64,000 nucleotides of DNA, taken from NCBI RefSeq assembly GCF_001306035.1, contig NZ_LGCM01000065.1:1-64000 (forward strand), given 5' to 3'. Both the position numbers and the translations under genes were made by a program. Shown here piece after piece: positions 1 through 64,000 of the stretch. The notes beneath the pieces were generated by a model. It saw nothing but the letters and a program-made list of their open reading frames with translations. It did not search any database and was not told the origin of the DNA. Origin of the DNA: Levilinea saccharolytica. Lineage in GTDB: Bacteria; Chloroflexota; Anaerolineae; Anaerolineales; Anaerolineaceae. Position 1 is the stretch's first letter. Each line of letters begins with the position of its first letter.

Positions 1-693
1 GTGTGGGGGGACGGGCGGCGCGCGCCGCGGTGGGGCACGGCCCTGGCTCTGGGCTGGGGGGCGGCGGCTTTGGCAGGCGGGCTGTTGTTTGCCGCGTACG
101 GTGAGGCGGCCCTGGGAGTAGAGCGCAAGTTAGCGCTGGTCTTTGCGGCAGCAGGGGGGCTGGCTTTTTGGGCGGGGCGGCGGCCCTGGGCGGCGGCAGT
201 GCGCTGGGCGGCGTTGGGCTGGTTGGCGCTGGCCTTTGCGGGCACGGCCGGGTTCACCCTGCGCACCACGGCGGTGACGCTGCGTGAGGTACAGTCCGTG
301 CGGCATGAGGCTTCCTTAAAGGCGGTGGGGCTGTGGCTGAACCGCCATACCCCGCTGGATGCGCGCGTTTTGCTGGAGCCGCTGGGTTACGCGGGCTACT
401 ACGCTCAACGGGTGATGTTGGATGAGGTCGGGTTGGTGACCCCGGCGGTGGTGGCTCTCAAACGCAGCGGGGTGACGGATACTTATGAGGCGCTGGACGC
501 GCTGCGGCCGGACTATGTGCTGCTGCATTGTGACGATGCTTTGCGCTGGGCCGAGCGGGACCCCCAGCCGGAGAACCGGCTGACGCGCGCCTTTCGGCTG
601 GCGGCGGAAATTAACCCTTTGGGGTTTGATCCGCGGGACGCGGAGACGCGCGGGCGAAATTCGTGTTACCAAATCTGGGAGCGCTATCCATGA
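1..693 (+). CDS. C-terminal part of a membrane glycosyltransferase-like protein (partial)
   Basis: The reading frame is open at the left edge, so only the last 230 residues are visible and the true start lies outside the window. The visible part has about three hydrophobic segments (residues 10-85), then a soluble tail with the pattern WLNRHTPLDARVLLEPLGYAG and a later YVLLHCDD. This layout, a membrane domain followed by a small extracytoplasmic tail about dwellings such as 'the place where X is born', is common at the C-terminus of GT-C/GT39-type glycosyltransferases of Chloroflexota. Function is therefore inferred, not proven. The stop codon overlaps the extended -10 element of the following tRNA. 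Confidence 0.5.
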   Translation: MWGDGRRAPRWGTALALGWGAAALAGGLLFAAYGEAALGVERKLALVFAAAGGLAFWAGRRPWAAAVRWAALGWLALAFAGTAGFTLRTTAVTLREVQSVRHEASLKAVGLWLNRHTPLDARVLLEPLGYAGYYAQRVMLDEVGLVTPAVVALKRSGVTDTYEALDALRPDYVLLHCDDALRWAERDPQPENRLTRAFRLAAEINPLGFDPRDAETRGRNSCYQIWERYP

Positions 694-699
694 TATAAT
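691..699 (+). promoter_or_regulatory. Extended -10 promoter element of tRNA-Met
   Basis: TGATATAAT fits the extended -10 pattern TGnTATAAT. It overlaps the stop codon of the upstream gene and lies about 30 bases before the tRNA. No good -35 hexamer is visible 16-18 bases upstream, which is typical for extended -10 promoters. Confidence 0.6.
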
Positions 700-730
700 C
701 GATTGCGCCAGGGGGACATTTGGCTTGCGC

Positions 731-805
731 GGGCCCGTAGCTCAACGGCAGAGCAGGCGGCTCATAACCGCTTGGTTGATGGTTCGAACCCATCCGGGCC
801 CACCA
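731..805 (+). tRNA. tRNA-Met (anticodon CAU)
   Basis: A full cloverleaf can be drawn. The acceptor stem GGGCCCG (731-737) pairs with CGGGCCC (795-801). The D-arm is GCTC/GAGC, the anticodon loop CTCATAA carries CAT, and the T-arm GATGG/CCATC has loop TTCGAAC. The discriminator is A and CCA is encoded (803-805). A CAT anticodon could also belong to tRNA-Ile2 (lysidine-modified) or initiator tRNA; the paired first acceptor base argues against initiator. The 3' end of this gene is repeated five more times immediately downstream. Confidence 0.9.
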
Positions 806-1152
806 AAAATTCAAATAGGATTGGTTGTGTGGCCCCATCGAGGGGTGGTATTCGAACCCATCCGGGCCCACCAAAAATTCAAATAGGATTGGTTGTGTGG
901 CCCCATCGAGGGGTGGTATTCGAACCCATCCGGGCCCACCAAAAATTCAAATAGGATTGGTTGTGTGGCCCCATCGAGGGGTGGTATTCGAACCCATCCG
1001 GGCCCACCAAAAATTCAAATAGGATTGGTTGTGTGGCCCCATCGAGGGGTGGTATTCGAACCCATCCGGGCCCACCAAAAATTCAAATAGGATTGGTTGT
1101 GTGGCCCCATCGAGGGGTGGTATTCGAACCCATCCGGGCCCACCAAAAATTC
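783..1152 (+). repeat. Tandem 68-bp array built from the tRNA-Met 3' end
   Basis: Starting inside the T-loop of the tRNA, a 68-base unit repeats at 783, 851, 919, 987 and 1055, with a final partial copy at 1123-1152. Every unit contains the tRNA T-loop, the T-stem 3' strand, the acceptor 3' strand and CCA (TTCGAACCCATCC then GGGCCCACCA). This is followed by an A/T-rich spacer and a small hairpin, CCCC-ATCGA-GGGG. All full units are identical as far as I can read. In the downstream copies the 5' half of the tRNA is missing and the T-loop is two bases longer (TATTCGAAC). The array has no protein-coding character. Confidence 0.95.
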
Positions 1153-1189
1153 CATCCATTGATGTCACATTCAAGAACAAAATATGCCG

Positions 1190-1530
1190 GTGTAGGGGCA
1201 CGGCTGCGGCGTTGCGGCCTTTGGCTTGAAACGGTGCTGCCGTGCCCAATTTGCCGTGGGTACGGCCTGGGGGATGGGCACGGCGAGGCCGTGGCGGATG
1301 GTGATTTTGGGTGATACCGCCGTGCCCCTACGGGGGCGTGACGGGGTTGGGGTACGGCCGGGGGGGATGGGCACGGCGAGGCCGTGGCGGATGGTGATTT
1401 TGGGTGATACCGCCGTGCCCCTACGGGGGCGTGCCGGGGGTGGGACACGGCCGGGGGGATGGGCACGGCGAGGCCGTGGCGGATGGTGATTTTGGGTGAA
1501 ACCGCCGTGCCCCTACGGGTGCGTGGCCGG
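1190..1530 (+). repeat. GC-rich minisatellite, about 92-bp period
   Basis: The block GATGGGCACGGCGAGGCCGT begins at 1273, 1366 and 1458, a period of 93 then 92 bases. Between blocks runs a conserved stretch ending in CCGTGCCCCTACGGG. A diverged copy of the GGGGCACGGC motif lies at 1195. About 2.8 copies are present and they fill the gap between the tRNA array and the permease gene. I see no gene here. The GTAGGGGCACGGC-type core resembles dispersed repeats elsewhere in the window (41.5 and 48.1 kb). Confidence 0.85.
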
Positions 1531-1535
1531 GGCCG

Positions 1536-1544
1536 TGCTACAAT
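1536..1544 (+). promoter_or_regulatory. Extended -10 element of the permease gene
   Basis: TGCTACAAT fits TGnTAnAAT and lies 39 bases before the permease start codon, directly after the minisatellite. No clear -35 box is visible. Confidence 0.45.
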
Positions 1545-1583
1545 GGAACCATCCTACGACCCCGACTTGGAGACCCCTGCCCA

Positions 1584-3137
1584 ATGAATGGTATCTCGCT
1601 CGTCCTGGCCCTGCTTCCCCTGGTGTTCATTTTTCTCTTGTTGGTCCTGCGCCGCACCGCTGCGGATGTGGCGGGGCTGGCCGGTTGGCTGCTGGCCCTG
1701 GTGATTGTGATTTTCTGGTTTCAAACCCCGCCAGGGGTGGCCTTGCAGGCCAGTTTGGGCGGGGTGGTGGCCTCTTTTCCCATCAGCCTGATGGTGCTGA
1801 CCTCCATTCTGCAAATCACCCTCATGCTGGAAACGGGCGCCATCCAGCGCGTGGTGGTGCTGATGAAGGCGGTCGCGCCAGGCAATCAGGTGGTGCAGAT
1901 CATGATCATCAACCTGGGCTTTGGCACGCTGCTGGCGGCCATGGGGGCCACGCCGGTTTCGATCCTGCCGCCCATCATGCTGGCGATGGGCTATTCCTCC
2001 TTCGTGGCCATCGCCCTGCCCGCCATCGGCTACGATGCCCTGTGCACCTACGCCTTGCTGGGTATCCCCGTGGTGGTCTTCTCCACCTTTGTGCAGATGC
2101 CGGTGAACGAAGTCGGCATCTACTTTGCGCGCTTTATGCCGGTGATCAGCTCCTGCATCGCGCTGGGCATGCTTTACATCGTAGGCGGTTGGAAAATGAT
2201 CTGGAAGGGTCTGCTGCCGGCCTTAATCGCGGGGGTGACGGCGGGCCTGACTGCTTTGGTGATGAACGCCGCCCGCATGATCCCGCTGACCGGCGTGGCC
2301 GCGGGGTTGGCGGTGATTTTGGTGGAACTGGCCTATTTGAAACTGCGCGGAGAACGCCTGTACGACCGCAGCGTGCTGACCGAACAGGACCTCATCAACG
2401 AGCGGAGTATGCCTTTGTGGCGGGCGCTCTTCCCCTGGATTCTGCTGACCTTCTTTTCCGTGCTGATCAACGCGCCCTTCCTGCCGTTTTATAACTGGCT
2501 GTTTGTGCAGCAGGCCATGCCGCTGGAGATCATCCCCAATGAACCGGAGAAGATCCGCTTGTGGTGGCAGGCGTATTTCTGGATTTTGGTCAGTACGCTG
2601 CTGGCCCTGCCGGTTTTAAAGCCAGGGGGCGGCGTGCTGCGCCGGACGGTGGCAAAATGGCTGAAGCGCGCCCCGCGCCCAATGGCAGCCGCGGCGGTGT
2701 TCTTTGCGCTGGCTTATTTGATCAACCATTCCGGCAAGGGGCTGGATTGGACCCTGGCAGACCCGGCCCGCAACATGGTCAACGTCATCGCGGGAGCTTC
2801 GGCGGCGGGATTTGGCCGCCTGTACCCGCTCATCGCTCCCTTCCTGGGCTTGCTGGGCGGTTTTGTCAGCGGGTCTGAGGCTTCTTCCATCGCCATGCTG
2901 ACGCGTCTGCACCTCTCCACCGCCCAGCAGGTGGGCCTGGCGGGGGTGGTTATCGCCGCGGCCAGCGGCATTGGCGGGGGACTGGCTTCGGTGATCTCCC
3001 CGGCCAAGCTGCAAAACGCGGCGGCCAGCATTGACCGCATCGGCGAAGAAGGCCAGGTGCTGCGCGTGACCTTTGTGATTGCTGTGGTGATCACGGCGGT
3101 GTGCGCCCTGCTTTCGCTGGTGTGGGCGTACGGTTAG
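1584..3137 (+). CDS. L-lactate permease (LctP) family transporter
   Basis: A 517-residue polytopic membrane protein with roughly 12-14 hydrophobic segments. It resembles the LctP family of lactate/glycolate proton symporters. The C-terminal signature SGSEASSIAMLTRLH (near residue 430), followed by a Gly-rich helix and SVISPAKLQNAAA, matches the conserved LctP region in which SG(S/D)xSSNAL and a later ISPQ motif occur. The family imports L-lactate and related 2-hydroxy acids. The window also encodes a lactate dehydrogenase 19 kb away, so lactate uptake or export would make metabolic sense. The gene stands alone and faces the convergent N-acyltransferase gene. Substrate is inferred from family only. 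Confidence 0.75.
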   Translation: MNGISLVLALLPLVFIFLLLVLRRTAADVAGLAGWLLALVIVIFWFQTPPGVALQASLGGVVASFPISLMVLTSILQITLMLETGAIQRVVVLMKAVAPGNQVVQIMIINLGFGTLLAAMGATPVSILPPIMLAMGYSSFVAIALPAIGYDALCTYALLGIPVVVFSTFVQMPVNEVGIYFARFMPVISSCIALGMLYIVGGWKMIWKGLLPALIAGVTAGLTALVMNAARMIPLTGVAAGLAVILVELAYLKLRGERLYDRSVLTEQDLINERSMPLWRALFPWILLTFFSVLINAPFLPFYNWLFVQQAMPLEIIPNEPEKIRLWWQAYFWILVSTLLALPVLKPGGGVLRRTVAKWLKRAPRPMAAAAVFFALAYLINHSGKGLDWTLADPARNMVNVIAGASAAGFGRLYPLIAPFLGLLGGFVSGSEASSIAMLTRLHLSTAQQVGLAGVVIAAASGIGGGLASVISPAKLQNAAASIDRIGEEGQVLRVTFVIAVVITAVCALLSLVWAYG

Positions 3138-3140
3138 AAA

Positions 3141-3173
3141 AGCCCGCCCTCTGGCGTTGACCGGAGGGCGGGC
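3141..3173 (-). terminator. Hairpin terminator between convergent genes
   Basis: A 13-bp stem GCCCGCCCTCTGG / CCGGAGGGCGGGC encloses a 6-base loop. On the minus strand it is followed by TTTTCT, so it best terminates the N-acyltransferase transcript. It sits between two convergent genes and may act in both directions. Confidence 0.8.
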
Positions 3174-3181
3174 AGAGAAAT

Positions 3182-4696
3182 TCAGGCCTGGGCGGCCGCG
3201 TGGCGTTTTTCCAGCCAGCCGCTGAAAAAGGTAAAGAAGATCATTCCGGCCAAGCCGAGCCACCCCACCCAATCACCCAGCAGGGTGGTGAGGGTGCCGC
3301 GGCCGTCGCCCAGGGGCACTTCGGCCACCAGGGTGGCACCGCCGCCCTGCGGTTTGACGGCCAGGGCCAGGATCTCGCCGTTGGGGGCGATGATGGCCGA
3401 GTCATAGCCGCCGTCGGCCTTGACCATGGCGACGTTGTTCTCCACCGCGCGGAAGACCACATGGGCATAATGGGTGGCGGCGATAGTGCTCCAGTCGTTG
3501 GAGGGCACGGCGATGATCTGCGCACCCTGACGCGCCAGTTTGCGGGTGGTGTCGGTGTAATCGGCGTCGTAGCAGATGATGGTGCCCAGCTTGCCCAGAG
3601 GGGTGTCATACACCGGGTAGGTCCCGCGAGTGAGGCTGGTTTCGCCGCCAAAGACCACGGGGTGATCCTTGCCAAACACGCCCAGGAATTCGCCCTGAGG
3701 GTTGATGACAGTAGCTTCATTGCGGAAGCCCTGCTCTTCGATCACCAGATAGCCGGTGGCCAGATGGGCGTTGGTTTCCGCGGCCAAAGCGCGCAGATTC
3801 AGGCGGTCTTCCACCTGGGGGTCCCACAGGAAGGAACCTTCCGGCCAGACGATAAACTGCGCCCCCTGGGCGGCGGCCTGGCGGGTTTGGGCGATCATTT
3901 GCTCATGCAGCACCTTGAGCTGTTCGGCCTGGTCGGCGTTGGCGGTCATCACCGGCGAGATCTCCGGCTGAATGGCCGCGGCGGTCACCCGGGCGGTGGC
4001 GGTGGGGCGGGCGGCCCCCAAAACGGCGCTGAGCACCAGCCACAGAGCGCACACCGCGCCAGCGCTGATGAGAGCTGTGCGGGCCGGGCGAGCGGGCACG
4101 CTGACCCCCTCCGCGTCGAACTGCCAGCGGCGGTCGGCCCAGCGCAGCAGGCCCAGTGCCAGGGCATTGTTGACCCACAGGATCAGCACCCCCAGACCAA
4201 TGATGCCGAAGATGCTCACCGGCGCCAGCATCCACGTCTGGCGGAAGAGCGGGTAGGCGATGAACGCCCAGGATCCGGCGATGGGGATGAACAGGCGGAT
4301 CATCTCACCTCCCGCCCAACTGGCTAACCCGGCGAGCAGGAAATAACGATAGCCGGTTTTTTGGTGGAAACTGCGCAGACCGCCGTCCGTTAAGAAGGTG
4401 ATGCCGGACACGATGAGGGGCAGCCACACCATGAAGGTGCCAACGGGTTTAAACACCGGCCCCAGGTAGCCTTGCAGCCACACGCCGATGGCCAGGGCTG
4501 GGGCCAGACCGGAGAGTTTGGGCGGCATCAGGCGGTATTGGGCAAAGAGCATGGGAACCCAGCCGAAGAAAACCAGCGGCCAGATTTCATAAGGGGGAAA
4601 GGCCAGCATGAAGGCCAGGCCGCTGAGGGCGCTGAGCAGCAGGCCAATGACAACGCGCACGGCAAAGGATAAAGACAAAGGGGAAGGGGTTTGCAT
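3182..4696 (-). CDS. lnt: Apolipoprotein N-acyltransferase-like protein
   Basis: The 504-residue protein has five or six N-terminal membrane segments (about residues 1-215), a nitrilase-type domain and a final membrane helix. The nitrilase catalytic triad is visible: Glu in IVWPEGSF, Lys in FGKDHPVVFGGE and Cys in TIICYDADY. In Lnt these residues form a thioester with the phospholipid acyl chain and N-acylate the lipoprotein cysteine. The ATG at 4696 begins the hydrophobic N-terminus; a longer frame extends back into the PadR gene but has no membrane character. It lies 8 bases after PadR, so the two are probably co-transcribed. Several lipobox proteins in the window would be substrates. Confidence 0.8.
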   Translation of the reverse strand: MQTPSPLSLSFAVRVVIGLLLSALSGLAFMLAFPPYEIWPLVFFGWVPMLFAQYRLMPPKLSGLAPALAIGVWLQGYLGPVFKPVGTFMVWLPLIVSGITFLTDGGLRSFHQKTGYRYFLLAGLASWAGGEMIRLFIPIAGSWAFIAYPLFRQTWMLAPVSIFGIIGLGVLILWVNNALALGLLRWADRRWQFDAEGVSVPARPARTALISAGAVCALWLVLSAVLGAARPTATARVTAAAIQPEISPVMTANADQAEQLKVLHEQMIAQTRQAAAQGAQFIVWPEGSFLWDPQVEDRLNLRALAAETNAHLATGYLVIEEQGFRNEATVINPQGEFLGVFGKDHPVVFGGETSLTRGTYPVYDTPLGKLGTIICYDADYTDTTRKLARQGAQIIAVPSNDWSTIAATHYAHVVFRAVENNVAMVKADGGYDSAIIAPNGEILALAVKPQGGGATLVAEVPLGDGRGTLTTLLGDWVGWLGLAGMIFFTFFSGWLEKRHAAAQA

Positions 4697-4704
4697 GGGG
4701 ACAC

Positions 4705-5286
4705 TCACTCGGGAAGATATGGGGATAGGGAGGGCAGTTGATAGGACTTGCGGCGGATGCGGTCTATGACTTGCTCCAGCCAGGCTAACTGCGAGCGGGC
4801 CTGGGCCAGGCCGTAATCGCTGGTCAGCATCCAATAAAAGTATTCGCGCGGGTCTTCGTCCTCCTCCATCTCATCTTGAACCGCAGTGGGGATGGACATA
4901 TGGCGCTGGATGCGCCCGCGTTGGACGGCGGCCTGATGTTCCAGCACGCGCAGCACGTTTTCATCGGAAACGCGCCCGGCAAAAAACAGTTGGATGAGCC
5001 AGGCCAGGCGGGTTTCGTCCGGCGGCAAAGGGCTCGAGAGCCAACCCTCCAGTTCTTCCCGCCCGGCGGGGGTCAGGTGATAGACCTTGCGGGGCGGGCG
5101 CGAATCCTGGGGGATGACTTCCAGCGTCAGCCAGCCGTCCCGCTCCATGCGCGTCAGCGTGCGGTAGATCTGGCTTTGATCCGCGGGCCAAAAATGAGCC
5201 ACAGACTGATCAAACAGCTTTTTGAGGTCGTAGCCGCTCATGGGTTCGTAGCTGAGAAAGCCTAGAATGGCATGATCCAGAGACAT
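4705..5286 (-). CDS. PadR family transcriptional regulator
   Basis: The 193-residue protein begins with a PadR-type winged helix: LGFLSYEPMSGYDLKKLFD is the typical first helix with the G-Y-D/E-(I/L) motif. It is followed by QSQIYRTLTRMERDGWL (recognition helix and wing, roughly residues 38-55) and a C-terminal helical dimerisation region (Vir_act_alpha_C type) to the end. PadR proteins are ligand-responsive repressors that often control membrane or efflux genes next to them. Here the downstream partner is the N-acyltransferase-like gene. The strong promoter in front carries tandem TATA-rich repeats that could be its operator. The start is supported by AGGAGGAAACAATG. Confidence 0.85.
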   Translation of the reverse strand: MSLDHAILGFLSYEPMSGYDLKKLFDQSVAHFWPADQSQIYRTLTRMERDGWLTLEVIPQDSRPPRKVYHLTPAGREELEGWLSSPLPPDETRLAWLIQLFFAGRVSDENVLRVLEHQAAVQRGRIQRHMSIPTAVQDEMEEDEDPREYFYWMLTSDYGLAQARSQLAWLEQVIDRIRRKSYQLPSLSPYLPE

Positions 5287-5313
5287 TGTTTCCTCCTATA
5301 TAATACAAGTCCT

Positions 5314-5342
5314 ATAATAGTCTAAGCTAATATTTTTGTCAA
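5314..5342 (-). promoter_or_regulatory. Promoter of padR-lnt with possible operator repeats
   Basis: On the minus strand TTGACA (5342-5337) and TATTAT (5319-5314) are separated by 17 bases. A direct repeat on the plus strand, CCTATATAATA (5294-5304) and CCTATAATA (5311-5319), covers the -10 and the start region, a plausible site for autorepression. Confidence 0.75.
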
Positions 5343-5375
5343 GGCCTGGACGGCTGTTTCAGCGGCCGGATTTGA

Positions 5376-5384
5376 TGTTACAAT
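5376..5384 (+). promoter_or_regulatory. Extended -10 element of the deaminase gene
   Basis: TGTTACAAT fits TGnTACAAT and lies 28 bases before the ATG. An AGGAG ribosome binding site follows at the correct distance. Confidence 0.45.
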
Positions 5385-5411
5385 CCTTGCAAAGGACCCC
5401 AGGAGCTGCCC

Positions 5412-5804
5412 ATGAGCGCTGTTGTATCGGACACAGACCGGCAATTGATCCAGGCCGCGCGGGATATAATCGCCGCCCGCTTCAGGCAGGATTATCATCA
5501 TGTGGGGGCGGCCCTGCGCACCCGTTCGGGGCGGGTGTTTGCCGCGGTGCACCTGGAGGCCAATGTGGGGCGGGTGGCGGTGTGCGCTGAGGCGGTGGCT
5601 TTGGGCATGGCGGCTGCGGAAGGGGATACCCAGGTGGATACCATCGTGGCGGTGGATCGGCACGGGCGCATTGTGGCCCCCTGCGGCATGTGCCGCGAGC
5701 TGCTGTCAGATTATGCTCCCGATTGCCGCGTGATTTTGGGCGAAGAGCGAGTTGTTAAAATTTCTGCGCTGCTGCCGGAAAAGTACCAGCGGCAGGGCGA
5801 GTAG
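5412..5804 (+). CDS. Cytidine/blasticidin-S deaminase-like protein
   Basis: A 130-residue zinc deaminase of the small cytidine deaminase fold. Visible zinc and catalytic elements are CAEAVAL (Cys ligand and catalytic Glu, about residue 60) and PCGMCREL (two Cys ligands, about residue 95). The N-terminal part HHVGAALRTRSGRVFAAVHL matches the substrate-binding strand seen in cytidine and blasticidin-S deaminases. Use of Cys-Ala-Glu rather than His-Ala-Glu is usual for the short homotetrameric enzymes. The likely role is pyrimidine salvage (cytidine to uridine). A pyrimidine nucleoside phosphorylase lies at 30.4 kb but is not linked. A 20-base gap separates it from the HEAT gene, so the two may form one operon. 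Confidence 0.8.
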   Translation: MSAVVSDTDRQLIQAARDIIAARFRQDYHHVGAALRTRSGRVFAAVHLEANVGRVAVCAEAVALGMAAAEGDTQVDTIVAVDRHGRIVAPCGMCRELLSDYAPDCRVILGEERVVKISALLPEKYQRQGE

Positions 5805-5823
5805 ACCTCTGGAGGGATGCCGC

Positions 5824-6612
5824 ATGCCTGCTTCGATTGAACGCCTGTCTGCAAACCGCGATTTGAACGGCATGGTGCGCGCTCTGCGCAGCCGCAGCGA
5901 CCCGCAGCGCCGTGAGGACGCCGTGCATGCCCTGGGCCGCTGGGGGGACAGCGAGGTATACCCCTGGCTGCTGAAGGCCGTGCTGTATGATGATGATGCC
6001 CTGGTGCGCCAGGCGGCCCGGCAGGTGCTGCGCGAACATTTGGGCGCCGCGCTGGATTTGGCCTTGCAGGTGGAATCCTCCGGCCAGCCGGAGGAACAGC
6101 CCTGGCTGGTGGATGAAGTGGAGGGCGGCAGCGGCGGCGAAGATGGGTTTGACGAGGAAGAAGGTCTTTCGGCGCAGGAGGCCGAAGAACTGCGCGGGCT
6201 GATCCTGGTGGCGCGCGAAGAGCCTAACCCCACGGTGCGCATCCGCGCCATTCAGGCGCTGGGCAAGATCAGCAACTTGCACGCCATCCGCACCCTGGCT
6301 TCCCTGGCCCTGCATGAGGCGGACGACCGTGTGCAGCGGGCGGCCTACGATGCACTGGAAGGCACCTTTGGCGAGGATTTGCCCGCTTTTTTGGCCAGCC
6401 TGGAAGATGAAACGGAACTGGAAGCAGATGAGGACGCGGATGCGGAACCGCTTCGCATGGATCCGGCAGACTACTACGCTGAACCCTCGAACAGGTGGGA
6501 CAGCCCGGCCGGGGTGGTGAACGAGGAGAAAGCTCACACGGTGATGTGGGTGCTGATTGGGGTTTCGCTGCTGGTGGTGGTGTTTCTGTTGATCGTGGGT
6601 CTGGGCGGTTAG
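5824..6612 (+). CDS. HEAT-repeat protein with C-terminal membrane anchor
   Basis: The 262-residue protein contains HEAT-like helical repeats: QRREDAVHALGRWGD, DDALVRQAARQVLRE, PTVRIRAIQALGKISN and DDRVQRAAYDALEG. An acidic linker interrupts them around residues 80-110 and 200-225, and one hydrophobic segment ends the chain (VLIGVSLLVVVFLLIVGL). The repeats suggest a protein-binding scaffold held on the cytoplasmic face of the membrane by its tail. The ATG at 5824 follows GGAGGGATGCCGC and fits better than an upstream start inside the deaminase gene. No enzyme function is visible. Confidence 0.75.
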   Translation: MPASIERLSANRDLNGMVRALRSRSDPQRREDAVHALGRWGDSEVYPWLLKAVLYDDDALVRQAARQVLREHLGAALDLALQVESSGQPEEQPWLVDEVEGGSGGEDGFDEEEGLSAQEAEELRGLILVAREEPNPTVRIRAIQALGKISNLHAIRTLASLALHEADDRVQRAAYDALEGTFGEDLPAFLASLEDETELEADEDADAEPLRMDPADYYAEPSNRWDSPAGVVNEEKAHTVMWVLIGVSLLVVVFLLIVGLGG

Positions 6613-6775
6613 GGAGGGAAGCGCTCAGGAACGAAGCTTGCCTTTGGGTGGGGGAAAAGTCTGGCAAGAGTCTTGCATCATAGGTCTCTAGCACGCAGTG
6701 GCAAACAGACTGCGGGCCTCGCCCATCACCTGGGGACAATCTGCCAGGCTCATTCCCTTTTGGCATGTGGAGACC

Positions 6776-7927
6776 ATGGTCACCACCGACACCCTCACCC
6801 ATCTATATACCCGCCAGGGTTTCCTGGCCTCAGCGAAACGCTACCTGGGCCCCCAGGCCGACCACACCCCTGTGTCTGCTCTGATGGTGGACGTGGATCA
6901 TTTGCAGCAGATCAACGACCAGTTCGGATGGACCACCGGAGATTTTGTCCTGCTGCGCCTGGCCGAGGTGTTTCGGGCAGCGCTGCGCAAAGAGGACCTT
7001 TTGGCACGCTACGGCGGGGAGGAGTTCATTCTGCTGATGCCTGGGGCTGGGCCGGAGCCAGCCTTTCGCGTGGCGGAACGGCTTCGGCGGGCGGCGGAAC
7101 AGCTGGAAATCACTTCGGGGGAAGGGCCGGTTTCGGTGACCGTATCGGTGGGGATCGCATCCTCGCCCACAGCCCACCTCAGCCTGGTGCGGTTGGTGAA
7201 CCAGGCCAGCCAGGCGCTGCGGCGGGCCAAGCACAACGGCTGCAACCAGGTGTGCGCCCTGGAAGACGAGAGTTTGCGCCTGCAGGAGAAAACCACCCTC
7301 TGCACCTGCCCCAGCTGCACCCTGGGGGTGGCGAGGCGGCAGAAGCCGGATGAGGAGGGTGTGATCCGCATTTTGCTGGACGCCATGTCTCTGCGCGACC
7401 CGGATTTTGTGGGCCACGCGCGGCGCACGGCCACCATGGCGGTGCAGTTCGCCGAGGCGCTGCAATTGGACCCGCCCACCGTGGAAGCCGTGCGTCAGGG
7501 GGCGCTGCTGCACGATATTGGCAAGGTGTGCATCCCCGACGCGGTTTTGCTGAAGCCCGGCCTGCTGAACGAAGAAGAGCGCGGGATGGTGCGGGTGCAT
7601 CCGGAATACGGCAGCCGATTTTTATCCGTCTGGCACGGTTTTCAGGGCTGCATGGAGATCCCGCGCTTTCACCATGAATGGTGGGACGGCAGCGGCTATC
7701 CTTACCGCCTGGGGGGGACGCAGATTCCACTGGCGGCGCGCATGTTCGCGATTGTGGACGTGTGGGACGCGCTGGGGATGGAGCGCAGCTACCGGCCCGC
7801 CTGGACGGGGGATGAGATTGTGGAATTTTTGTACCGCGAGCGCGGGACGCATTTTGATCCGCATCTGGTGGATGTGTTCCTGGATCTGCTGATTCGCAGC
7901 CGCGCTTCGGGCGGGCGTTTGCTTTGA
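6776..7927 (+). CDS. GGDEF and HD-GYP domain protein (cyclic di-GMP turnover)
   Basis: The 383-residue cytosolic protein has two domains. The N-terminal diguanylate cyclase domain begins at DTLTHLYTRQGF and has an intact active site YGGEEF (about residue 80), so c-di-GMP synthesis is plausible. The C-terminal HD-GYP phosphodiesterase domain shows HDIGKV, LLKPG, HPEYG and HHEWWDGSGYP, all expected metal and GYP motifs. Between them a Cys-rich stretch, CTCPSC, could bind metal. Both domains look catalytically intact, which is unusual because one is often degenerate. The ATG at 6776 starts just before the GGDEF fold; an upstream ATG at 6698 adds 26 non-conserved residues. The gene is monocistronic, with a terminator directly after it. 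Confidence 0.85.
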   Translation: MVTTDTLTHLYTRQGFLASAKRYLGPQADHTPVSALMVDVDHLQQINDQFGWTTGDFVLLRLAEVFRAALRKEDLLARYGGEEFILLMPGAGPEPAFRVAERLRRAAEQLEITSGEGPVSVTVSVGIASSPTAHLSLVRLVNQASQALRRAKHNGCNQVCALEDESLRLQEKTTLCTCPSCTLGVARRQKPDEEGVIRILLDAMSLRDPDFVGHARRTATMAVQFAEALQLDPPTVEAVRQGALLHDIGKVCIPDAVLLKPGLLNEEERGMVRVHPEYGSRFLSVWHGFQGCMEIPRFHHEWWDGSGYPYRLGGTQIPLAARMFAIVDVWDALGMERSYRPAWTGDEIVEFLYRERGTHFDPHLVDVFLDLLIRSRASGGRLL

Positions 7928-7949
7928 GGGTGGGGTGCGGAAAAAGAAC

Positions 7950-7978
7950 GGCCGCCGGTGATTTCCGGCGGCCTTTTT
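7950..7978 (+). terminator. Rho-independent terminator
   Basis: GGCCGCCGG and CCGGCGGCC form a 9-bp stem with a 6-base loop, followed by TTTTTG, 23 bases after the GGDEF/HD-GYP gene. Confidence 0.9.
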
Positions 7979-7979
7979 G

Positions 7980-8332
7980 CTTTTCTGTATCTCTTCTTCC
8001 ATAATACCAACCTGAGCAGCATTCGTTGGATAGAAGAAGCGGACGTACTCAAGCCTGTACCACTTACAGGTGGCCATCTCGGCAGCATGGCCTTGGTCAT
8101 TCTTCACAGAAGCTGAGGGCAGCTTCGTAAACGCGCCGGTGGTGCGCGCAACACCTTTCAACTGCTACTACTCATTGTCTGGTGACGAATGACTGCTCAG
8201 GCAAATTCACTATAGCAAAAAAGGGAATGGAATACAAGTACCTGGGGGCGATTTAAGAATCGCGTAGGGTGAGGGTTGGGTTGGAATTCAGGCTGCTCAG
8301 GATTGAAAATTCAAGTATAATATGCGCACAAT
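7980..8332. other. Intergenic region without a recognisable gene
   Basis: Apart from a -10-like TATAAT at 8316-8321 in front of the tRNA, I see no promoter, RNA or conserved gene. A short minus-strand frame (about 8161 down to 8006) has an ordinary amino-acid mix and could be a decayed gene, but I do not recognise it. Confidence 0.4.
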
Positions 8333-8404
8333 GCGGGAGTCGCCAAGCGGTAAGGCATCAGCCTTCCAAGCTGACATTCGCGGGTTCGAATCCCGTCTCC
8401 CGCT
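8333..8404 (+). tRNA. tRNA-Gly (anticodon UCC)
   Basis: The acceptor GCGGGAG pairs with CTCCCGC (8397-8403). The D-arm is present, and the anticodon stem TCAGC/GCTGA encloses loop CTTCCAA with anticodon TCC. The T-arm CGGGT/ATCCCG has TTCGAAT. The discriminator is T, as is usual for bacterial tRNA-Gly, and CCA is not encoded. A TATAAT box ends 11 bases upstream. The AT-rich restriction-modification island begins right behind this tRNA, a typical integration neighbourhood. Confidence 0.92.
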
Positions 8405-8601
8405 CCTATTTTGCAATCATCCTCGATGAAAATCATAGGCTGATGATTCACCTTCGCTAAAATTTCCAGCGAAAACGGAGATATCATCCTATGTTGTTTT
8501 TTATGCAGTTGATATTGTCTTCTATTTACATGCAACAACTATCATTATCGATTATAAGTAAATCGCAATGAAACACCAAAGTTGCGAACAAATACCAAGA
8601 A

Positions 8602-8630
8602 CCTCCAGACAATTATCTGGAGGCACTTTT
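8602..8630 (+). terminator. Hairpin with T-run downstream of tRNA-Gly
   Basis: CCTCCAGA and TCTGGAGG form an 8-bp stem with a 6-base loop, followed by CACTTTTT on the plus strand. It could end the tRNA-Gly transcript and also shield against the convergent restriction gene. Confidence 0.65.
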
Positions 8631-8653
8631 TGATAGCTAGTATCTAGGATGAA

Positions 8654-9223
8654 TTAAGGCGCAACGCCAAGTATCATGACAGGAATGTCAATATTTGAAA
8701 TACCACGTCGTTCTAAATCCCATACAAACTGCTCAAAGTAAGAAACACCTGAAGACATATTTTCTGCCAATTCTTTAACTGGTACTATTTCAATCCCGAC
8801 ATCTATAAAACCCATCTTGTGGAAAATGGTCATTTTTGCACATACGTTATATACCATAAAAGAGTACTTGCCAAACTGAACCTCAACGCCCAGTTTATTC
8901 TTAATAAAATCCATTTCTCTAAATGCCCCTTTAGATACCTGGGGCACTTGATATCCCGCCGTGTAGAATTGGGTAGGATAATCGCAATGAACTCGTTTTT
9001 TCTCCCAACCAAACTCTAAGAAGTGGTCGCTTATCGACCTGTTCAAAGAGCGAGGACTGTATAAAACCTTATCCCTCATAGTTTTTTCTTTACTTATTTT
9101 GGTCATGTGTTGATTAGCGTCAACATGACGAAGAATACTTCTTACTTCTTCAAGTTCATCAGAAAAATTTGCTCGAACCGCTTTTTCACCACCGTTGAAC
9201 GAATAAATCCCAACTATTTTCAT
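8654..9223 (-). CDS. BglII/BstYI-like type II restriction endonuclease
   Basis: The 189-residue protein matches the BglII family. The core reads MDFIKNKLGVEVQFGKY, giving Asp105, Glu114 and Gln116 in the order D-x8-E-x-Q. This is the same spacing as the catalytic D84/E93/Q95 of BglII. A second conserved block follows, FMVYNV...IDVGIEIVP and SGVSYFEQFVWDLE. BglII cuts AGATCT and BstYI cuts RGATCY; the actual site here is unknown but probably contains GATC. The start ATG overlaps the methyltransferase stop as ATGA, so methyltransferase and nuclease are translated in that order from one mRNA. Base composition is far more AT-rich than neighbouring genes, which points to recent acquisition. Confidence 0.82.
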   Translation of the reverse strand: MKIVGIYSFNGGEKAVRANFSDELEEVRSILRHVDANQHMTKISKEKTMRDKVLYSPRSLNRSISDHFLEFGWEKKRVHCDYPTQFYTAGYQVPQVSKGAFREMDFIKNKLGVEVQFGKYSFMVYNVCAKMTIFHKMGFIDVGIEIVPVKELAENMSSGVSYFEQFVWDLERRGISNIDIPVMILGVAP

Positions 9224-10212
9224 TCGTCATACTCTCCTTTGTGTTCAAGCATTTTTTGCTGTCCATAGGATTCCCCCCACTCATCAGGGATTCTTGAAAC
9301 TTTTTCTTTGCCTGTTGGTTGGTAAACCGGTGTTCCAAGCTGCCGATAACCTAAAGTGCCATTAAATAACGACAATATCCGTTGACGCGCTAAATCAACA
9401 TATTCCTTTTCTTTATCGCTTCCTACAGCCTTTCGATTGTTCTTAATTGCCGCTAGAAGCGTCGAGCCAACACCCGCAAATGGATCTAAAACCCAATCAC
9501 CTTCATTTGTAAGCGCAAGGACACAGCGTTCAACTAATTCAATTGGATATTGGCAAGGATGATCCGTTTTTTCGGGATGATTTGCTTTTACGTTGGGAAT
9601 GTCCCAGACTTCCTTTTCCCAGTCCTGTAAAATAATTTCCCAAACATCAGATGGGTTTTTACCTAAAGGATTACCTGAGAGTTCACCTTTTTTACTGCCT
9701 TTAAAATGACGTTTCCCAGGATATTTTGAAGGGATGCGAACCTGGTCGAGATTGAAAGTATATCGATCACTTTTTGTGAACCAAAGGATAGTTTCGTATC
9801 TTCCGGAAAATCGCTTTGATGCATGGAGCCCGTGACCAAAACGCCAAATGATCCGGTTGCGTAACTTCAAGCCCAAATTCTTAAAGATGCCATAATACAA
9901 AATATCGAGTGGGAACACTTCACCATCTTGCACAAAATTTCCTACTTGCCAGCATAAGCTACCTTCGTCTTTTAGTACTCGATAAAGATTTGCGATGATA
10001 CTTGCTTGTTGGTCAAGATAATGGCCAATTTCAACCCGGCTTTCATAATCCTTTCCAAGATTGTAAGGTGGTGAAGTGATAATTAGCTGAATTGAATTAC
10101 TTGGGATCTCTGTAAGCAATCTATTAACATCACCTTCAAAAAGCACGATGTCCGAGTTGATTTTAAAATGGCTATCAATTGGTTTAGTACTATGGAATAA
10201 AGGTAGGCTCAT
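9220..10212 (-). CDS. Type II DNA methyltransferase, beta class (probable m4C)
   Basis: The 330-residue enzyme has the catalytic motif IV first, ITSPPYNLGKDYE at about residue 47, and the SAM-binding motif I late, DPFAGVGSTLLAA at about residue 245. This order defines beta-class amino-methyltransferases. A Ser before PPY is typical of N4-cytosine enzymes, as in the methyltransferase of the BglII system, although N6-adenine cannot be excluded. It protects host DNA from the overlapping nuclease gene. The product lacks any obvious separate target-recognition fusion; the recognition region would lie between the motifs (about residues 80-230). The gene is AT-rich and comes first in the operon, which favours methylation before cleavage. 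Confidence 0.85.
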   Translation of the reverse strand: MSLPLFHSTKPIDSHFKINSDIVLFEGDVNRLLTEIPSNSIQLIITSPPYNLGKDYESRVEIGHYLDQQASIIANLYRVLKDEGSLCWQVGNFVQDGEVFPLDILYYGIFKNLGLKLRNRIIWRFGHGLHASKRFSGRYETILWFTKSDRYTFNLDQVRIPSKYPGKRHFKGSKKGELSGNPLGKNPSDVWEIILQDWEKEVWDIPNVKANHPEKTDHPCQYPIELVERCVLALTNEGDWVLDPFAGVGSTLLAAIKNNRKAVGSDKEKEYVDLARQRILSLFNGTLGYRQLGTPVYQPTGKEKVSRIPDEWGESYGQQKMLEHKGEYDE

Positions 10213-10243
10213 AGTGTTATTTTACTCCAAACCAGCTACAAAT

Positions 10244-10284
10244 TTTTTTAAAAAGAGCTGATTGGACCTAGACAGCCAGCTCTT
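10244..10284 (-). terminator. Terminator of the YdcF-like gene
   Basis: On the minus strand AAGAGCTG and CAGCTCTT form a stem that can be extended inside by GCTG/CAGC. It is followed by TTTTTAAAAAAATTT. It lies between the minus-strand YdcF-like gene and the restriction-modification operon. Confidence 0.75.
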
Positions 10285-10311
10285 GGTAATTAATCTTAAA
10301 CGCTCTAGACT

Positions 10312-10956
10312 TCAATCGTTGTTCAGCTGCAAATAGAAGTTCAGCAGCTTGGCGTATTCCAGCAGGGTGGTTTTCCAACCGCGCGAACTGAGATACCAGG
10401 TGGTGGCGCGGTACCAATGGCCGCGGGCAGGGCGCACGATGATACGGATGTCGCGGTTTTGGAAAGCGGTTTTAAAGATCTGCCGGGTGCGAAAGGTGTG
10501 ATAGGGGTCGGTGACGATGATGCAGGTCTTGAAATTCTTCTCCACCAGGAGCTTGCGCAGCGCCTGGGCTTCTTCGATGGTAGTCTGGGCGTGTTTTTCC
10601 GTCTCCAAAATGGCACCGTTGGGGATGCCGCGGTCCATCAGCTCCAGCTTGAGCACCATGTTATAGGCTGAGCCGTCAGAGAGGGTGGCGCCGGTTTCGG
10701 TTAGGATGATGTACTGCGCATAGCCGTCCTCATACAGACGCGCGCCCTCTTCCAGGCGCACATTTCCGCCGCCGCTCAGCACAGCTACGGCGTCGGCTTT
10801 TTCCAGCGGGTCAGCGGCGATGAGCAGCCCCCCGGCCCCCACCAGGACGGTCTCAATCACCGCCAGGACGATCAGCACGATAACGCCCAGCGATAAGGCC
10901 CCCCCAGCCGCCCGCAGACAGCCGCCTTTTGGCGCGGATGGGTTCACCGGTGTCAT
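10312..10956 (-). CDS. YdcF/ElyC/SanA-like DUF218 membrane protein
   Basis: The 214-residue protein has one N-terminal membrane helix (about residues 18-45, LGVIVLIVLAVIETVLVG) and a DUF218 domain. Typical signatures are AVAVLSGGG, LYEDGYAQYIILT, the E-x-x-A-x-x-T segment ETEKHAQTTIEEA and IIVTDPYHTFRT. Members such as ElyC and SanA are implicated in envelope biogenesis and vancomycin or detergent tolerance, but no biochemical reaction is established for most. The domain would sit outside the membrane. It lies 23 bases after the PatB-like gene on the same strand, so the two may be co-transcribed, and a terminator follows. Confidence 0.75.
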   Translation of the reverse strand: MTPVNPSAPKGGCLRAAGGALSLGVIVLIVLAVIETVLVGAGGLLIAADPLEKADAVAVLSGGGNVRLEEGARLYEDGYAQYIILTETGATLSDGSAYNMVLKLELMDRGIPNGAILETEKHAQTTIEEAQALRKLLVEKNFKTCIIVTDPYHTFRTRQIFKTAFQNRDIRIIVRPARGHWYRATTWYLSSRGWKTTLLEYAKLLNFYLQLNND

Positions 10957-10979
10957 ACTTCCTCCTTCGCGCAGCCGCT

Positions 10980-12146
10980 TCAGCGGGCTGCGCGCTGTTC
11001 GTCCAGGGCGGCCTTCATCCGCCGCAGACCTTCCTGCAGGGTGGCGCGCGGGCAGGCGAAGTTCAGGCGCACAAAGCCCTCACCGCCCGGCCCAAAGGTG
11101 GCGCCTTCGTTCAGCCCCACGCGGGCTTTTTGCAGGAAGAACTCGCTGGGGCTGAGCGGCAAATTAGCTTCGCGGCAGTCCAGCCAGGCCAGATAGGTGC
11201 CTTCGGGGGAGGCCATGTGAATTTCGGGCATCTCGCGCCGCACAAAATCCACCAGATAATCGCGGTTGCCCTGCAAATACACCAGGGCTTCATCCAGCCA
11301 GGGCTGGCCGTGGCGGTAGGCGGCGTGGGCAGCCACCTGGCCCATCAAATTGACCCAGCCCACCAGGCCCTTATCGGCGGCCTGATACTGCTGGCGCAGT
11401 TCGGGGTTCTGGATAATCGCCAGGGAACATTCCAGACCGGCGATGTTGAAGGTTTTGCTGGGGGCCATGAGCGTCATGGAGCGCTGGGCGATTTCAGGTG
11501 AGAGCGAGGCGATGGGGAAATGCGGATGGCCCTCGAAGACCAGATCGCAGTGAATTTCATCGGAGCAGATGAGCACATTATGGCGCAGGCAGATCTCGGC
11601 CATGCGCTCCAACTCATCTTTACGAAAGACGCGCCCGACCGGGTTGTGCGGATTGCACAAAATAAACAGGCGGGTCGAATCGGTGAGGCCAGCTTCGAAG
11701 GCGTCAAAATCAATGGAATAGGAGCCGTCCCCTTCGCGGGTCAGCTGCATGGTCTGCATTTCCAGGTTGGCATGCTTGGGCGCGCCGAAGAAGGGGAAAT
11801 AGACCGGGGTCTGCATGAAAACCCCTTCGCCGGGCTGGGCAAAGGCGTGGCAGGCCAGGTTGAAGCCGGTGACGACCCCGGGGATGAGCACGATATCTTC
11901 GGTTTTGATCTCCCACTGATAGCGCTGGGCCATGCGCTCCACCAGCAGCTCAAAAAATTCGGGCGGGGTGGAGGGGTAACCAAACACGCCGTGTTCTACA
12001 CGGCTGCGCAGCGCGTCCACGATGGCTGGGGCGGAGACAAAATCCATATCCGCTACCCACATGGGCAGTACATCTTCGTCATAGCGGCGCCATTTGATGC
12101 TTTCGGTGCTGCGGCGGTCCGGACAGGTGTCAAAATTGTAGGTCAT
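10980..12146 (-). CDS. patB: PatB/MalY-type aminotransferase (cystathionine beta-lyase-like)
   Basis: The 388-residue PLP enzyme of fold type I belongs to the MalY/PatB group. The Schiff-base lysine is in APSKTFNIAG (about residue 235), a signature of this group. Other landmarks are the N-terminal MWVADMDF, CNPHNPVGRVF (PLP pocket) and SDEIHCDL. Members cleave cystathionine and other cysteine conjugates by C-S beta-elimination to give homocysteine or thiols plus pyruvate and ammonia; MalY also moonlights as a regulator. Length fits the family (380-400). It is the first gene of a probable two-gene operon with the YdcF-like gene. Confidence 0.85.
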   Translation of the reverse strand: MTYNFDTCPDRRSTESIKWRRYDEDVLPMWVADMDFVSAPAIVDALRSRVEHGVFGYPSTPPEFFELLVERMAQRYQWEIKTEDIVLIPGVVTGFNLACHAFAQPGEGVFMQTPVYFPFFGAPKHANLEMQTMQLTREGDGSYSIDFDAFEAGLTDSTRLFILCNPHNPVGRVFRKDELERMAEICLRHNVLICSDEIHCDLVFEGHPHFPIASLSPEIAQRSMTLMAPSKTFNIAGLECSLAIIQNPELRQQYQAADKGLVGWVNLMGQVAAHAAYRHGQPWLDEALVYLQGNRDYLVDFVRREMPEIHMASPEGTYLAWLDCREANLPLSPSEFFLQKARVGLNEGATFGPGGEGFVRLNFACPRATLQEGLRRMKAALDEQRAAR

Positions 12147-12251
12147 GGGTTCCCTCAGTTGCGGTGAAAAGGTAGGTTAACGTGATTATAACCCAATCCT
12201 CCCGCGCGTTTCGCCCCACGAGGAATAGGGGTCGCAGGGAAGGGGCGGTGC

Positions 12252-12260
12252 TGGTATACT
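12252..12260 (+). promoter_or_regulatory. Extended -10 element upstream of the methyltransferase-proC pair
   Basis: TGGTATACT fits TGnTATACT, 31 bases before the ATG at 12291. GAGGAAGTGAGCC provides a ribosome binding site. Confidence 0.5.
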
Positions 12261-12290
12261 ACCCATAGACCCCCAAGAGGAAGTGAGCCA

Positions 12291-13199
12291 ATGGCCATTC
12301 AACCCCCCCCATTAACCGTACTCACCAGCCCCGGCTGGCAGGATTATGAACTTTTAGACAGCGGCCGCGGTCAAAAGCTGGAACGTTACGGCCCCTACCG
12401 CTTTGTGCGCCCCGAACCGGAAGCGGTTTGGCGCCCGGCGTTGAACGAGCGCGCCTGGACGCAGGTGGACGCGGTGTTTGAGCCCTCCGCCGAGGAAAAC
12501 GGCGGGCATTGGAAAAAACTGCGCACGCTGCCGGAACATTGGATCATGGCCTACAAAGGGATGCGCTTCGCGGCGCGGCTCTCAGCCTCGCGGCATGTGG
12601 GTGTGTTCCCAGAGCAGGCCAGCCAATGGGATTGGATTGACGCCCAGGTAACCCAGGCCAAACGCCCGCTGAAGGTGCTGAACCTGTTCGGGTACACCGG
12701 TATTGCTTCGTTGGCCGCAGCCCGCGCCGGCGCGGACGTGACGCATGTGGACGCTTCTCGCAAAGTGATCACCTGGGCGCGCGAAAACCAGACCTATTCC
12801 GGCCTGGAAGCGGCCTCGCTGCGCTGGATTATGGACGACGCGCTCAAGTTTGTGCAGCGCGAGGTGCGGCGCGGGGCGCATTATGACGGCTTTATCCTGG
12901 ATCCCCCCAAGTTTGGCCGCGGGCCGAAGGGGGAGGTGTGGGAATTTTACAAATTGATCCCCAATTTGCTGGAAACTTGCCGCACGCTGTTCAGCGCGTC
13001 GCCAGCTTTTCTGGTGCTGACAGCCTACGCGGTGAAGGCCTCTGCGCTGACCCTGCACCAGGCCCTGGGCGAGATGACCGCCGGGCTAGGGGGGCAGTGT
13101 GAGGCGGGTGAGGTGACGCTGGCCGAAACCAGCGGCGGGCGGCTGCTGCCTTTGGCCATTTTTGCGCGCTGGAGCGCGGTCCAAACCAAGGAGAAATAA
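12291..13199 (+). CDS. RlmI/RlmK-like class I SAM methyltransferase
   Basis: The 302-residue protein resembles the C-terminal catalytic part of RlmI and related RNA methyltransferases. It has an oxygen-rich N-terminal strand region, motif I VLNLFGYTGIASLAAARAGA with the acidic VDAS after it, and motif IV DGFILDPPKFGRGPKGEVWE. The DPPKF sequence and its Gly-rich loop are typical of rRNA methyltransferases acting on cytosine or guanine. No PUA domain is present, so it is shorter than RlmI (about 396). The substrate is therefore uncertain. Its stop is directly followed by the proC start two bases later, so they form an operon. Confidence 0.7.
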   Translation: MAIQPPPLTVLTSPGWQDYELLDSGRGQKLERYGPYRFVRPEPEAVWRPALNERAWTQVDAVFEPSAEENGGHWKKLRTLPEHWIMAYKGMRFAARLSASRHVGVFPEQASQWDWIDAQVTQAKRPLKVLNLFGYTGIASLAAARAGADVTHVDASRKVITWARENQTYSGLEAASLRWIMDDALKFVQREVRRGAHYDGFILDPPKFGRGPKGEVWEFYKLIPNLLETCRTLFSASPAFLVLTAYAVKASALTLHQALGEMTAGLGGQCEAGEVTLAETSGGRLLPLAIFARWSAVQTKEK

Positions 13200-13201
13200 A
13201 C

Positions 13202-14053
13202 ATGGATGCCCCCAAAATTTCTGTAATTGGCCCCGGTGCGATGGGCGAAGCCATTATCGCGGGGCTGTTGCGCGATGGGTTGACCCCGGCACAGCATGTG
13301 ACCGCCTCTGGCCCGGACGTGGAACGGGTGGAGGAACTGCGCTCGGTGTACGGCGTGCGCCCCATGACGGATAACGCCGCGGCGGTGGAGGGGGCGGATG
13401 TGGTGATTCTGTCGGTCAAGCCGCAGCGCCTGGAACGGGTGCTGAGCGGTTTGTGCGGCAAGGTGCCGCCCCAGGCGCTGGTGCTCTCGATTGTGGCGGG
13501 CGCGGCTTTGCCCTCCATCAGCGAGCGGCTGCAGCACAAGGCCCTGGTGCGGGCCATGCCCAACACCCCGGCGCAGATCGGCGAGGGCATCACCGTGTGG
13601 ACGGCTTCGGCGGCGGTCAGCACCGAACAGCACGAGCTGGCCCGGTGCATTTTGGGCGCGTTGGGGTCGGAAATCTTCGTGGAAGAGGAAAACTATCTGG
13701 ATATGGCCACGGCCTTATCCGGTTCAGGCCCGGCCTATGTGTTCTTGTTCATGGAAGCCATGGTGGACGCGGGGGTGCATTTGGGTTTCCCGCGCCGCAT
13801 TGCCGAGCAGCTGGTGACGCAGACGGTGCGCGGGTCGGCGGATTATTTCGCCGGGCGTAAGTCTCATCCGGCGGCGCTGCGCAATGAGGTCACGTCCCCG
13901 GGGGGCACGTCGGCCGCGGCGCTCTATTATCTGGAGAAAGCTGGCTTCCGCACAGCCATTTCGCGCGCCATCTGGGCGGCCTATGAGCGTTCGCAGGAGC
14001 TGGGCAAGGATAAGCACCGCAAGTCGCCGGAGAACAGCGCCGAGCGCGATTGA
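13202..14053 (+). CDS. proC: Pyrroline-5-carboxylate reductase
   Basis: The 283-residue protein catalyses the last step of proline synthesis, NAD(P)H-dependent reduction of pyrroline-5-carboxylate. Visible are the N-terminal Rossmann motif VIGPGAMGEAIIAGLL, the RAMPNTPAQIGEGIT segment, and the family signature near residues 225-250 with HPAALRNEVTSPGGTSAAALYYLE. The second position of the glycine motif is Pro (GPGAMG), a common variant. Length matches the family (265-285). It is translationally close to the preceding methyltransferase gene (two-base gap). Confidence 0.92.
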   Translation: MDAPKISVIGPGAMGEAIIAGLLRDGLTPAQHVTASGPDVERVEELRSVYGVRPMTDNAAAVEGADVVILSVKPQRLERVLSGLCGKVPPQALVLSIVAGAALPSISERLQHKALVRAMPNTPAQIGEGITVWTASAAVSTEQHELARCILGALGSEIFVEEENYLDMATALSGSGPAYVFLFMEAMVDAGVHLGFPRRIAEQLVTQTVRGSADYFAGRKSHPAALRNEVTSPGGTSAAALYYLEKAGFRTAISRAIWAAYERSQELGKDKHRKSPENSAERD

Positions 14054-14136
14054 GGCTGTGCAACCGTAGGGGCGGTTGGACGTATATTAAGGTGTGAGAA
14101 TGGTTTTCTGGGGCCGCTGTACAAAGGAGGCGTAGG

Positions 14137-14979
14137 ATGGATCGGCTGAAAAATTCTTGGGAACTGGTCAAAGCCAGCGCGCGCGTTTTGGCGCAGGATA
14201 AAGAACTGATGGTCTTCCCGTTCATCTCCAGCCTGGGGGTGATTCTGGTCAGTTTGACCTTCGCTCTGCCCTTGTTCCTGGCGGGACGGGTGGAAAACCT
14301 GATCGAAGGCGGCGGGCAGGTTGCGGGGATGGCGGTGCTGTTCCTGTTTTACCTGGTGCAGTACTTCGTTATCTTCTTTGCCAACACCGCCCTGGTGGGG
14401 GCGGCTCTCATCCGCCTGCGGGGCGGCGACCCGACCCTGGGGGACGGTTTTCGCATCGCCTTCAGCCGCTTTGGACCCATCCTGGGCTACGCCCTGGTGG
14501 CCGCCACGGTGGGCATGATCCTGAAAGCTCTGTCGCGCAAGCGCAGCGGCCTGGTGCGCACGGCCTCTTCCTTGCTGGGCCTGGGGTGGAGCATCGCCAC
14601 CTTCCTGGTGGTTCCGGTGCTGGCGGTGGAAAACCTCGGCCCGCTGCAGGCCATTCAGCGCAGTGTGAGCCTGCTCAAGAAAACCTGGGGCGAGCAGATT
14701 GCCGGTAATTTGGGCCTGGGAGCCTTCTTTGGAATTTTGACCCTGGCGGTGGTGCTGGTGTCGCTGGCCCTAGGGGTCGGCTCCATTATGCTGCTGGAAA
14801 CGCCCTGGGTGGCCGTAGCCCTGGCGGTGCTGCTGGTGGTTTTCCTGCTGGTGTCTGGGCTGGTGCAGTCCACCCTCAACGGCATTTACACCGCCGCGGT
14901 GTACACTTACGCCGTGGACGGGCGCAGCGGCTTTTTTGATGAAACCCTGGTGCGCGAGGCTTTCCAATCCGGTTCCTGA
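14137..14979 (+). CDS. DUF6159 family integral membrane protein
   Basis: The 280-residue protein starts with an amphipathic segment and SWELVKASARVLAQDKELMVFP. It has about six membrane helices in three pairs (residues 28-50, 60-95, 110-130, 145-165, 195-220, 225-255). A central cytoplasmic motif, GPLQAIQRSVSLLKKTWGE, is conserved in this family. The family is widespread in Chloroflexota and Actinobacteria, and its role is unknown. A GGAGG ribosome binding site precedes the ATG. The gene is single, with its own terminator. Confidence 0.75.
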   Translation: MDRLKNSWELVKASARVLAQDKELMVFPFISSLGVILVSLTFALPLFLAGRVENLIEGGGQVAGMAVLFLFYLVQYFVIFFANTALVGAALIRLRGGDPTLGDGFRIAFSRFGPILGYALVAATVGMILKALSRKRSGLVRTASSLLGLGWSIATFLVVPVLAVENLGPLQAIQRSVSLLKKTWGEQIAGNLGLGAFFGILTLAVVLVSLALGVGSIMLLETPWVAVALAVLLVVFLLVSGLVQSTLNGIYTAAVYTYAVDGRSGFFDETLVREAFQSGS

Positions 14980-15001
14980 GCGTCCCCTGATTCGACATGC
15001 G

Positions 15002-15033
15002 AGCGGCTTGCCAACGGCAGGCCGCTTTTTTTA
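15002..15033 (+). terminator. Rho-independent terminator
   Basis: AGCGGCTTGCC and GGCAGGCCGCT form a stem around AAC, followed by a T-run, 23 bases after the DUF6159 gene. Confidence 0.9.
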
Positions 15034-15086
15034 TTTCCTCGACGGGCAGGTTAGACATTTTCTACCGGGTGCGGTGGGGAAGGGCA

Positions 15087-15092
15087 TATAAT
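15087..15092 (+). promoter_or_regulatory. -10 box suggesting a leaderless mRNA
   Basis: A perfect TATAAT ends 8 bases before the ATG at 15100. Transcription would start at or next to the A of the start codon, and no Shine-Dalgarno sequence is present. No convincing -35 is visible. Confidence 0.5.
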
Positions 15093-15099
15093 TAAACGC

Positions 15100-16503
15100 A
15101 TGAAGACCCAGGATCGGCTGCAATTGATCGTGCGCATCCTTCTGGTGGTGGCTGTGGCGGTGCTGCTCCGTCTGCAGCCCCTGCCGGTGGGGCTGCGCGA
15201 GGCGTGGGGCGAGGCCCAGCAGGGCAGCCTGGAAGGCCTGCAAACCGCGCTGGCCTGGCAGCCCTGGCGCGGCGATCTGTGGGAATCCCTGGGGCAGGCA
15301 TTGGGCACGCAAGGGCAGGCCGCAGAGGCCGCCGCGGCCCTGGAAGAAGCCCACCGCCTGGGTGCGCTTTCGGCCGAGGGGCAGGTGCGGCTGGGCGACC
15401 TGTACGCCGAACTGGGCCAAGACGAACGCGCCGAAGCCTGGTGGTTTGCCCTGCTGAAACAAGACTCCCCGCCCGAAGCGGCCTATGTGCGGGCGGCGCA
15501 GGTGCTGCGCGCAGGCCAGCGCTGGGCGGAACTGGAAGACACCCTGCGCAGCGGCCTGCGGGTGCATCCGAACAGCGCGGAGTTATCCTGGCAGTTGGGC
15601 GCGCTGCTGGCAGCATCGCTGGACAGCGGCGCCGAGGGTTATCTGCGCAGCGCGGCCCAGGCTGAAGTCACCGCCGCCCCGGCCGAGGAGCTGCGCCAGG
15701 CGCTGTTGACCGCCGCGACTTCGGGGGGACCGTCGACCTATCAACTGGTGGGGGTGGGGCGCGCCCTGGCCGGGCAGGGACAGTGGGATCTGGCCGAGCT
15801 GGCTTTCGACCAGGCGGTGGCGGCCGACCCAAGCTACGCCGAGGCCTGGGCGTTTCGCGGCGAGGCGCGTTACCAGACCGGCGCGGACGGCAGCGCCGAT
15901 GTACGGCAGGCTCTGAAGCTGAACCCCCAATCTGTTCTGGCCCAGGCGCTGCAGGCCTTACAGTACCGCCGCGCGGGCGAGGGGGAGCGCGCGCTGGAGA
16001 TTTTGCGTCGGGTGGCGGCCCAGGAACCGCAGGAACCCGCCTGGCAGCTGGAAATGGGCTACGCGTTCATTGAAATGGGCGACAGCGCCGCCGCCCTGCC
16101 GTACTTTCAAAAAGCGGTCACGCTGGCCCCTGAGCGCGCCGCCCTGTGGCGGGAACTGGCCCAATTCTGCATTCAATATGACGCCGATGCGCGCGCTTTG
16201 GGGCTGCCCGCCGCCCGCCAGGCGGTTTTGCTGGCCCCTCAGGATGCCCGCAGCCAGGATGTGATGGGCTGGGTCTTGATGAACCTGGGGGATTACGCCA
16301 GCGCGGAACGCTTCTTGCAACAGGCTTTATCGTTAGAGGATCGCAGCGCCCAAATTCACCTTCATCTGGGGCAGTTGTATTTGCAGATGGAGGACATGGA
16401 ACGAGCTTTTCCCCATCTGACCCGCGCTCGCAGCCTGGGAAAAGGCACCGACACCGAAATTTTGGCCCGGCGCTTATTAGAACGTTTTTTTGATGGCGGT
16501 TAA
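15100..16503 (+). CDS. Membrane-anchored tetratricopeptide repeat protein
   Basis: The 467-residue protein has an N-terminal membrane helix (about residues 9-25, IVRILLVVAVAVLLRL), then helical repeats through the chain. TPR-like units include GDLWESLGQALGTQGQAAEA, WDLAELAFDQAVAADPSYAE, PAWQLEMGYAFIEMGDSAAA and AQIHLHLGQLYLQMEDMERA. It is Ala-, Leu- and Gln-rich and has no enzyme motif. The domain probably projects outward and serves as a scaffold. The TATAAT box 8 bases from the ATG suggests a leaderless transcript. The lipoprotein gene follows after 33 bases and is likely co-transcribed. Confidence 0.75.
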   Translation: MKTQDRLQLIVRILLVVAVAVLLRLQPLPVGLREAWGEAQQGSLEGLQTALAWQPWRGDLWESLGQALGTQGQAAEAAAALEEAHRLGALSAEGQVRLGDLYAELGQDERAEAWWFALLKQDSPPEAAYVRAAQVLRAGQRWAELEDTLRSGLRVHPNSAELSWQLGALLAASLDSGAEGYLRSAAQAEVTAAPAEELRQALLTAATSGGPSTYQLVGVGRALAGQGQWDLAELAFDQAVAADPSYAEAWAFRGEARYQTGADGSADVRQALKLNPQSVLAQALQALQYRRAGEGERALEILRRVAAQEPQEPAWQLEMGYAFIEMGDSAAALPYFQKAVTLAPERAALWRELAQFCIQYDADARALGLPAARQAVLLAPQDARSQDVMGWVLMNLGDYASAERFLQQALSLEDRSAQIHLHLGQLYLQMEDMERAFPHLTRARSLGKGTDTEILARRLLERFFDGG

Positions 16504-16536
16504 AGACTCGTGCGGTTTTTAACGCAGGAGGCAGGG

Positions 16537-17199
16537 ATGTTTCGACATCGATGGATTTTTGTCTTGATGGTGTGCGGGCTGCTGCTGAGCGGCTGCGCCG
16601 GGGATGAACCCGGGGGCACCCTTTCCGCCGCGCCCAAGGTGCAGTCGGGGGGCACGCTGTACTTTGACGATTTTTCTGACGACAGCTCCGGCTGGGATAC
16701 CTGGTCGGATGAGAAATCACAGGCGGCCTACGACCAGGGCGGTCTGCGCATGCGCGTCAGCCAGGCGAATTACGACACCTGGTCGCGGCCGGGGCGGCGC
16801 TACGGCGACGCGCGCATTGCCGTGGACACCACTCGCCTGGGCGGGCCGGACAATAACAATTACGGCATTCTCTGCCGCTACAGCAACCGCAGCAACTTTT
16901 ACGCTCTGGTGATCTCCAGCGACGGGTACGCGGGCATTTTGAAGGTCAAAGAAGGCAAATATCAAATTCTCAGCGGTGAGACCCTTACGTATCAAGAAGC
17001 GGTCCGCCAGGGGGGCGAGATGAACGTGATCGGGGCGGAATGTGTGGGCGGCCGGCTGGCGCTGTATGCCAACGGGAACCTGCTGCTGGAAGCGCAGGAT
17101 GGGGATTTCCCCGCGGGCGAGGTGGGGCTGATCGCCGGCAGCTTTGACGAGACCGGGGTGGATATCCTTTTTGACAACTTTTATGTGATTCAACCCTGA
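16537..17199 (+). CDS. Lipoprotein with lamin-G/jelly-roll-like domain
   Basis: The 220-residue protein has a lipoprotein signal, VCGLLLSGCAG, with Cys at about residue 22. The mature part reads LYFDDFSDDSSGWDTWSDE, NNNYGILCRYSNRSNFYAL and ends DNFYVIQP. This is the usual layout of the concanavalin-like beta-sandwich found in many small Chloroflexota lipoproteins and kinase tails. It probably binds carbohydrate or a protein partner at the cell surface. The ATG at 16537 follows CAGGAGGCAGGG and directly precedes the signal peptide; the upstream GTG at 16510 adds nine unlikely residues. It lies behind the TPR gene and is followed by a terminator. Confidence 0.7.
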   Translation: MFRHRWIFVLMVCGLLLSGCAGDEPGGTLSAAPKVQSGGTLYFDDFSDDSSGWDTWSDEKSQAAYDQGGLRMRVSQANYDTWSRPGRRYGDARIAVDTTRLGGPDNNNYGILCRYSNRSNFYALVISSDGYAGILKVKEGKYQILSGETLTYQEAVRQGGEMNVIGAECVGGRLALYANGNLLLEAQDGDFPAGEVGLIAGSFDETGVDILFDNFYVIQP

Positions 17200-17221
17200 T
17201 GCGCCGCGGCGCGGACGGCTG

Positions 17222-17263
17222 GCCTCTTTCTGATCCTGTGGATCGGAGAGAGGCTGATTTTTT
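17222..17263 (+). terminator. Rho-independent terminator
   Basis: GCCTCTTTCTGATCC pairs with GGATCGGAGAGAGGC (G-T pairs allowed) around a 3-base loop, followed by TGATTTTTT. Confidence 0.88.
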
Positions 17264-17273
17264 AATACGCTTC

Positions 17274-17302
17274 TTGTTCAATCGGTCAGAATCGGGTAAG
17301 AT
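17274..17302 (+). promoter_or_regulatory. Promoter of mtaB
   Basis: TTGTTC (17274-17279) and TAAGAT (17297-17302) are 17 bases apart, 45 bases before the start codon and directly after the preceding terminator. Confidence 0.6.
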
Positions 17303-17347
17303 GCACCCAGGTTCGTTCATCTTCGGCTTAACGGTGTGGAAACAAGC

Positions 17348-18637
17348 ATGAAAGTTTTTTTGGACAGCATCGGCTGCCGCCTGAATCAAAGCGAAATTGA
17401 AGCCATGGCCGCCCAGTTCCGGGCGGCGGGGCATGTGGTGGTGGACAGCCCGCAAGGGGCCGATCTGGTGGTGGTGAACACCTGCGCGGTGACCAGCGAG
17501 GCCGCTTCCGATTCGCGCCAGAAGATCCGCCAGGCGGCGCGCGCCGGCGCAGGGGAGATTGTGGCCACGGGCTGCTGGACCACCCTGGAACCGCAGGCGG
17601 CCTTGCGGCTGCCGGGGGTGGCCCGCGCGGTGAGCAACATGGATAAAGATGAGCTGGTCAGCCAGGTATTGGGGCTGCCTCAGGCGGACTTTGATCTTGA
17701 GCCTTTGGCGCGCGAACCCCTGCCGGGGCTGCGCCAGCGCACGCGCGCGTTCATTAAAGTTCAGGACGGATGCGATAACCACTGCACCTTCTGCATCACC
17801 CGTGTGGCCCGCGGGGCGGGGCGCAGCCGTACGCTGGCTGAAGTGCTGGGCGATGTGGAACGGGCGGTGCAGGGCGGCGCGCTGGAAGTGGTACTGACGG
17901 GGGTACACCTGGGCTCGTGGGGGCAGGATTTTCAGCCTCGGCAGCATCTGGCCGACCTGGTGCGCGGGCTGCTGACCCACAGCTCGGCGGCGCGGCTGCG
18001 CCTGTCCTCCCTGGAGCCGTGGGATTTGGACGAGTCCTTTTTCCAATTGTGGCAGGATGCGCGTTTGTGCCGCCATCTGCATTTGCCCCTGCAGGCCGGT
18101 TCGGCGGCGGTGCTGCGCCGCATGGCCCGCAAAACCACCCCCGACCAGTTCCGCGCCCTGGTGGCTCAGGCGCGGGCGGCCGTCCCAGAGGTGGCCGTGA
18201 CCACCGATCTGTTGGTGGGCTTCCCCGGCGAGGGTGAGGCGGAGTTTGCCGAAGGGCTGGCCTTTGTGCGCGAGATGGGTTTTGCCGGCGGGCATGTCTT
18301 TGCCTTTTCGCCCCGCCCCGGCACGCCCGCGGCGGGCTATGCCGACCCGGTGCCTGCGCCGGTGAAAAAGCAGCGCAGCGCGCTGATGCGCGCGGCGGTG
18401 GCTGAATCGGCGGCAGCCTATGCCCAGTCTTTCGTGGGGCGCACGGTGGAGGTGCTGTGGGAGGTGTGTTCTGCGCTGGGGCCGGAGGGCTGGCGCATGC
18501 AGGGCTGGACGGATCAATATGTGCGCGTGTCGGCGGCGGCGCCGCAGCCGCTGTGGAATCAAATTTCCTCGGTGCGGCTGCTGCGCGCTCAGGGGGAGAC
18601 CCTGGAAGGCGAGATTGTGGCGGCACGCCAAGGCTGA
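17348..18637 (+). CDS. mtaB: tRNA (N6-threonylcarbamoyladenosine37-C2) methylthiotransferase MtaB
   Basis: The 429-residue radical SAM enzyme has the MiaB-type layout. The N-terminal UPF0004 domain starts FLDSIGCRLNQSEIE, with further Cys in VVNTCAVTSEA and ATGCWTT for the auxiliary iron-sulfur cluster. The radical SAM domain carries CDNHCTFCITRVARG, and a C-terminal TRAM-like region follows. The GCRLNQSE start and Gly-Arg-rich ARGAGRSR favour MtaB (YqeV) over MiaB or RimO. It converts t6A37 to ms2t6A37 in tRNAs reading ANN codons. The ATG at 17348 fits family starts; an in-frame start 12 bases earlier is possible. The glucosidase gene follows after 18 bases. Confidence 0.87.
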   Translation: MKVFLDSIGCRLNQSEIEAMAAQFRAAGHVVVDSPQGADLVVVNTCAVTSEAASDSRQKIRQAARAGAGEIVATGCWTTLEPQAALRLPGVARAVSNMDKDELVSQVLGLPQADFDLEPLAREPLPGLRQRTRAFIKVQDGCDNHCTFCITRVARGAGRSRTLAEVLGDVERAVQGGALEVVLTGVHLGSWGQDFQPRQHLADLVRGLLTHSSAARLRLSSLEPWDLDESFFQLWQDARLCRHLHLPLQAGSAAVLRRMARKTTPDQFRALVAQARAAVPEVAVTTDLLVGFPGEGEAEFAEGLAFVREMGFAGGHVFAFSPRPGTPAAGYADPVPAPVKKQRSALMRAAVAESAAAYAQSFVGRTVEVLWEVCSALGPEGWRMQGWTDQYVRVSAAAPQPLWNQISSVRLLRAQGETLEGEIVAARQG

Positions 18638-18655
18638 GAAAAGAGAACGGGAGGG

Positions 18656-20365
18656 ATGATGGCGCTGGATTCGTTGAAGTGGTGGCAGAAAGCCGTGTTT
18701 TATCAAATTTACCCGCGCAGTTTCGCGGACGGCAACGGTGACGGCATTGGCGATTTGCACGGCATTCGCCAAAAGCTGGATTACTTGCAGTCTTTGGGGG
18801 TGGACGCCCTGTGGCTTTCGCCGCATTACCCCTCACCCCAGGTGGACTGCGGCTACGATGTGGCCGATTACACCGGCGTGGCCCCCGAATACGGCGATCT
18901 GGACACCTTCCGAAGTTTGCTGGAAGAAGCCCACGCGCGCGGGATGCGCCTGATCCTGGATCTGGTGCTCAACCACACCTCTGACCAGCACCCCTGGTTC
19001 CAGGAATCGCGTTCTTCGCTGGATAACCCCAAGCGCGGCTGGTACGTGTGGCACAAGGGGCGCGGCGGGCAGCCCCCCAACGGCTGGTATTCCACCTTTG
19101 GCGGCCCGGCCTGGGAGCTGGACCCGCAGACGGGTGAATATTACTACCACTTCTTCTTTAAAGAGCAGCCGGATTTAAACTGGCACAACCCCGAAGTGCG
19201 CGCGGCCCTGTGGCAGGCGGTGCGCTTTTGGCTGGACATGGGCGTGGACGGCTTCCGGCTGGACGCCATCGGCACCATCTTTGAAGACCCGGCCCTGCCC
19301 GAATCGACCTGCCCCTACACGCTGGACGAGATGTACCGCCGCAGCCGCCTGGCGCGCAGCGCGGAGGAACGCCTGGCCGTGCAGAAAGACTGGGTCGAGC
19401 TGTTCCGCCCGCAGGTGGATCAGCCCGGCATGGAAGACCTGCTGCGCGAACTGCGCCGCGTGGTGGATGAATATGACGACCGCGTGCTGGTGGGAGAGAG
19501 CGACGAGATTCGCTACTGCCGCGAGGATATGCTCCACCTGGTGTTCAACTTCCCCCTGATGAAGACCGACCGGCTGACCCCCGCCTGGGTGCTGGAAAAC
19601 CAGCGTCAGCGGTTGGGCGAACTGCCCCCCACGGCCTGGCCGTGCAACACGCTGGGCAATCACGATGTGCCGCGGGTCTACCCCCATTTTGACGACGGCC
19701 AGCACGGGCCGGCCCTGGCCCGCCAGAGCCTGGCGCTGATGCTGACCCTGCGCGGCACGCCCTTTCTCTATAACGGCGAAGAGATTGGCATGGGGGATTA
19801 TTTCATCCAGGATCCCAGCCAGTTCCGCGACCCGCTCAGCCTGCGCTATTACGCGCTGGAACAGAGCTTGTTGGGGCACGCCCCTGCAGAGGCGCTGCGC
19901 TACGCGGCCGAAAACGGACGCGACCGGGCGCGCACCCCCCTGGCCTGGAGCCATGCGCCCAACGGCGGCTTTTGCCCGGCGGAGGTGACCCCCTGGCTGC
20001 CGGTGAACCCGGAGTACGCCCGCGGGGTGAACGTGGCCGATCAGGCGGCGGATGAGGGCTCGCTGCTGAATTTTTACCGCCGCATGCTGGCTTTCCGGCG
20101 GCAGCACCCGGCGCTGATCGCGGGCGATTACCAGCCTGCGGAATCGGGCAGCCCCGACGTGCTGGCCTTTGTGCGCCAGGGTGAAGGGGAACGGCTGCTG
20201 GTGGCCTTCAATATGGGACTGGAGGCGGTGTGCGTGAACCTCAGCGCGTTGGGGGAGGCGGCCGAGGGACTCTTCAGCACGCAAAGCCCGCGCCGGCCCG
20301 CGGCGCTGGACCGCCTGGACGCTTTGGGATTAGCGCCTTTGGAAGTCTATATCGCCCGCGTGTGA
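18656..20365 (+). CDS. GH13 alpha-glucosidase (oligo-1,6-glucosidase-like)
   Basis: The 569-residue cytosolic enzyme has no signal peptide. The start WWQKAVFYQIYPRSFADGN and GVDALWLSPHYPSPQVDCGYD mark the alpha-glucosidase group of GH13. Catalytic residues are visible: nucleophile Asp203 in GFRLDAIG, acid/base Glu281 in LVGESDEI, and Asp337 in NTLGNHDVPR. The family hydrolyses alpha-1,4 or alpha-1,6 links of maltose, isomaltose, sucrose or trehalose-like substrates; specificity cannot be read here. The C-terminal beta domain is complete and length fits (540-570). The gene lies 18 bases after mtaB and converges on the lactate dehydrogenase gene. Confidence 0.87.
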   Translation: MMALDSLKWWQKAVFYQIYPRSFADGNGDGIGDLHGIRQKLDYLQSLGVDALWLSPHYPSPQVDCGYDVADYTGVAPEYGDLDTFRSLLEEAHARGMRLILDLVLNHTSDQHPWFQESRSSLDNPKRGWYVWHKGRGGQPPNGWYSTFGGPAWELDPQTGEYYYHFFFKEQPDLNWHNPEVRAALWQAVRFWLDMGVDGFRLDAIGTIFEDPALPESTCPYTLDEMYRRSRLARSAEERLAVQKDWVELFRPQVDQPGMEDLLRELRRVVDEYDDRVLVGESDEIRYCREDMLHLVFNFPLMKTDRLTPAWVLENQRQRLGELPPTAWPCNTLGNHDVPRVYPHFDDGQHGPALARQSLALMLTLRGTPFLYNGEEIGMGDYFIQDPSQFRDPLSLRYYALEQSLLGHAPAEALRYAAENGRDRARTPLAWSHAPNGGFCPAEVTPWLPVNPEYARGVNVADQAADEGSLLNFYRRMLAFRRQHPALIAGDYQPAESGSPDVLAFVRQGEGERLLVAFNMGLEAVCVNLSALGEAAEGLFSTQSPRRPAALDRLDALGLAPLEVYIARV

Positions 20366-20389
20366 CCGGCGGCGGGGCAGGGGGCAAGC

Positions 20390-21346
20390 TTACAGCTTGA
20401 GGCTTTCGATGGTCTGGCGCAGGATGCGCGCCGAGCGCTGCAGCCCGGCGATTTCATCTTCGGCCAGATCCAGACGGATGACGTGGTTCACCCCGGCGGC
20501 GTCCAAAACGGTGGGCAGGCTGAAGTACACGTCGCCCACGCCGTAGGTGTCGTCCTGCAGGCTGGAGACGGACAGCACGCTGCCTTGATCGCGCAGGATG
20601 GCCTCGACAATGCGCACCAATCCCGTAGCGATGGCGTAATAGGTGGCGCCTTTGCGCTCGATGATGTGATAGGCGGCGTCGCGGGTCTGCGCAAAAATTT
20701 CATCCAGCGTGTCCAGACCGCATTCAAACCCATTGGAAGAGCAGTACACCGGCAGGCGCATTCCGGCGATGTTGGCCAGCGACCACACCGGCACTTCACT
20801 GTCGCCGTGTTCGCCGATGATAAAGGCGTGCACACTGCGCGGGTCCACATCAAAGCGCTGACTGAGCAGGTAGCGGAAGCGGGCCGTATCCAAAATGGTG
20901 CCGGAGCCGATGACGCGCTGGCTGGGCAGACCGGAGAACTTCCAGGCGGCGTAGCTGAGCACATCCACCGGGTTGGTGGCGATGAGCAGCAGGCCGTTGG
21001 GGTTGGCAGCCACCACCTGGGGGATGATCTGCTGAAAAATCTGGGCGTTGCGCTGCACCAGATCCAGGCGGGTTTCGCCGGGGCGTTGGGCGCTTCCGGC
21101 GGTGATGACGGTGACGGCCGCTCCGGCGCAGTCGGCGTAGCTGCCGGCAAAAACGCGCGTGGGGTGGGCCAGGGGCACGGCGTGGTTCAGGTCCATGGCC
21201 TCGCCTTCGGCTTTGGCGTGATTGGCGTCAATCAACACAATTTCGCTGGCCAGACCGCTGAGCAGCAGGCCGTAGGCAAAGCTGGCGCCGACGTTGCCCG
21301 CGCCGACGACGGCGACGCGGCGGGGGTGGTGGGTTTGATGGGACAT
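20390..21346 (-). CDS. ldh: L-lactate dehydrogenase
   Basis: The 318-residue NAD-dependent enzyme interconverts pyruvate and L-lactate. Motifs: Rossmann VVGAGNVGASFAYGLL, VITAGSAQRPGETRLDL, ATNPVDVLSY and the catalytic His in IGEHGDSEVPVW. The loop residue before RPGETR is Gln, the specificity mark of lactate dehydrogenase; malate dehydrogenase has Arg there. Length fits. It is 17 bases downstream of the desaturase gene on the same strand, so they may share a transcript. A lactate-type permease is encoded at 1.6 kb. Confidence 0.92.
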   Translation of the reverse strand: MSHQTHHPRRVAVVGAGNVGASFAYGLLLSGLASEIVLIDANHAKAEGEAMDLNHAVPLAHPTRVFAGSYADCAGAAVTVITAGSAQRPGETRLDLVQRNAQIFQQIIPQVVAANPNGLLLIATNPVDVLSYAAWKFSGLPSQRVIGSGTILDTARFRYLLSQRFDVDPRSVHAFIIGEHGDSEVPVWSLANIAGMRLPVYCSSNGFECGLDTLDEIFAQTRDAAYHIIERKGATYYAIATGLVRIVEAILRDQGSVLSVSSLQDDTYGVGDVYFSLPTVLDAAGVNHVIRLDLAEDEIAGLQRSARILRQTIESLKL

Positions 21347-21363
21347 CGCAATACTCCCTTGAA

Positions 21364-22848
21364 TTAAAGATGAAAGTCGCGGGCCACGCGCTCGGCCAAC
21401 AGACGCGCCGAAAGCAGCACCATGGGCATGCCGATGCCGGGGTACGTGCCCTGACCGACAAAATACAGGCCCTGGATATCGCGGGCTTTGTTGTGCGGGC
21501 GGAAATAGGCCGACTGAAACAGGCCATGAGCCAGCGAGCCAAAAGCCGTGCCGTGCACGGCGTTGATGCGGCTGGCAAAGTCATCCGGGCGGTATTCGCG
21601 CTCCCACACGATATGGCTGCGGATGTGGGGATCCACAATTTGCTCCAGGCGCGACAGCAGGGTTTCGCGCACCTGGGGCGCGGCGCTGTCCCAGGAGACA
21701 CCGCCCTGCAAATTGGGCATAGGGGCCAGCATATAGATGAGGCTGTGGCCGGGGGGCGCCAGGCTCGGGTCGGTTTGGGTGGGCACGTTGAGGTGGAAGG
21801 AGGGATCGCCGGGCAGGGTGCGCGTGCGGAAGATGGCGTCCAGATTGGCGCGGTAATCGTCGCTGAAGTAGAGGGCCTGGTGCTGGAGCTGCGGGTAGGT
21901 GCGGTCTACGCCCAGGTACAGCAGATAGCCGGAGCAGGCGTATTCCATGCGCTCCAGGCGGCGGTCGGGGTAATCTCGGCGGTGGGCAGCGGGGATGAGC
22001 TTTTGATAGGTGTACGGTAGGTCGGCGTTGGAGACCACCAGATCCGCGCTGAGGGTTTCGCCGTTTTCCAGACGAACGCCCACGGCGCGCCCGTTTTGGA
22101 TGAGGATTTCGGCGGCGGGGGCCTGGGTGCGCACTTCCACGCCCATCTCAGCCGCCAGGGTCAGCAGGTCTTCGATGATGCTGTAGATGCCGCCCTTGGG
22201 GTAGAACATGCCGCGGGCCATATCGGCGTAGGTGATCAGGCTGTAAATGGACAGGGCATCGAAGGGGGAAAGACCCAGGAACATGGAATGGAAGGAAAAG
22301 GCCTTGCGCAGTTTATCGGATTGGAAGAAGCGCGACACCTGGGCGTACATGCGCTGGTGGGCCTGGGTTTCCAGCAGGCGCACCCCCGCTACGGGGTTAG
22401 CCAGGTCGGTGATGTGGTCGTAGTTGCGGGTGACGAACTCCATGGCCAGCTCGTATTTGCGCGCGTTGGCCCCCAGGAACTGGAACAGACGCTCGCCGCT
22501 GCCGGGCTCCACCCGATCCACCTCGGCCGCCAGGCGGGCCATGTTGGAATACAGGTCAATCGAATCGCCGTCGTGGAAATAGATGCGGTAGTTGGGATCT
22601 AACTGGGTGAAATGCAGGCGCTGGTTGATGTCGTACCCCAGGGCGCGGTAGGTTTCGTCAAAGGTATCTTTCATCACCAGGATGGTGGGGCCGGTATCCA
22701 TACGGAAGCCGTTTTCCATGAGGACGTTGCTGCGGCCGCCGGGGCGTTCCTGCTTTTCGATGACGGTGACATTCAGCCCCATTTTTCGCAGGCGTAAGGC
22801 TGCGGCCAAACCGCCCAAACCCGACCCAATCACCAGCGCTGTTTTCAT
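21364..22848 (-). CDS. CrtI-type phytoene desaturase family FAD enzyme
   Basis: The 494-residue flavoprotein starts with the dinucleotide-binding motif VIGSGLGGLAAALRLRKMG and ends EKQERPGGRSN. The phytoene desaturase features are the DTGPTILVMKDTF segment near residue 50 and the C-terminal YFVGQGTYPGIGMPMVLLSA signature that closes the FAD site. The family desaturates phytoene, dehydrosqualene or related C30/C40 chains. No phytoene or squalene synthase gene is in the window, so the carotenoid role is unconfirmed. The ATG at 22848 has AAAGG eight bases upstream; a GTG nine bases earlier overlaps that site and is less likely. Ldh follows after 17 bases. Confidence 0.8.
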   Translation of the reverse strand: MKTALVIGSGLGGLAAALRLRKMGLNVTVIEKQERPGGRSNVLMENGFRMDTGPTILVMKDTFDETYRALGYDINQRLHFTQLDPNYRIYFHDGDSIDLYSNMARLAAEVDRVEPGSGERLFQFLGANARKYELAMEFVTRNYDHITDLANPVAGVRLLETQAHQRMYAQVSRFFQSDKLRKAFSFHSMFLGLSPFDALSIYSLITYADMARGMFYPKGGIYSIIEDLLTLAAEMGVEVRTQAPAAEILIQNGRAVGVRLENGETLSADLVVSNADLPYTYQKLIPAAHRRDYPDRRLERMEYACSGYLLYLGVDRTYPQLQHQALYFSDDYRANLDAIFRTRTLPGDPSFHLNVPTQTDPSLAPPGHSLIYMLAPMPNLQGGVSWDSAAPQVRETLLSRLEQIVDPHIRSHIVWEREYRPDDFASRINAVHGTAFGSLAHGLFQSAYFRPHNKARDIQGLYFVGQGTYPGIGMPMVLLSARLLAERVARDFHL

Positions 22849-23002
22849 ACGATTCACCTTTCTGATGGAATGTGTTTACCAGGATTGTGAAAATTATAAC
22901 CACCGCTGTCCGAATTTTCAATGCAAAGGTTGTAAAAACCTGCTACAATTCAAGAGCTAATTTGCAGCTTCCTCACAGTTCCTTAACCCTACTTGTAAGC
23001 TC

Positions 23003-23031
23003 TTATCAAGGCGATTATTATTTGATATAAT
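23003..23031 (+). promoter_or_regulatory. Promoter of the potassium uptake operon
   Basis: TTATCA (23003-23008) and TATAAT (23026-23031) are 17 bases apart, and the -10 is extended (TGATATAAT). The predicted leader to the ATG at 23093 is about 55 bases, too short for a c-di-AMP (ydaO) riboswitch. Confidence 0.7.
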
Positions 23032-23092
23032 TTCCCGCCTTGTGAAATGGAATGTGCTTGCCTTCGGATCAAGCACGAATTTGAGAGTATCT

Positions 23093-25060
23093 ATGAATAT
23101 CGAAGAGAAGAACGGCACAACGGTGCTGCGGCGCACGCCGGAAAAAAAGCCCCCAAAAAATATCGGCACCTGGTTGATCGGCAGGCCCCTGCCCACCGCA
23201 GATGCCCCCCATCAGACGATCGGCAAGGCCATTGGCCTGGCCGTTTTTGCTTCTGATGCGCTGTCCTCCACAGCATACGCCACCCAGGAAATGATGGTGA
23301 TCCTGGCCATCGCCGGGATGAGCGCTATGAACTACTCCGTGCCGATCGCGGTGGGGATTGTGGCCCTGCTGGGCATTTTGACCCTGTCGTATGAGCAGGT
23401 GATCCACGCCTACCCCAACGGCGGCGGGGCCTACATTGTGGCGCGCGATAACCTGGGCGATATGGCTGCTCTGGTGGCGGGGGCTGCGCTGCTGACAGAT
23501 TACATTTTGACGGTGTCTGTGTCCATCTCCTCCGGTGTGGCCCAAATCGTCTCCGCTTTCCCGGAATTATTCCCCTGGCGGGTGGAGGTGGGCGTATTGG
23601 CGGTGGCCTTTGTGACCCTCATCAACCTGCGCGGGGTGCGTGAATCGGGCAAGGCCTTTGCCATTCCCACCTATTTCTTTGTGCTGATGATGGTGGCCAC
23701 AGTGGGCACGGGTTTGATCCGCTATCTGACCGGCAGTTTGGGGGTGGTGCAGAACCCGCCGGAGATGGAAATGCTGCACGCTGCCCAGCCGGTGACGTTT
23801 TTCTTGATCCTGCGGGCCTTCTCCAACGGCACCTCGGCGGTGACCGGGGTGGAAGCCATTTCCAACGGCACCACCGCTTTTAAAGAGCCGCGCAGCCGCA
23901 ACGCTGGCATCACCCTGATCTGGATGTCGGTCATTTTGGGCACGCTGCTGATGGCCATCACCTTCCTGGCGGTGCAGATCCAGGCGGTGCCCTCCGAAAC
24001 CGAGACGATCATCTCGCAGATGGCGCGCACGGCCTTTGGTGGGCGCGGGATTTTGTACCTGGGCACGATTGTGGCCACCACGGTGATTTTGGTGATGGCG
24101 GCCAACACGGCTTTTGCCGGGTTCCCGCGCCTGAGCGCGCTGGTGGCCGAGGACGGCTATTTGCCCCGCCAGCTCACCTACCGCGGCAGCCGCCTGGTGT
24201 ATTCGCGCGGGATTGTGGCTCTGGCGGTGATCGCCAGCCTGCTGATTGTGATTTTCCAGGCCAGCGTGACCAACCTGATCCCGCTGTATGCCATCGGCGT
24301 GTTCCTATCTTTCACCCTGGCCCAGGCGGGCATGGCCCTGCGCTGGTGGAAATGCGGCCAGTTGAAGCCGGGGCAGGAGATTGTGGAACGCGGCTCTGTC
24401 TTGCGCGAAGACCGCGCCTGGCAGTTTAAGATGATTTCTAACGGTCTGGGAGCCCTGACCACCTTCATCGTCATGATCGTGTTCGCGGTGACGAAATTCA
24501 CCGACGGCGCCTGGATTGTGATCATTCTGACCCCGCTGTTGGTCATGGGCTTCTTATCCATCCACCGGCATTACCGCCGCCTGGCGGAGAGACTTTCGTT
24601 GGAGCATTTTGGCGCGCCCGGCCCCATCCAACGCCACCGCGCCATTCTGCTCATCGGCGGGGTGCACCGCGGCTCGTTGGCGGCCCTGCGCTATGCACGC
24701 ACGCTGACAGACGATATCACCGCCGTGCATGTTTCCATTGATCCGGAGGAAACGGCCAAATTACAGCGGAAATGGGAAACCTGGGGCGACGGGGTGCGGC
24801 TGGTGATTCTGGATTCGCCCTTCCGCACCTTTGTGGAACCATTGATTGAATATATTGAAGATTTAGACCAGCGGCGGCGGCCCAATGAGGTGGTGACGGT
24901 TATCGTACCCCAGTTCATCGCTCGCCATTGGATGAGCAACGGGCTGCATGCCCGCGCGGCAGACACCCTGCGCCGGGTGCTGATCAACCGCGAAGGTTTG
25001 GTAATTACCGAAGTTCCCTATCAAGTAGGCGACCTGGCTTCGGAGGAGAAAAAAGAATGA
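23093..25060 (+). CDS. KimA-type potassium importer (APC superfamily)
   Basis: The 655-residue protein has a 12-helix APC core, about residues 45-475. Its first helix region IGKAIGLAVFASDALSSTAYATQE, then YPNGGGAYIVARDNLG and LLTDYILTVSVSIS, strongly recall KimA (YdaO), a proton-coupled high-affinity potassium symporter. The last 150 residues form a cytosolic UspA-like domain (HRAILLIGGVHRGSLAAL...). The ATG at 23093 is used because the promoter leaves no room for the upstream GTG at 23042. The gene overlaps the next gene by ATGA, and two RCK proteins follow; this supports a potassium function over general amino-acid transport. Confidence 0.78.
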   Translation: MNIEEKNGTTVLRRTPEKKPPKNIGTWLIGRPLPTADAPHQTIGKAIGLAVFASDALSSTAYATQEMMVILAIAGMSAMNYSVPIAVGIVALLGILTLSYEQVIHAYPNGGGAYIVARDNLGDMAALVAGAALLTDYILTVSVSISSGVAQIVSAFPELFPWRVEVGVLAVAFVTLINLRGVRESGKAFAIPTYFFVLMMVATVGTGLIRYLTGSLGVVQNPPEMEMLHAAQPVTFFLILRAFSNGTSAVTGVEAISNGTTAFKEPRSRNAGITLIWMSVILGTLLMAITFLAVQIQAVPSETETIISQMARTAFGGRGILYLGTIVATTVILVMAANTAFAGFPRLSALVAEDGYLPRQLTYRGSRLVYSRGIVALAVIASLLIVIFQASVTNLIPLYAIGVFLSFTLAQAGMALRWWKCGQLKPGQEIVERGSVLREDRAWQFKMISNGLGALTTFIVMIVFAVTKFTDGAWIVIILTPLLVMGFLSIHRHYRRLAERLSLEHFGAPGPIQRHRAILLIGGVHRGSLAALRYARTLTDDITAVHVSIDPEETAKLQRKWETWGDGVRLVILDSPFRTFVEPLIEYIEDLDQRRRPNEVVTVIVPQFIARHWMSNGLHARAADTLRRVLINREGLVITEVPYQVGDLASEEKKE

Positions 25061-25719
25061 AAGCAATTATTGTGGGCTGCGGACGGTTGGGTACCGAGCT
25101 GTCGGACCGCCTGTTCAAGAACGGCCACGAGGTGGTGGTGATTGATCTGTCAGAGGAAGCTTTTAAAAACCTGCCCGGTGATTTTAAGGGCCGTCCTTTG
25201 CAGGGAGATGCGCTGAACCAGGACGTACTCAACCGCGCTGGCATCGAAGATGCAGATGCGTTGGCTTGCGTGACCAACAACGATGCGCTCAACATGGTCA
25301 TCTGCTACATAGCCCAGGAGCGGTATCACATCCCGCGGGTGATCGCGCGCAATTACGACCCCTTCACCCGCACCTTGTTTGAAGATTTCGGCGTGCAGGT
25401 GGTCGGCTCGGCCTCGTGGGGCGCGCAGCGCATTGAAGAGCTCCTGTATCACGAGGATATGCGCACGGTGTTTTCGGCGGGCAACGGTGAGGTGGAAATT
25501 TATGAGATCACCATCCCTGCGGCTTGCGAAGGCAAACGCCTGGGCGAGTTGATGACCACAGCCAACAGCGTGGCGGTTTCAATTTCGCGGGCGGGCCGCG
25601 CCCAACTGCCCCAGGCAGATTTTGTGCTGGAGGCCGGGGATGTGCTGCATGTCAGCGCTACCTTTGAGGGCGTTTCGCTGCTGCGTGATAAGATTTGCGG
25701 TTTTGGGAAGGAGGGATAG
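25057..25719 (+). CDS. TrkA/KtrA-like RCK protein (first copy)
   Basis: The 220-residue cytosolic protein has an RCK_N domain (residues 1-125) with nucleotide motif IIVGCGRLGTELSDRLF and the acidic VVVIDLSEEAF strand end. It is followed by a RCK_C (TrkA_C) domain from about residue 140 (YEITIPAACEGKRLGEL...) to the end. RCK_N binds NAD(H) or ATP/ADP and RCK_C can bind c-di-AMP; together they gate potassium transporters. The ATG overlaps the KimA stop and the next RCK gene starts three bases after its stop. Tight coupling suggests the pair regulates this transporter, or a Trk/Ktr channel encoded elsewhere. Confidence 0.85.
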   Translation: MKAIIVGCGRLGTELSDRLFKNGHEVVVIDLSEEAFKNLPGDFKGRPLQGDALNQDVLNRAGIEDADALACVTNNDALNMVICYIAQERYHIPRVIARNYDPFTRTLFEDFGVQVVGSASWGAQRIEELLYHEDMRTVFSAGNGEVEIYEITIPAACEGKRLGELMTTANSVAVSISRAGRAQLPQADFVLEAGDVLHVSATFEGVSLLRDKICGFGKEG

Positions 25720-25722
25720 GCC

Positions 25723-26394
25723 ATGAAAGTATTAATTGCTGGAGGCGGCCGAACCGGAGCGCAGTTGGCCCGTTTTCTCATCAGCCAGAACCATGATGTC
25801 ACCATCGTGGAAGACCGCAAGGAAGTGCTCTCTCGTATTCACCGCGAGCTGCCCACGGAAATGATCGTGGAAGGCAATCCGATTTCTCCGCAAATTTTGG
25901 AGGACGCCGGAATTCGGAGCGCCAATGTGCTGGCGGCGGTGACCACCAGTGACGAAACCAATCTGGTGTTGTGCTACATCGCCCGCAAACGCTACGGCGT
26001 GCGGCGCACGATTGCCCGCGTGAACAATCCGCGGGACGCCTGGCTGTTCACGGAGCAGTTTCATGTGGATGTGGCTGTCAACCAGTCCGAGATCCTGGCG
26101 CGCCTGATTGAAGAAGAAATGTCCATGGGCGACATGATGACCTTGCTCAAATTGCGGCGAGGCAATTTTTCGCTGGTGGAAGAGAAGGTTCCCCCAGGTG
26201 CAAGGGTGATTGGGGTGGAACTGCGCAATATGGATTTATCCCACTGTGTGATTGCGGCCATCATCCGCCACGGTGAAATGGTGATGCCGCGCGGTGTGAC
26301 CACTTTTGAGGTGGGGGATGAAGTTCTGGCGGTGGCCGACCCGCAAGGCGCCCGCATGCTGGCCGATTGGCTGTCTCCGGCGGAAAAAGCCTGA
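25723..26394 (+). CDS. TrkA/KtrA-like RCK protein (second copy)
   Basis: The 223-residue protein has the same layout as its upstream neighbour: VLIAGGGRTGAQLARFLISQ (nucleotide motif), VTIVEDRKEVLSR, then RCK_C with VPPGARVIGVELRNMDL and a second strand near residue 185. The two copies are clearly diverged (similar order, low identity). A heterodimer or paired octameric ring with the first copy is plausible. It is the last gene of the operon and is followed by a terminator. Confidence 0.85.
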   Translation: MKVLIAGGGRTGAQLARFLISQNHDVTIVEDRKEVLSRIHRELPTEMIVEGNPISPQILEDAGIRSANVLAAVTTSDETNLVLCYIARKRYGVRRTIARVNNPRDAWLFTEQFHVDVAVNQSEILARLIEEEMSMGDMMTLLKLRRGNFSLVEEKVPPGARVIGVELRNMDLSHCVIAAIIRHGEMVMPRGVTTFEVGDEVLAVADPQGARMLADWLSPAEKA

Positions 26395-26426
26395 GCACCA
26401 CGGCCAATGAAAAAAGTAGAAATGGG

Positions 26427-26463
26427 GAGAGCGTTTGCAGCGCTGGGACGCTCTCTTTGTTTG
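26427..26463 (+). terminator. Terminator of the potassium uptake operon
   Basis: GAGAGCGT and ACGCTCTC form an 8-bp stem around 13 bases, followed by TTTGTTTG. Confidence 0.75.
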
Positions 26464-26500
26464 CCGCCCCAGATTCACCGCCAAATTCCCCGTGGGGTGT

Positions 26501-26529
26501 TTGACCTGTGGGGGAGGTTCGGGTATAAT
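26501..26529 (+). promoter_or_regulatory. Strong promoter of rpmH-rnpA-yidD operon
   Basis: TTGACC (26501-26506) and TATAAT (26524-26529) are separated by exactly 17 bases, 52 bases before the rpmH start. Confidence 0.85.
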
Positions 26530-26580
26530 TTGGGCTTGCGAATTTTACGTTGATGCTGAGAAAGCAGCGAAAGGATTAGA

Positions 26581-26751
26581 ATGGTCAAACGTACTTATCA
26601 ACCCAAGATCCGCCGCCGCATGCGCGTGCACGGTTTCCGCGAACGCATGTCGACTGCCGACGGCCGTGAGGTTTTAAAGCGCCGCCGCCTGAAGGGCCGC
26701 CATAAACTGACGGTTGTCATGAATAATCACGTTAAGAAGGTTCGCTGGTAA
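26581..26751 (+). CDS. rpmH: 50S ribosomal protein L34
   Basis: The 56-residue basic protein starts [19 protein letters not shown] and contains [20 protein letters not shown], the L34 pattern. Typical L34 ends shortly after GR(H/K)(K/R)LT at 44-47 residues. Here about ten further residues ([12 protein letters not shown]) follow. L34 sits deep in the large subunit and helps fold 23S rRNA. AAAGGA precedes the ATG. The neighbour order rpmH-rnpA-yidD-yidC-jag is the classical bacterial arrangement, but dnaA is not found on the other side. Confidence 0.95.
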
Positions 26752-26824
26752 ATCACCAGCCTGGGTTAGGCCTCAGCAGGCGTGCCTCGCGGACTCTATG
26801 CGGAGTTAGCCAGCAGGATCCGCC

Positions 26825-27181
26825 GTGAAAAGAAACTTCCGCCTGTCCCGATCTTCCGATTTCTTGCGGGCGCGGCGTTCAGGAAAATCGTATGCCCATG
26901 CCCTTGTTGTGTTGATCGCTGATCCCAATCCGCAGGCAGAACTGCGGATTGGGATTGCGGCCAGCCATTCGGTCGGGAACGCCGTACAGCGAAACCGCGC
27001 AAAACGCCGAATTCGGGCTTGTATGGACAGTTTTTTGCCCTGCATCCCGGTGGGTTGGAATCTGGTTCTGATTGCTCGCCGTCCTTTGGTAGAAGCTCCC
27101 TATGCGGCATTGAAAGCAGCCCTGCATCAGCTGCTGCGAAGGGCGGGCTTGCTGAGCGAACCAACCGAAGATGGAACCTGA
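26825..27181 (+). CDS. rnpA: Ribonuclease P protein component
   Basis: The 118-residue basic protein starts [20 protein letters not shown] and carries the signature [24 protein letters not shown] (the RNR motif, about residues 41-64). It assists the catalytic RNA in 5' maturation of tRNAs. Its 3' end overlaps yidD by 11 bases, so translation is coupled. It lies 73 bases after rpmH under the same promoter. Confidence 0.95.
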
Positions 27182-27467
27182 ACAGGGTGTCGTGATCCCC
27201 GAGTTTGCCCCAGAGCCGCGCTTGCGGGATTTGCCGTTTAACCTCAAGAACCTGGCGCGCTACCCGCTGCTGGCTTTGATCCGCGCATACCAGGCGGTGA
27301 TTTCCCCCGCCTTGCCCCCGGATACCTGCCGCTTTTACCCGTCCTGTTCCCATTACGGCTATCAGGCCATTTACAAACATGGGGCCGTTCGCGGTTCAAT
27401 CCTGGCGATTTGGCGCTTGCTGCGCTGCAACCCTTTTAACCCGGGCGGCTTTGACCCTGTGCCTTAA
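27171..27467 (+). CDS. yidD: Membrane protein insertion efficiency factor YidD
   Basis: The 98-residue protein has the YidD core [38 protein letters not shown] and [17 protein letters not shown]. The three conserved Cys are present. It is longer at its N-terminus than the usual 70-85 residues because of an acidic lead ([17 protein letters not shown]). YidD aids YidC-dependent insertion of membrane proteins. The start lies inside the end of rnpA. Confidence 0.93.
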
Positions 27468-27506
27468 GCTGGGCGGGCGCAGATATTCGATTTTGGAGAC
27501 CAACGG

Positions 27507-28580
27507 TTGTTGTCCATGAAATCCAAAAGAATCCTTTCCATTACCTTTGTACTTATGGCTGCTTCTCTGCTGCTCAGCGCCTGCAGCGGGGGCCTGGCGG
27601 CCAGCTCCTGGCCGGGTGTGACGGTTGCGGGCGATGTGGCTTATGTGGCCTACGGCTCTGAGATTGGGGCCGTGAACCTGAGCACCGGCAATTTAACCTG
27701 GCGGTACCCCGAAAAAGTGGACGCGCGCACCACCTATTACGCCGCACCGCAGTTGGACGGCACGCAGCTTCTGGTGGGCGATTACGCCAACAAACTGCAC
27801 AGCCTGGACGCCAACACCGGCACCGCGCAGTGGGCCTTTGAAGGCGCAGCCGGGCGTTATATTGCGCCGGTGAAAATCCTTCCGGATGCCATCCTGGCTG
27901 CCAATGCTGACCATCACCTGTATGTGTTGGACCGCCAGGGCCAACTGCGCTGGAAATTCGAAACTCAGCAGGGCGTGTGGGCACAGCCGGTGACGGATGA
28001 GAATTTTATCTATCTGGCGGGCATGGACCGTCAGCTCTACGCGCTGCCTATGGCGGGCGGTGAGCCGCGCTGGACGAAAGACCTGGGCGGCTCGGTGGTG
28101 TACGGGCTGGCGTTGGACGCGGATGGGGTGCTGTACGTGTCCACCATGGCCAAAGAGGTCATCGCCCTGCGCGCTGAAAACGGGCAGGAACTGTGGCGCT
28201 TTGCTGCGCAGGGCGTCATTTGGGCGCGCCCCGTGGTGAAGGACGGCAAAGTCTTTGTGGGCGACCTGACCGGCAAATTCTACGGCATTGACGCCAAGAA
28301 CGGCCAGGCGGTGTGGTCGGTGGATACCGGTGCGCCGGTGATCGCCGCGGCCGGACAGACCCCCGAAAACCTGGTGGTGGTCAACGAAAAAGGCGATGTG
28401 ATCTTCTTGACCCTGGACGGCTCGATTGTGTGGACGCGCACAGTTAATGGTAAACTGTATAGCAGCCCCGCGGTCGGTGAGAAACATATCGTCGTTGCCG
28501 CTCTGGAAGGCGAAAACCTCCTGGTGGCGTTCGATTTCCAGGGGAATCAAACCTGGCAATTCCAGTTCCCCAAAAAATAA
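27507..28580 (+). CDS. PQQ-type beta-propeller lipoprotein
   Basis: The 357-residue protein starts with a lipoprotein signal ending LLLSACSG. The mature part is a beta-propeller of PQQ/BamB-like repeats, such as VAYVAYGSEIGAVNLSTG, KLHSLDANTGTAQWAFEG, HLYVLDRQGQLRWKFE, EVIALRAENGQELWRF and KFYGIDAKNGQAVWSV. The enzyme-type PQQ-binding residues are not evident, so it is probably a scaffold. A TTG at 27507 lies eight bases after GGAG and seems the best start; an ATG at 27516 is possible. It sits between yidD and yidC, where this gene order normally has nothing, so a role in membrane or secreted protein biogenesis is a reasonable guess. Confidence 0.72.
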   Translation: MLSMKSKRILSITFVLMAASLLLSACSGGLAASSWPGVTVAGDVAYVAYGSEIGAVNLSTGNLTWRYPEKVDARTTYYAAPQLDGTQLLVGDYANKLHSLDANTGTAQWAFEGAAGRYIAPVKILPDAILAANADHHLYVLDRQGQLRWKFETQQGVWAQPVTDENFIYLAGMDRQLYALPMAGGEPRWTKDLGGSVVYGLALDADGVLYVSTMAKEVIALRAENGQELWRFAAQGVIWARPVVKDGKVFVGDLTGKFYGIDAKNGQAVWSVDTGAPVIAAAGQTPENLVVVNEKGDVIFLTLDGSIVWTRTVNGKLYSSPAVGEKHIVVAALEGENLLVAFDFQGNQTWQFQFPKK

Positions 28581-28593
28581 GGTAGGTTGAACC

Positions 28594-29388
28594 ATGTGGG
28601 ATGCGTTTGTTGGAATTTTCATTAACGTCCTGCTCTACATTTATCAGTTGGTGGGCAATTTCGGGGTGGCGATCATCCTCTTCACCATTCTGATCCGCCT
28701 GCTGACCCATCCGCTGACGGTGAGCCAGCTGAAGGGCACGCAGAAGATGCAGGACTTGCAGAAGGATAAACGCTGGATTGAAATCCAGACCAAATATAAG
28801 GGTGACAAGGAAAAGCTTTCGCAGGAGCAGATGAAGCTGTATCAAGAGTTGGGGATTAACCCTCTGTCGTCCTGCCTGCCGACCCTCATTCAATTCCCCA
28901 TCATCATCGGCCTGTACCAGGCGGTGATTCAGGCGCTGGCCTCCACGCCGGTGGAACTGCTCAAGCTGACCGGGCACGTGTACCCCTGGCTGCTCAAGGT
29001 GGAATCCCTGATCCCGCTGAACAGCCGATTCTTGTGGATGGATTTGGGCTCGCCGGAACGGCTGAACCTGCCGTTTTTGTCCTTCGGCATCCCCGTTCTG
29101 GCCATTGTGGTCACGGCGTCCACCTACATTCAGTCTAAGCTGATGACGCCCCCCTCCAGCAGCCCCGGCGACCAGACGGCGATGATGTCGAACATGATGA
29201 ACCTGTACATGCCGTTCTTGATGGGCTACCTGGCGCTGACGCTGGCTTCGGGTCTGTCGCTGTATTTCCTGGTGTCCAACATCATCGGTATCGCCCAATA
29301 TGCCATCCTGGGTAAGGTCAACTGGCGTAATTTGCTGCCAACCCGCAAGCCTGCGGCGGACACCCCGGCTGCCAAAGGGAAAAAATAG
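28594..29388 (+). CDS. yidC: Membrane protein insertase YidC
   Basis: The 264-residue protein is of the short YidC/Oxa1 type without the large periplasmic domain. Hydrophobic segments lie at about residues 5-45, 105-125, 155-175 and 205-235. The conserved hydrophilic-groove Arg is in LFTILIRLLTHPLTVSQ, and the cytoplasmic helical hairpin follows (KMQDLQKDKRWIEIQTKYKGD). It inserts membrane proteins alone or with SecYEG. The basic tail KPAADTPAAKGKK may contact ribosomes. It follows the PQQ lipoprotein by 13 bases. Confidence 0.93.
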   Translation: MWDAFVGIFINVLLYIYQLVGNFGVAIILFTILIRLLTHPLTVSQLKGTQKMQDLQKDKRWIEIQTKYKGDKEKLSQEQMKLYQELGINPLSSCLPTLIQFPIIIGLYQAVIQALASTPVELLKLTGHVYPWLLKVESLIPLNSRFLWMDLGSPERLNLPFLSFGIPVLAIVVTASTYIQSKLMTPPSSSPGDQTAMMSNMMNLYMPFLMGYLALTLASGLSLYFLVSNIIGIAQYAILGKVNWRNLLPTRKPAADTPAAKGKK

Positions 29389-29414
29389 ACGGCTTGCTTT
29401 CAATCGAGGCGGAC

Positions 29415-30200
29415 ATGAGTGAAGAAAAGACAACGCTAGAAGTGATTGCCCCTACAGTTGATGAGGCCATCGCCAACGGTCTGGGCCAGTTGGGCCTGCC
29501 GCGCGAGATGGTGGATGTGGAAGTGTTGGATGCGGGCAGCCGCGGCCTGTTTGGGCTGGGCGGCCGCCAGGCGCGCGTGCGCCTGAGCATTCGCTGGGCG
29601 GAGGAAGGCCAAAGCAAAAGCAGCCCGGCCGCCCCCCCGGTGGAAAGCCCCGCGCCGAAAAATGAAGAAGCCCCCGCGGTGACCACTGCGCCCGTGCCTG
29701 CGCCTGCGCGCACCGAACCGGCGGGCGATGAAGAGACCCTGCGCATTGCCGTCCAGGTGGTTTCCGACCTGCTGGAGCGCATGAAGGTGCGCGCGCGGGT
29801 GACGGCGGATTATGTGCAGCCGGAAGAGGGCGGCGACCAGCCGACCGTGATGGTGGAGATTCAGGGCAACGATTTGAGCATCCTGATTGGCCGCCGCTCG
29901 GAGACCCTCAACGCCTTGCAGTACATCGCCAATTTGATCGTGGGCCGCGAGGCCGGACGCTGGGTGCCTTTGATGATTGATGTGCAAGGCTACCGCCAGC
30001 GCCGCGAGCGCCAGCTGCGCCAACTGGCCCGCCGCATGGCCGAACAGGCTTTGCATACCGGCCGCCGTCAGGTGCTGGAACCCATGCCCGCCAATGAACG
30101 GCGCGTCATTCACCTGGAGCTGCGCGAGCACGACGCTGTGAGCACCGAGAGCGTGGGCGAAGAGCCGAACCGCAAGGTGACCATCGTCCCGAAGAAATAA
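29415..30200 (+). CDS. jag: Jag/KhpB RNA-binding protein
   Basis: The 261-residue protein has three parts. An N-terminal Jag_N domain runs to about residue 60 ([13 protein letters not shown]...[13 protein letters not shown]), with a Pro/Ala-rich linker to about residue 105. A KH domain centres on [20 protein letters not shown], and a C-terminal R3H domain carries [14 protein letters not shown]. KhpB proteins bind RNA, often with KhpA, and affect cell division and envelope synthesis. The ATG at 29415 follows GAGGCGGAC. Its link to yidC is the standard arrangement. Confidence 0.93.
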
Positions 30201-30213
30201 GGTTAACGCCGGA

Positions 30214-30285
30214 CAACCCTTTTGCGGGTTGCAGCGGGACAAACGAATGCAGCGCTGCCCCAGCCTTCCGGCTGCGGCAGCGCTG
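30214..30285 (+). other. Two hairpins after the insertase operon
   Basis: A small stem CAACCC/GGGTTG lies at about 30213-30230. A long one, CAGCGCTGCC (30250-30259) with GGCAGCGCTG (30276-30285), encloses AGCC/GGCT. Neither is followed by a T-run, so termination is possible but not certain. A TATAAT at 30301-30306, 62 bases before the next start, may be the promoter of the phosphorylase gene. Confidence 0.5.
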
Positions 30286-30367
30286 TGTTGATGATTTCGG
30301 TATAATGAGATCAGGGTTGATTTTCCCCAGCGCGGATGAGCCGCGCGGGGCCAGAAAGGGAGCCAAT

Positions 30368-31672
30368 ATGCGTGCAGTGGATATCATCATCAAAAAACGC
30401 GATCACGGAGAATTGAGCACAGCGGAAATTCGCTATTTTGTGGAAGGCTTCACGCGCGGCGATATTCCCGATTACCAGGCATCGGCCTGGGCGATGGCAG
30501 TGCTGCTGAACGGCATGAGCGACCGCGAGGTGACCGACCTGACCCTGGCGATGGCCGATTCGGGTGAGGTGCTGGATCTCAGCCAGGTGGTGCCGATCGC
30601 GGTGGACAAACATTCCACCGGCGGGGTGGGGGATAAAGTCACCATGACGGTGGCACCCCTGGTGGCGGCCTGCGGGCTGGCGGTGGGCAAGATGTCGGGA
30701 CGCGGCCTGGGGTTCAGCGGCGGGACGCTGGACAAGCTGGAATCGATTCCTGGCTACCGTGTGAACCTTTCGCGCGAGGAGTTTATGGCGCAGTTGGCCC
30801 GCATCGGGATTGTGCTCACCGGCCAAAGCGGCGATCTGGCCCCCGCGGACGGCAAGATGTACGCCCTGCGGGATGTGACCGGCACAGTGCCCTCCATCCC
30901 CCTGATCGCCTCCTCGGTGATGAGCAAAAAAATCGCCGCAGGCGCGCAGGCGATTGTGCTGGATGTGAAGACCGGTAAGGGCGCCTTCATGGAAACCCTG
31001 GAGGACGCCCGCCATCTGGCCCGCCTGATGGCCGCCATCGGCCGCCTGAGCGGGCGCAAGGTGGTGGCGCTGATTTCAGACATGAACCAGCCCCTGGGCG
31101 ATGCGGTGGGCAACGCTTTGGAATTGCAGGAAGCCATCGCGGGGCTGCACGACCAGGGCCCTGCGGATTTCCGCGAACACTGCCTGGTGGTGGCCAGCCA
31201 TATGCTGGTGCTGGGCGAAACCGCCCCCGATCTGGACAGCGCCCGCCGCATGGCCGAGGACGCTTTGGTTTCGGGCCGCGGCTGGGAAAAATTCCGCCAG
31301 TTGGTGGAAGCCCAGGGCGGCGATGTTTCGTACATTGATCACCCTGAAAAGCTGCCCGCGGCGGCCCTGCGCCAACCCCTGCGCGCCGAGCGCGGCGGCT
31401 GGCTGGCAGCCCTGAACGCGCGTGAGGTGGGCGAGACGGCGGTGGATTTGGGCGCGGGGCGGGCCAAGAAAACGGATGTGATTGACTACGGTGTGGGCAT
31501 GGTGCTGCACGCCAAGGTGGGCGACCGCGTGGAAGCCGGGCAGGAGCTGGTGACGGTGCACGCCAACAGCCCCGAACGGCTGCAAGCCGCCCTGCAGCGC
31601 CTGGCGGGGGCCTTCACCCTCAGCGATGCGCCCTGCGAACCGCTGCCGCTGTTTTATGATGTGATTTCGTAA
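30368..31672 (+). CDS. pdp: Pyrimidine-nucleoside (thymidine) phosphorylase
   Basis: The 434-residue enzyme splits pyrimidine nucleosides with phosphate into base and (deoxy)ribose 1-phosphate. Motifs are the N-terminal helical part [17 protein letters not shown], the phosphate loop [15 protein letters not shown], the family signature [20 protein letters not shown] and [12 protein letters not shown]. The length fits Pdp/DeoA (430-440). The ATG at 30368 follows AAAGGGAGCCAAT; an upstream in-frame ATG lies inside the promoter. It converges on the L,D-transpeptidase gene with only 16 bases between stops. Confidence 0.92.
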
Positions 31673-31688
31673 GGCGGGAAAAAACGAA

Positions 31689-32726
31689 TCAGGCTTCGCG
31701 GACGGACACGCGCGTGCCCCACTGCGAAGCCTGCATTTGCTCCGGCGGCGCCCAGGGGATCGTCCAGCGGTAGATCCACAGGGCGTCGGCGTTGCGCAGG
31801 TTGATGCAGCCGTGGCTCATGCGCACGCCGAAGTTGTCGTGCCAATAGCAGCCGTGCAGGCTGAGGCCGGTTTCGTGAAAGAAGGACACCCAGGGGACCC
31901 CCAGCAGCGCCCCGGAGAGGAGTTCATCGCTGAGCTTCTTATCCCCCATCGGGCGCGTGGGGGTCTTCACGGTGATATGGAAGTCGCCGATGAGGGTATC
32001 GGTGGGGATTTCGCCGGGGGGCGGCGGCTCTTTTTGGGGCATACCGGAAGAAATGTCGGTCTCAAAGACGATTTGCCCCTCCTGGTAGGCGGTCAGGGTC
32101 TGCTGGCCGATGGAAATGAGGATGTATTTATCCTTTGAATCCACCTGGGGGGCGATGGGGGTCAGTTCGTGGGCGGGCACAGGGCGCAGATGCGCCGCGG
32201 GGGCCCAATAGACGCGCTCGTAAATGTCTTTCAACTGATACCAGGGGCTGCCGTCGGGGCCTTCTTCCACGGCCACCGCCCAATGGGTGCTGCCGTAATA
32301 CAGGCGGTTGATGGGGAACCATTCGCCGCCGCGGGTGCGCTGGTAGGCGCGGGTGTAGGGCGTGCTGGTTTCCATCAGTTGGCCGTTGGCGGGGATGGAG
32401 GTGAGGCAGGGCTGCAGGAGGGTCTGCACGCGCTGGGTGCGGGCGGAATGGACGTAGCCGCCCCACACGCGGTACCACCGGCGGTTGCGGCCGCTTTCCG
32501 TCTGAACGGTGTGATAGACGTGCAGCAGTTCGTCGCGGCGGCGGGTAGCCACGGCGCGGCCCTGGTAAGAGGGCTGGTCGTACACGGTGACCCAATCCCC
32601 GGCCACGCGGATCAGGTCTTGACCCTCCAGTTCCTCCAGCCAGCGGCTGGCGGGCAGCAAAGCCAGCCCAGCCAGGGCCGTCAGGCCGCGCTGGATGAAG
32701 GCTCGGCGGGTGATCTTTTCGGACAT
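31689..32726 (-). CDS. L,D-transpeptidase (YkuD domain), probably Tat-exported
   Basis: The 345-residue protein begins SEKITRRAFIQRGLTALAGLALLPA, a twin-arginine-like signal (RRAFIQ) with a hydrophobic core. The catalytic YkuD domain is C-terminal: HGCYWHDNFGVRMSHGCINLRNADA contains the HxxG-type His and the SHGCxN cysteine nucleophile (about residue 320). A SH3-like region may lie between (residues 38-110). Such enzymes make 3-3 or lipoprotein cross-links in peptidoglycan. It is the last gene of a three-gene operon with the FkbM methyltransferase and the glycosyltransferase, which suggests cell-envelope assembly. Confidence 0.85.
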   Translation of the reverse strand: MSEKITRRAFIQRGLTALAGLALLPASRWLEELEGQDLIRVAGDWVTVYDQPSYQGRAVATRRRDELLHVYHTVQTESGRNRRWYRVWGGYVHSARTQRVQTLLQPCLTSIPANGQLMETSTPYTRAYQRTRGGEWFPINRLYYGSTHWAVAVEEGPDGSPWYQLKDIYERVYWAPAAHLRPVPAHELTPIAPQVDSKDKYILISIGQQTLTAYQEGQIVFETDISSGMPQKEPPPPGEIPTDTLIGDFHITVKTPTRPMGDKKLSDELLSGALLGVPWVSFFHETGLSLHGCYWHDNFGVRMSHGCINLRNADALWIYRWTIPWAPPEQMQASQWGTRVSVREA

Positions 32727-32729
32727 GCG

Positions 32730-33419
32730 CTAATGGTAGAAGAGGTAGTTGTGATCGTCCAGCGAGAAGACGCGGTAGCCGGCAGCGCGGATCTTTTCCA
32801 CGGCGCGGCGCGTGTCTTCAATGCTGTAATGCGGCACGGCGTGATGGTGAAACTCGATGAAAATTTGGTCAAAGGGGGCCAGATCGCGCACGTCTAATTG
32901 GGCGATGACCTCAAATTCGGCCCCTTCCAGGTCCAGCTTCAGATACTCCACCCGCTCCGCGCCCACGCGCCCGGCCAGGGCCGAGATGGGCAGGGTTTCC
33001 ACATCATACTGCAGGGTGGAATCGCGGCGCACGTTGGTGTGGTCGGTGTGAATGGAGCCGCTTTCGAAATGCTCGCTTTCGTAGAAAGTGATCGTTCCGG
33101 CGGCGGCGGTGACGGCCAGGGGCAGGTGGGTGAAGCGTCCGTTGGTCTGCTGTTCCAGGGTGTGCAGGGGGGCGCGGTGCTTGAGGGTGGGGTCAATGCC
33201 GAAGGCGCGCACCCCAAAGACGTTGATCAGGTGGCGGGAAAATTCGGCTTCAAAGCCGCAGCCCGCGTCAATGATCACGCTTTGCTCTGAAAAGCGCGGG
33301 AAGTAGATGTAATTGGGGGGTGAGAAGCGCAGCCCCAGGCGTTGGGCTTGCAGCTTGCGCCAAAAGATCTTCCAGGTGCGGCGCAGACGGCGCAGGGCGC
33401 GGGTGAAAAAAGACTTCAT
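32730..33419 (-). CDS. FkbM family methyltransferase
   Basis: The 229-residue protein has a class I SAM fold of the FkbM type: SVIIDAGCGFEAEFSRHLIN (motif I), VEYLKLDLEGAEFEVIAQLD and QIFIEFHHHAVPHY. FkbM proteins O-methylate sugars or polyketides. Next to a family 4 glycosyltransferase it probably methylates a glycan of the cell surface. Its ATG overlaps the glycosyltransferase stop (ATGA), and three bases separate its stop from the L,D-transpeptidase start. Confidence 0.85.
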   Translation of the reverse strand: MKSFFTRALRRLRRTWKIFWRKLQAQRLGLRFSPPNYIYFPRFSEQSVIIDAGCGFEAEFSRHLINVFGVRAFGIDPTLKHRAPLHTLEQQTNGRFTHLPLAVTAAAGTITFYESEHFESGSIHTDHTNVRRDSTLQYDVETLPISALAGRVGAERVEYLKLDLEGAEFEVIAQLDVRDLAPFDQIFIEFHHHAVPHYSIEDTRRAVEKIRAAGYRVFSLDDHNYLFYH

Positions 33420-34552
33420 TTTCCCTCCAGGGGCAGACCCGCCAGGGCGCGCTGGGCGCGCGCCAGCCAGGTGTACGGTTCAGAATCGGCGCGGGCCTGA
33501 CGGCTGAGGGCGGCGATGCGCTGCGGGTCTTCGATCAGCGCGCCCAGAGCTGCCGCCCATCCGTCCACATCTTCGGGCGGGCAGAACACGGCGTTGTGCG
33601 GATTGAGGACTTCGTGCAGCACGGGCAGGTCGCTGGTGAGGATGGCGCGTCCGGCGGCGAGGTAATCAAACATTTTCATGGGGGAGCAGATGCTGGCGGA
33701 ATCGCCGCCGCTGCTGCCCGCGATCTTGCGTTCATAGGGCATGAGGAGGATATCCGCGGCGGCCTGGTAGAGGGGCAAAGCGCGCTGGGGGACGAAGCCG
33801 GTGAGGGTCACGTGGCTCAGTTGGGCGGCGCTGAGGCGCTCGCGCCAGGCGTCCACATCCCGCGGGTTGCCGCCCACCCACAAGAAGTTCACCTGCGGAA
33901 AGCGCCGCGCCAGCTCGAAGAGCAGGTTCATGCCGCGCCCGGCGTAAAAATGGCCGGTGTAGCCCACGGTGAGGCCCTGGGGCAGCCCCAGTTGGGCGCG
34001 GGCGGTGGGGGCATCTGGCAATTGAGCGTATTGGGCGCGGTCGGCGGCGTTGGGGGCAATCTGCACTTCGCTGCCGTGCAGCGGCAGGCCGTAGGCGGCT
34101 TCCAGCTCCTGGCGCAGGGCCTGGGTGATGAGCAGCAGGCGTTTGGGCTTGCGGCTGCGCATGAACCCGCGGAAGAGGCGCGGCCCCAGCTTGCCGGTGG
34201 GCGGGCCGTGCAGCTCCACCAGGGTGGGCCAGCCCAGCCACAGCCCGGGCAGGGCGGCCTGCAAGGCCCAAGTGTAGAGGGCCTGGGCGCCCCAGGCGCG
34301 GGCCTGCAGCAGAGCGCGCAGGGTGAAATCATAGCGGCGGAAGACCAGCGGGGCGGGAACCCAGCGCACATCGAAGCGCGTTTCCAGCCCGTAGCGCTCC
34401 GCCAGGGCTTCCCAGGGGGCGGCGGTGCGTCCAGGAACCCACAGGCACACCTCATGCCCGGCCTGGGCCAGCGCCTGGCAGGCTTTCATCACCTGGATGC
34501 TGTTGGCGGTGCTGGAGGGGACAAGGGAGGTGGCGATTGCGGCAATTTTCAA
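33416..34552 (-). CDS. Glycosyltransferase family 4 protein
   Basis: The 378-residue GT-B enzyme starts with KIAAIATSLVPSSTANSIQVMKA, the N-terminal Rossmann strand. The C-terminal domain has LTVGYTGHFYAGRGMNLLFELA and ADILLMPYERKIAGSSG, ending with an E-like region SPMKMFDYLAAGRAIL. This is the usual nucleotide-sugar site of GT4. A TTG at 34552 preceded by GGAGCCGCTATT is the best start; the frame is open further upstream but that part overlaps intergenic DNA with a promoter for the opposite strand. First gene of the operon; it likely builds surface glycans. Confidence 0.82.
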   Translation of the reverse strand: MKIAAIATSLVPSSTANSIQVMKACQALAQAGHEVCLWVPGRTAAPWEALAERYGLETRFDVRWVPAPLVFRRYDFTLRALLQARAWGAQALYTWALQAALPGLWLGWPTLVELHGPPTGKLGPRLFRGFMRSRKPKRLLLITQALRQELEAAYGLPLHGSEVQIAPNAADRAQYAQLPDAPTARAQLGLPQGLTVGYTGHFYAGRGMNLLFELARRFPQVNFLWVGGNPRDVDAWRERLSAAQLSHVTLTGFVPQRALPLYQAAADILLMPYERKIAGSSGGDSASICSPMKMFDYLAAGRAILTSDLPVLHEVLNPHNAVFCPPEDVDGWAAALGALIEDPQRIAALSRQARADSEPYTWLARAQRALAGLPLEGK

Positions 34553-34640
34553 AATAGCGGCTCCACGGGCGGTCTTGGGCTGATTGTACCATACCTGTTC
34601 GGGGCTGGGCTGGAGAGGAAAGCCTGGCCAACTGGGTGAT

Positions 34641-34669
34641 TGACCCCTCTGGCAAAATATGGTAGTATC
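34641..34669 (+). promoter_or_regulatory. Promoter of the T-box/ileS unit
   Basis: TTGACC (34641-34646) and TAGTAT (34664-34669) are 17 bases apart, about 22 bases before the first conserved T-box leader bases. Confidence 0.8.
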
Positions 34670-34690
34670 GAGGCAGTTTCGTGTAAAAAA

Positions 34691-34975
34691 AGCGATGATG
34701 GAAACGAGTAAGCCCACAGCAGGCTGACAGCGAACCCGGGAAAGGTGTGAGCCGGGGCGGCGCGCGGGGCTGAAAATCCTTCCGGAGCTGCGACCTGAAC
34801 CCCCCTTGGCCGGGTCAGTAGGGAAGCCGGGTTCGCCCCCCGTTAGCCGCGGCGCTGGTGTTCACCGCCTTTGGGCGCGCGCACCGGGCAAAGGTGCTGG
34901 CAGCTTGCCTGCCAGAATCAGGGTGGTACCGCGGATTGTCTTCCGTCCCTGTGTGGGATGGAAGTTTTTATTTTA
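34691..34975 (+). promoter_or_regulatory. T-box riboswitch (isoleucine specifier)
   Basis: Conserved leader parts occur in order. The stem I start is AGCGATGATGGAAACGAGTA (34691-34710), the distal-loop region is GGTGTGAGCCGG, and the specifier region TGAAAATCCTTCCGGAG (34771-34787) carries ATC at 34776-34778, an Ile codon. The T-box sequence AGGGTGGTACCGCGG lies at 34920-34934. A terminator, CTTCCGTCCC/GGGATGGAAG plus TTTTTATTTT, occupies 34940-34975. T-boxes bind uncharged tRNA and switch to an antiterminator. The specifier matches the downstream isoleucyl-tRNA synthetase gene. Confidence 0.92.
34940..34975 (+). terminator. Regulated terminator of the T-box leader
   Basis: CTTCCGTCCC (34940-34949) pairs with GGGATGGAAG (34955-34964), loop TGTGT... 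of five bases, then TTTTTATTTT. Its 5' arm directly follows the T-box sequence, as expected for mutually exclusive antiterminator pairing. Confidence 0.9.
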
Positions 34976-34998
34976 ACCCTGAGGGTTTGGAGGTTGTT

Positions 34999-35640
34999 TT
35001 GGCAGGTTTGCGCTCCATACGTCATTGGACCCCGCATTACATCTTCAGCCGCCTGGCCGAGAAGCGCGATCAGCGCGCCCACCCCGACCACCCCTGGCTG
35101 ACGGCGGAGGCTGTGCGCTTTTTGGAAGGCTATTTGCGCCCCAGCGATACCGGCCTGGAGTTTGGGTCGGGCCGCTCCACCCTGTGGTTTGCCCGCCATC
35201 TGGGGCACCTGACCAGCGTGGAGCATGATCTGGCCTGGTCGGAGCGCGTGCGTCAGATGCTGGCCGCGGCCGGGGTGAGCAACGTGGATTACATACACAT
35301 CCCGCTGGAAGCGCGCAGCGACCCCAGCGCCGCGCCGGATTACGTGCGCGTTGTTGAACGTTTTGCCCCCGCCAGCCTGGATTTTGCGCTGGTGGATGGG
35401 CGGCTGCGGGATGAATGCGCCAACGCGGTGCTGCCCAAGATGCGCCCGGGGGGGCTTTTGGTGGTGGATAACGCCGATATTTACCTGCCCAGCCAGGTGC
35501 GCACGCCCAACGCGCGCCGTCCCCAGCAGGGGCCGGAAAACGCGGGCTGGGGCCAATTTTTGGAGGCGGTCTCCGGCTGGCGGCGGGTGTGGACCTGCAA
35601 CGGCGTGTTTGCCACGGCTTTGTTCTTTGTGCCTTGCTAA
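34999..35640 (+). CDS. Class I SAM methyltransferase-like protein in the ileS transcript
   Basis: The 213-residue protein has a Rossmann methyltransferase pattern: DTGLEFGSGRSTLWFARHLG (motif I), LTSVEHDLAW (acidic strand 2 end), LDFALVDGRLRDECAN and GGLLVVDNADIYLP. The family (FkbM/MTF24-like) is not clear and the substrate is unknown. The frame is open back to 34858, but that part lies inside the T-box leader. A TTG at 34999 with GGAGG five bases upstream is the likely start. It is the first gene after the T-box terminator and precedes ileS by 37 bases, so its expression should respond to isoleucine-tRNA charging. Confidence 0.7.
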   Translation: MAGLRSIRHWTPHYIFSRLAEKRDQRAHPDHPWLTAEAVRFLEGYLRPSDTGLEFGSGRSTLWFARHLGHLTSVEHDLAWSERVRQMLAAAGVSNVDYIHIPLEARSDPSAAPDYVRVVERFAPASLDFALVDGRLRDECANAVLPKMRPGGLLVVDNADIYLPSQVRTPNARRPQQGPENAGWGQFLEAVSGWRRVWTCNGVFATALFFVPC

Positions 35641-35677
35641 GCTGGATTTTTCGATCTTTTTTGGGATGAGGTGAACG

Positions 35678-38600
35678 ATGTTTAAACCGGTTTCAGCCAA
35701 GTTAAATGTGACTCAGATGGAAGAAGGGGTGCTGAATTTTTGGACCCAGGAGGATATCTTCCACCGTTCCATGCGCGAACGCCAGGGCGGGCCTGAATAC
35801 GTGTTCTTTGAGGGGCCGCCGACCGCCAACGGTAAGCCGGGCGTGCACCATGTGCTGGCGCGGGCCTTTAAGGACATCTTCCCACGCTACAAGACCATGC
35901 GCGGCTATCACGTGTCGCGGCGCGGGGGCTGGGATACCCACGGCCTGCCGGTGGAAATTGAGGTGGAGAAGAAGCTGGGCTTCACCAACAAACAGCAGAT
36001 CGAAAATTACGGCATCGCCCAGTTTAACCAGCTGTGCCGCGAGTCGGCTTTCACCTACATTCAGGAATGGGAACGCCTGACCGACCGCATCGGCTATTGG
36101 GTAGACCTGGAGACCGCCTACGTCACCTACAAGAACGAATACATCGAGTCGACCTGGTGGATTCTCAAGAATTTCTGGGATAAGGGCCTGCTGTATCAGG
36201 GCTTTAAGGTGGTTCCTTACTGCCCGCGCTGCGGCACGCCGCTCTCAGATCACGAGGTGGCCCTGGGCTACCGCGAAACCAGCGACCCGTCCATCTTTGT
36301 GCGCATGCCGCTGGTGGATCAGCCGGGCACCTCCCTGCTGGTGTGGACCACCACCCCCTGGACTCTGCCGGCCAATGTGGCTGTGGCGGCGGGGGCGGAT
36401 GTGGAATATGTGGTGGTGGAGCGCGCCCTGGCCGAAGGCGGTACGGAGCGCCTGATCCTGGCGGAGGCGCTGGTGGCCAAGGTGTTTGGCGAAGAGCCGG
36501 TGACGGTGGTGGAGCGCATGAAGGGCAAGCAGCTCAAGGGCAAGCGCTACCAGCCGCTGTTCACCTTTATGCCCACCGAAAAGCCGGCGCACTTTGTGAT
36601 CAACGGCGATTTCGTCACCACCGAAGACGGTTCGGGCCTGGTGCATATTGCCCCGGCCTTTGGCGCGGACGATATGCAGGTGGCGATGGACGCCGATCTG
36701 CCCATCCTGATGACGGTGGCCGGGGACGGCACCTTCCTGAGCGAGGTGCGCCCCTGGGCGGGCAAGTTCGTTAAGGACGCCGATCCCTTCATCACCCAGG
36801 ACCTGGAAGCCCGCGGGCTGCTGTTCCGCGTGGAGACCTACACCCACACCTACCCCTTCTGCTGGCGCTGCACCACGCCGCTGCTGTATTACGCTTTGCC
36901 CACCTGGTACATCCGCACCAGCCAGTTTAAAGACCGCCTGGTGGAACTGAACGAGCGCATCAACTGGTATCCGGGACACATCAAGAACGGGCGCTTTGGC
37001 AACTGGCTGGCCAACAATGTGGACTGGGCCTTGGGCCGCAACCGCTATTGGGGCACGCCCCTGCCGGTGTGGGAATGTGAATCCTGCCACACGCAGACCT
37101 GCGTGGGCTCGCTGAAGGAGCTTTCGGAGCTGGCCCACAAGGACCTTTCGGGGCTGGATCTGCACCGCCCGCATGTGGACGACGTGCGCCTGCACTGCCC
37201 GGACTGCGGCGGCTCGATGCAGCGCGTGCCGGAATTGATTGACGTGTGGTTCGATTCGGGCTCCATGCCGGTCTCGCAGTGGCATTACCCCTACGAGCAT
37301 CAGGAAGAATTCAAAAAATATTTCCCCGCCGATTTCATCTGCGAGGCGGTGGATCAAACCCGCGGCTGGTTCTATTCGCTGCACGCCATCAGCACTTTGC
37401 TGTTCGATCAGGAGTGCTATAAGAACGTCATCTGCCTGGGGCTGATCCTGGACAAGGACGGCTACAAGATGTCTAAATCCCGCGGCAATATCGTCAGCCC
37501 GTGGGAGGTGCTGGAAGATAACGGGGCGGACGCCATGCGCTGGTATCTGTACACGGCCAGCCCGCCCGGACAGGAGCGCCGCTTCAGCAAGGACCTGGTG
37601 GCCGAGGTGGTGCGCAACTTCACCCTGACGCTGTGGAACACCTATTCCTTCTTCGTCACCTACGCCAATCTGGACGGGTGGAAGCCGGGTGAGGGCGCTG
37701 CGCCGGTGTACAGCCCGCTGGACCGCTGGCTGCGGTCGGCCCTGCACACCCTGGTGCGGGATGTGACCCAGGCCCTGGAGACCTACGACGTGCTGGGCGC
37801 CACCCGGCCGATTGAGACCTTTGTGGATCAGCTTTCCAACTGGTATCTGCGCCGTTCGCGCCGCCGCTTCTGGAAGAGCGGCGCCGATGCCGATAAGCAG
37901 GCGGCCTACGCCACCCTGTACGAGGCGCTGACCACCCTCAGTAAGCTGCTGGCCCCCACCATGCCCTTCATCGCCGAAGAGCTGCACCAGAATCTGGTGC
38001 GGTCGGTGGATGAGAACGCGGCCCTTTCGGTGCACCTGGCGCAGTGGCCGGTGTTTGACGCGGAGGTGATGGATGAGAAACTCAACCGCGATATGTCCTT
38101 GGTGATGCGCCTGGCCTCGCTGGGCCACGCCGCCCGCAACAAAGCCAACCGCAAAGTGCGCCAGCCCCTGGCCGAGGCGGCTTTCTCGGTGGGGTCGGCG
38201 GAGGAACGCGGGGTGCTGGCCGGGTACGCGGATCTGCTGGCGGATGAACTGAACGTGAAGCAGGTGCGCGCCCTGGATGCGGCCGGTGAGGCGGTGGACT
38301 ACGCCTTGAACCCGCTGCCCAAGCAATTGGGACAGAAGTACGGCAGCCGCTTCCCCGCCATCCGCAAGGCTGTGCTGGCTTTGCCCGCCGAGGCAGCGGC
38401 CAAGACCCTGCTGGCGGGGCAGCCCGTGGCGGTTGCGGTGGAGGGGGAGACGCTGGAAATTTTGCCGGAGGAAGTGGAAGTGCGCGCCAACGCCCGCAGC
38501 GGTTTTGCGGTGGCCTCCGAAGGGGCATACCTGGCGGCCCTGGTGACCGAGCTGACGCCGGAACTGGTGCAGGAAGGCCTGGCGCGCGAAGTGGTGCGCC

Positions 38601-38830
38601 GCCTGCAGGATCTGCGCAAGTCGGCCGAGCTGGATATCGCCGACCGCATCCGCGTGGTGTTCCAGGCCTCGGCGGGGCTGGAGGCGGCCGTCGCCGCCTT
38701 CCGGCCGTACATCATGGGCGAAACCCTGGCGGTGGAGATGAGCGCGGGGACGCTGGACGAAGGGCTGCCGCTGGTGGAAGACAGCTTTGACGGCGAGACC
38801 TTCCGCGCCACCCTGCAAAAAGCGGCTTGA
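35678..38830 (+). CDS. ileS: Isoleucyl-tRNA synthetase, type 2, with GXHH motif
   Basis: The 1050-residue class I synthetase charges tRNA-Ile. Landmarks are FFEGPPTANGKPGVHHV near residues 43-59, RRGGWDTHGLPVEIEVEK, the editing (CP1) domain with WTTTPWTLPANVAV, the KMSKS loop GYKMSKSRGNIVSP, and a long C-terminal anticodon-binding part. The usual HxGH motif is replaced by Gly55-Val-His57-His58, the swapped GXHH form known from some type 2 IleRS. A zinc-type C-terminal Cys cluster of type 1 enzymes is not seen at the end. Type 2 enzymes are typically mupirocin-tolerant. The gene is controlled by the Ile T-box upstream. Confidence 0.93.
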   Translation: MFKPVSAKLNVTQMEEGVLNFWTQEDIFHRSMRERQGGPEYVFFEGPPTANGKPGVHHVLARAFKDIFPRYKTMRGYHVSRRGGWDTHGLPVEIEVEKKLGFTNKQQIENYGIAQFNQLCRESAFTYIQEWERLTDRIGYWVDLETAYVTYKNEYIESTWWILKNFWDKGLLYQGFKVVPYCPRCGTPLSDHEVALGYRETSDPSIFVRMPLVDQPGTSLLVWTTTPWTLPANVAVAAGADVEYVVVERALAEGGTERLILAEALVAKVFGEEPVTVVERMKGKQLKGKRYQPLFTFMPTEKPAHFVINGDFVTTEDGSGLVHIAPAFGADDMQVAMDADLPILMTVAGDGTFLSEVRPWAGKFVKDADPFITQDLEARGLLFRVETYTHTYPFCWRCTTPLLYYALPTWYIRTSQFKDRLVELNERINWYPGHIKNGRFGNWLANNVDWALGRNRYWGTPLPVWECESCHTQTCVGSLKELSELAHKDLSGLDLHRPHVDDVRLHCPDCGGSMQRVPELIDVWFDSGSMPVSQWHYPYEHQEEFKKYFPADFICEAVDQTRGWFYSLHAISTLLFDQECYKNVICLGLILDKDGYKMSKSRGNIVSPWEVLEDNGADAMRWYLYTASPPGQERRFSKDLVAEVVRNFTLTLWNTYSFFVTYANLDGWKPGEGAAPVYSPLDRWLRSALHTLVRDVTQALETYDVLGATRPIETFVDQLSNWYLRRSRRRFWKSGADADKQAAYATLYEALTTLSKLLAPTMPFIAEELHQNLVRSVDENAALSVHLAQWPVFDAEVMDEKLNRDMSLVMRLASLGHAARNKANRKVRQPLAEAAFSVGSAEERGVLAGYADLLADELNVKQVRALDAAGEAVDYALNPLPKQLGQKYGSRFPAIRKAVLALPAEAAAKTLLAGQPVAVAVEGETLEILPEEVEVRANARSGFAVASEGAYLAALVTELTPELVQEGLAREVVRRLQDLRKSAELDIADRIRVVFQASAGLEAAVAAFRPYIMGETLAVEMSAGTLDEGLPLVEDSFDGETFRATLQKAA

Positions 38831-38869
38831 GGCCGGGGAAACGACCGGATTTCAGAAAGAGGAGATTGT

Positions 38870-39574
38870 ATGTGCGCGATTTCGGTTCAGGATTTTGTCC
38901 GTTCGAAGGCGCAGAACAACGCGGCCAACGCCTTGTTTGAGTGTGAAAACCCTTACCTGCTGGAAGTGAATTTGAACGGGCGGGTGTGGGCCAAGGTGGG
39001 CGCGATGGTGGCCTATACCGGGCGGGTCAAGTTCACCCGCGAGGGGATGCTGGAGCAGGGCCTGGAAAAAATGCTCAAGAAAATGGTCACCGGTGAGGGC
39101 ACGGCGCTGATGAAGGCCGAGGGCCAGGGGCGCGTGTACCTGGCGGATAAGGGCAAGAAGGTGCAGGTGCTGCAGCTCAACAACGATGCGATCACGGTCA
39201 ACGGCAACGATCTGCTGGCCTTTCAGGACGGCGTGCAGTGGGACATCACCATGATGCGCCGCGTGGCGGGCATGCTGGCGGGCGGGCTGTTTAATGTGCG
39301 CCTGTCGGGGACGGGCATGGTGGCGATCACCTCGCATTTTGACCCGCTGGCGCTGGAAGTGCTGCCGGGGCAGCCGGTGTTCACCGATCCCAACGCCACG
39401 GTGGCCTGGTCGGGCAATTTGAACCCGGACCTTCACACAGATCTGTCTTTCAAGACCTTTTTGGGGCGGGGCAGCGGGGAATCGATCCAGCTCAAGTTTG
39501 AGGGGCAGGGCTGGGTGATGCTGCAGCCGTACGAAGAGACGGTGATGCAAGCGAACTCTTCGGCGGGCGCCTAG
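38870..39574 (+). CDS. AIM24 family protein
   Basis: The 234-residue protein matches the AIM24/TIGR00266-like beta-rich fold: [58 protein letters not shown] and [20 protein letters not shown]. These proteins have a trefoil-like double beta-helix; in bacteria their role is unknown. No signal peptide is present. The AGAGGAG ribosome binding site precedes the ATG. It lies 39 bases after ileS without a visible terminator, so it can be part of the T-box transcript. A terminator follows. Confidence 0.82.
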
Positions 39575-39597
39575 CGGCGCGGTTTGAGCGTAAGATG

Positions 39598-39637
39598 CAC
39601 GGGGCCTGCGCGAAGGGGACGCAGGCTCCGTGGGTTT
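39598..39637 (+). terminator. Terminator after the AIM24 gene
   Basis: CACGGGGCCTGCG pairs with CGCAGGCTCCGTG around a 9-base loop (with G-T pairs), followed by GGTTTTAA. Confidence 0.8.
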
Positions 39638-39806
39638 TAAGGGGGGAGGGCAGAGTTTACACTTGTCCGGTGGACGCGGTGTTGGCTTGCTTTTTACTTG
39701 AAAGGTGCTCTGCCACAAAATACTTTTTAGTTTTTTGGGTAGAAAAACCGCAATTATTGAATTAATTTACTCAAATCGAATAGGCGTGGCTTAAAGCTGG
39801 AAACCT

Positions 39807-40181
39807 TTACAATGTTTCTCTTAAAGGAATAAACCGTATTGTCAATTTTGGTTCTTTGACTACTTCAATATCTGAAAAAGTTGCGATAAGGGGAATAACA
39901 TATGAAGTAATTGCTTTTGAAAGGCAACTAGATTTCACAAAAGCATCTATGTCCGCTTGAGTCAATGGGCGATTACAGGAGACAATGAAAGTATAGACGC
40001 GCAAAATGTCGGAAATATAAACTTTGGCTTGCTTGCGCGTGCTGATATTTAGCACTATTTGCCAATCACCTTCTTTTGTACTGACGCTGTCAATGCAAAA
40101 TTCTTTGCCTTGTGCGGGGGTCGTCATAGGTGTGTTTATCAAGAGCGCAAAATGTCCGCGAATCATACTGAATATTTCCAT
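39807..40181 (-). CDS. AT-rich cassette-like gene, unknown 124-residue protein
   Basis: I do not recognise this protein. It starts MEIFSMIRGHFALLI and is predicted soluble with alternating strands and helices (GDWQIVLNISTRKQAKVYISD, TFSDIEVVKEPKLTIRFIP). GAAAGGACAAACCAG precedes the ATG. Base composition is much more AT-rich than in neighbouring core genes. It lies downstream (on the minus strand) of an attC-like palindrome and an HEPN-motif gene, as a second gene cassette would. Position and composition suggest an acquired small gene; no function can be claimed. Confidence 0.6.
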   Translation of the reverse strand: MEIFSMIRGHFALLINTPMTTPAQGKEFCIDSVSTKEGDWQIVLNISTRKQAKVYISDILRVYTFIVSCNRPLTQADIDAFVKSSCLSKAITSYVIPLIATFSDIEVVKEPKLTIRFIPLRETL

Positions 40182-40269
40182 CTGGTTTGTCCTTTCGGTG
40201 AGAAAAATTACTTAATATGCTTTATGTCAGTATATTGAAAATTGAACATTCCTTATCCTGCAAGGAGCA

Positions 40270-40397
40270 AGCCAACGGCTGACGTTAGCGGCGGCGGGGC
40301 GAGCGTGGATTCTGCTTGGGAGCAGGATTCTTTTTGAGCGTGGAAACTGCCTGAAGTGGCGCAGAATCCCCGCCGTCCGCTGCACGCTTTGTTGGAC
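40270..40397 (-). repeat. attC-like imperfect palindrome (integron-cassette recombination site)
   Basis: On the minus strand the element begins GTCCAAC (40397-40391), fitting the R'' box RYYYAAC. It continues AAAGCGTGCAGCGGACGGCGGGG. After about 60 variable bases comes CCCCGCCGCCGCTAACGTC, and it ends CCGTTGGCT at 40274-40270, close to the R' box GTTRRRY with one mismatch. The two ends pair imperfectly, as in attC sites. Length (about 128 bp) matches the long attC class. It separates two same-strand genes. Confidence 0.6.
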
Positions 40398-40412
40398 GCA
40401 TTTTACTGTAAG

Positions 40413-41219
40413 TTACTTTCTTGTACGAACACAACTATCAAGTTTTCGATGTAGGTAAGATGCAAAGGTTAACATATCTATTGCATCTTGCTCATTTATA
40501 TTCCACTTGATTTTAGGCGTGTGCGCCAATGTGTTTCTAAAAGTACCGAATATGCCTTTTAGTAAATTCATAAAACCAGTATGTTCGCTTCTCTCTGTTT
40601 CAGTTTGCAATGGGCTAAAAGCCAGTAATGGTAATTCTCCACCAAATGCGTCATCTACCAATCTTGCACCATCATTTGACAATCCCGATTTTTCACGAAT
40701 TTTATCTGCGATGCTTTTGGTTGCTTCAAATACTGCATGAAAATAATTGTCTTGGAGTAATTCGGCTCGACAAAATACCAAAATGTCGCTGTGAGTATTT
40801 CTAGCAAGCAACTGTTTATATAATTTGCCTGCTCGTTCTTGCGCTTCCGACAATGTTTGAGCGGTAGTTATTTCTCGAAGTTTTCCATTTTCGCCCAAAA
40901 CTAAACCTGCAAATGCTAAAGCCTTATTTAGTTCAAAACGTCGATTTTCAAAAACGTGAGGTTTTTGTATGTAGCGGACAGGATTCATTGACTTATGAAT
41001 GAAGGCAACAACATTATTTGCACATCTATCTTGCTTTTGCTTCTGATTCAAGGCTTCAAAAAGTCTTTCTCTTTTCGTGAATCCAGGCAATGGGTCCTCA
41101 ATATTACTTTCTTGTAAAAGTTGCCCAATTTCACCTCCTGTTAATCCTTCGGCAGTATCAGCCAAAACATTACAGATAGCGTGAAGAACTGTTTCGTCAA
41201 AGGATGGAATAGATGCCAT
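40413..41219 (-). CDS. TIGR02391/Ymh-like protein with HEPN motif
   Basis: The 268-residue protein resembles the TIGR02391 family. Its C-terminal half reads YFHAVFEATKSIADKIREK, GARLVDDAFGGELPLLAFSP, HTGFMNLLKGIFGTFRNTLAH and DMLTFASYLHRKLD. The block FRNTLAH gives Arg228-x4-His233, the RxxxxH motif of HEPN ribonucleases found in toxins and abortive-infection proteins. The first 90 residues look like a helical DNA- or protein-binding part. It is AT-rich, ends just before the attC-like site and begins close to a core GTTGGGC site. An RNase role in defence is inferred from the motif and family, not shown. Confidence 0.72.
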   Translation of the reverse strand: MASIPSFDETVLHAICNVLADTAEGLTGGEIGQLLQESNIEDPLPGFTKRERLFEALNQKQKQDRCANNVVAFIHKSMNPVRYIQKPHVFENRRFELNKALAFAGLVLGENGKLREITTAQTLSEAQERAGKLYKQLLARNTHSDILVFCRAELLQDNYFHAVFEATKSIADKIREKSGLSNDGARLVDDAFGGELPLLAFSPLQTETERSEHTGFMNLLKGIFGTFRNTLAHTPKIKWNINEQDAIDMLTFASYLHRKLDSCVRTRK

Positions 41220-41247
41220 TTTTATTTTGTCTTTTTAGCGCCAGCGC

Positions 41248-41254
41248 CCAACTA
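41248..41254 (-). repeat. Core recombination-site-like GTTGGGC
   Basis: On the minus strand GTTGGGC fits the GTTRRRY consensus perfectly. It lies 29 bases before the start codon of the HEPN-motif gene, where the left boundary of an integron cassette would be. A matching partner box further upstream was not found, so a complete attC here is not supported. Confidence 0.4.
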
Positions 41255-41439
41255 ATAATTAACCGGACTCCTGATATGCGGCATTTTTACCAGTTAGCCC
41301 GCAAAAGAAGGCTGTGATCCTGCGGTTATGCCTGGTTATCTCAAGCCATCAGGATGCTGCTGACTTAAAAATATACCCCCCGCTTAGGAAAGTCAAGCAC
41401 CCAGTACCGGTTGATTTCCCCTCTAGCCCAAAGCACTTC

Positions 41440-41720
41440 TCGGCGTGCAGATTGCTTCGTCCTCAAAGTACGAGGGCACGCCGCTGCGCGGCTCGCAATG
41501 ACATGCGCGGGCGAGGGCCGTCCGCTGTGTTGGATGAAGCGGGGAGCCCATGTACGGGCACGGGCGCGGTTTGCCCGTGCCCCCGTGCTGAGGCGGCGTG
41601 CCCTCCAAGTGCGAGGGTACACCCTCAAAGTACGAGGGTACACCCCCGTGCTGAGGGGGCGTGCCCTCCAAGCCCGAGGGTACACCCTCCAAGTGCGAGG
41701 GCGTGCCCCTACCTTACGAT
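41440..41720. repeat. Field of short palindromic repeats (CCCTC-N-GAGGG type)
   Basis: Five related hairpin units follow each other: CCTCAAAGTACGAGGG (41461), CCCTCCAAGTGCGAGGG (41608), CCCTCAAAGTACGAGGG (41624), CCCTCCAAGCCCGAGGG (41665) and CCCTCCAAGTGCGAGGG (41685). They are joined by GCGTGCCC, GTACACC or CCCGTGCTGAGG pieces. The first is embedded in an element with AGATTGCTTCG and CTCGCAATGACA inverted ends. Related single copies are at 43637 and 48143. No gene is credible in this stretch (41255-41829). Confidence 0.8.
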
Positions 41721-41829
41721 GATATGGGCGGCGCAGGATTGTCCGGTGCGTTTAACGAACCCAAACACACCCAATTTGGCTGACGCATGTTCATGATGTA
41801 TGTTCTGTTCTGTCAGAATAAGGGCTGGT

Positions 41830-43476
41830 CTATCTGTAGATTTCAAAGAATTTGGTTTCTTCCACCTTTGTGAAATGCTCACGGACATACGCCACCACCG
41901 TATACGAATCACTCAGTGGCACAAATCCATCTGCTAAGGCATTGGCTTCATACTTTTGAACAATGATGACATTGGTATCCCGAATGTCCTCCATCTTTTG
42001 GGTTACACGATTGACCAGTTCTTGTGTGTTTAATTCTGTGCCTTGCGGCCAATCAATCGGAAGGGGATTAACCATTTCGGATTTCACCCAATAGCCAGGG
42101 CAATCTGGAATAATTGCATAGGTTTTCCCGAGGCTATTTGCAATGGCGGCTGAATTTTTCAGATCCACCAGGAATTCATACGTGTTTTGATTCGTCCTGA
42201 TCCATTTACCACCATCAAGCGTTCCGTCCAATGCGCTTGCTAAGTTTGGAGCGGCCTGCTCTCGGTAGATGTTATTCATTCTTACCCACCAAAACGACTG
42301 TAGGAATACTACTGTGAGAATGACCAGCGCCCCGATGTAAACTTTCTTGCTGACTATTCGGAGAATCTCGATGTAGGTATACATAAGTAACCAGGCCAAC
42401 AACGGACCTGAAAAAAGGGCGGGAAAATTGTAGCCAATGGATAAAGAAGCATTCCACGCAGTGATTAACACTAGCAATCCAATACGAAATTTGTCAGGAC
42501 GTTGTCTTGTGATCTCTCTTAACGGGTATCCAACAATGCCCAATACCAGCCCGAAAAGGCCAAAAGACCAGGAAAGAAAGCCTTTTCCAATGACAAAGGT
42601 CATTGTGATCCCCAATAGCGGAAGCAGTGACAGCAATAACAAACCAAGCCATTTTTTGGTATCTTTGCTGAACAGTACGATCGATGAGGTGTTTGCTGCA
42701 ATGAGATACGCTGCGAAGTAACCCGCAAGTACCCCCAGCAGCAGCTCACGATTGAGGTAAGCTATTAATCCAACGGAGAGGAACCCTTTCTGAGAGGTTA
42801 ATTGTGCAATGGCATCTGGAAGTGCATTTGTAAAAAGCAGGAAAAAAACATATAGAAGCCCTGGGAATAGAATAGCTAGCCAGTACTTGATGCTCCGCCA
42901 GTCTCTTAACACCAGCAAGGTCAGGGGAGCCCCAAAAATAAAGCTCTGCTTACACAAGTAAGCTGTACTGATGAGGAAGTATCCGATGAGCTTATGGGTG
43001 GGCTTGTCCGTGTCACAGAGAAGAAGCCCGATGGACAACAGAAATAGACCATCGATTGTATGCCAGGCCATAATTGGGAACGTGTGGGCCGAAGCAGCAA
43101 AAGCAATGAGTGCTATACAAATCTTTTCTACAAGCCCAAGCGTTTGCTTGAGTCCTTTTTCGATCAGTGAAACCCAAATCCAAACGATGCAAGCCAGCTG
43201 AAACCATACAAAGAATCTGGAGATCCAATAAGTGAAATCTCCACCCCAAAGAACAAACGGCACGTGCAGAAGCGGCGATAAAAACGGACGAATGATAATA
43301 AAATCACGATGTGGGACCTGACCTTCTAGAATGCGTCTCGAGTACGCCAGGTTGAAGCCGTCATCGGTCGGATTAAAACCAAGCGATGAAAATGTCCAAT
43401 GAGCAATCACAGGGACGAGGACTAAAAAAGCAATGGTGACCAGAACACTCTTAGAAAGTCGTTGGAATGGGTTCAT
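41830..43476 (-). CDS. Polytopic membrane glycosyltransferase-like protein (GT-C type)
   Basis: The 548-residue protein has about eleven hydrophobic segments in the first 400 residues, then a soluble C-terminal domain of about 150 residues. Its first loop reads FNPTDDGFNLAYSRRILEGQVPHRDFI, the acidic-pair loop of lipid-linked sugar glycosyltransferases such as GT39 and relatives. It most likely moves a sugar from a lipid carrier to a surface acceptor. It is markedly AT-rich against its neighbours and is flanked on both sides by dispersed palindromes, suggesting acquisition. No close operon partner is seen. Confidence 0.68.
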   Translation of the reverse strand: MNPFQRLSKSVLVTIAFLVLVPVIAHWTFSSLGFNPTDDGFNLAYSRRILEGQVPHRDFIIIRPFLSPLLHVPFVLWGGDFTYWISRFFVWFQLACIVWIWVSLIEKGLKQTLGLVEKICIALIAFAASAHTFPIMAWHTIDGLFLLSIGLLLCDTDKPTHKLIGYFLISTAYLCKQSFIFGAPLTLLVLRDWRSIKYWLAILFPGLLYVFFLLFTNALPDAIAQLTSQKGFLSVGLIAYLNRELLLGVLAGYFAAYLIAANTSSIVLFSKDTKKWLGLLLLSLLPLLGITMTFVIGKGFLSWSFGLFGLVLGIVGYPLREITRQRPDKFRIGLLVLITAWNASLSIGYNFPALFSGPLLAWLLMYTYIEILRIVSKKVYIGALVILTVVFLQSFWWVRMNNIYREQAAPNLASALDGTLDGGKWIRTNQNTYEFLVDLKNSAAIANSLGKTYAIIPDCPGYWVKSEMVNPLPIDWPQGTELNTQELVNRVTQKMEDIRDTNVIIVQKYEANALADGFVPLSDSYTVVAYVREHFTKVEETKFFEIYR

Positions 43477-43822
43477 TAGGATTTCGTTCCAATTTGAACG
43501 AAGTTCTCTGAGAAAACGTTAGAGGTGAATTGGAAGATCAGGCACAACAAACGATTACTCTTGTGAGCGAGTCTGGGTGAATTGTACAGCCAAGAAGCCA
43601 ATCGTGGCAAGCGGGACGGTCAACCCTGTGTCAGTGCCCTCGCAGTTCGAGGGCGTGACCCTACCAGGCGTATCCACCGTTCAAAGGCATGGATTTTTCA
43701 CCGCTAAGGGACGAAGGACGCGAGACGAAGGTGAACGAACCCTACCCATCTTTGCGTCCTTGGCGCCTCCGCGGTTTAATGCCCCACAGCTCTGCACCCT
43801 TGGCGCGCAGATTGCTTCTCCC
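43477..43822. repeat. Intergenic dispersed-repeat region
   Basis: No gene is visible. A hairpin unit CCCTCGCAGTTCGAGGG lies at 43637, followed by CGTGACCCTACC. At 43754-43785 is CTTTGCGTCCTTGGCGCC with CTCCGCGGTT, a dispersed motif found again near 48070 and 48190. CGCGCAGATTGCTTCTCC at 43805 resembles part of the element at 41448. Confidence 0.65.
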
Positions 43823-44440
43823 TTACTGCTCCGCGGCCGGCTTTTTACGGGTGCGTTCGTAGTGACGGCGGGCCTTTTCGCGGTTGCCGCAGATCTTCAT
43901 ATTGCACCAGCGGCGCTTGCCGTTGCGGCTGGTATCCAGGAACAGCCAGTAGCAGCCGTCACATTCGCGGATGCGCCCCGCCTGGTCTGAGGTCAGCAAT
44001 TCCGCGGCAGCCAGGGCCAGCGGATAGCGCATCCAGTCCAGCGAAGCGGCGGGCAGATCCCATTCCCAGCGCGCGCCTTCGGGCTCGGCGGCGGCCAGCC
44101 GGCGCTGCCCAAGGGCCTCCTGCAAGTGGCGGTTCAGCACCGCCAGGTGCTCCGCACCCAGGGGCTGTTTGCGCGCCGCGGCGGTGAACAGGCCAAAACA
44201 AGCATCGCGCAGGTCATTGATCTGTTCCAGCGCGGCTTGCGCCCGGTCTGGGTGCTCTTCGGCGGCCTTCAGCAGGCTGCTGGCCTGCTCGTCATTCAGC
44301 ACGTCCAGGTGGCGCAGCCAGTGCACCACGTAGGGATACTCGGTGAAGAGGTCATGGGGCGCTGCCGCCCGGGTGATCTTGCTGTTGGCAAAATCGAGGA
44401 TCATCAGCTCGCGGGGGATGAAGTCGTAGATATCGGCCAT
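43823..44440 (-). CDS. CGNR zinc finger (ABATE domain) transcriptional regulator
   Basis: The 205-residue protein has an N-terminal helical ABATE domain (DFANSKITRAAAPHDLF... to about residue 130) and a C-terminal CGNR zinc finger. The finger is IRECDGCYWLFLDTSRNGKRR then WCNMKICGNREKARRHYER. Four Cys are in the order CxxC...CxxxxC, with the CGNR word present. These proteins are thought to be DNA-binding regulators, often next to efflux or redox genes. Its promoter overlaps the divergent promoter of the DUF4386-oxidoreductase unit, so control of that unit is likely. Confidence 0.88.
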   Translation of the reverse strand: MADIYDFIPRELMILDFANSKITRAAAPHDLFTEYPYVVHWLRHLDVLNDEQASSLLKAAEEHPDRAQAALEQINDLRDACFGLFTAAARKQPLGAEHLAVLNRHLQEALGQRRLAAAEPEGARWEWDLPAASLDWMRYPLALAAAELLTSDQAGRIRECDGCYWLFLDTSRNGKRRWCNMKICGNREKARRHYERTRKKPAAEQ

Positions 44441-44450
44441 GGTGACTCTA

Positions 44451-44478
44451 ATTATAACCTATATTCAACCCTTGACAA
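44451..44478 (-). promoter_or_regulatory. Promoter of the CGNR regulator gene
   Basis: On the minus strand TTGTCA (44478-44473) and TATAAT (44456-44451) are 16 bases apart. The -35 overlaps the -35 of the divergent promoter. Confidence 0.65.
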
Positions 44479-44500
44479 GTTAGAAAATGCGGCGTATGAT
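44472..44500 (+). promoter_or_regulatory. Promoter of the DUF4386/oxidoreductase unit
   Basis: TTGACA (44472-44477) and TATGAT (44495-44500) are exactly 17 bases apart. The 240-base leader up to the start at 44738 contains no recognised riboswitch. It overlaps the divergent CGNR promoter at the -35 boxes. Confidence 0.8.
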
Positions 44501-44737
44501 ACTAACTAGTAAAACAAAAATACAGGTTAGAATTCCTCTTTATCCGTAACGCGACAATCAAATAGGCAACTCTGTAACCAAGGCGCAGATCCGCTGCAAA
44601 CTTGCGGCGCGGATGTTCCTATACGCGGATGTGTTTTCACTCTGCCGTACGAGACCGGTGGAAAGACGGACCGCCGGGCAGACCAGCCCTTGCGCGGCTC
44701 GCTAACCAAATTTTTCTGTTCTGTGAAGGAGATTGAA

Positions 44738-45448
44738 ATGAAAGTGATGCAAAAAACCGCCCGTCTGGCCGGGGGTCTGTACCTGATCTATATCCTGGTG
44801 ACGGTGCTGGCCAATGCCTTGGGCCGCAGCGCCATCATCGTTCCTGGCGACGCGGCACAGACGGCAGCGAATATCCTGGCGCACGAAGCTCAATTCCGCC
44901 TGGGGGTGGTGTTGGAGCTGGTTTCTTCTCTGCTCTTCATCCTGACCGCGCTGGCGCTCTACGCGCTGCTGCGGCCGGTGGGCAAGCACCTCAGCCTGTC
45001 TTTCCTGGTCTTGAACCTGGTGGGCGGCGCGGTGGTGACGGTCAGCGCGGTGTGCCTGTTCGCGGTGTTCCCCTTTGTGCATCAGGCGGCTTATTTGACG
45101 GATTTCTCCGCCGGGCAGCTCACCGGCCTGGCCCTGTTCTGGATCAAGCTGCGCGACATGCTCTTCGGCAGCGCGCAGTTGTTTTACGCCGCCTGGACTC
45201 TGCCGCTGGGGTACCTCATCTATAAATCCGGCTATCTGCCCCGCGCGCTGGGGGTGCTCTTGATGGCAGACTGCTTCGCGGTGATAGGGTGGTTCCTGCA
45301 ATCTTTCCTGGTGCCGAATTACACCCTGAGCATGAGCTACGGCTTTTTTGCGGTCAGTTTTTTGGCGGAAGTGGCGCTGACCCTGTGGCTGCTGATCAAG
45401 GGCGTGAACGCTGCGGGGTGGGAAAAACGCGCCGCGGCGGCCGCATAG
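44738..45448 (+). CDS. DUF4386 family membrane protein
   Basis: The 236-residue protein has six hydrophobic segments (about residues 8-30, 50-75, 85-105, 125-150, 165-185, 195-225). It begins ARLAGGLYLIYILVTVLANALGR, the usual DUF4386 start, and contains LGVLLMADCFAVIGWF in the last third. The family is found in Chloroflexota, Bacteroidota and Actinobacteria near small-molecule resistance or redox genes; its function is unknown. AAGGAGATTGAA precedes the ATG. The oxidoreductase follows after 42 bases. Confidence 0.8.
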   Translation: MKVMQKTARLAGGLYLIYILVTVLANALGRSAIIVPGDAAQTAANILAHEAQFRLGVVLELVSSLLFILTALALYALLRPVGKHLSLSFLVLNLVGGAVVTVSAVCLFAVFPFVHQAAYLTDFSAGQLTGLALFWIKLRDMLFGSAQLFYAAWTLPLGYLIYKSGYLPRALGVLLMADCFAVIGWFLQSFLVPNYTLSMSYGFFAVSFLAEVALTLWLLIKGVNAAGWEKRAAAAA

Positions 45449-45490
45449 GCGGCGAAAAAAGAAACGGATATGGAGTCAAAAGGAGCAAGA

Positions 45491-46510
45491 ATGAAAGCAG
45501 TTGTGTATACCGAATACGGCACGCCCGACGTGCTGCACACGGCGGAGATCGAGAAGCCGGCCGTCAAAGAAAATGAGATCCTGGTGCGCGTGCGCGCCAC
45601 CAGCGTCAACTTTGGAGACTTGATGGCGCGCAATTTTAAGGCTGTCACACCCAGCCGGTTCAACATGATCGGGATGCTGTGGCTGGCGGCGCGGGTGATG
45701 ATGGGCTGGAACCGGCCGCGCGCCCAGGTGCTGGGCAGCGAATTTTCGGGGGTGGTGGCGGAAGTGGGCGCGCAGGTGACGAAATTCAAGCCCGGCGACG
45801 CGGTCTTTGGCTATGTCGGCAGCACCTTTGGCGCCTATGCCGAATTCCTGTGCCTGCCCGAAAACGGCGCGGTGGCGCTGAAGCCTGACCATTTGAGCTT
45901 TGAAGAAGCTGCGGCGATCCCCTACGGGGCGATCATGGCTTACAACCTGCTGAAGCTGGTGGAGATCCAACCGGGCGATCAGGTGCTGATCAACGGCGCC
46001 AGCGGGGCAATTGGCTCGGCGGCGGTGCAGCTGGCCAAACTGCGCGGAGCGGTGGTCACCGGCGTATGCAGCACAGGGCGCATGGAAGCCGTGCGGGCGC
46101 TGGGCGCGGATCATGTGGTGGATTACACCCGCGAGGATTTTACCCAACGCGGTCAGCGGTACGATCTGATCCTGGATATCCTGCGCAAAGGCTCCCCGGC
46201 CAAATTCAGGGGCGCGCTAACGCCGAAGGGTGTGCTGCTGTATGCCAGCTTCAAACAGCGGGAGCTGCTGGAGATGCTGCGCACGCGCCGCAGCAGCGGT
46301 CAGCGGGTGATCTGTAAGCTGGTGCCGGAAAATCAGGAGACCCTGAACGCCGTGCGCGACCTGATCGCCGCCGGTAAGCTCAAAGTGGGCCTGGACCGGC
46401 GCTTTACCCTGGAGCAGGCCGCCGAAGCGCACCGCTACGCCGAGAGCGGGCAGAAGAAAGGCGCTGTGGTCCTGACCCTTCCCCAGGCTGCCCCTTCGGG
46501 GGCAGCCTAG
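45491..46510 (+). CDS. Medium-chain NAD(P)-dependent alcohol dehydrogenase/quinone reductase family
   Basis: The 339-residue MDR protein starts MKAVVYTEYGTPDVLHTAE and has the GroES-like fold. LGSEFSGVVAEVGAQVTKFKPGD marks the domain end, and the nucleotide fold INGASGAIGSAAVQLAKLRGA carries the AxxGxxG type motif. No catalytic or structural zinc-binding Cys cluster is evident, so it belongs to the zinc-independent quinone oxidoreductase-like branch. Cofactor and substrate are unknown. With DUF4386 and CGNR it forms a compact module, often seen in stress-responsive loci. Confidence 0.82.
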   Translation: MKAVVYTEYGTPDVLHTAEIEKPAVKENEILVRVRATSVNFGDLMARNFKAVTPSRFNMIGMLWLAARVMMGWNRPRAQVLGSEFSGVVAEVGAQVTKFKPGDAVFGYVGSTFGAYAEFLCLPENGAVALKPDHLSFEEAAAIPYGAIMAYNLLKLVEIQPGDQVLINGASGAIGSAAVQLAKLRGAVVTGVCSTGRMEAVRALGADHVVDYTREDFTQRGQRYDLILDILRKGSPAKFRGALTPKGVLLYASFKQRELLEMLRTRRSSGQRVICKLVPENQETLNAVRDLIAAGKLKVGLDRRFTLEQAAEAHRYAESGQKKGAVVLTLPQAAPSGAA

Positions 46511-46526
46511 AGCGAGGCGGTGCTGC

Positions 46527-47114
46527 ATGAAGACAAAACGATGGGTCACTTGCTGGATGCTCTCGTTCGTGCTGGCGCTGGCGGCCTGCGCCGCCCCGCC
46601 GCCTGAAACCAACCTGGCCAACCCGGCCTCGGTCTATTGCCGGGAACAGGGCAACACCCTGGAGATAGGCACGGCCGAAGACGGCAGCCAGAGTGGGGTG
46701 TGCATCTTCCCCGACGGCAGCCGCTGTGATGAGTGGGCCTATTTCCGCGGGGAGTGCGGGCCGGGCGCCGCAACGCCCACCGCGTCCCCTGAACCGAATG
46801 ACGCGCCGACCGCTGCCCCCAGTGACGGCGCGGGCGGGGCCATCCCGCCGGGCACCTCTGAAGCGGTCAGCGACTGGTGGGGAACCATCACCGCCAACCC
46901 GCCCGGCGCGCAGTTTGACGATGTCTTTGAGCGCCAGGACCTCGGCCAGGTGATCCTGTACGGTATTGACGCCAGCGACCCGGCGATCAAGACGCAGATC
47001 GAGGAGCTGCGCGGCAGCGGCAAGATCGTTCACCTGTACGGCTGGCTGTTCAGCAACGTGCCCGACACCAACGGCTCGCAGATCCAGGTAGAGCGCATTG
47101 AAGTTGAAGAATAA
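46527..47114 (+). CDS. DUF333 lipoprotein
   Basis: The 195-residue protein has a signal peptide with lipobox ALAACAAP (Cys about residue 21). The DUF333 domain reads NPASVYCREQGNTLEIG, SGVCIFPDGSRCDEWAYFRGEC, with three spaced Cys. A Pro/Thr/Ala-rich linker (residues 75-110) leads to a C-terminal OB-like stretch (GKIVHLYGWLFSNVPDTNGSQIQVE) similar to small Chloroflexota surface domains. A role as an anchored putative inhibitor or ligand binder is a guess. It follows the oxidoreductase by 16 bases; the DUF3795 gene follows it by 25. Confidence 0.72.
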   Translation: MKTKRWVTCWMLSFVLALAACAAPPPETNLANPASVYCREQGNTLEIGTAEDGSQSGVCIFPDGSRCDEWAYFRGECGPGAATPTASPEPNDAPTAAPSDGAGGAIPPGTSEAVSDWWGTITANPPGAQFDDVFERQDLGQVILYGIDASDPAIKTQIEELRGSGKIVHLYGWLFSNVPDTNGSQIQVERIEVEE

Positions 47115-47139
47115 CTCCTCACTTTTGGGAGGTAAAACG

Positions 47140-47580
47140 ATGGAAGCGATATTGCACGCTTACTGCGGGCTGTACTGTGGGGCCTGCCCAGTTTTGCAGC
47201 AAACCCTGGCGGGGGAGGGGGAACAGCGCTGCCTGGGCTGCAAGAGCGAGCTGAACGCCGGGTACTGCGCCGACTGTGCGCTGAAGGCCTGCGCCGTGGA
47301 AAAGGGGATCGCTTTTTGCGGCGAATGCGGCGAGCTGCGCGGCTGCGCGTTGATGGCGAAGTTCGCCGCGGATACCACCTGGCTCAACCAGCGCGGGGTG
47401 CTGCTGAACCTGGAAACGATTCAGCGCGGCGGCCTGACGCGCTGGCTGGAGGAGCAGGCTGGGTGTTGGCGCTGCCCTGGCTGCGGGCGGCCGCACACCT
47501 GGTGGGATGAAACCTGCCCGCACTGCGGGCAGGCGGTGATGAGCTGCCGGGCAGAGATGCAAGCCAACGAGGGTGAATGA
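47140..47580 (+). CDS. Cys-rich DUF3795 protein
   Basis: The 146-residue protein carries many Cys pairs: AYCGLYCGACPV at the N-terminus, CLGCKSELNAGYCADCALKAC, FCGECGELRGC, and a C-terminal ribbon WRCPGCGRPHTWWDETCPHCG. The first blocks match DUF3795, probably a metal-binding fold; the end is a typical zinc ribbon. Function is unknown. The start at 47140 follows GGGAGGTAAAACG. Its stop overlaps the next start as ATGA. Confidence 0.8.
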   Translation: MEAILHAYCGLYCGACPVLQQTLAGEGEQRCLGCKSELNAGYCADCALKACAVEKGIAFCGECGELRGCALMAKFAADTTWLNQRGVLLNLETIQRGGLTRWLEEQAGCWRCPGCGRPHTWWDETCPHCGQAVMSCRAEMQANEGE

Positions 47581-47993
47581 ACGCAGTTAAAGTTTTGGTC
47601 ACCTTCGGCAGCAGCGCCTCGATTGCTTTTGGCATCTGGCACTTCTTCGTGCCGAGAGCGTGGAAGTGGTACAGCTATATCCACCCCAGCGCGGCGGAGC
47701 TGGTCACCGCGGTGCGGGCGGTCAATGTGTTCTTCTCGCTCTCGCTGGTGCTCTTTGGGGTGATGAACCTGCTGTTTATCTTCGGCGGGCGCGCCAACCG
47801 CTACGCGGTGGTGGTGCTGCTGGCGGCCACCTGCATTTTGTGGCTGACGCGGGTGGTTATGCAGGCGGTCTACCCGCAGGGCAGCCTGTACCCCGGCCTG
47901 CAGTACGGCATGCTGGCAGCCTTCCTGCTGGTTTGGCTGGCCTACACCGCCGCCCTGGTGCTGGAAGTGCTGCGGGTGCCGGCTGCGGGTTAG
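47577..47993 (+). CDS. Small four-helix membrane protein
   Basis: The 138-residue protein has four hydrophobic segments (about residues 5-22, 45-68, 75-97, 108-132) and a short loop HFFVPRAWKWYSYIHPSAAEL. I recognise no named family beyond small membrane proteins similar to DoxX/DUF-type tetraspanners. Its ATG overlaps the DUF3795 stop, so the two are translationally coupled and perhaps act together. Confidence 0.68.
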   Translation: MNAVKVLVTFGSSASIAFGIWHFFVPRAWKWYSYIHPSAAELVTAVRAVNVFFSLSLVLFGVMNLLFIFGGRANRYAVVVLLAATCILWLTRVVMQAVYPQGSLYPGLQYGMLAAFLLVWLAYTAALVLEVLRVPAAG

Positions 47994-48029
47994 CCCGCGC
48001 GTGTCTTAGAAGAGGGGGCTGCTGAAAAT

Positions 48030-48215
48030 ATAAGGGTGCGTTCAGGTTCAACGAACGCACGCCCCTACCTGGTGTCCTTGGCGTCTTCGCGGTTCAAACA
48101 CAATGTGGGAATGAGCACATGGGGCACGGGCCTAAAACCGCCCGTGCCCTCGTACTTCGAGGGCGTGCCCCCACATTGCGCCCTTCGCGCCTTGGCGTCT
48201 TGGTGGTTCATACCC
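48030..48215. repeat. Dispersed palindromic repeats in the gap before the glycosyltransferase gene
   Basis: GTTCGTTGAACCTGAAC-like inverted pieces with ACGCCCCTACC sit at 48036-48069. CCTTGGCGTCTTCGCGGTT lies at 48078, GCCCGTGCCCTCGTACTTC with GAGGGCGTGCC at 48140-48172, and CGCCTTGGCGTCTTGGTGGTT at 48189. They belong to the same families as the repeats at 41.5 and 43.6-43.8 kb. The whole gap 47994-48366 holds no gene I can support. Confidence 0.65.
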
Positions 48216-48366
48216 CACAGCGCAATTTGGGTACGCCTCTGTACTGGATGAAACGGGGCATCAAACCCAGGGGTAAAAGCGGCGGTGCTGCCCGTGATTT
48301 TGACCTATACTTAACCCATCCACCTGCGTGTGGGGGAGCAGGAATCACGGCCAACGAGGTGCGCGG

Positions 48367-49464
48367 ATGCGTGTGGGATTGGTGATCTACGGTAGCCTGA
48401 ACACCCTCTCCGGCGGATATCTGTACGACCGGATGCTGGTGGAGAATCTGGCCCGCGCCGGGCACAGTGTGGAGATCGTCTCTCTGCCCTGGCGCGGCTA
48501 CGCGGCCCATCTGACCGACAATTTTTCCAGCGAGGTGCGCCGCCTGCTCATGCGCAAACGCGTGGACGTCTGGCTGCAGGACGAGATGAACCACCCCTCC
48601 CTGTTCCGGCTGAACCGCGACCTTAGGCGCTTGGGCGGGCCGCCGCTGCTGTCCATCGTGCACCACCTGCGCAGCAGTGAAAATCACCCCGCGGTATGGA
48701 TGCCCCTCTACCGCGCCGTGGAGCGCGCTTACCTGCGCTCGGTGGACGGCTGGCTGTTTAACAGCCGCACCACGCGCCAGACGGTGGAAGCCCTCACCGG
48801 TCAGCGCCGCCCGGCGGCGGTGGCCACCCCCGGCGGCGACCGCCTGATGGGGGCCGTGCCTTTGGGGGAATCCGAAATTTCTTCGCGCTGTTATCAGGAT
48901 GGGCCGCTGCGCGTGCTCTTTGTGGGCAATTTGACCCCGCGCAAGGGTCTGCATTTCCTGCTGGACGCCCTGGGGCGCATCCCCAGCGCCAACTGGCAGC
49001 TGGATGTGGTGGGGCGTATGAACATGAAGCCCGCCTACACGCGCAGCCTGATGAAAACCCTGCAAGCCAGCCCGTGGAAAGAGCAGGTGCGTTTTCACGG
49101 GGCGCTGGATCAGGATGAGCTGAAGGCCGTGTACCGCAGCAGTCAGGTGCTGGCGGTGCCCTCTTCGTACGAGGGTTTTGGGATTGTGTATCTGGAGGGC
49201 TTTTCCTTCGGCCTGCCCGCGGTGGGCACCACCTACGGCGCGGCGGGCGAGGTGATCGGCAGCGGCGACAGCGGCCTGCTGATCCCCCCGGGGGACGCAC
49301 CGGGGCTGGCGGCGGGGTTGGCGCGTTTGGCTAACGATCGCGGACATCTCTTGACCCTCAGCCTGGGGGCGCGCCGCCGTTACCTGACCTTTCCGGGCTG
49401 GGAAGCCAGCATGAACGGCGCCCGCCTGTGGATCGAGAGCATGGCGGCAGGCGGGGGAGCCTAG
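48367..49464 (+). CDS. Glycosyltransferase family 4 protein
   Basis: The 365-residue GT-B enzyme starts MRVGLVIYGSLNTLSGGYLYD. The C-terminal domain shows RVLFVGNLTPRKGLHFLLDAL, the loop PSSYEGFGIVYLEGFSFGLP (with the E-x7-E pair of retaining GT4 enzymes) and GTTYGAAGEVIGSGDSGLL. It uses an unknown nucleotide sugar; the family assembles surface glycans or glycolipids. The start is preceded by CCAACGAGGTGCGCGG. A DUF123 gene follows after five bases. Confidence 0.87.
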   Translation: MRVGLVIYGSLNTLSGGYLYDRMLVENLARAGHSVEIVSLPWRGYAAHLTDNFSSEVRRLLMRKRVDVWLQDEMNHPSLFRLNRDLRRLGGPPLLSIVHHLRSSENHPAVWMPLYRAVERAYLRSVDGWLFNSRTTRQTVEALTGQRRPAAVATPGGDRLMGAVPLGESEISSRCYQDGPLRVLFVGNLTPRKGLHFLLDALGRIPSANWQLDVVGRMNMKPAYTRSLMKTLQASPWKEQVRFHGALDQDELKAVYRSSQVLAVPSSYEGFGIVYLEGFSFGLPAVGTTYGAAGEVIGSGDSGLLIPPGDAPGLAAGLARLANDRGHLLTLSLGARRRYLTFPGWEASMNGARLWIESMAAGGGA

Positions 49465-49469
49465 GCCGG

Positions 49470-49913
49470 GTGGAAGGCGACCTTTTTCCGGCCTGTGCCG
49501 GCAGCTACGCGCTGTGGTTCACCCTGGCGCAGCCCGCGGAGGGGCAGGTGGGGCGGCTGGGCTGGTGCGCCTTTCCGGCGGGCGATTATGTGTATCTGGG
49601 CAGCGCCCTGGGGCCAGGGGGCCTGCGCGGGCGCCTGGGGCGGCACCTGCGCCCGGTGCTGCGCCCGCACTGGCACATTGACGTGTTCCGCGCCTGGGCC
49701 GCGCTGAGCGGGGTGTCGTACCGCTGCGCCCCGCAGCGCCTGGAATGTGCGTGGGTGGGGCAGATGCTGGCCCTGGGGGCCGAGGCGGCGGTGCGCGGCT
49801 TTGGCGCCAGCGACTGCACGGCGGGCTGCCCGGCGCATTTGCTGCGGCTGCCGGAGGGGATGAGGCCGGAGGAGGGCGCGCACGCCCTGGGAGCGGCGTG
49901 GGTGGGGTGCTGA
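49470..49913 (+). CDS. DUF123 (GIY-YIG-like) protein
   Basis: The 147-residue protein matches DUF123: AGSYALWFTLAQPAEG, FPAGDYVYLGSALGPGGLRGRLGRHLR, HWHIDVFRAWA and ECAWVGQML...GFGASDCTAGCPAHLL. The fold is related to GIY-YIG nucleases, here with YVYLGSA and a downstream Arg, but catalytic competence is uncertain. Members occur alone or fused to endonuclease III. A GTG at 49470 is the start, with GGGGGAG upstream inside the glycosyltransferase end. Confidence 0.8.
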   Translation: MEGDLFPACAGSYALWFTLAQPAEGQVGRLGWCAFPAGDYVYLGSALGPGGLRGRLGRHLRPVLRPHWHIDVFRAWAALSGVSYRCAPQRLECAWVGQMLALGAEAAVRGFGASDCTAGCPAHLLRLPEGMRPEEGAHALGAAWVGC

Positions 49914-49934
49914 AGGATTTGCAACGGGGGACTA

Positions 49935-49963
49935 TTGACAATTCCCCGCCGCGCTCTTATACT
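49935..49963 (+). promoter_or_regulatory. Promoter of the thiamine operon
   Basis: TTGACA (49935-49940) and TATACT (49958-49963) are exactly 17 bases apart. Transcription would start about eight bases before the riboswitch. Confidence 0.88.
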
Positions 49964-49978
49964 GGCATTAACAACTGA

Positions 49979-50070
49979 ACACGGGGAGCCTGGTAGCCCA
50001 GGCTGAGAGGAAGGCGCCAGCCTTCGACCCAATGTACCTGATCCGGGTAATGCCGGCGGAGGGAAAGGAT
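49979..50070 (+). promoter_or_regulatory. TPP riboswitch (THI element)
   Basis: The conserved aptamer parts are ACGGGGAGCC (49981), GGCTGAGAGG (50001-50010), CCTTCGACCC, ACCTGATCCGGGTAATGCCG and GCGGAGGGA (50056-50064). They form the thiamine pyrophosphate three-way junction. TPP binding represses downstream expression. The downstream hairpin holds the ribosome binding site of thiN, giving both termination and translation control. Confidence 0.95.
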
Positions 50071-50086
50071 CCTGTCAACTTGTGCA

Positions 50087-50114
50087 ACCACCTTCGCCAG
50101 CGGAGGTGGTTTTT
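50087..50114 (+). terminator. Riboswitch expression platform: terminator that contains the thiN ribosome binding site
   Basis: ACCACCT (50087-50093) pairs with AGGTGGT (50104-50110), followed by TTTT. The 3' arm includes GGAGG (50102-50106), eight bases before the thiN ATG. The hairpin can therefore act as a terminator or hide the ribosome binding site. Confidence 0.75.
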
Positions 50115-50789
50115 ATGTGTGCTCAACCCAAACGCGCGCTGATTTTTGTCAACGGCAGCCTGCCAGACCCAGAAAAAGTGCGCTTTTTGCTGGAGCCAGA
50201 CGACTGGCTGGTGGCTGTGGACGGGGGCTGGTATTACCTGAAGGCCCTGGGGCTGCGGCCGAATCTGCTCATCGGCGATCTGGATTCGGTGGCGGCCGAG
50301 GATGTGGCCGCGCTGGAGGCTCAGGGGGTCGAAATTCGCCGTTTTCCGGTGCATAAAGACGAAACCGATCTGGAGCTGGCCCTCCTGGCTGTACGCGCCG
50401 CGGGCGTGACCACCCTACGGGTGACGGCGGCCCTGGGCGGGCGGCTGGATCAGACCCTGGCCAACCTGTTCCTGCTGCTGCTGCCGGAGCTGGAAGACTG
50501 CGATGTGCGCCTGGACGACGGCCAGGAAGAGGTCTTCCTCATCCGCGAGCGGGCCGAAATTCACGGCCAGGCGGGGGATGGCGTCTCCCTGCTGCCCATT
50601 TTGGGCCCGGCGCGCGGCGTGACCACCGCCCAGCTGGTTTATCCGCTGCGGGGTGAGACGCTGTTTCCACAGCGCACCCGCGGCATCAGCAACGTGATGG
50701 AGAGCACCAGCGCCGCGGTCAGCGTGCAGCACGGTGTGCTGCTGTGCATCCACACGCGCAAATCTCAATCCGATTCATCTCAGGAGTAG
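50115..50789 (+). CDS. thiN: Thiamine diphosphokinase
   Basis: The 224-residue enzyme makes thiamine diphosphate from thiamine and ATP. Motifs: ALIFVNGSLPDPEK, the acidic VAVDGGWYYLKALGLRPNLLIGDLDS (ATP and metal site) and KDETDLELAL; the C-terminal domain has GGRLDQTLANLFLL. The ATG at 50115 directly follows the riboswitch hairpin; an upstream GTG lies inside it. ThiB starts two bases after its stop. It should allow use of imported thiamine. Confidence 0.92.
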   Translation: MCAQPKRALIFVNGSLPDPEKVRFLLEPDDWLVAVDGGWYYLKALGLRPNLLIGDLDSVAAEDVAALEAQGVEIRRFPVHKDETDLELALLAVRAAGVTTLRVTAALGGRLDQTLANLFLLLLPELEDCDVRLDDGQEEVFLIRERAEIHGQAGDGVSLLPILGPARGVTTAQLVYPLRGETLFPQRTRGISNVMESTSAAVSVQHGVLLCIHTRKSQSDSSQE

Positions 50790-50791
50790 GC

Positions 50792-51862
50792 ATGAAACGC
50801 TTTGTATGGATGTTGGTTTTGATGAGCTTCGTTTTCGCGGGCTGCACCCCGGCGGCTGCACCCGCGCCCGCTGCCCCTCAGCCCGCGGAACCGGCGGTGC
50901 TGACGGTGATGACCCACGATTCGTTTGCCGTCAGCGAAGAGGTGGTGGCGGCCTTTGAAGAGGCCAACCAGGTGAAGGTGATCTTTTTGAAGAGCGGCGA
51001 TTCCGGCTCGGCCCTCAACCGCGCCATCCTGACCAAGGGCAACCCCCAGGCGGATGTGTTTTATGGGGTGGACAACACCTTCCTCTCGCGCGCGCTGAAA
51101 GAGGATATCTTTGAGCCGTACGACTCGCCCCTGCTGGAAAAAATTCCCGCCGAGTTCCGCGCGGACGCACAAAACCGCGCCCTGCCGGTGGATTTTGGGG
51201 ATGTGTGCCTGAATTACGACATCGCCGCCCTGGAGGCCAAGGGGCTGGCTGTGCCGCAGAGTTTGGACGACCTGATTCGGCCCGAATACCGCGGCCTGCT
51301 GGTGGTGGAAAATCCGGCGGTGTCTTCGCCGGGGCTGGCTTTCCTGCTGGCCACCGTGGCGCAGTACGGCGAGGAGGGTTATCTGGAGTACTGGAAGAAG
51401 CTGCGCGCCAACGAGACGGCGGTGGTATCGGATTGGACCACGGCCTATTACACCAATTTCAGCGGCTCCTCCGGCAAAGGCCCCCAGCCGCTGGTGGTTT
51501 CGTATGCCAGCAGCCCGGCGGCCGAGGTGGTGTTTGCCGACCCGCCCGTGGATGAGGCCATCACCGGTTCGGTGACGGCCCCCGGCACCTGCTTCCGGCA
51601 GATTGAGTTCGTGGGCATCCTCAAGGGCACCTCCAACCGCGCCCTGGCTGAAAAATTTGTGGATTATATGCTCAGCGCGCCCTTCCAGGAAGACATGCCC
51701 CTGCAAATGTTCGTCTATCCGGTGAACAGCGAGGCCAAACTGCCCGAAGTGTATGAAAAATACGCCCAGCAGGCCCAGCAGCCGGCCCAATTGGACCCGG
51801 AGCGCATCGCTGCCCACCGCGACGCCTGGATTCAGGCCTGGGACGAGGCGGTTCTGCGTTGA
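50792..51862 (+). CDS. thiB: Thiamine ABC transporter substrate-binding lipoprotein
   Basis: The 356-residue protein has a lipoprotein signal with lipobox FVFAGCTP. The mature domain resembles ThiB/TbpA: VLTVMTHDSFAVSEEVVAAFEE, ALPVDFGDVCLNYDIAAL and VVSDWTTAYYTNF, where Trp/Tyr groups hold the thiamine rings. ThiB binds thiamine, its monophosphate and diphosphate. The Cys anchors it to the membrane, as in Gram-positive cells. CAGGAG precedes the ATG. Confidence 0.9.
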   Translation: MKRFVWMLVLMSFVFAGCTPAAAPAPAAPQPAEPAVLTVMTHDSFAVSEEVVAAFEEANQVKVIFLKSGDSGSALNRAILTKGNPQADVFYGVDNTFLSRALKEDIFEPYDSPLLEKIPAEFRADAQNRALPVDFGDVCLNYDIAALEAKGLAVPQSLDDLIRPEYRGLLVVENPAVSSPGLAFLLATVAQYGEEGYLEYWKKLRANETAVVSDWTTAYYTNFSGSSGKGPQPLVVSYASSPAAEVVFADPPVDEAITGSVTAPGTCFRQIEFVGILKGTSNRALAEKFVDYMLSAPFQEDMPLQMFVYPVNSEAKLPEVYEKYAQQAQQPAQLDPERIAAHRDAWIQAWDEAVLR

Positions 51863-53556
51863 GTGCTGCCCAGCTCACGGCAGCTAGGGCGGCCCGCTGG
51901 CGCAGGGGGGCGCTGTGGGCCGTTCCGTTTGCCTTTCTGGCTCTGTTTTTCTTTTACCCGCTGCTGACCATTTTCGGCACCGCCGGAGAATCCCTGCTGC
52001 AAAACGGCGTGGGGGCGGCGGGCTGGGCGCGCCTGACCCGCGCGCTGGGCTTCACCTTTTGGCAGGCGGGGCTTTCCACCCTGCTGACTCTGGCGGTGGG
52101 GCTGCCCGCGGCGGCCGTGTTTGGGCGCTACACCTTCCCCGGCAAACGCCTGGTGGGCATTTTGAGCACCCTGCCTTTCATTTTGCCCACGGTGGTGGTG
52201 GCGGCGGCCTTCAACGCCCTGGTGGGGCCGCGCGGCTGGCTGAACGTGGGCTTGATGGACCTGATGGGCTTGAAAGAGCCGCCCATCCAACTGCTCAACA
52301 GTTTGGCGGCCATCGTGCTGGTGCACGTGTTTTACAACGCCACCATCGTCATCCGCGTGGTGGGCAGCGCCTGGGCGCAGCTGGATCCGCGCCTGGAGCA
52401 GGCCGCGCGCGTGTTGGGGGCTTCGCCGCTGCGCGCCTGGCGTGAGGTGACCTTTCCGCTGCTGCGCCCGGCCCTGTGGGCAGCGGTGGTGCTGGTGTTC
52501 CTGTTTGATTTCACCAGCTTTGGCGTGGTGCTGCTCCTGGGCGGGCCGCGCTACGCCACCCTGGAGGTGGAAATTTACATCCAGGCCATGCAGATGCTGA
52601 ACATCCCGCTGGCGGGGCTGCTTTCGCTGATTCAGATGGGCTGCACGCTGGCCATCACCGCGCTGTACACGCGCCTGAGCCGCCAGCAAGGGGACATTCC
52701 CCTGACCCCGCGCGTGCACGGCGAGGGTCTGCGCCCGCCCCGCAGCCGCGCGGCGCGCTGGTTTGTGTTTGGGGTGGCGGCGGCCCTGCTGCTGCTCCTG
52801 GCGGCGCCTTTGGGCGCCCTGGGGGCGCGTTCGGTCACGCGCCTGGCGGGGGACCGCGAGGGGCGCACCAGCCTGGAGAGCGGCCTGACCCTGGATTATT
52901 ACCGCGAGCTGTTTGTCAACCGGCGCGAGGTGTATTTTTACGTGCCTCCGGCGGCGGCGCTGCGCAATTCGTTGGTGTACGCCGCCGAGACGGTGGCCAT
53001 TTCGCTCACCCTGGGGTTTTTGGCGGCTTACGCCGTCAACCGCAAGGGGGGCTGGGGGCGGGTGCTGAACCTGGCGCTGATGCTGCCGCTGGGCACCTCG
53101 GCGGTGACGCTGGGGCTGGGCTATCTGGTGGCCTTTAACCGCCCGCCGCTGGAGATTGCCCGCCTGCCGTTTTTGATCCCCGCCGCCCACAGCCTGGTGG
53201 CGCTGCCTTTTGTGGTGCGCACCCTGCAGCCCGCCCTGGCTTCCATCCCGGTACGGCTGCGGCAGGCGGCGGCCACCCTGGGCGCATCACCGTGGCAGGT
53301 GTGGAAATGGGTGGATCTGCCCATCGTGGGGCGGGCGGCCCTGGTGGGAGCCATTTTCTCTTTCACTATCTCGCTGGGGGAGTTCGGCGCCACCTCTTTT
53401 CTGGCGCGGCCTGAATATCCCACCCTGCCGGTGGCGATTTACCGCTTCTTGAGCCAGCCGGGGGCCTATAATTACGGGCAGGCCATGGCCATGTCCACCA
53501 TTTTGATGCTGGTGTGCGCGCTGAGCATCTTTTTGATGGAAAAGCTGGAGGCGTAG
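51859..53556 (+). CDS. thiP: Thiamine ABC transporter permease
   Basis: The 565-residue membrane protein has two fused permease halves with about 12 helices. Each half has the EAA-type loop: RVLGASPLRAWREVTFPLLRPAL (about residue 190) and AATLGASPWQVWKWVDLPIVGRAAL (about residue 480). These loops dock the ATPase ThiQ. The TTG start overlaps the thiB stop (TTGA). Its length is typical of ThiP (530-570). Confidence 0.9.
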   Translation: MSAAQLTAARAARWRRGALWAVPFAFLALFFFYPLLTIFGTAGESLLQNGVGAAGWARLTRALGFTFWQAGLSTLLTLAVGLPAAAVFGRYTFPGKRLVGILSTLPFILPTVVVAAAFNALVGPRGWLNVGLMDLMGLKEPPIQLLNSLAAIVLVHVFYNATIVIRVVGSAWAQLDPRLEQAARVLGASPLRAWREVTFPLLRPALWAAVVLVFLFDFTSFGVVLLLGGPRYATLEVEIYIQAMQMLNIPLAGLLSLIQMGCTLAITALYTRLSRQQGDIPLTPRVHGEGLRPPRSRAARWFVFGVAAALLLLLAAPLGALGARSVTRLAGDREGRTSLESGLTLDYYRELFVNRREVYFYVPPAAALRNSLVYAAETVAISLTLGFLAAYAVNRKGGWGRVLNLALMLPLGTSAVTLGLGYLVAFNRPPLEIARLPFLIPAAHSLVALPFVVRTLQPALASIPVRLRQAAATLGASPWQVWKWVDLPIVGRAALVGAIFSFTISLGEFGATSFLARPEYPTLPVAIYRFLSQPGAYNYGQAMAMSTILMLVCALSIFLMEKLEA

Positions 53557-53613
53557 ACGCGGCCTGGGGCTGCGGCAGCCTGGAAACGCATTGGAAGGAC
53601 GGAGCGAAGGCTT

Positions 53614-54647
<1,034 letters not shown>

Positions 54648-54657
<10 letters not shown>

Positions 54658-55145
54658 CAGCTGCATCCCATGCGGATGTGATCAAACTGAACCCGCGGGG
54701 CGAAGAGACCTGGCGCTACCCAGGGAAGATTCTGGTGCGGGGTGAGAAGGCCGTGCTGCTGGAGGCTTTTTTCAACCGTAAAGACCGCATGTTCCACGGA
54801 ATTTTTCTGCGCGTGGGCGACCGTTTTGTGGAGGCTTATTTCAGCCAGCGCGGCTATAACATCTTCGCCATGTACGACGTGGACGACGGGCATCTCAAGG
54901 GCTGGTACTGCAACGTGACCCGCCCGGCGCTGTTCCAGGACGGCCAGATTTCCTATGTGGATCTGGCCCTGGATTTGCTGGTGTACCCCGACGGGAGCAG
55001 CCTGGTGCTGGATGAGGATGAATTCGCGGAGCTGAACCTTTCGCCGGAGGAAGCCCAGTTCGCCTGGGACAGCCTGGCGGAGCTGAAGGCCCTGTTTGCC
55101 AGCGGCGCGGCGCAGGATTTGGAACGGCTGGTGCGGGAGGGATAG
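54648..55145 (+). CDS. DUF402 phosphohydrolase-like protein at the end of the thiamine operon
   Basis: The 165-residue protein matches DUF402 (Ntdp/FomD fold): a beta-barrel half FHGIFLRVGDRFVEAYFSQRGYNIFAMYDVDD, then GWYCNVTRPALFQDGQISYVDLALDLLVYPDG and LVLDEDEF. Known relatives hydrolyse nucleoside di- or triphosphates or a CMP phosphonate ester, using Lys, Tyr and Asp around the metal. It uses a GTG start with GGGAGG six bases upstream and overlaps thiQ by ten bases. It may dephosphorylate thiamine phosphates, but that is a guess from location. Confidence 0.8.
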
Positions 55146-55201
55146 TACCCCAAAGGGGGAAAGACGCGCCAGTCGCGGGTACAAAACGCGCCGGAGAACT
55201 G

Positions 55202-55207
55202 TATAAT
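55202..55207 (+). promoter_or_regulatory. -10-like box of the ABM-domain gene
   Basis: TATAAT lies 42 bases before the ATG, with AAAGGAGG at a proper distance from the start. No good -35 is visible. Confidence 0.4.
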
Positions 55208-55248
55208 GAAATTGGAGGGACAAGACCCCCCGCCGAAAGGAGGCTGAA

Positions 55249-55542
55249 ATGTATGTGTCCATTTTGAGCGGGCAGGTGGTGAAAGACAATTGGGTGCGGT
55301 TGGAAGAGGCCTACGCCAAAGCCATCCGTCACCCCCCCGAAGGCCTGTTGGAATCCTTCCTGATTCAAGACAGCGAAAGCCGCACGCTGTGGCAGATCGT
55401 TTCCGTCTGGCGCAGCCAGGAAGCCTATGAGTTGGGCCACGAGATGAAGGTGACGGATACCTGCACGCAGTTGTTCTGCGACGCGGGCAGCACCCCCGTG
55501 CGCACCGCGCACCGCGTCAGTCGGCATTACTCGCGCGTCTAA
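55249..55542 (+). CDS. ABM-type dimeric alpha/beta barrel protein
   Basis: The 97-residue protein starts [22 protein letters not shown] and contains [27 protein letters not shown], the strand-helix pattern of antibiotic biosynthesis monooxygenase-like small proteins. Such proteins may be quinol monooxygenases or simple ligand-binding dimers. No catalytic residue can be named. GGAGG precedes the ATG. Its stop overlaps the convergent cobU stop by four bases. Confidence 0.65.
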
Positions 55543-56102
55543 GGGGCGGGTGAGGTTGGCCCCTTGAGCCACATGGGCAGACCAGCCACCAAAAAAGCCA
55601 CCTGGTCGGCGGCTTGTGCCAGGCGTTGGTTGGCGCGGCCGAGCACATCGCGGTACATGCGCCCCAGGGGATAGGGCGGAACCAACCCCAGGCCGACCTC
55701 ATTGGAGACCACAATCCATTGCGCAGAAAGCTGCGCATAGGCGTTCAAGAGACCCTGGACTTCATCGTCCAGGGTTTGCTGCACCTGGGCTTCGTCGGTC
55801 CCTTCGGGCAAATCCATGAGGACATTGTTAGCCAGCAGGGTCAGGCAGTCCACCAGGATGACCTCAGCGGGGTAGGGGCAGGTTAGCACGGCGCTGCCCA
55901 CGTGACGGCGGGCTTCCAAAGTGCCCCATTGGGGCGGGCGTTCGGCGCGGTGGGCGGCGATGCGGCGGCGCATTTCGTCATCCCCGGCGGTGGCGGTGGC
56001 CACATAGAGCACGTGCGGGCTGCGTTGGGCGGCCAGGGTTTGCGCCAGGGTGCTTTTGCCGCTGCGCGCCCCGCCCAGGATGAGGGTCAGGCTTTTGCCC
56101 AT
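55539..56102 (-). CDS. cobU: Adenosylcobinamide kinase/adenosylcobinamide-phosphate guanylyltransferase
   Basis: The 187-residue enzyme has the P-loop [12 protein letters not shown] at its N-terminus, [16 protein letters not shown] with the adjacent HRAERP (the guanylylated His), and [15 protein letters not shown] then [25 protein letters not shown]. It phosphorylates adenosylcobinamide and adds GMP. GGAGGAGACTT precedes the ATG at 56102. It overlaps the CbiR-like gene by 16 bases; cobS is upstream in the same operon. Confidence 0.92.
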
Positions 56103-56908
56103 AAGTCTCCTCCGGCGGCCAACCGTTGGCGGCTGGCATTCAGAGCTTGCAGGGAGGTGTGGAAGTCCTCCTCGCCAAAAATTTCCAGGGTCAGCACCCC
56201 GCGGTAATCGGCGCGCAGCAGGGCCGCCAGGACGGCGTCCAGGGCGGCGGGGTCGGCGTGGCGCAGGGATTGGTGATCGCGCGTGCCGATGCCGTGCAGG
56301 TGGATGACGCGCGTGGTCGGCAGGGCGCGCTGAAGATAGGTGAGCGGGTCGCGGCCGTCGAGCCACAGGTGGCCGATATCCACGCAGCGGCTGACGGGGA
56401 TCTGATCGAAGATCGGCTCCCAGAAGTCCAGGGGGTAACCTTCCAGGTTTTCCACTGCCAGGAGGGCGGGGTCACCGGCCCAGGCGGCGGCCTGCCGCAG
56501 GGCGCGGATGGAATTCTGCTGCCAGCGGGCCAGCACCTGCGGGTCGGTTTGGCTGCGTTCCTCGCGGCCGTCCAGATGCAGCACGTAGGCGAAGGGGGCC
56601 AGGGCGCGGGTGCGTTCGATGACGCGCTCGGCCTTGACCAGCGAGGGGTGGCGCAGGTCTTCCTCTGCGCCCAGGCGCAGATCCAAGGGCAGATGCACGG
56701 TGTAGCTCAGGTTGTGGGCGGCGGCCAAAGCCTGCATTTCCGCCACGGTTTCGGCACTGGGCAGGTTATTGGTTCCGTCGTCCACCTCAAACAGCACCAG
56801 TTCAATATCCTGCGCCTGGTCCGCCAGAAAGCGCACATTGGGCAGGATGTCATCCGGGACGATATAGGAAGTCGTGCCGAGGCGAAACGGAAAAGGGGGA
56901 AGGGTCAT
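56087..56908 (-). CDS. CbiR-like TIM-barrel protein (cobamide remodelling phosphodiesterase candidate)
   Basis: The 273-residue protein has the xylose-isomerase-like/AP endonuclease 2 TIM barrel: [90 protein letters not shown] and [10 protein letters not shown]. Metal ligands Glu, Asp, His and His are all visible in these. CbiR enzymes of this superfamily cut cobamides to recycle cobinamide. The gene sits between cobS and cobU with overlaps, as reported for CbiR genes. A sugar-isomerase alternative is weaker because no sugar genes are close. Confidence 0.72.
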
Positions 56909-56919
56909 GGGGGAGATGC

Positions 56920-57660
56920 CTACAAAATGGGGATGCGGGCCGCGAAGGTCAGCAGCGTGACCAGTTCGACCATCTCGATACACAGGCCCATCACGTCGCC
57001 GGTGACACCGCCCAGGCGGGCTTTGGCTGCACGCAGGATGAGCCAGGCGGCGGCTGCGCCCAGCAGCAGGGCCGCGGCCCCGCGCCAACCGCCCAGCGCC
57101 GCGGCCAGCCCCACGGGGAGAAAGGCCGCCAGCAGGGCCGGTTTTTGCAGGCCTTCGGCCAGGGCAGCCCCCAAACCCGCGGGGCGCGCCTGGGGCTGTA
57201 AGGCCAGCCAGAGCACCAGCCAGCGCGCCAGGGTCGGGGCCAGCAGCATGGCCGCCCAGCCGCCCGCGCCAGGGGGCAGAGACAGCAGCGCAAAGACCTT
57301 CAGCATCAGAAACAAGACCAGGCCCACGCCCGCAAAGCTGCCCATGCGCGGGTCTTTCATGATCTCCAGCCGCCGCTGTGCGGAGACCGGGGCCAGCAGA
57401 CCGTCGCAGCAGTCGGCCAGCCCGTCCAGGTGCAGTCCGCCGGTGAGGGCCGCCCACACGGCGGTGAGCAGCACGGCAGCCAGGAGCGGGGGGAAGAGCG
57501 CGCCCAGGGCAGCGCTCGCGCCCATTAACAATCCACCCAGGAGCAAGCCCACCAGCGGAAACCAGGGGGCAGCGCGGCTGAGGGGAGCCGGTTGGAGGGG
57601 GGTGCGGGAGCGCACCGGCAGGGTGGTGAGGAACATGAGGGCGGTCAGAAAGGGGTGCAT
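56920..57660 (-). CDS. cobS: Adenosylcobinamide-GDP ribazoletransferase (cobalamin synthase)
   Basis: The 246-residue integral membrane enzyme joins adenosylcobinamide-GDP with alpha-ribazole (phosphate). It starts FLTALMFLTTLPVR and has the conserved TGGLHLDGLADCCDGL and RRLEIMKDPRMGSFAGVGLVLFL metal-binding motifs. Near the end is RLGGVTGDVMGLCIEMVELVTLL. About seven helices are expected. It is the first gene of the cobS-cbiR-cobU operon. No cobalamin riboswitch is visible upstream. Confidence 0.92.
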   Translation of the reverse strand: MHPFLTALMFLTTLPVRSRTPLQPAPLSRAAPWFPLVGLLLGGLLMGASAALGALFPPLLAAVLLTAVWAALTGGLHLDGLADCCDGLLAPVSAQRRLEIMKDPRMGSFAGVGLVLFLMLKVFALLSLPPGAGGWAAMLLAPTLARWLVLWLALQPQARPAGLGAALAEGLQKPALLAAFLPVGLAAALGGWRGAAALLLGAAAAWLILRAAKARLGGVTGDVMGLCIEMVELVTLLTFAARIPIL

Positions 57661-57765
57661 ACGTTCTCTGTGGCTCCGGGGTTCTATTGTAACGCAGGAC
57701 GGGCCGTGAGGGGTAAACCGGGCGAAAGGCTTGCCGGATTGGCGGGTTTGGATTATGTTAAGCCT

Positions 57766-58794
57766 ATGCAGCCAGACCTGACCCCACCCGCACGCGCGTT
57801 GTTCATCCTCAATCCCGTTTCGGGTGTCACCTCCGCCGAGGCGGTGCTGGCCCTGGTGCAGCAGCGCTTCAGCGCGGCGGGTTGGGAGCTGCGCACCTAC
57901 ACCACCCAGGGAAATGAATCGCTGAAGCCGGTGGTGGCCGAAGCGCTGGACTGGGGGGCGCAGTTGGTGGTGGTTTCGGGCGGGGACGGCACGGTTTCGG
58001 GTGCGGCGGACGGGCTGGTGGGCACTTCGGTGCCGTTGGGGGTGCTGCCCGCGGGAACCTGGAACGCGCTTTCGCGCAATTTGGGCATCCCTTTGCAGCT
58101 CGAAACGGCTCTGGAACTGATTTTGGGGGAACACAGCCTGCGCCGCCTGGACGGGCTGAGCATCGCTGGCCGCCTGTATTTGCTTAACGCCGGTGCGGGG
58201 ATCAGCTCCACGCTGATTCAAACCACCGACCGCCAGCAGAAGCGCCGTTTTGGCTTTTTGGCTTATTTGCTGAATTTCTTCCGCTCGCTGATCGGCTTGC
58301 AGCCGCACGCCTTCACCCTGCAAATTGATGATTTGCCTGTGCGCACACGTGCCTCGGAAATAATGATTGTGAACAGCAGCGTGATTGGCCTGGGGGAACT
58401 GCCCACGCCGCTGAATATCTATCCCGATGACGGACTGATGGAAGTGTGTGTGCTGCGCTCGCGCACGCTGGTGGACCTGCTGCGGGTGGCCTGGGACGTG
58501 GTGATCTCGCGGCGCGACCGTTCGCCGCGGCTGCGCACCTATCGGGCGGCGCGCCGCATTTGGGTCAGCGCCAGCAAGCCGCTGGTGGCCCAGGCGGATG
58601 GGGAAATTATCGGGCAGACGCCTTTTGAGGCCTTTGTGGTTCCGGGGGCGGTGTGTTTAATTGTGCCCAGCGCGGCCTCCCGTCAGGGAATTGAGCTGTT
58701 CCGCGAGCAAATCCGCGCCCTGGCGGAGCGCACCTTTACCGTACGATCCATTCGGTCTGCGGTCGGCTCAGGAAACGCGCGCCCTGAGGCGTGA
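57766..58794 (+). CDS. Diacylglycerol kinase family lipid kinase-like protein
   Basis: The 342-residue protein has the DAGK/YegS catalytic fold: LFILNPVSGVTSAEAV, VVSGGDGTVSGAADGLVG (the GGDGT nucleotide motif) and LGVLPAGTWNALSRNLGIP. The C-terminal beta-sandwich includes MIVNSSVIGLGELP and YPDDGLMEVCVLRS. It phosphorylates diacylglycerol or a related lipid. The N in GTWNALSRNL replaces the usual GTxNDFAR motif. Its 3' end overlaps the convergent peptidase gene by 59 bases. Confidence 0.82.
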   Translation: MQPDLTPPARALFILNPVSGVTSAEAVLALVQQRFSAAGWELRTYTTQGNESLKPVVAEALDWGAQLVVVSGGDGTVSGAADGLVGTSVPLGVLPAGTWNALSRNLGIPLQLETALELILGEHSLRRLDGLSIAGRLYLLNAGAGISSTLIQTTDRQQKRRFGFLAYLLNFFRSLIGLQPHAFTLQIDDLPVRTRASEIMIVNSSVIGLGELPTPLNIYPDDGLMEVCVLRSRTLVDLLRVAWDVVISRRDRSPRLRTYRAARRIWVSASKPLVAQADGEIIGQTPFEAFVVPGAVCLIVPSAASRQGIELFREQIRALAERTFTVRSIRSAVGSGNARPEA

Positions 58795-59923
58795 CGATCA
58801 CATCTTCTTCCAGCCCCACATACCCGTGTTCGGGGAGCATCAGTCCCGGCTCAATGGTGAACACCTGCCCGGCTTCCAGCGTGCCCAGGGGGCGGCGGCC
58901 GTAGCGTTCCCACAGGGGGCCCATGAGCGCACCGCCGTCGTGCACGCGGCGTCCCACCTGGTGACCCAGGCCGTAGGGGAATTCGGGGTAGCCCGCCGCC
59001 GTCAGGCGTTGGCGCGCCAACTGATCCAATTCGTGGCCGGGGGTGCCGGGGAGCATGGCCTGGGCCACCGCCTGGATGGTATCGGCCACGGTGCGAAAAC
59101 CGTGCTGCACGGCTTCGGGCGGCTGGGTTTCGCCGGGGCGCAGCATATACACCACGCGCTGTAAGTCAGAGCAATAGCCCTGATAGCGCACGCCGAAATC
59201 CAGGTGCAAAATGTGCCCGCGTTCCAGGGGGATATCACCGGGCAGGCCGTGGCCCACCGCTGAAAGCGGCCCGTGGTTCACCGCCGGGCAGCCCGCCCGC
59301 GCCCAGGCGGTTTCCAGGCCGCGCCGGTCCACCTCGGCGTGCATGCGCGCAGCCACCTCGCGCTCGGTGAGGCCGGGGCGCAGCTCGGCGAACAGGCTGG
59401 CGAAAATTTCTTCGGCGATATCCACCGCGGTCTGGATCCGCTGCACTTCCTGGGCGGTTTTGCGCCCGTTGAGGGCGGCGATCACCTCGGCCGAGGAGAT
59501 GAGGCGGTCGTGATAGGGCGTGTTGGCCAGCATGTGGGTGAGCAGCGAGTACATGCCGTGGGTCAGGCCGTCGGCCAGTTCGTCATCGGGGCAGGTGTTG
59601 ATGGCGATTTGCTGGGGGTTAAGGTGTTCCAGAGTGTCCAGCAGCACCGGCTGAATGGATTGGTCGTAGGTCAGCACCTGGGTGTAGGCGCCGGTGGCCT
59701 GGGCGGCTTCGCGCTCCAGGCGGCCGACGATGGCCACGCGCTGCCCCTGGCGGGTGAGGATCAGCGCGCTGTGCCAGGTGAGGCCGGTTTCGCCGTAGAT
59801 GAGCGCCAGCATGGGGTCGGCCAGCACAGAGGTCTCGCGCACGAAAGTCAGCCAAAGGTCAATCTTTTTTTCCTGCAAAATGGCGACAGCCTGGTCCACT
59901 TTTTCGAGCACGATGGGGTTCAT
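58736..59923 (-). CDS. M24 family metallopeptidase (Xaa-Pro peptidase-like)
   Basis: The 395-residue protein has a creatinase-like N-terminal domain (residues 1-155) and a pita-bread peptidase domain. Metal ligands are visible: Asp in LHLDFGVRYQGYCSDLQR (two Asp), His in GLGHQVGRRVHDGG, Glu in VFTIEPGLMLP and Glu in GLEEDVIVTP. Such enzymes remove N-terminal residues before proline. A possible role in general peptide recycling is inferred. It converges on the lipid kinase-like gene with a 59-base overlap. The PAP2 gene is upstream by 16 bases. Confidence 0.87.
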   Translation of the reverse strand: MNPIVLEKVDQAVAILQEKKIDLWLTFVRETSVLADPMLALIYGETGLTWHSALILTRQGQRVAIVGRLEREAAQATGAYTQVLTYDQSIQPVLLDTLEHLNPQQIAINTCPDDELADGLTHGMYSLLTHMLANTPYHDRLISSAEVIAALNGRKTAQEVQRIQTAVDIAEEIFASLFAELRPGLTEREVAARMHAEVDRRGLETAWARAGCPAVNHGPLSAVGHGLPGDIPLERGHILHLDFGVRYQGYCSDLQRVVYMLRPGETQPPEAVQHGFRTVADTIQAVAQAMLPGTPGHELDQLARQRLTAAGYPEFPYGLGHQVGRRVHDGGALMGPLWERYGRRPLGTLEAGQVFTIEPGLMLPEHGYVGLEEDVIVTPQGARFLSRPQTEWIVR

Positions 59924-59939
59924 GCGGCCTCCGGAGGGG

Positions 59940-60584
59940 TTAATCTTTGGATGAAGGGGCTTTGACCAGCTGGACGGATTTGGGCTTGGGCTGCGGGAAA
60001 AACAGGCGGGCAGCCCACGGGCCCAGGCTGCAGGCCGCCAATCCCACCAACAGCCCCGCGGCCAGGTCTAAGAGATAATGCTGATGGGTGAAGAGGGTGG
60101 ACAGCAGGATGACCACCACCACCGCCGGGAACAGGCCGCGCACTTTGGGGAACCAGCGCCGCCCGTAGTAGGCCAATACGGTGGTCATGTACACATGGCC
60201 GGAGGGCAGGGCGTTGTAGGCCCCGTCGTTGGCGTAAATCCAGCGCAGCAGATCGGCGGCCCAGCCCTGGGCGGTGACTTCGGGGCGGATGACGTAGGTG
60301 GGAAAGAGGGTGAAGGTCACAATGCCAGCCAGGGAGGCGATGAGGATGGAGGCCACCAGGGCCGCCAGCTCTTCATCTTTGGCGAAGAACACCGCCCAGG
60401 CGATGGCCAATGGCCAGCAGGCCACAATCAGCAGGTAGGGCACAGCCCACACCGGCCAGAGGGGGATGTAAGCATCCAGGGGGACAAAGGGGGCAATGCC
60501 GCCGGTGGACAGGCGGTTCAGAGGGACGTAGAGCAGCTGGATGCAGGTCAGGCATCCCAAGAGAATGCGGGTAGATGTTTTCAT
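59940..60584 (-). CDS. PAP2 superfamily membrane phosphatase
   Basis: The 214-residue protein has about six helices and the PAP2 motifs NALPSGHVYMTTV (motif 2) and THQHYLLDLAAG (motif 3 with its His and Asp). Motif 1 (KxxxxxxRP) is only partly recognisable near VIRPEVTAQGW. These enzymes dephosphorylate membrane lipids such as phosphatidic acid or undecaprenyl diphosphate. The ATG at 60584 follows AGGAGCATAT; a longer frame upstream lacks a site. The neighbouring lipid kinase-like gene makes lipid phosphate metabolism plausible. Confidence 0.8.
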   Translation of the reverse strand: MKTSTRILLGCLTCIQLLYVPLNRLSTGGIAPFVPLDAYIPLWPVWAVPYLLIVACWPLAIAWAVFFAKDEELAALVASILIASLAGIVTFTLFPTYVIRPEVTAQGWAADLLRWIYANDGAYNALPSGHVYMTTVLAYYGRRWFPKVRGLFPAVVVVILLSTLFTHQHYLLDLAAGLLVGLAACSLGPWAARLFFPQPKPKSVQLVKAPSSKD

Positions 60585-61003
60585 ATATGCTCCTATGCAG
60601 CCATAACGATATACGTCCAAAGGGGCGCACAGGTTGCAAAATTATACCCGGCTTTGCGGCGGCGCGCGCGGGCGGCCCAAAGACTGGTCAACTGTCCAGG
60701 CGGCCGCGGCCCGCGGCGGGTTGACCTGGGTGCTATAATGGGAGTAGACGCGCTCCTGTGAGTGAAAGAGAATTCTTATGTCTGCGCAAAATAAGATGTT
60801 AACGCGTTTGTACTGGATCTTGTTGGCCACCGTTCGCCCCGACCGGACCAACCGGCGTTTTGGTGCACACCGCTTTACCTGACGGCTCTCATCCGATTGA
60901 CCCACAATTGAGTGAAAACGAACAGCCTCTGACCCCCAGCGGGCTGGTTTGGTTTTCTGCGATGAATCGGAATTCTACGTGGATGAGAAACGTGAGGAAT
61001 CTC
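60585..61003. other. Intergenic region before the SMR gene
   Basis: A TATAAT at 60734-60739 is visible without a properly spaced -35. A 34-codon frame (60778-60882, starting MSAQNKMLTRLYW) has a weak ribosome binding site and no known match; I do not count it as a gene. No guanidine riboswitch was recognised. Confidence 0.4.
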
Positions 61004-61333
61004 ATGGGTACCAGCTGGTTAGTTTTGTTTGTGGGGATCGTCTTTGAAGTGGGCGCCTCCATTTGCTTGAAATTATCACAGGGCTTCACCCGGCCGCTGC
61101 CTTCGGTGCTGATCTTCGTGCTGATGGGCCTGAGCCTGGCCTGCGACGCCGTGGCGGTGAAAAAACTGGATGTGAGCGTGGCCTATGCGGTTTGGGCCTC
61201 GGTGGGTACGGCGATGGTCACCTTGATCGGCATTTTCCTGTTCAAGGAACCGGCGCATTGGCTGAAATTCGCCTCGCTGGCGTTAATTGTGTTGGGCGTG
61301 GTGGGGCTGGCCTTTTCCAGCGGGCAGCATTAA
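61004..61333 (+). CDS. SMR family multidrug efflux protein
   Basis: The 109-residue protein has four membrane helices. The essential Glu is in VGIVFEVGASICLKLSQGFTR; helix 3 has DVSVAYAVWASVGTAMVTLIG, and helix 4 follows EPAHWLK. This matches the EmrE/QacE branch, an antiparallel dimer that exchanges drugs or organic cations for protons. The ATG at 61004 follows GTGAGGAATCTC; a longer upstream frame is unlikely. A guanidinium (Gdx) specificity is not excluded. Confidence 0.88.
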   Translation: MGTSWLVLFVGIVFEVGASICLKLSQGFTRPLPSVLIFVLMGLSLACDAVAVKKLDVSVAYAVWASVGTAMVTLIGIFLFKEPAHWLKFASLALIVLGVVGLAFSSGQH

Positions 61334-61357
61334 ACCGCGCTCCCGCCCTCTGCGCTT

Positions 61358-61385
61358 GCCCCTCCCCTGGGAATGGGGGAGGGGC
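61358..61385. repeat. Palindrome GCCCCTCCCC/GGGGAGGGGC
   Basis: A 10-bp stem with an 8-base loop lies 25 bases after the SMR gene. It has no T-run on either strand, so it looks more like a dispersed palindrome than an intrinsic terminator. Confidence 0.5.
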
Positions 61386-61401
61386 GAGCCGGGCTGTGCG
61401 T

Positions 61402-61431
61402 TTGAAAGGGGCTTGACGACCTTTTTATAAT
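61402..61431 (+). promoter_or_regulatory. Promoter of the DUF6958 gene
   Basis: TTGAAA (61402-61407) and TATAAT (61426-61431) are 18 bases apart, 37 bases before the ATG. Confidence 0.65.
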
Positions 61432-61468
61432 TAAGGTGAAGGCGCACGCACAGCCAGGAGGCGGCGAA

Positions 61469-61771
61469 ATGGAAGATAAGATTGTCACGCTGCACCCCCA
61501 GGGTTTGAAGGGTGTCCACATCAGCCGGGCCAAATATGAACAGATGCGCGCGGTCATCCTGCAATCCCTGGCGGATCTGGGCCCGCAAACCTACCGCCAG
61601 CTGGCCATTGTGGTGGAGCAGAAGCTGCGCGGACGCTTTGGGGGTTCCATCCCCTGGTATTACACCGCCGTCAAGCTGGATCTGGAAACCCGCGGCGAAA
61701 TCCTGTGCACGCGCAAGGGGGGCAGCGAACAGCTGCTGCGATTGGGCGCGCGCCATGCTGCGGTGCAGTAA
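61469..61771 (+). CDS. DUF6958 winged-helix-like protein
   Basis: The 100-residue protein contains VHISRAKYEQMRAVILQSLADLGPQTYRQLAIVVEQKL and SIPWYYTAVKLDLETRGEILC, a helix-turn-helix with a C-terminal wing. The family is uncharacterised and may regulate transcription. A clear AGGAGG precedes the ATG at 61469. It is a single gene; the hairpin behind it serves mainly the opposite strand. Confidence 0.72.
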   Translation: MEDKIVTLHPQGLKGVHISRAKYEQMRAVILQSLADLGPQTYRQLAIVVEQKLRGRFGGSIPWYYTAVKLDLETRGEILCTRKGGSEQLLRLGARHAAVQ

Positions 61772-61772
61772 T

Positions 61773-61799
61773 AAAAAAAGCGCCGCGGTCCGCGGCGCT
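61773..61799 (-). terminator. Terminator of the DsbA-like gene
   Basis: On the minus strand AGCGCCGC and GCGGCGCT form a stem around GGACC, followed by TTTTTTTATT. It may also work for the plus-strand gene through the same stem. Confidence 0.88.
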
Positions 61800-61822
61800 C
61801 GGTTTGCACACAGAGGGGAATA

Positions 61823-62527
61823 TCAGGGAACCGACAGCAGGGCCTGGTTGATGGTGGACAGCAGCTGATCTTTGTAGACCACTTTGCCGCCGATGATGAA
61901 GGCAGGCGTGCCCTCGACCCCACCCGACCGCGCCTCGGCGAAGTTCTGGGTGGCCTTTTTATCGTAGGTGCGGTTCTTCAGGCAGCTTTCAAAGCTTTTA
62001 CGCTCCAGCCCCAGAGCCTCGGCGTAATCGGCCAATCGGGCGGCGGAATAGGTTTCGCTGCGGTTGCCGTCCAGGTTGAGGAAGATCACATCACGGTATT
62101 CAAAGAATTTGCCCTGATCCGCGGCGCAGTAGGCGGCCTCGGAGACGGTTTCCGAAATGGGCCCAAACATATCCACCGGCATGTAGGTGAAATACACCTT
62201 GCCTTCTTCCACATACTGCAGCAGGGCGGATTCTTCTTCCAGGGCGAAAGTCTTGCAGTGAATACATTGGAAGTCGGAATATTCCACCACTTTAACAGGC
62301 GCGTTGGGGTCGCCCAGGGAGTTTTGGTTTGAGGCGGTATAGGCGATGCCGTGGGTGGTGATCTGCGCGCGGGCGCTGTTTTGACGCTGGATCTGGGGGA
62401 TGATCAGCGCAGCGGCCACAATCACCACCAGGAAGGTGATGATGGCGATCAGGGTGAGCGTCTCACGCGTTTGCTGGCGGCGGCGGTCGATTTGGGTTTG
62501 CTGGCGTTTATCTTTGGTGCGGCTCAT
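61823..62527 (-). CDS. Membrane-anchored DsbA-like thioredoxin-fold protein
   Basis: The 234-residue protein has a basic N-terminus, one membrane helix (about residues 24-46) and a thioredoxin-like domain. The CxxC site is in EYSDFQCIHCKTFALEEE; the cis-Pro appears in GGVEGTPAFIIGGKVV. This matches the DsbA/Thioredoxin_4 group, which forms or repairs disulfides outside the membrane. The promoter lies at 62567-62595 on the minus strand and AAGGAGGAA precedes the start. Confidence 0.85.
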   Translation of the reverse strand: MSRTKDKRQQTQIDRRRQQTRETLTLIAIITFLVVIVAAALIIPQIQRQNSARAQITTHGIAYTASNQNSLGDPNAPVKVVEYSDFQCIHCKTFALEEESALLQYVEEGKVYFTYMPVDMFGPISETVSEAAYCAADQGKFFEYRDVIFLNLDGNRSETYSAARLADYAEALGLERKSFESCLKNRTYDKKATQNFAEARSGGVEGTPAFIIGGKVVYKDQLLSTINQALLSVP

Positions 62528-62566
62528 CGGTCAGTTCCTCCTTGTCGAACAGTGACGATGCCCCGA

Positions 62567-62595
62567 ATTGTGCCATAGTGGAGGGGTTTTGTAAA
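62567..62595 (-). promoter_or_regulatory. Promoter of the DsbA-like gene
   Basis: On the minus strand TTTACA (62595-62590) and CACAAT (62572-62567) are 17 bases apart, with TGG before the -10 hexamer (extended type). Confidence 0.6.
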
Positions 62596-62606
62596 GAAAG
62601 TGTTTT

Positions 62607-63467
62607 TTAACCTTCGGATGGAGGTTCGGTGTAGACGAAAACAGGGAAGCGGTCGCCGGTTTCGCGGAAGCCCGCGCGGTGGTAGAGGGACAGGGAGGCG
62701 TGGTTGTCGGACTGGGTGTTCACCGTCAGCCGCCAGACGCCGCGGTTTTGATAGTGGGTTTGCAGCTCGCCCAGCAGGGTCGCGCCGATGCCGCGCCGTT
62801 GAAGGTCTGGGCGCACAGCCAGACGGGCCAGGTGGGCGGCATAGGAGGTGTGCGTGCTGATCTGGTAGCCCACGGGCTGCCCGTCCAACCAGGCCAGGGT
62901 GGCGTACCCGGCCTGGCGAAAGCAGCGTTCCAGCGAATCGGCTGAAAGCTGCCACAGGCTGCCAAAAGCCTGCTGATCCAGTTCCAGCACGGCAGGCAGA
63001 TCCGTTAGACGTATGAGCTCCACGTGCACCTCTCCCTGCGCGGCGGCGATGGGGGGCACGCGCTGATTCCATTCCAACACGACGATGTCCTGGGTTTTGT
63101 GCAGACCCACCCCAGGGGCCAGGTCGGCCATCCATTCATACAGAGCCAGCAACGCCAGGGTGGGGCGCGGTTCGGGCAGGGCCTGCCGGGCGGCTGTGAA
63201 CAGCTGCTCCCAGGCTGGACGCAGATGGCTTTCTTCCGCGCAGGCGAAGACCCGTACCCAGGCAACGCCAGGAGGGTCCTGGGGGCAGCCCAGAACAGCC
63301 CGGATGCCGGCGGAGTCTTCCAACAAGTAAAAAGGCTGGAAGCCCAGCCAATCCAGGGTGGGGCGCCAATCCAGGTGGCGGTGGACATAGGCCTGCACCT
63401 GAAGAAAGCGCGCCAGAGCGGGGTAATCGGCGAGGGTGGCTTGCCGCAGGCTCCAGGAGTCCATCAA
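62607..63467 (-). CDS. GNAT family N-acetyltransferase
   Basis: The 286-residue protein appears to have two GNAT halves. The C-terminal half has the acetyl-CoA site LAVRPDLQRRGIGATLLGEL (the Q/R-x-x-G-x-G/A motif) and ends in the SLSLYHRAGFRETGDR strand. The N-terminal half is diverged. Substrate is unknown. The TPR gene lies upstream by seven bases on the same strand, so they are probably co-transcribed. Confidence 0.78.
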   Translation of the reverse strand: MMDSWSLRQATLADYPALARFLQVQAYVHRHLDWRPTLDWLGFQPFYLLEDSAGIRAVLGCPQDPPGVAWVRVFACAEESHLRPAWEQLFTAARQALPEPRPTLALLALYEWMADLAPGVGLHKTQDIVVLEWNQRVPPIAAAQGEVHVELIRLTDLPAVLELDQQAFGSLWQLSADSLERCFRQAGYATLAWLDGQPVGYQISTHTSYAAHLARLAVRPDLQRRGIGATLLGELQTHYQNRGVWRLTVNTQSDNHASLSLYHRAGFRETGDRFPVFVYTEPPSEG

Positions 63468-63474
63468 GGCCTTT

Positions 63475-63993
63475 TTAAGATTTGAGCATTCGGAAGGGGA
63501 CCTTCAGCAGCGACTTGAGCAGACGTTCGCGCAGGCTGAGGTGTTTTTGGTTTTCCAGGGCAATTTGCATGGACGCCATGGCTTCCATGCGTTTACCGGT
63601 GCGCATTTGCAGAGCAGAGAGGCTTTTTAGCACTACGGCGCGCAGCTCCGGCTGCCCGGCTTGCTTGAGTGCGTCGCTGGAACGCTGGTAGCGGGACAGG
63701 GCTTCATCCGTCTGCCCCAGGGCTTCTAAGGCGGCGGCCTGGTTGCCCAGGGCCAGCCCCTGGCGGCGGAAGTCCTGTTGGGCGGCGAAAACGGCGTCGC
63801 TGCCTTCGGCGCTGCGCAGGGCGCGGGCGGCATCCCCGGCCTGCAGGCTGGCCACGCTGACATTGTTCCACATCTCTGCCGCGTCCAGCGCCTGACCTTG
63901 CGCATCCAGGGCGCGGGCGGCCTGTTCAAACAAATCGGCGGCCAGAGAAAACTGGCCTTCGCGGTAGGCGTTTTGGGCCTGGTCGTTCAACAC
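63475..63993 (-). CDS. TPR-like helical repeat protein, possibly truncated by the window edge
   Basis: The visible 172 residues form helical repeats: AYREGQFSLAADLFEQAARALDAQG, AEMWNNVSVASLQAGDAARAL and ALGNQAAALEALGQTDEALSRYQ. A basic, Leu-rich tail follows (LRERLLKSLLKVPFRM). A GTG at 63993 may be the start, but the frame stays open to the window end at 64000, so the protein may be longer. No function beyond a protein-binding scaffold can be suggested. Confidence 0.6.
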   Translation of the reverse strand: MLNDQAQNAYREGQFSLAADLFEQAARALDAQGQALDAAEMWNNVSVASLQAGDAARALRSAEGSDAVFAAQQDFRRQGLALGNQAAALEALGQTDEALSRYQRSSDALKQAGQPELRAVVLKSLSALQMRTGKRMEAMASMQIALENQKHLSLRERLLKSLLKVPFRMLKS

Positions 63994-64000
63994 GGCGGGA

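Follow-up and report, generated by a model that had tools for sequence, protein, structure and literature searches.

The DNA directly behind a tRNA gene with anticodon CAT in Levilinea saccharolytica repeats the 3' end of that gene five times, each time with a small hairpin set into it. We suggest that this array is a stack of displaced gene ends left by small cassettes that entered the gene, built up either by re-entry or by slippage or unequal exchange, and we put the probability of this reading at about 0.48, close to an even chance. The observations behind it are the regular anatomy of the tagged ends, a hairpin whose stem covaries, the presence of such ends behind many tRNA genes and the RNase P RNA gene (rnpB), two loci where tagged and plain versions of a gene can be compared, and the way in which trailers are distributed among the copies.

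In the window (the whole 64,000-nucleotide stretch of DNA analysed), TRF reports a tandem repeat at 783-1152 with a period of 68, 5.4 copies and 100% matches (score 740). The 23-nt tRNA end TTCGAACCCATCCGGGCCCACCA, which has a mean of 0.00 occurrences in 100 shuffled sequences, begins at 783, 851, 919, 987, 1055 and 1123; the unit that starts at 783 is the tRNA's own end, so that there are five extra copies, a number taken from one draft assembly of 65 contigs. An earlier note on this DNA had spoken of five identical 68-bp units. Number and identity stand, the five copies being 100% identical, but the note overlooked that each also carries TTGGTTG and a hairpin. Read from 806, the unit consists of AAAATTCAAATAGGA, TTGGTTG, TGTGG, CCCC-ATCGA-GGGG, TGGTA and TTCGAACCCATCCGGGCCCACCA, where TTGGTTG is the variable loop of the tRNA and TGTGG an altered 5' strand of its T-stem; a large share of each unit is non-tRNA sequence. 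The features are as follows.

731-805, + strand: tRNA gene with anticodon CAT, T-loop from 783 (ARAGORN calls it Met; Rfam gives 731-802)
806-820, + strand: tRNA trailer/linker, repeated after copies 1-4
821-832, + strand: copy 1, left arm (variable loop TTGGTTG and altered T-stem 5' strand)
833-845, + strand: copy 1, hairpin CCCC-ATCGA-GGGG
846-850, + strand: copy 1, linker TGGTA
851-873, + strand: copy 1, tRNA 3' end from T-loop to CCA
889-941, + strand: copy 2 (left arm 889-900, hairpin 901-913, linker 914-918, 3' end 919-941)
957-1009, + strand: copy 3 (left arm 957-968, hairpin 969-981, linker 982-986, 3' end 987-1009)
1025-1077, + strand: copy 4 (left arm 1025-1036, hairpin 1037-1049, linker 1050-1054, 3' end 1055-1077)
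1093-1145, + strand: copy 5, the last (left arm 1093-1104, hairpin 1105-1117, linker 1118-1122, 3' end 1123-1145)
1146-1152, + strand: end of the repeat; the trailer past 1152 is unlike that of the inner copies

Every copy thus contains the hairpin insert CCCCATCGAGGGG (833-845 in the first), and hairpin plus TGGTA are inserted exactly at tRNA position 53/54. Only 15 bp, with no integrase gene, separate the tRNA from the first left arm. The 68-bp unit occurs at six places in the genome, all of them in this array.

ARAGORN and the earlier note made the host gene a tRNA-Met, but it is probably tRNA-Ile2. Three of the 44 tRNA genes of the genome have anticodon CAT; judged by what we take to be the relevant identity features, the one in the window (AGGCGGCTCATAACCGCTTGG) looks like tRNA-Ile2, while the remaining two are presumably an initiator and an elongator tRNA-Met. 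The encoded CCA that the note had stressed is present in the window copies but incidental, being found in 16/69 array-bearing tRNAs and 31/143 copies of the catalogue described below; none is encoded in the locus of a same-genus relative (L008).

The array does not stand alone in its genome. Searching for the 20-nt tRNA end with up to five mismatches within 800 nt downstream (721-800 nt covered) flagged ten of the 44 genes, two of which were removed because the matches were neighbouring tRNA genes, leaving tagged 3'-end copies behind eight: Ile2 (5), Ser-GCT (6), Cys (1), Glu-CTC (at least 3), Pro-CGG (3), Asp (2 and one decayed), Glu-TTC (5 hairpins in 700 nt) and Gln-CTG (7 hairpins in 700 nt). 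The loop is ATCGA or ATTGA in five of the eight arrays, each time on a different stem (CCCC/GGGG, CACC/GGTG, TCTC/GAGA, TCCC/GGGA and CGCC/GGCG); other loops (AAAA) occur at Ser-GCT and some further arrays. Across the 30,800 nt behind the 44 tRNAs we count 19 hairpins with an ATCGA loop, whereas 59 permuted loops average 0.10 and reach 2 at most; note that one of the 19 was counted twice where two search stretches overlap and that all lie in five arrays and are hence non-independent. One ATTGA hairpin lies on the opposite strand, behind Lys-CTT. By eye, insertion is at 53/54 in Ile2 and Ser, and in Cys, Pro and Gln it falls within the T-loop or at its end. In Glu-TTC it lies on the anticodon loop's 3' edge, near 38/39, and the copies have an intact T-arm.

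The hairpin itself usually has an AUYGA loop on a stem that varies yet covaries. Among 50 distinct 17-nt hairpins with a 5-nt loop, a set partly preselected for pairing by its loop list and Watson-Crick closing pair, 89.2% of the cells of the 5-pair stem pair and 24 cells show double-sided changes, against 8.3 in shuffles. The covariation score of 0.309 compares with 0.135 after shuffling, is reached by none of 500 shuffles, and falls to 0.113 or less when the alignment is slid. The pair formed by columns 3 and 15 fails on the sense strand in 17/50 hairpins, mostly as C-A by eye, which reads T-G on the other strand, and the next pair outward is mostly G-T, so that the data single out no strand as the folding one. 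That the stem varies with compensation while the loop stays mostly constant suggests a site that is recognised by its fold, and would fit single-stranded DNA or RNA as a target better than a duplex operator. Two other identities for the insert were tried and rejected. An archaeal-type tRNA intron, with known sites of which some of the insertion positions presumably coincide, shows no bulge-helix-bulge by eye, and the same type of insert also occurs in rnpB ends; a T-box-like bulge, suggested by the likeness of TGGTA, fails in relatives, which have TGATA and TGCTA.

How widespread are such ends? A DNA query with the core matched 20/147 genomes of the family, and the 22-nt core pattern with up to two mismatches matched 24/147, three of which (G040, G149, G162) are single two-mismatch matches with no same-strand tRNA in the locus; the reversed pattern matched nowhere in the 147. 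Across 84,980 species the exact core pattern occurs in 28 stretches, two isolates included, all titled Chloroflexi/Chloroflexota, Anaerolinea, Anaerolineaceae, Anaerolineae, Anaerolineales, Bellilinea or Longilinea. A 28-position covariance model (R1) hits 80/400 genomes of the order at E 0.01, where about 4 would nominally be expected by chance, E-values being rough. Nearly all of these belong to families f1 and f12, with two weak matches in f5. At E 0.001, 8/400 genomes of the phylum have a match, and every one of them belongs to f1 or f12, families of the window's order. Both counts are lower bounds, since filters lose weak matches and R1 misses variants present in the window's own genome.

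To describe the copies themselves we assembled a catalogue with a script that searched up to 1,500 nt past each tRNA in the collected loci. Eleven of 80 candidate arrays were dropped, four because they were judged spurious (L021, L022, L028, L239) and seven because they were Ser-TGA genes with matches belonging to a neighbouring Ser-GCT. This leaves 69 arrays with 144 copies (127 distinct), spanning 16 anticodons and 8 ARAGORN types; the loci were mostly picked via the core and are thus a non-random sample. The insert measures 18 nt in 67/127 distinct copies, 20 nt in 23 and 19 nt in 15. A perfect 18-nt right arm is present in 62/127, and the left arm resembles the local tRNA at seven or more of ten positions in 111/127 (taking the best of 12 shifts, which favours likeness). 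Left-arm mismatch peaks at T-stem positions 50-52 (0.32-0.38, compared to 0.08-0.24 at 44-49 and 0.09 at 53), while the T-stem 3' positions 61-65 mismatch at 0.01-0.12. A left arm changed at 50-52 beside a right arm that stays tRNA-like is what we would expect if, at a crossover, only the right-hand side had to restore the gene. Position 52 has 26 changes, of which 24 turn G into C and lengthen the hairpin. Within arrays copies are generally nearly identical.

A few catalogued or dropped loci look odd in their own right. L175:1-560 has Gly-like tRNA-end copies, in several of which the T-stem 3' strand is interrupted by a second insert, CCTGCGGGGGAGGCTGCGCACT. The dropped L021 holds a pseudo-tRNA just downstream of a CAT tRNA, made of D-arm pieces and a long GC-rich insert and unlike the other copies. 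In the Arg array seen in L115, L191 and L217, the last tagged copy lies 229 bp past the previous one, behind unrelated sequence, and adjoins a gene that is surE-like (named by eye).

The targets extend beyond tRNAs. One locus, L085, lies directly behind an RNase P RNA gene (RF00010, 262 bits), and 6/30 genomes with a core match have tagged 3'-end copies there (G103, G030 with five copies, G106 with two, G226, G330 and G425); four of the 30 yielded no 3' motif, and the count excludes one partial match. The hairpin follows the conserved ACAGAA, with CAGAA after GC in G103 and ACATTCA in G425. Right arms behind rnpB are often diverged, which we count against entry of a cassette.

Is there any trace of the event that produced a tagged end? 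Genus g51, with 57 genomes, allows plain and tagged versions of one locus to be set side by side. Behind tRNA-Ser(GGA) a 3'-end copy is present in 13/30 loci (four loci have less than 120 nt downstream). In two plain loci (L269, L277) the tRNA leads directly into TGATGGACAAACTTACGTAT; in a tagged one (L276) it is followed by another trailer with a terminator-like hairpin, a left arm, the hairpin, the tRNA 3' end and then TGATGGACAAACTTACGTATCGC, so that the native trailer, TGATGGACAAACTT, is carried by the tagged copy. The tRNA-Arg(GCG)-surE locus, matched in 50/57 genomes and read in 30, behaves in the same manner: tagged copies are present by eye in 10/30 loci, and L233 has a truncated hairpin; a recount script recovered 8/10, and the two that it missed (L232, L234) are in the catalogue as L125 and L113. 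When the plain L224 is compared to the tagged L220, the tagged copy is seen to be followed by the native terminator-like hairpin, and the tRNA by a new one. Two further loci (L229, L231) keep both terminator-like hairpins and have no copy. At these two loci a cassette of 60-110 bp thus appears, from the order of the parts, to have entered the gene, although the plain sites could also be precise deletions of an older array.

The trailers tell a similar story on a larger scale. In the 64 of 69 arrays that are usable, the trailer is shared with the tRNA in 58/71 inner copies, in 7/28 last copies and in 9/36 single-copy arrays. If plain tandem duplication had been the sole cause, we would have expected every trailer to resemble that of the tRNA, save where the array edge had diverged later; since likeness is mostly confined to inner copies, duplication is insufficient on its own, even if the 7/28 multi-copy arrays whose last trailer matches that of the tRNA are as duplication would have them. 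Insertion of a cassette with its own trailer would predict the pattern observed. The slippage-grown satellite proposed in the earlier note accordingly survives as a contributor and not as the whole explanation: units are so homogeneous inside arrays that local amplification must matter, and slippage or unequal exchange probably takes part as well.

The model that we favour can be put as follows. A cassette of 60-110 bp would consist of a replacement tRNA 3' end, a trailer (often with a terminator-like hairpin), a tRNA-derived left arm, the hairpin and a short linker. Its point of entry would be a loop in the RNA that the gene encodes, usually the T-loop at 53/54; because the cassette brings a new 3' end and trailer, the tRNA would stay intact, while the native 3' end would be pushed downstream, marked by the hairpin in the manner of an attR site. 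Repeated entry, or later slippage or unequal exchange between repeats of about 20 nt, would yield a tandem array; deletion between the same repeats would restore a plain gene. A site-specific recombinase acting in trans may read the folded hairpin, cassettes may still be mobile, and the direction of change at each locus is presumably insertion and not loss. To judge by their sequences, tagged ends do seem to behave like attR sites: the side from T-loop to gene end is kept, the left side drifts, the junction has a constant feature, and a new trailer follows. Integration scars were the best supported of the three ideas in the earlier note, with displaced 3' ends cut at integrase crossover loops and comparisons at two loci that fit insertion; a conserved hairpin, homogeneous units and the lack of visible cargo qualify that support. 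A duplex circle of 60-110 bp would be hard to form, and this counts against cassette entry.

What might move such a cassette? Large serine recombinases (PF07508) are found in 16/26 genomes with a core match and 6/26 without (Fisher p 0.011), a comparison confounded by relatedness and weakened by the fact that genomes without a core match may still have arrays, as core searches miss variants. None of seven regions of 5-20 kb each around PF07508 genes contains an ATYGA hairpin, and neither their distribution nor their surroundings tie a recombinase to the arrays. Copies follow one another at 53-229 bp in 75 intervals, with no integrase gene between tRNA and catalogued fragments and no cargo-bearing element with a hairpin end in the catalogued loci; the script reached 1,500 nt past the tRNA, and larger elements would escape it. 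Tyrosine integrase genes do adjoin tRNA types that bear arrays: in L188 (Anaerolinea thermolimosa; 793-1737, minus strand; PF00589, 4.8e-30) just upstream of a tRNA end that begins at the anticodon loop and is followed by two tagged copies, and in L219 (388-1443, minus strand; 2.7e-37) after tRNA-Arg. IMG/VR yielded one matching contig, L135, of which 1,094 of 39,094 bases were seen and which joins other DNA to a tRNA-Val-like end that tagged copies follow. The AUUGA-type pattern matched 0 IMG/VR contigs, and one 49-nt query had no match in 50,697 phage records. Since no tagged hairpin is seen at the readable junctions of these three elements, they are probably not the source of the tags. A lead towards Y1 transposases (PF01797 matches leading to frames of about 480-620 aa) was dropped, no HUH motif being visible by eye. 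The frames in question, in the Anaerolineales loci L249-L256, have a C-terminal IS200-like Y1_Tnp domain in both of the eight that were scanned and are perhaps domesticated.

The failure to find an enzyme, in the PF07508 distribution and in the seven surrounding regions, also fits a scenario without active mobility. Imagine that an ancestor acquired one tagged end per gene and that everything since has been slippage, unequal crossing-over and the growth and loss of satellites. Units as homogeneous as those in the window would follow, as would the 7/28 matching last trailers and the differences in copy number between close relatives that the earlier note had proposed to look for (five copies in G000 against one in G001, at one tRNA of the same genus). 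However, we would not expect neutral debris to keep its pairing by compensatory changes across two families, nor insertion points to differ between tRNAs of one genome, and we consider an old founder insertion alone unlikely, if well worth keeping in mind.

Conserved structure might instead reflect a role in RNA, with hairpin-bearing ends acting in read-through transcripts in termination, as decoys, or by keeping the tRNA 5' half from pairing wrongly with a 3' half further downstream. Many units do contain a terminator-like hairpin and T-run by eye, the G to C changes at T-stem 52 extend the hairpin, and the 430-nt RNA of tRNA plus array folds better than shuffles (z -3.62), though perfect repeats alone may cause this. 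Yet a lone 68-nt unit shows no folding advantage over shuffles (z -0.04), copies often lie beyond the terminator-like hairpin of the tRNA, the hairpin type also occurs in rnpB ends, and the core was detected in only 80/400 genomes of the order, a lower bound because variants escape the search. An RNA-level module consequently strikes us as quite improbable. The more specific idea in the earlier note, an RNA that recruits tRNase Z or the CCA enzyme, fares poorly: the copies lack the 5' acceptor strand, their T-arm is broken by the hairpin and by T-stem changes, the full T-stem is kept in the first copies of only 18/52 arrays (compared to every array-bearing tRNA), CCA is exceptional, and many catalogued copies stand behind a terminator-like hairpin by eye.

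Two further explanations fall further still. Retrocopies, in which a pre-tRNA 3' fragment with its trailer was joined to a hairpin, reverse-transcribed and inserted behind the gene, would account for RNA genes (tRNA, RNase P RNA) as targets and for unit right ends that, by eye, often coincide with the T-run of a terminator-like hairpin. They predict a native trailer on the tRNA and the same one on the copy; the two loci show the opposite, unless the plain sites are derived, and so does the trailer count, which makes this route very improbable. An assembly artefact, conceivable for perfect repeats in a draft genome, has a negligible chance given that the architecture recurs in many separate assemblies, including the isolates Anaerolinea thermolimosa IMO-1 and Bellilinea caldifistulae GOMI-1, and that different genes show different array sequences.

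Literature searches of one library listed no description of hairpin-tagged tRNA 3'-end arrays, and the earlier note, which knew of no standard element like this, was nearly right. There is a close precedent, however. Reasoning by analogy, we take it to be the ssrA islands of Dehalococcoides with their serine recombinase module DsiB (McMurdie 2011, PMC3146451): tandem 20-bp ssrA ends go with insertion within the T-loop, a constant 15-bp motif with no alignment to ssrA precedes each repeat, all repeats are found within 100 kb, and 15/31 islands have no integration module. Same phylum, tandem displaced ends of an RNA gene, a constant motif upstream and T-loop insertion are thus common to both, except that the motif in the arrays described here is a hairpin. 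Where the islands have cargo and one target (tmRNA), the arrays combine 60-110-bp units and no visible cargo with a covarying hairpin and a range of targets, many tRNAs and rnpB, entered at the anticodon loop too. Islander-type islands (PMC4383910) likewise regenerate the gene and leave a displaced 3' fragment in direct orientation behind it; that source names three crossover subsites for islands in tRNA genes, two of which, the anticodon and T loops, correspond to the insertions seen here at 53/54, at other places in the T-loop and on the anticodon loop's 3' edge (the last two by eye). Unlike in those islands, no integrase gene lies between gene and catalogued fragments, and a hairpin interrupts the fragment.

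Other repeats resemble the arrays in part. The rtT repeats of E. coli tyrT (RF00391) are also tandem, stand behind a tRNA gene and each contain a tRNA 3' end, but their 178-bp unit is longer and belongs to one gene; RF00391 had no match at the gathering threshold in the window or the 20 loci scanned. Integron cassettes are small units with a folded single-strand site (attC) that keeps its structure while its sequence varies, arranged in tandem arrays. Small tandem units and structure over sequence are shared, whereas here no R-box is seen by eye, units are too short for genes, and RNA genes are the targets. Small dispersed repeats of Nostoc, which show compensatory changes, and REP/REPIN palindromes are very small hairpin elements scattered over genomes; unlike REP/REPIN, all five ATYGA-loop hairpins (at least four Watson-Crick pairs) in the 64-kb window lie inside the array and 0/5 outside. 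Nor are there the constant repeats and differing spacers of a CRISPR, the whole 68-bp unit being identical.

It is tempting to go beyond the window and propose that Anaerolineales have a new class of micro-cassettes, 60-110 bp long, which become integrated into RNA genes, at the T or anticodon loop of tRNAs and at ACAGAA of RNase P RNA. With target homology and the fold of an AUYGA hairpin, whatever its stem sequence, as guides, they would replace gene end and trailer and be moved in trans by a recombinase, in an integron-like system where gene ends take the place of genes. We regard this wider proposal as doubtful. If true, one type of hairpin would admit tiny, cargo-free units to many essential RNA genes without harm, a logic unlike that of integrases each specific to one tRNA. 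The units would be among the smallest integrative ones known and a natural record of insertion into tRNA genes, and one would have to ask what enzyme recognises a fold whose loop is constant and whose stem is free. There is also a point for annotation, in that partial tRNA ends serve to call genomic islands and tagged copies could mislead.

Finally, the window contains some unrelated features. Three GC-rich direct repeats of about 93 bp (94% matches) occupy 1258-1532, between the array and a lactate-permease-like gene (1584-3137, PF02652), and by eye the same-genus locus L008 has similar sequence downstream of its tRNA. Imperfect tandem repeats of 21, 42 and 63 bp lie at 41580-41708, and a T-box leader (34686-34953) and a TPP riboswitch (49972-50082) both score above the Rfam gathering threshold.
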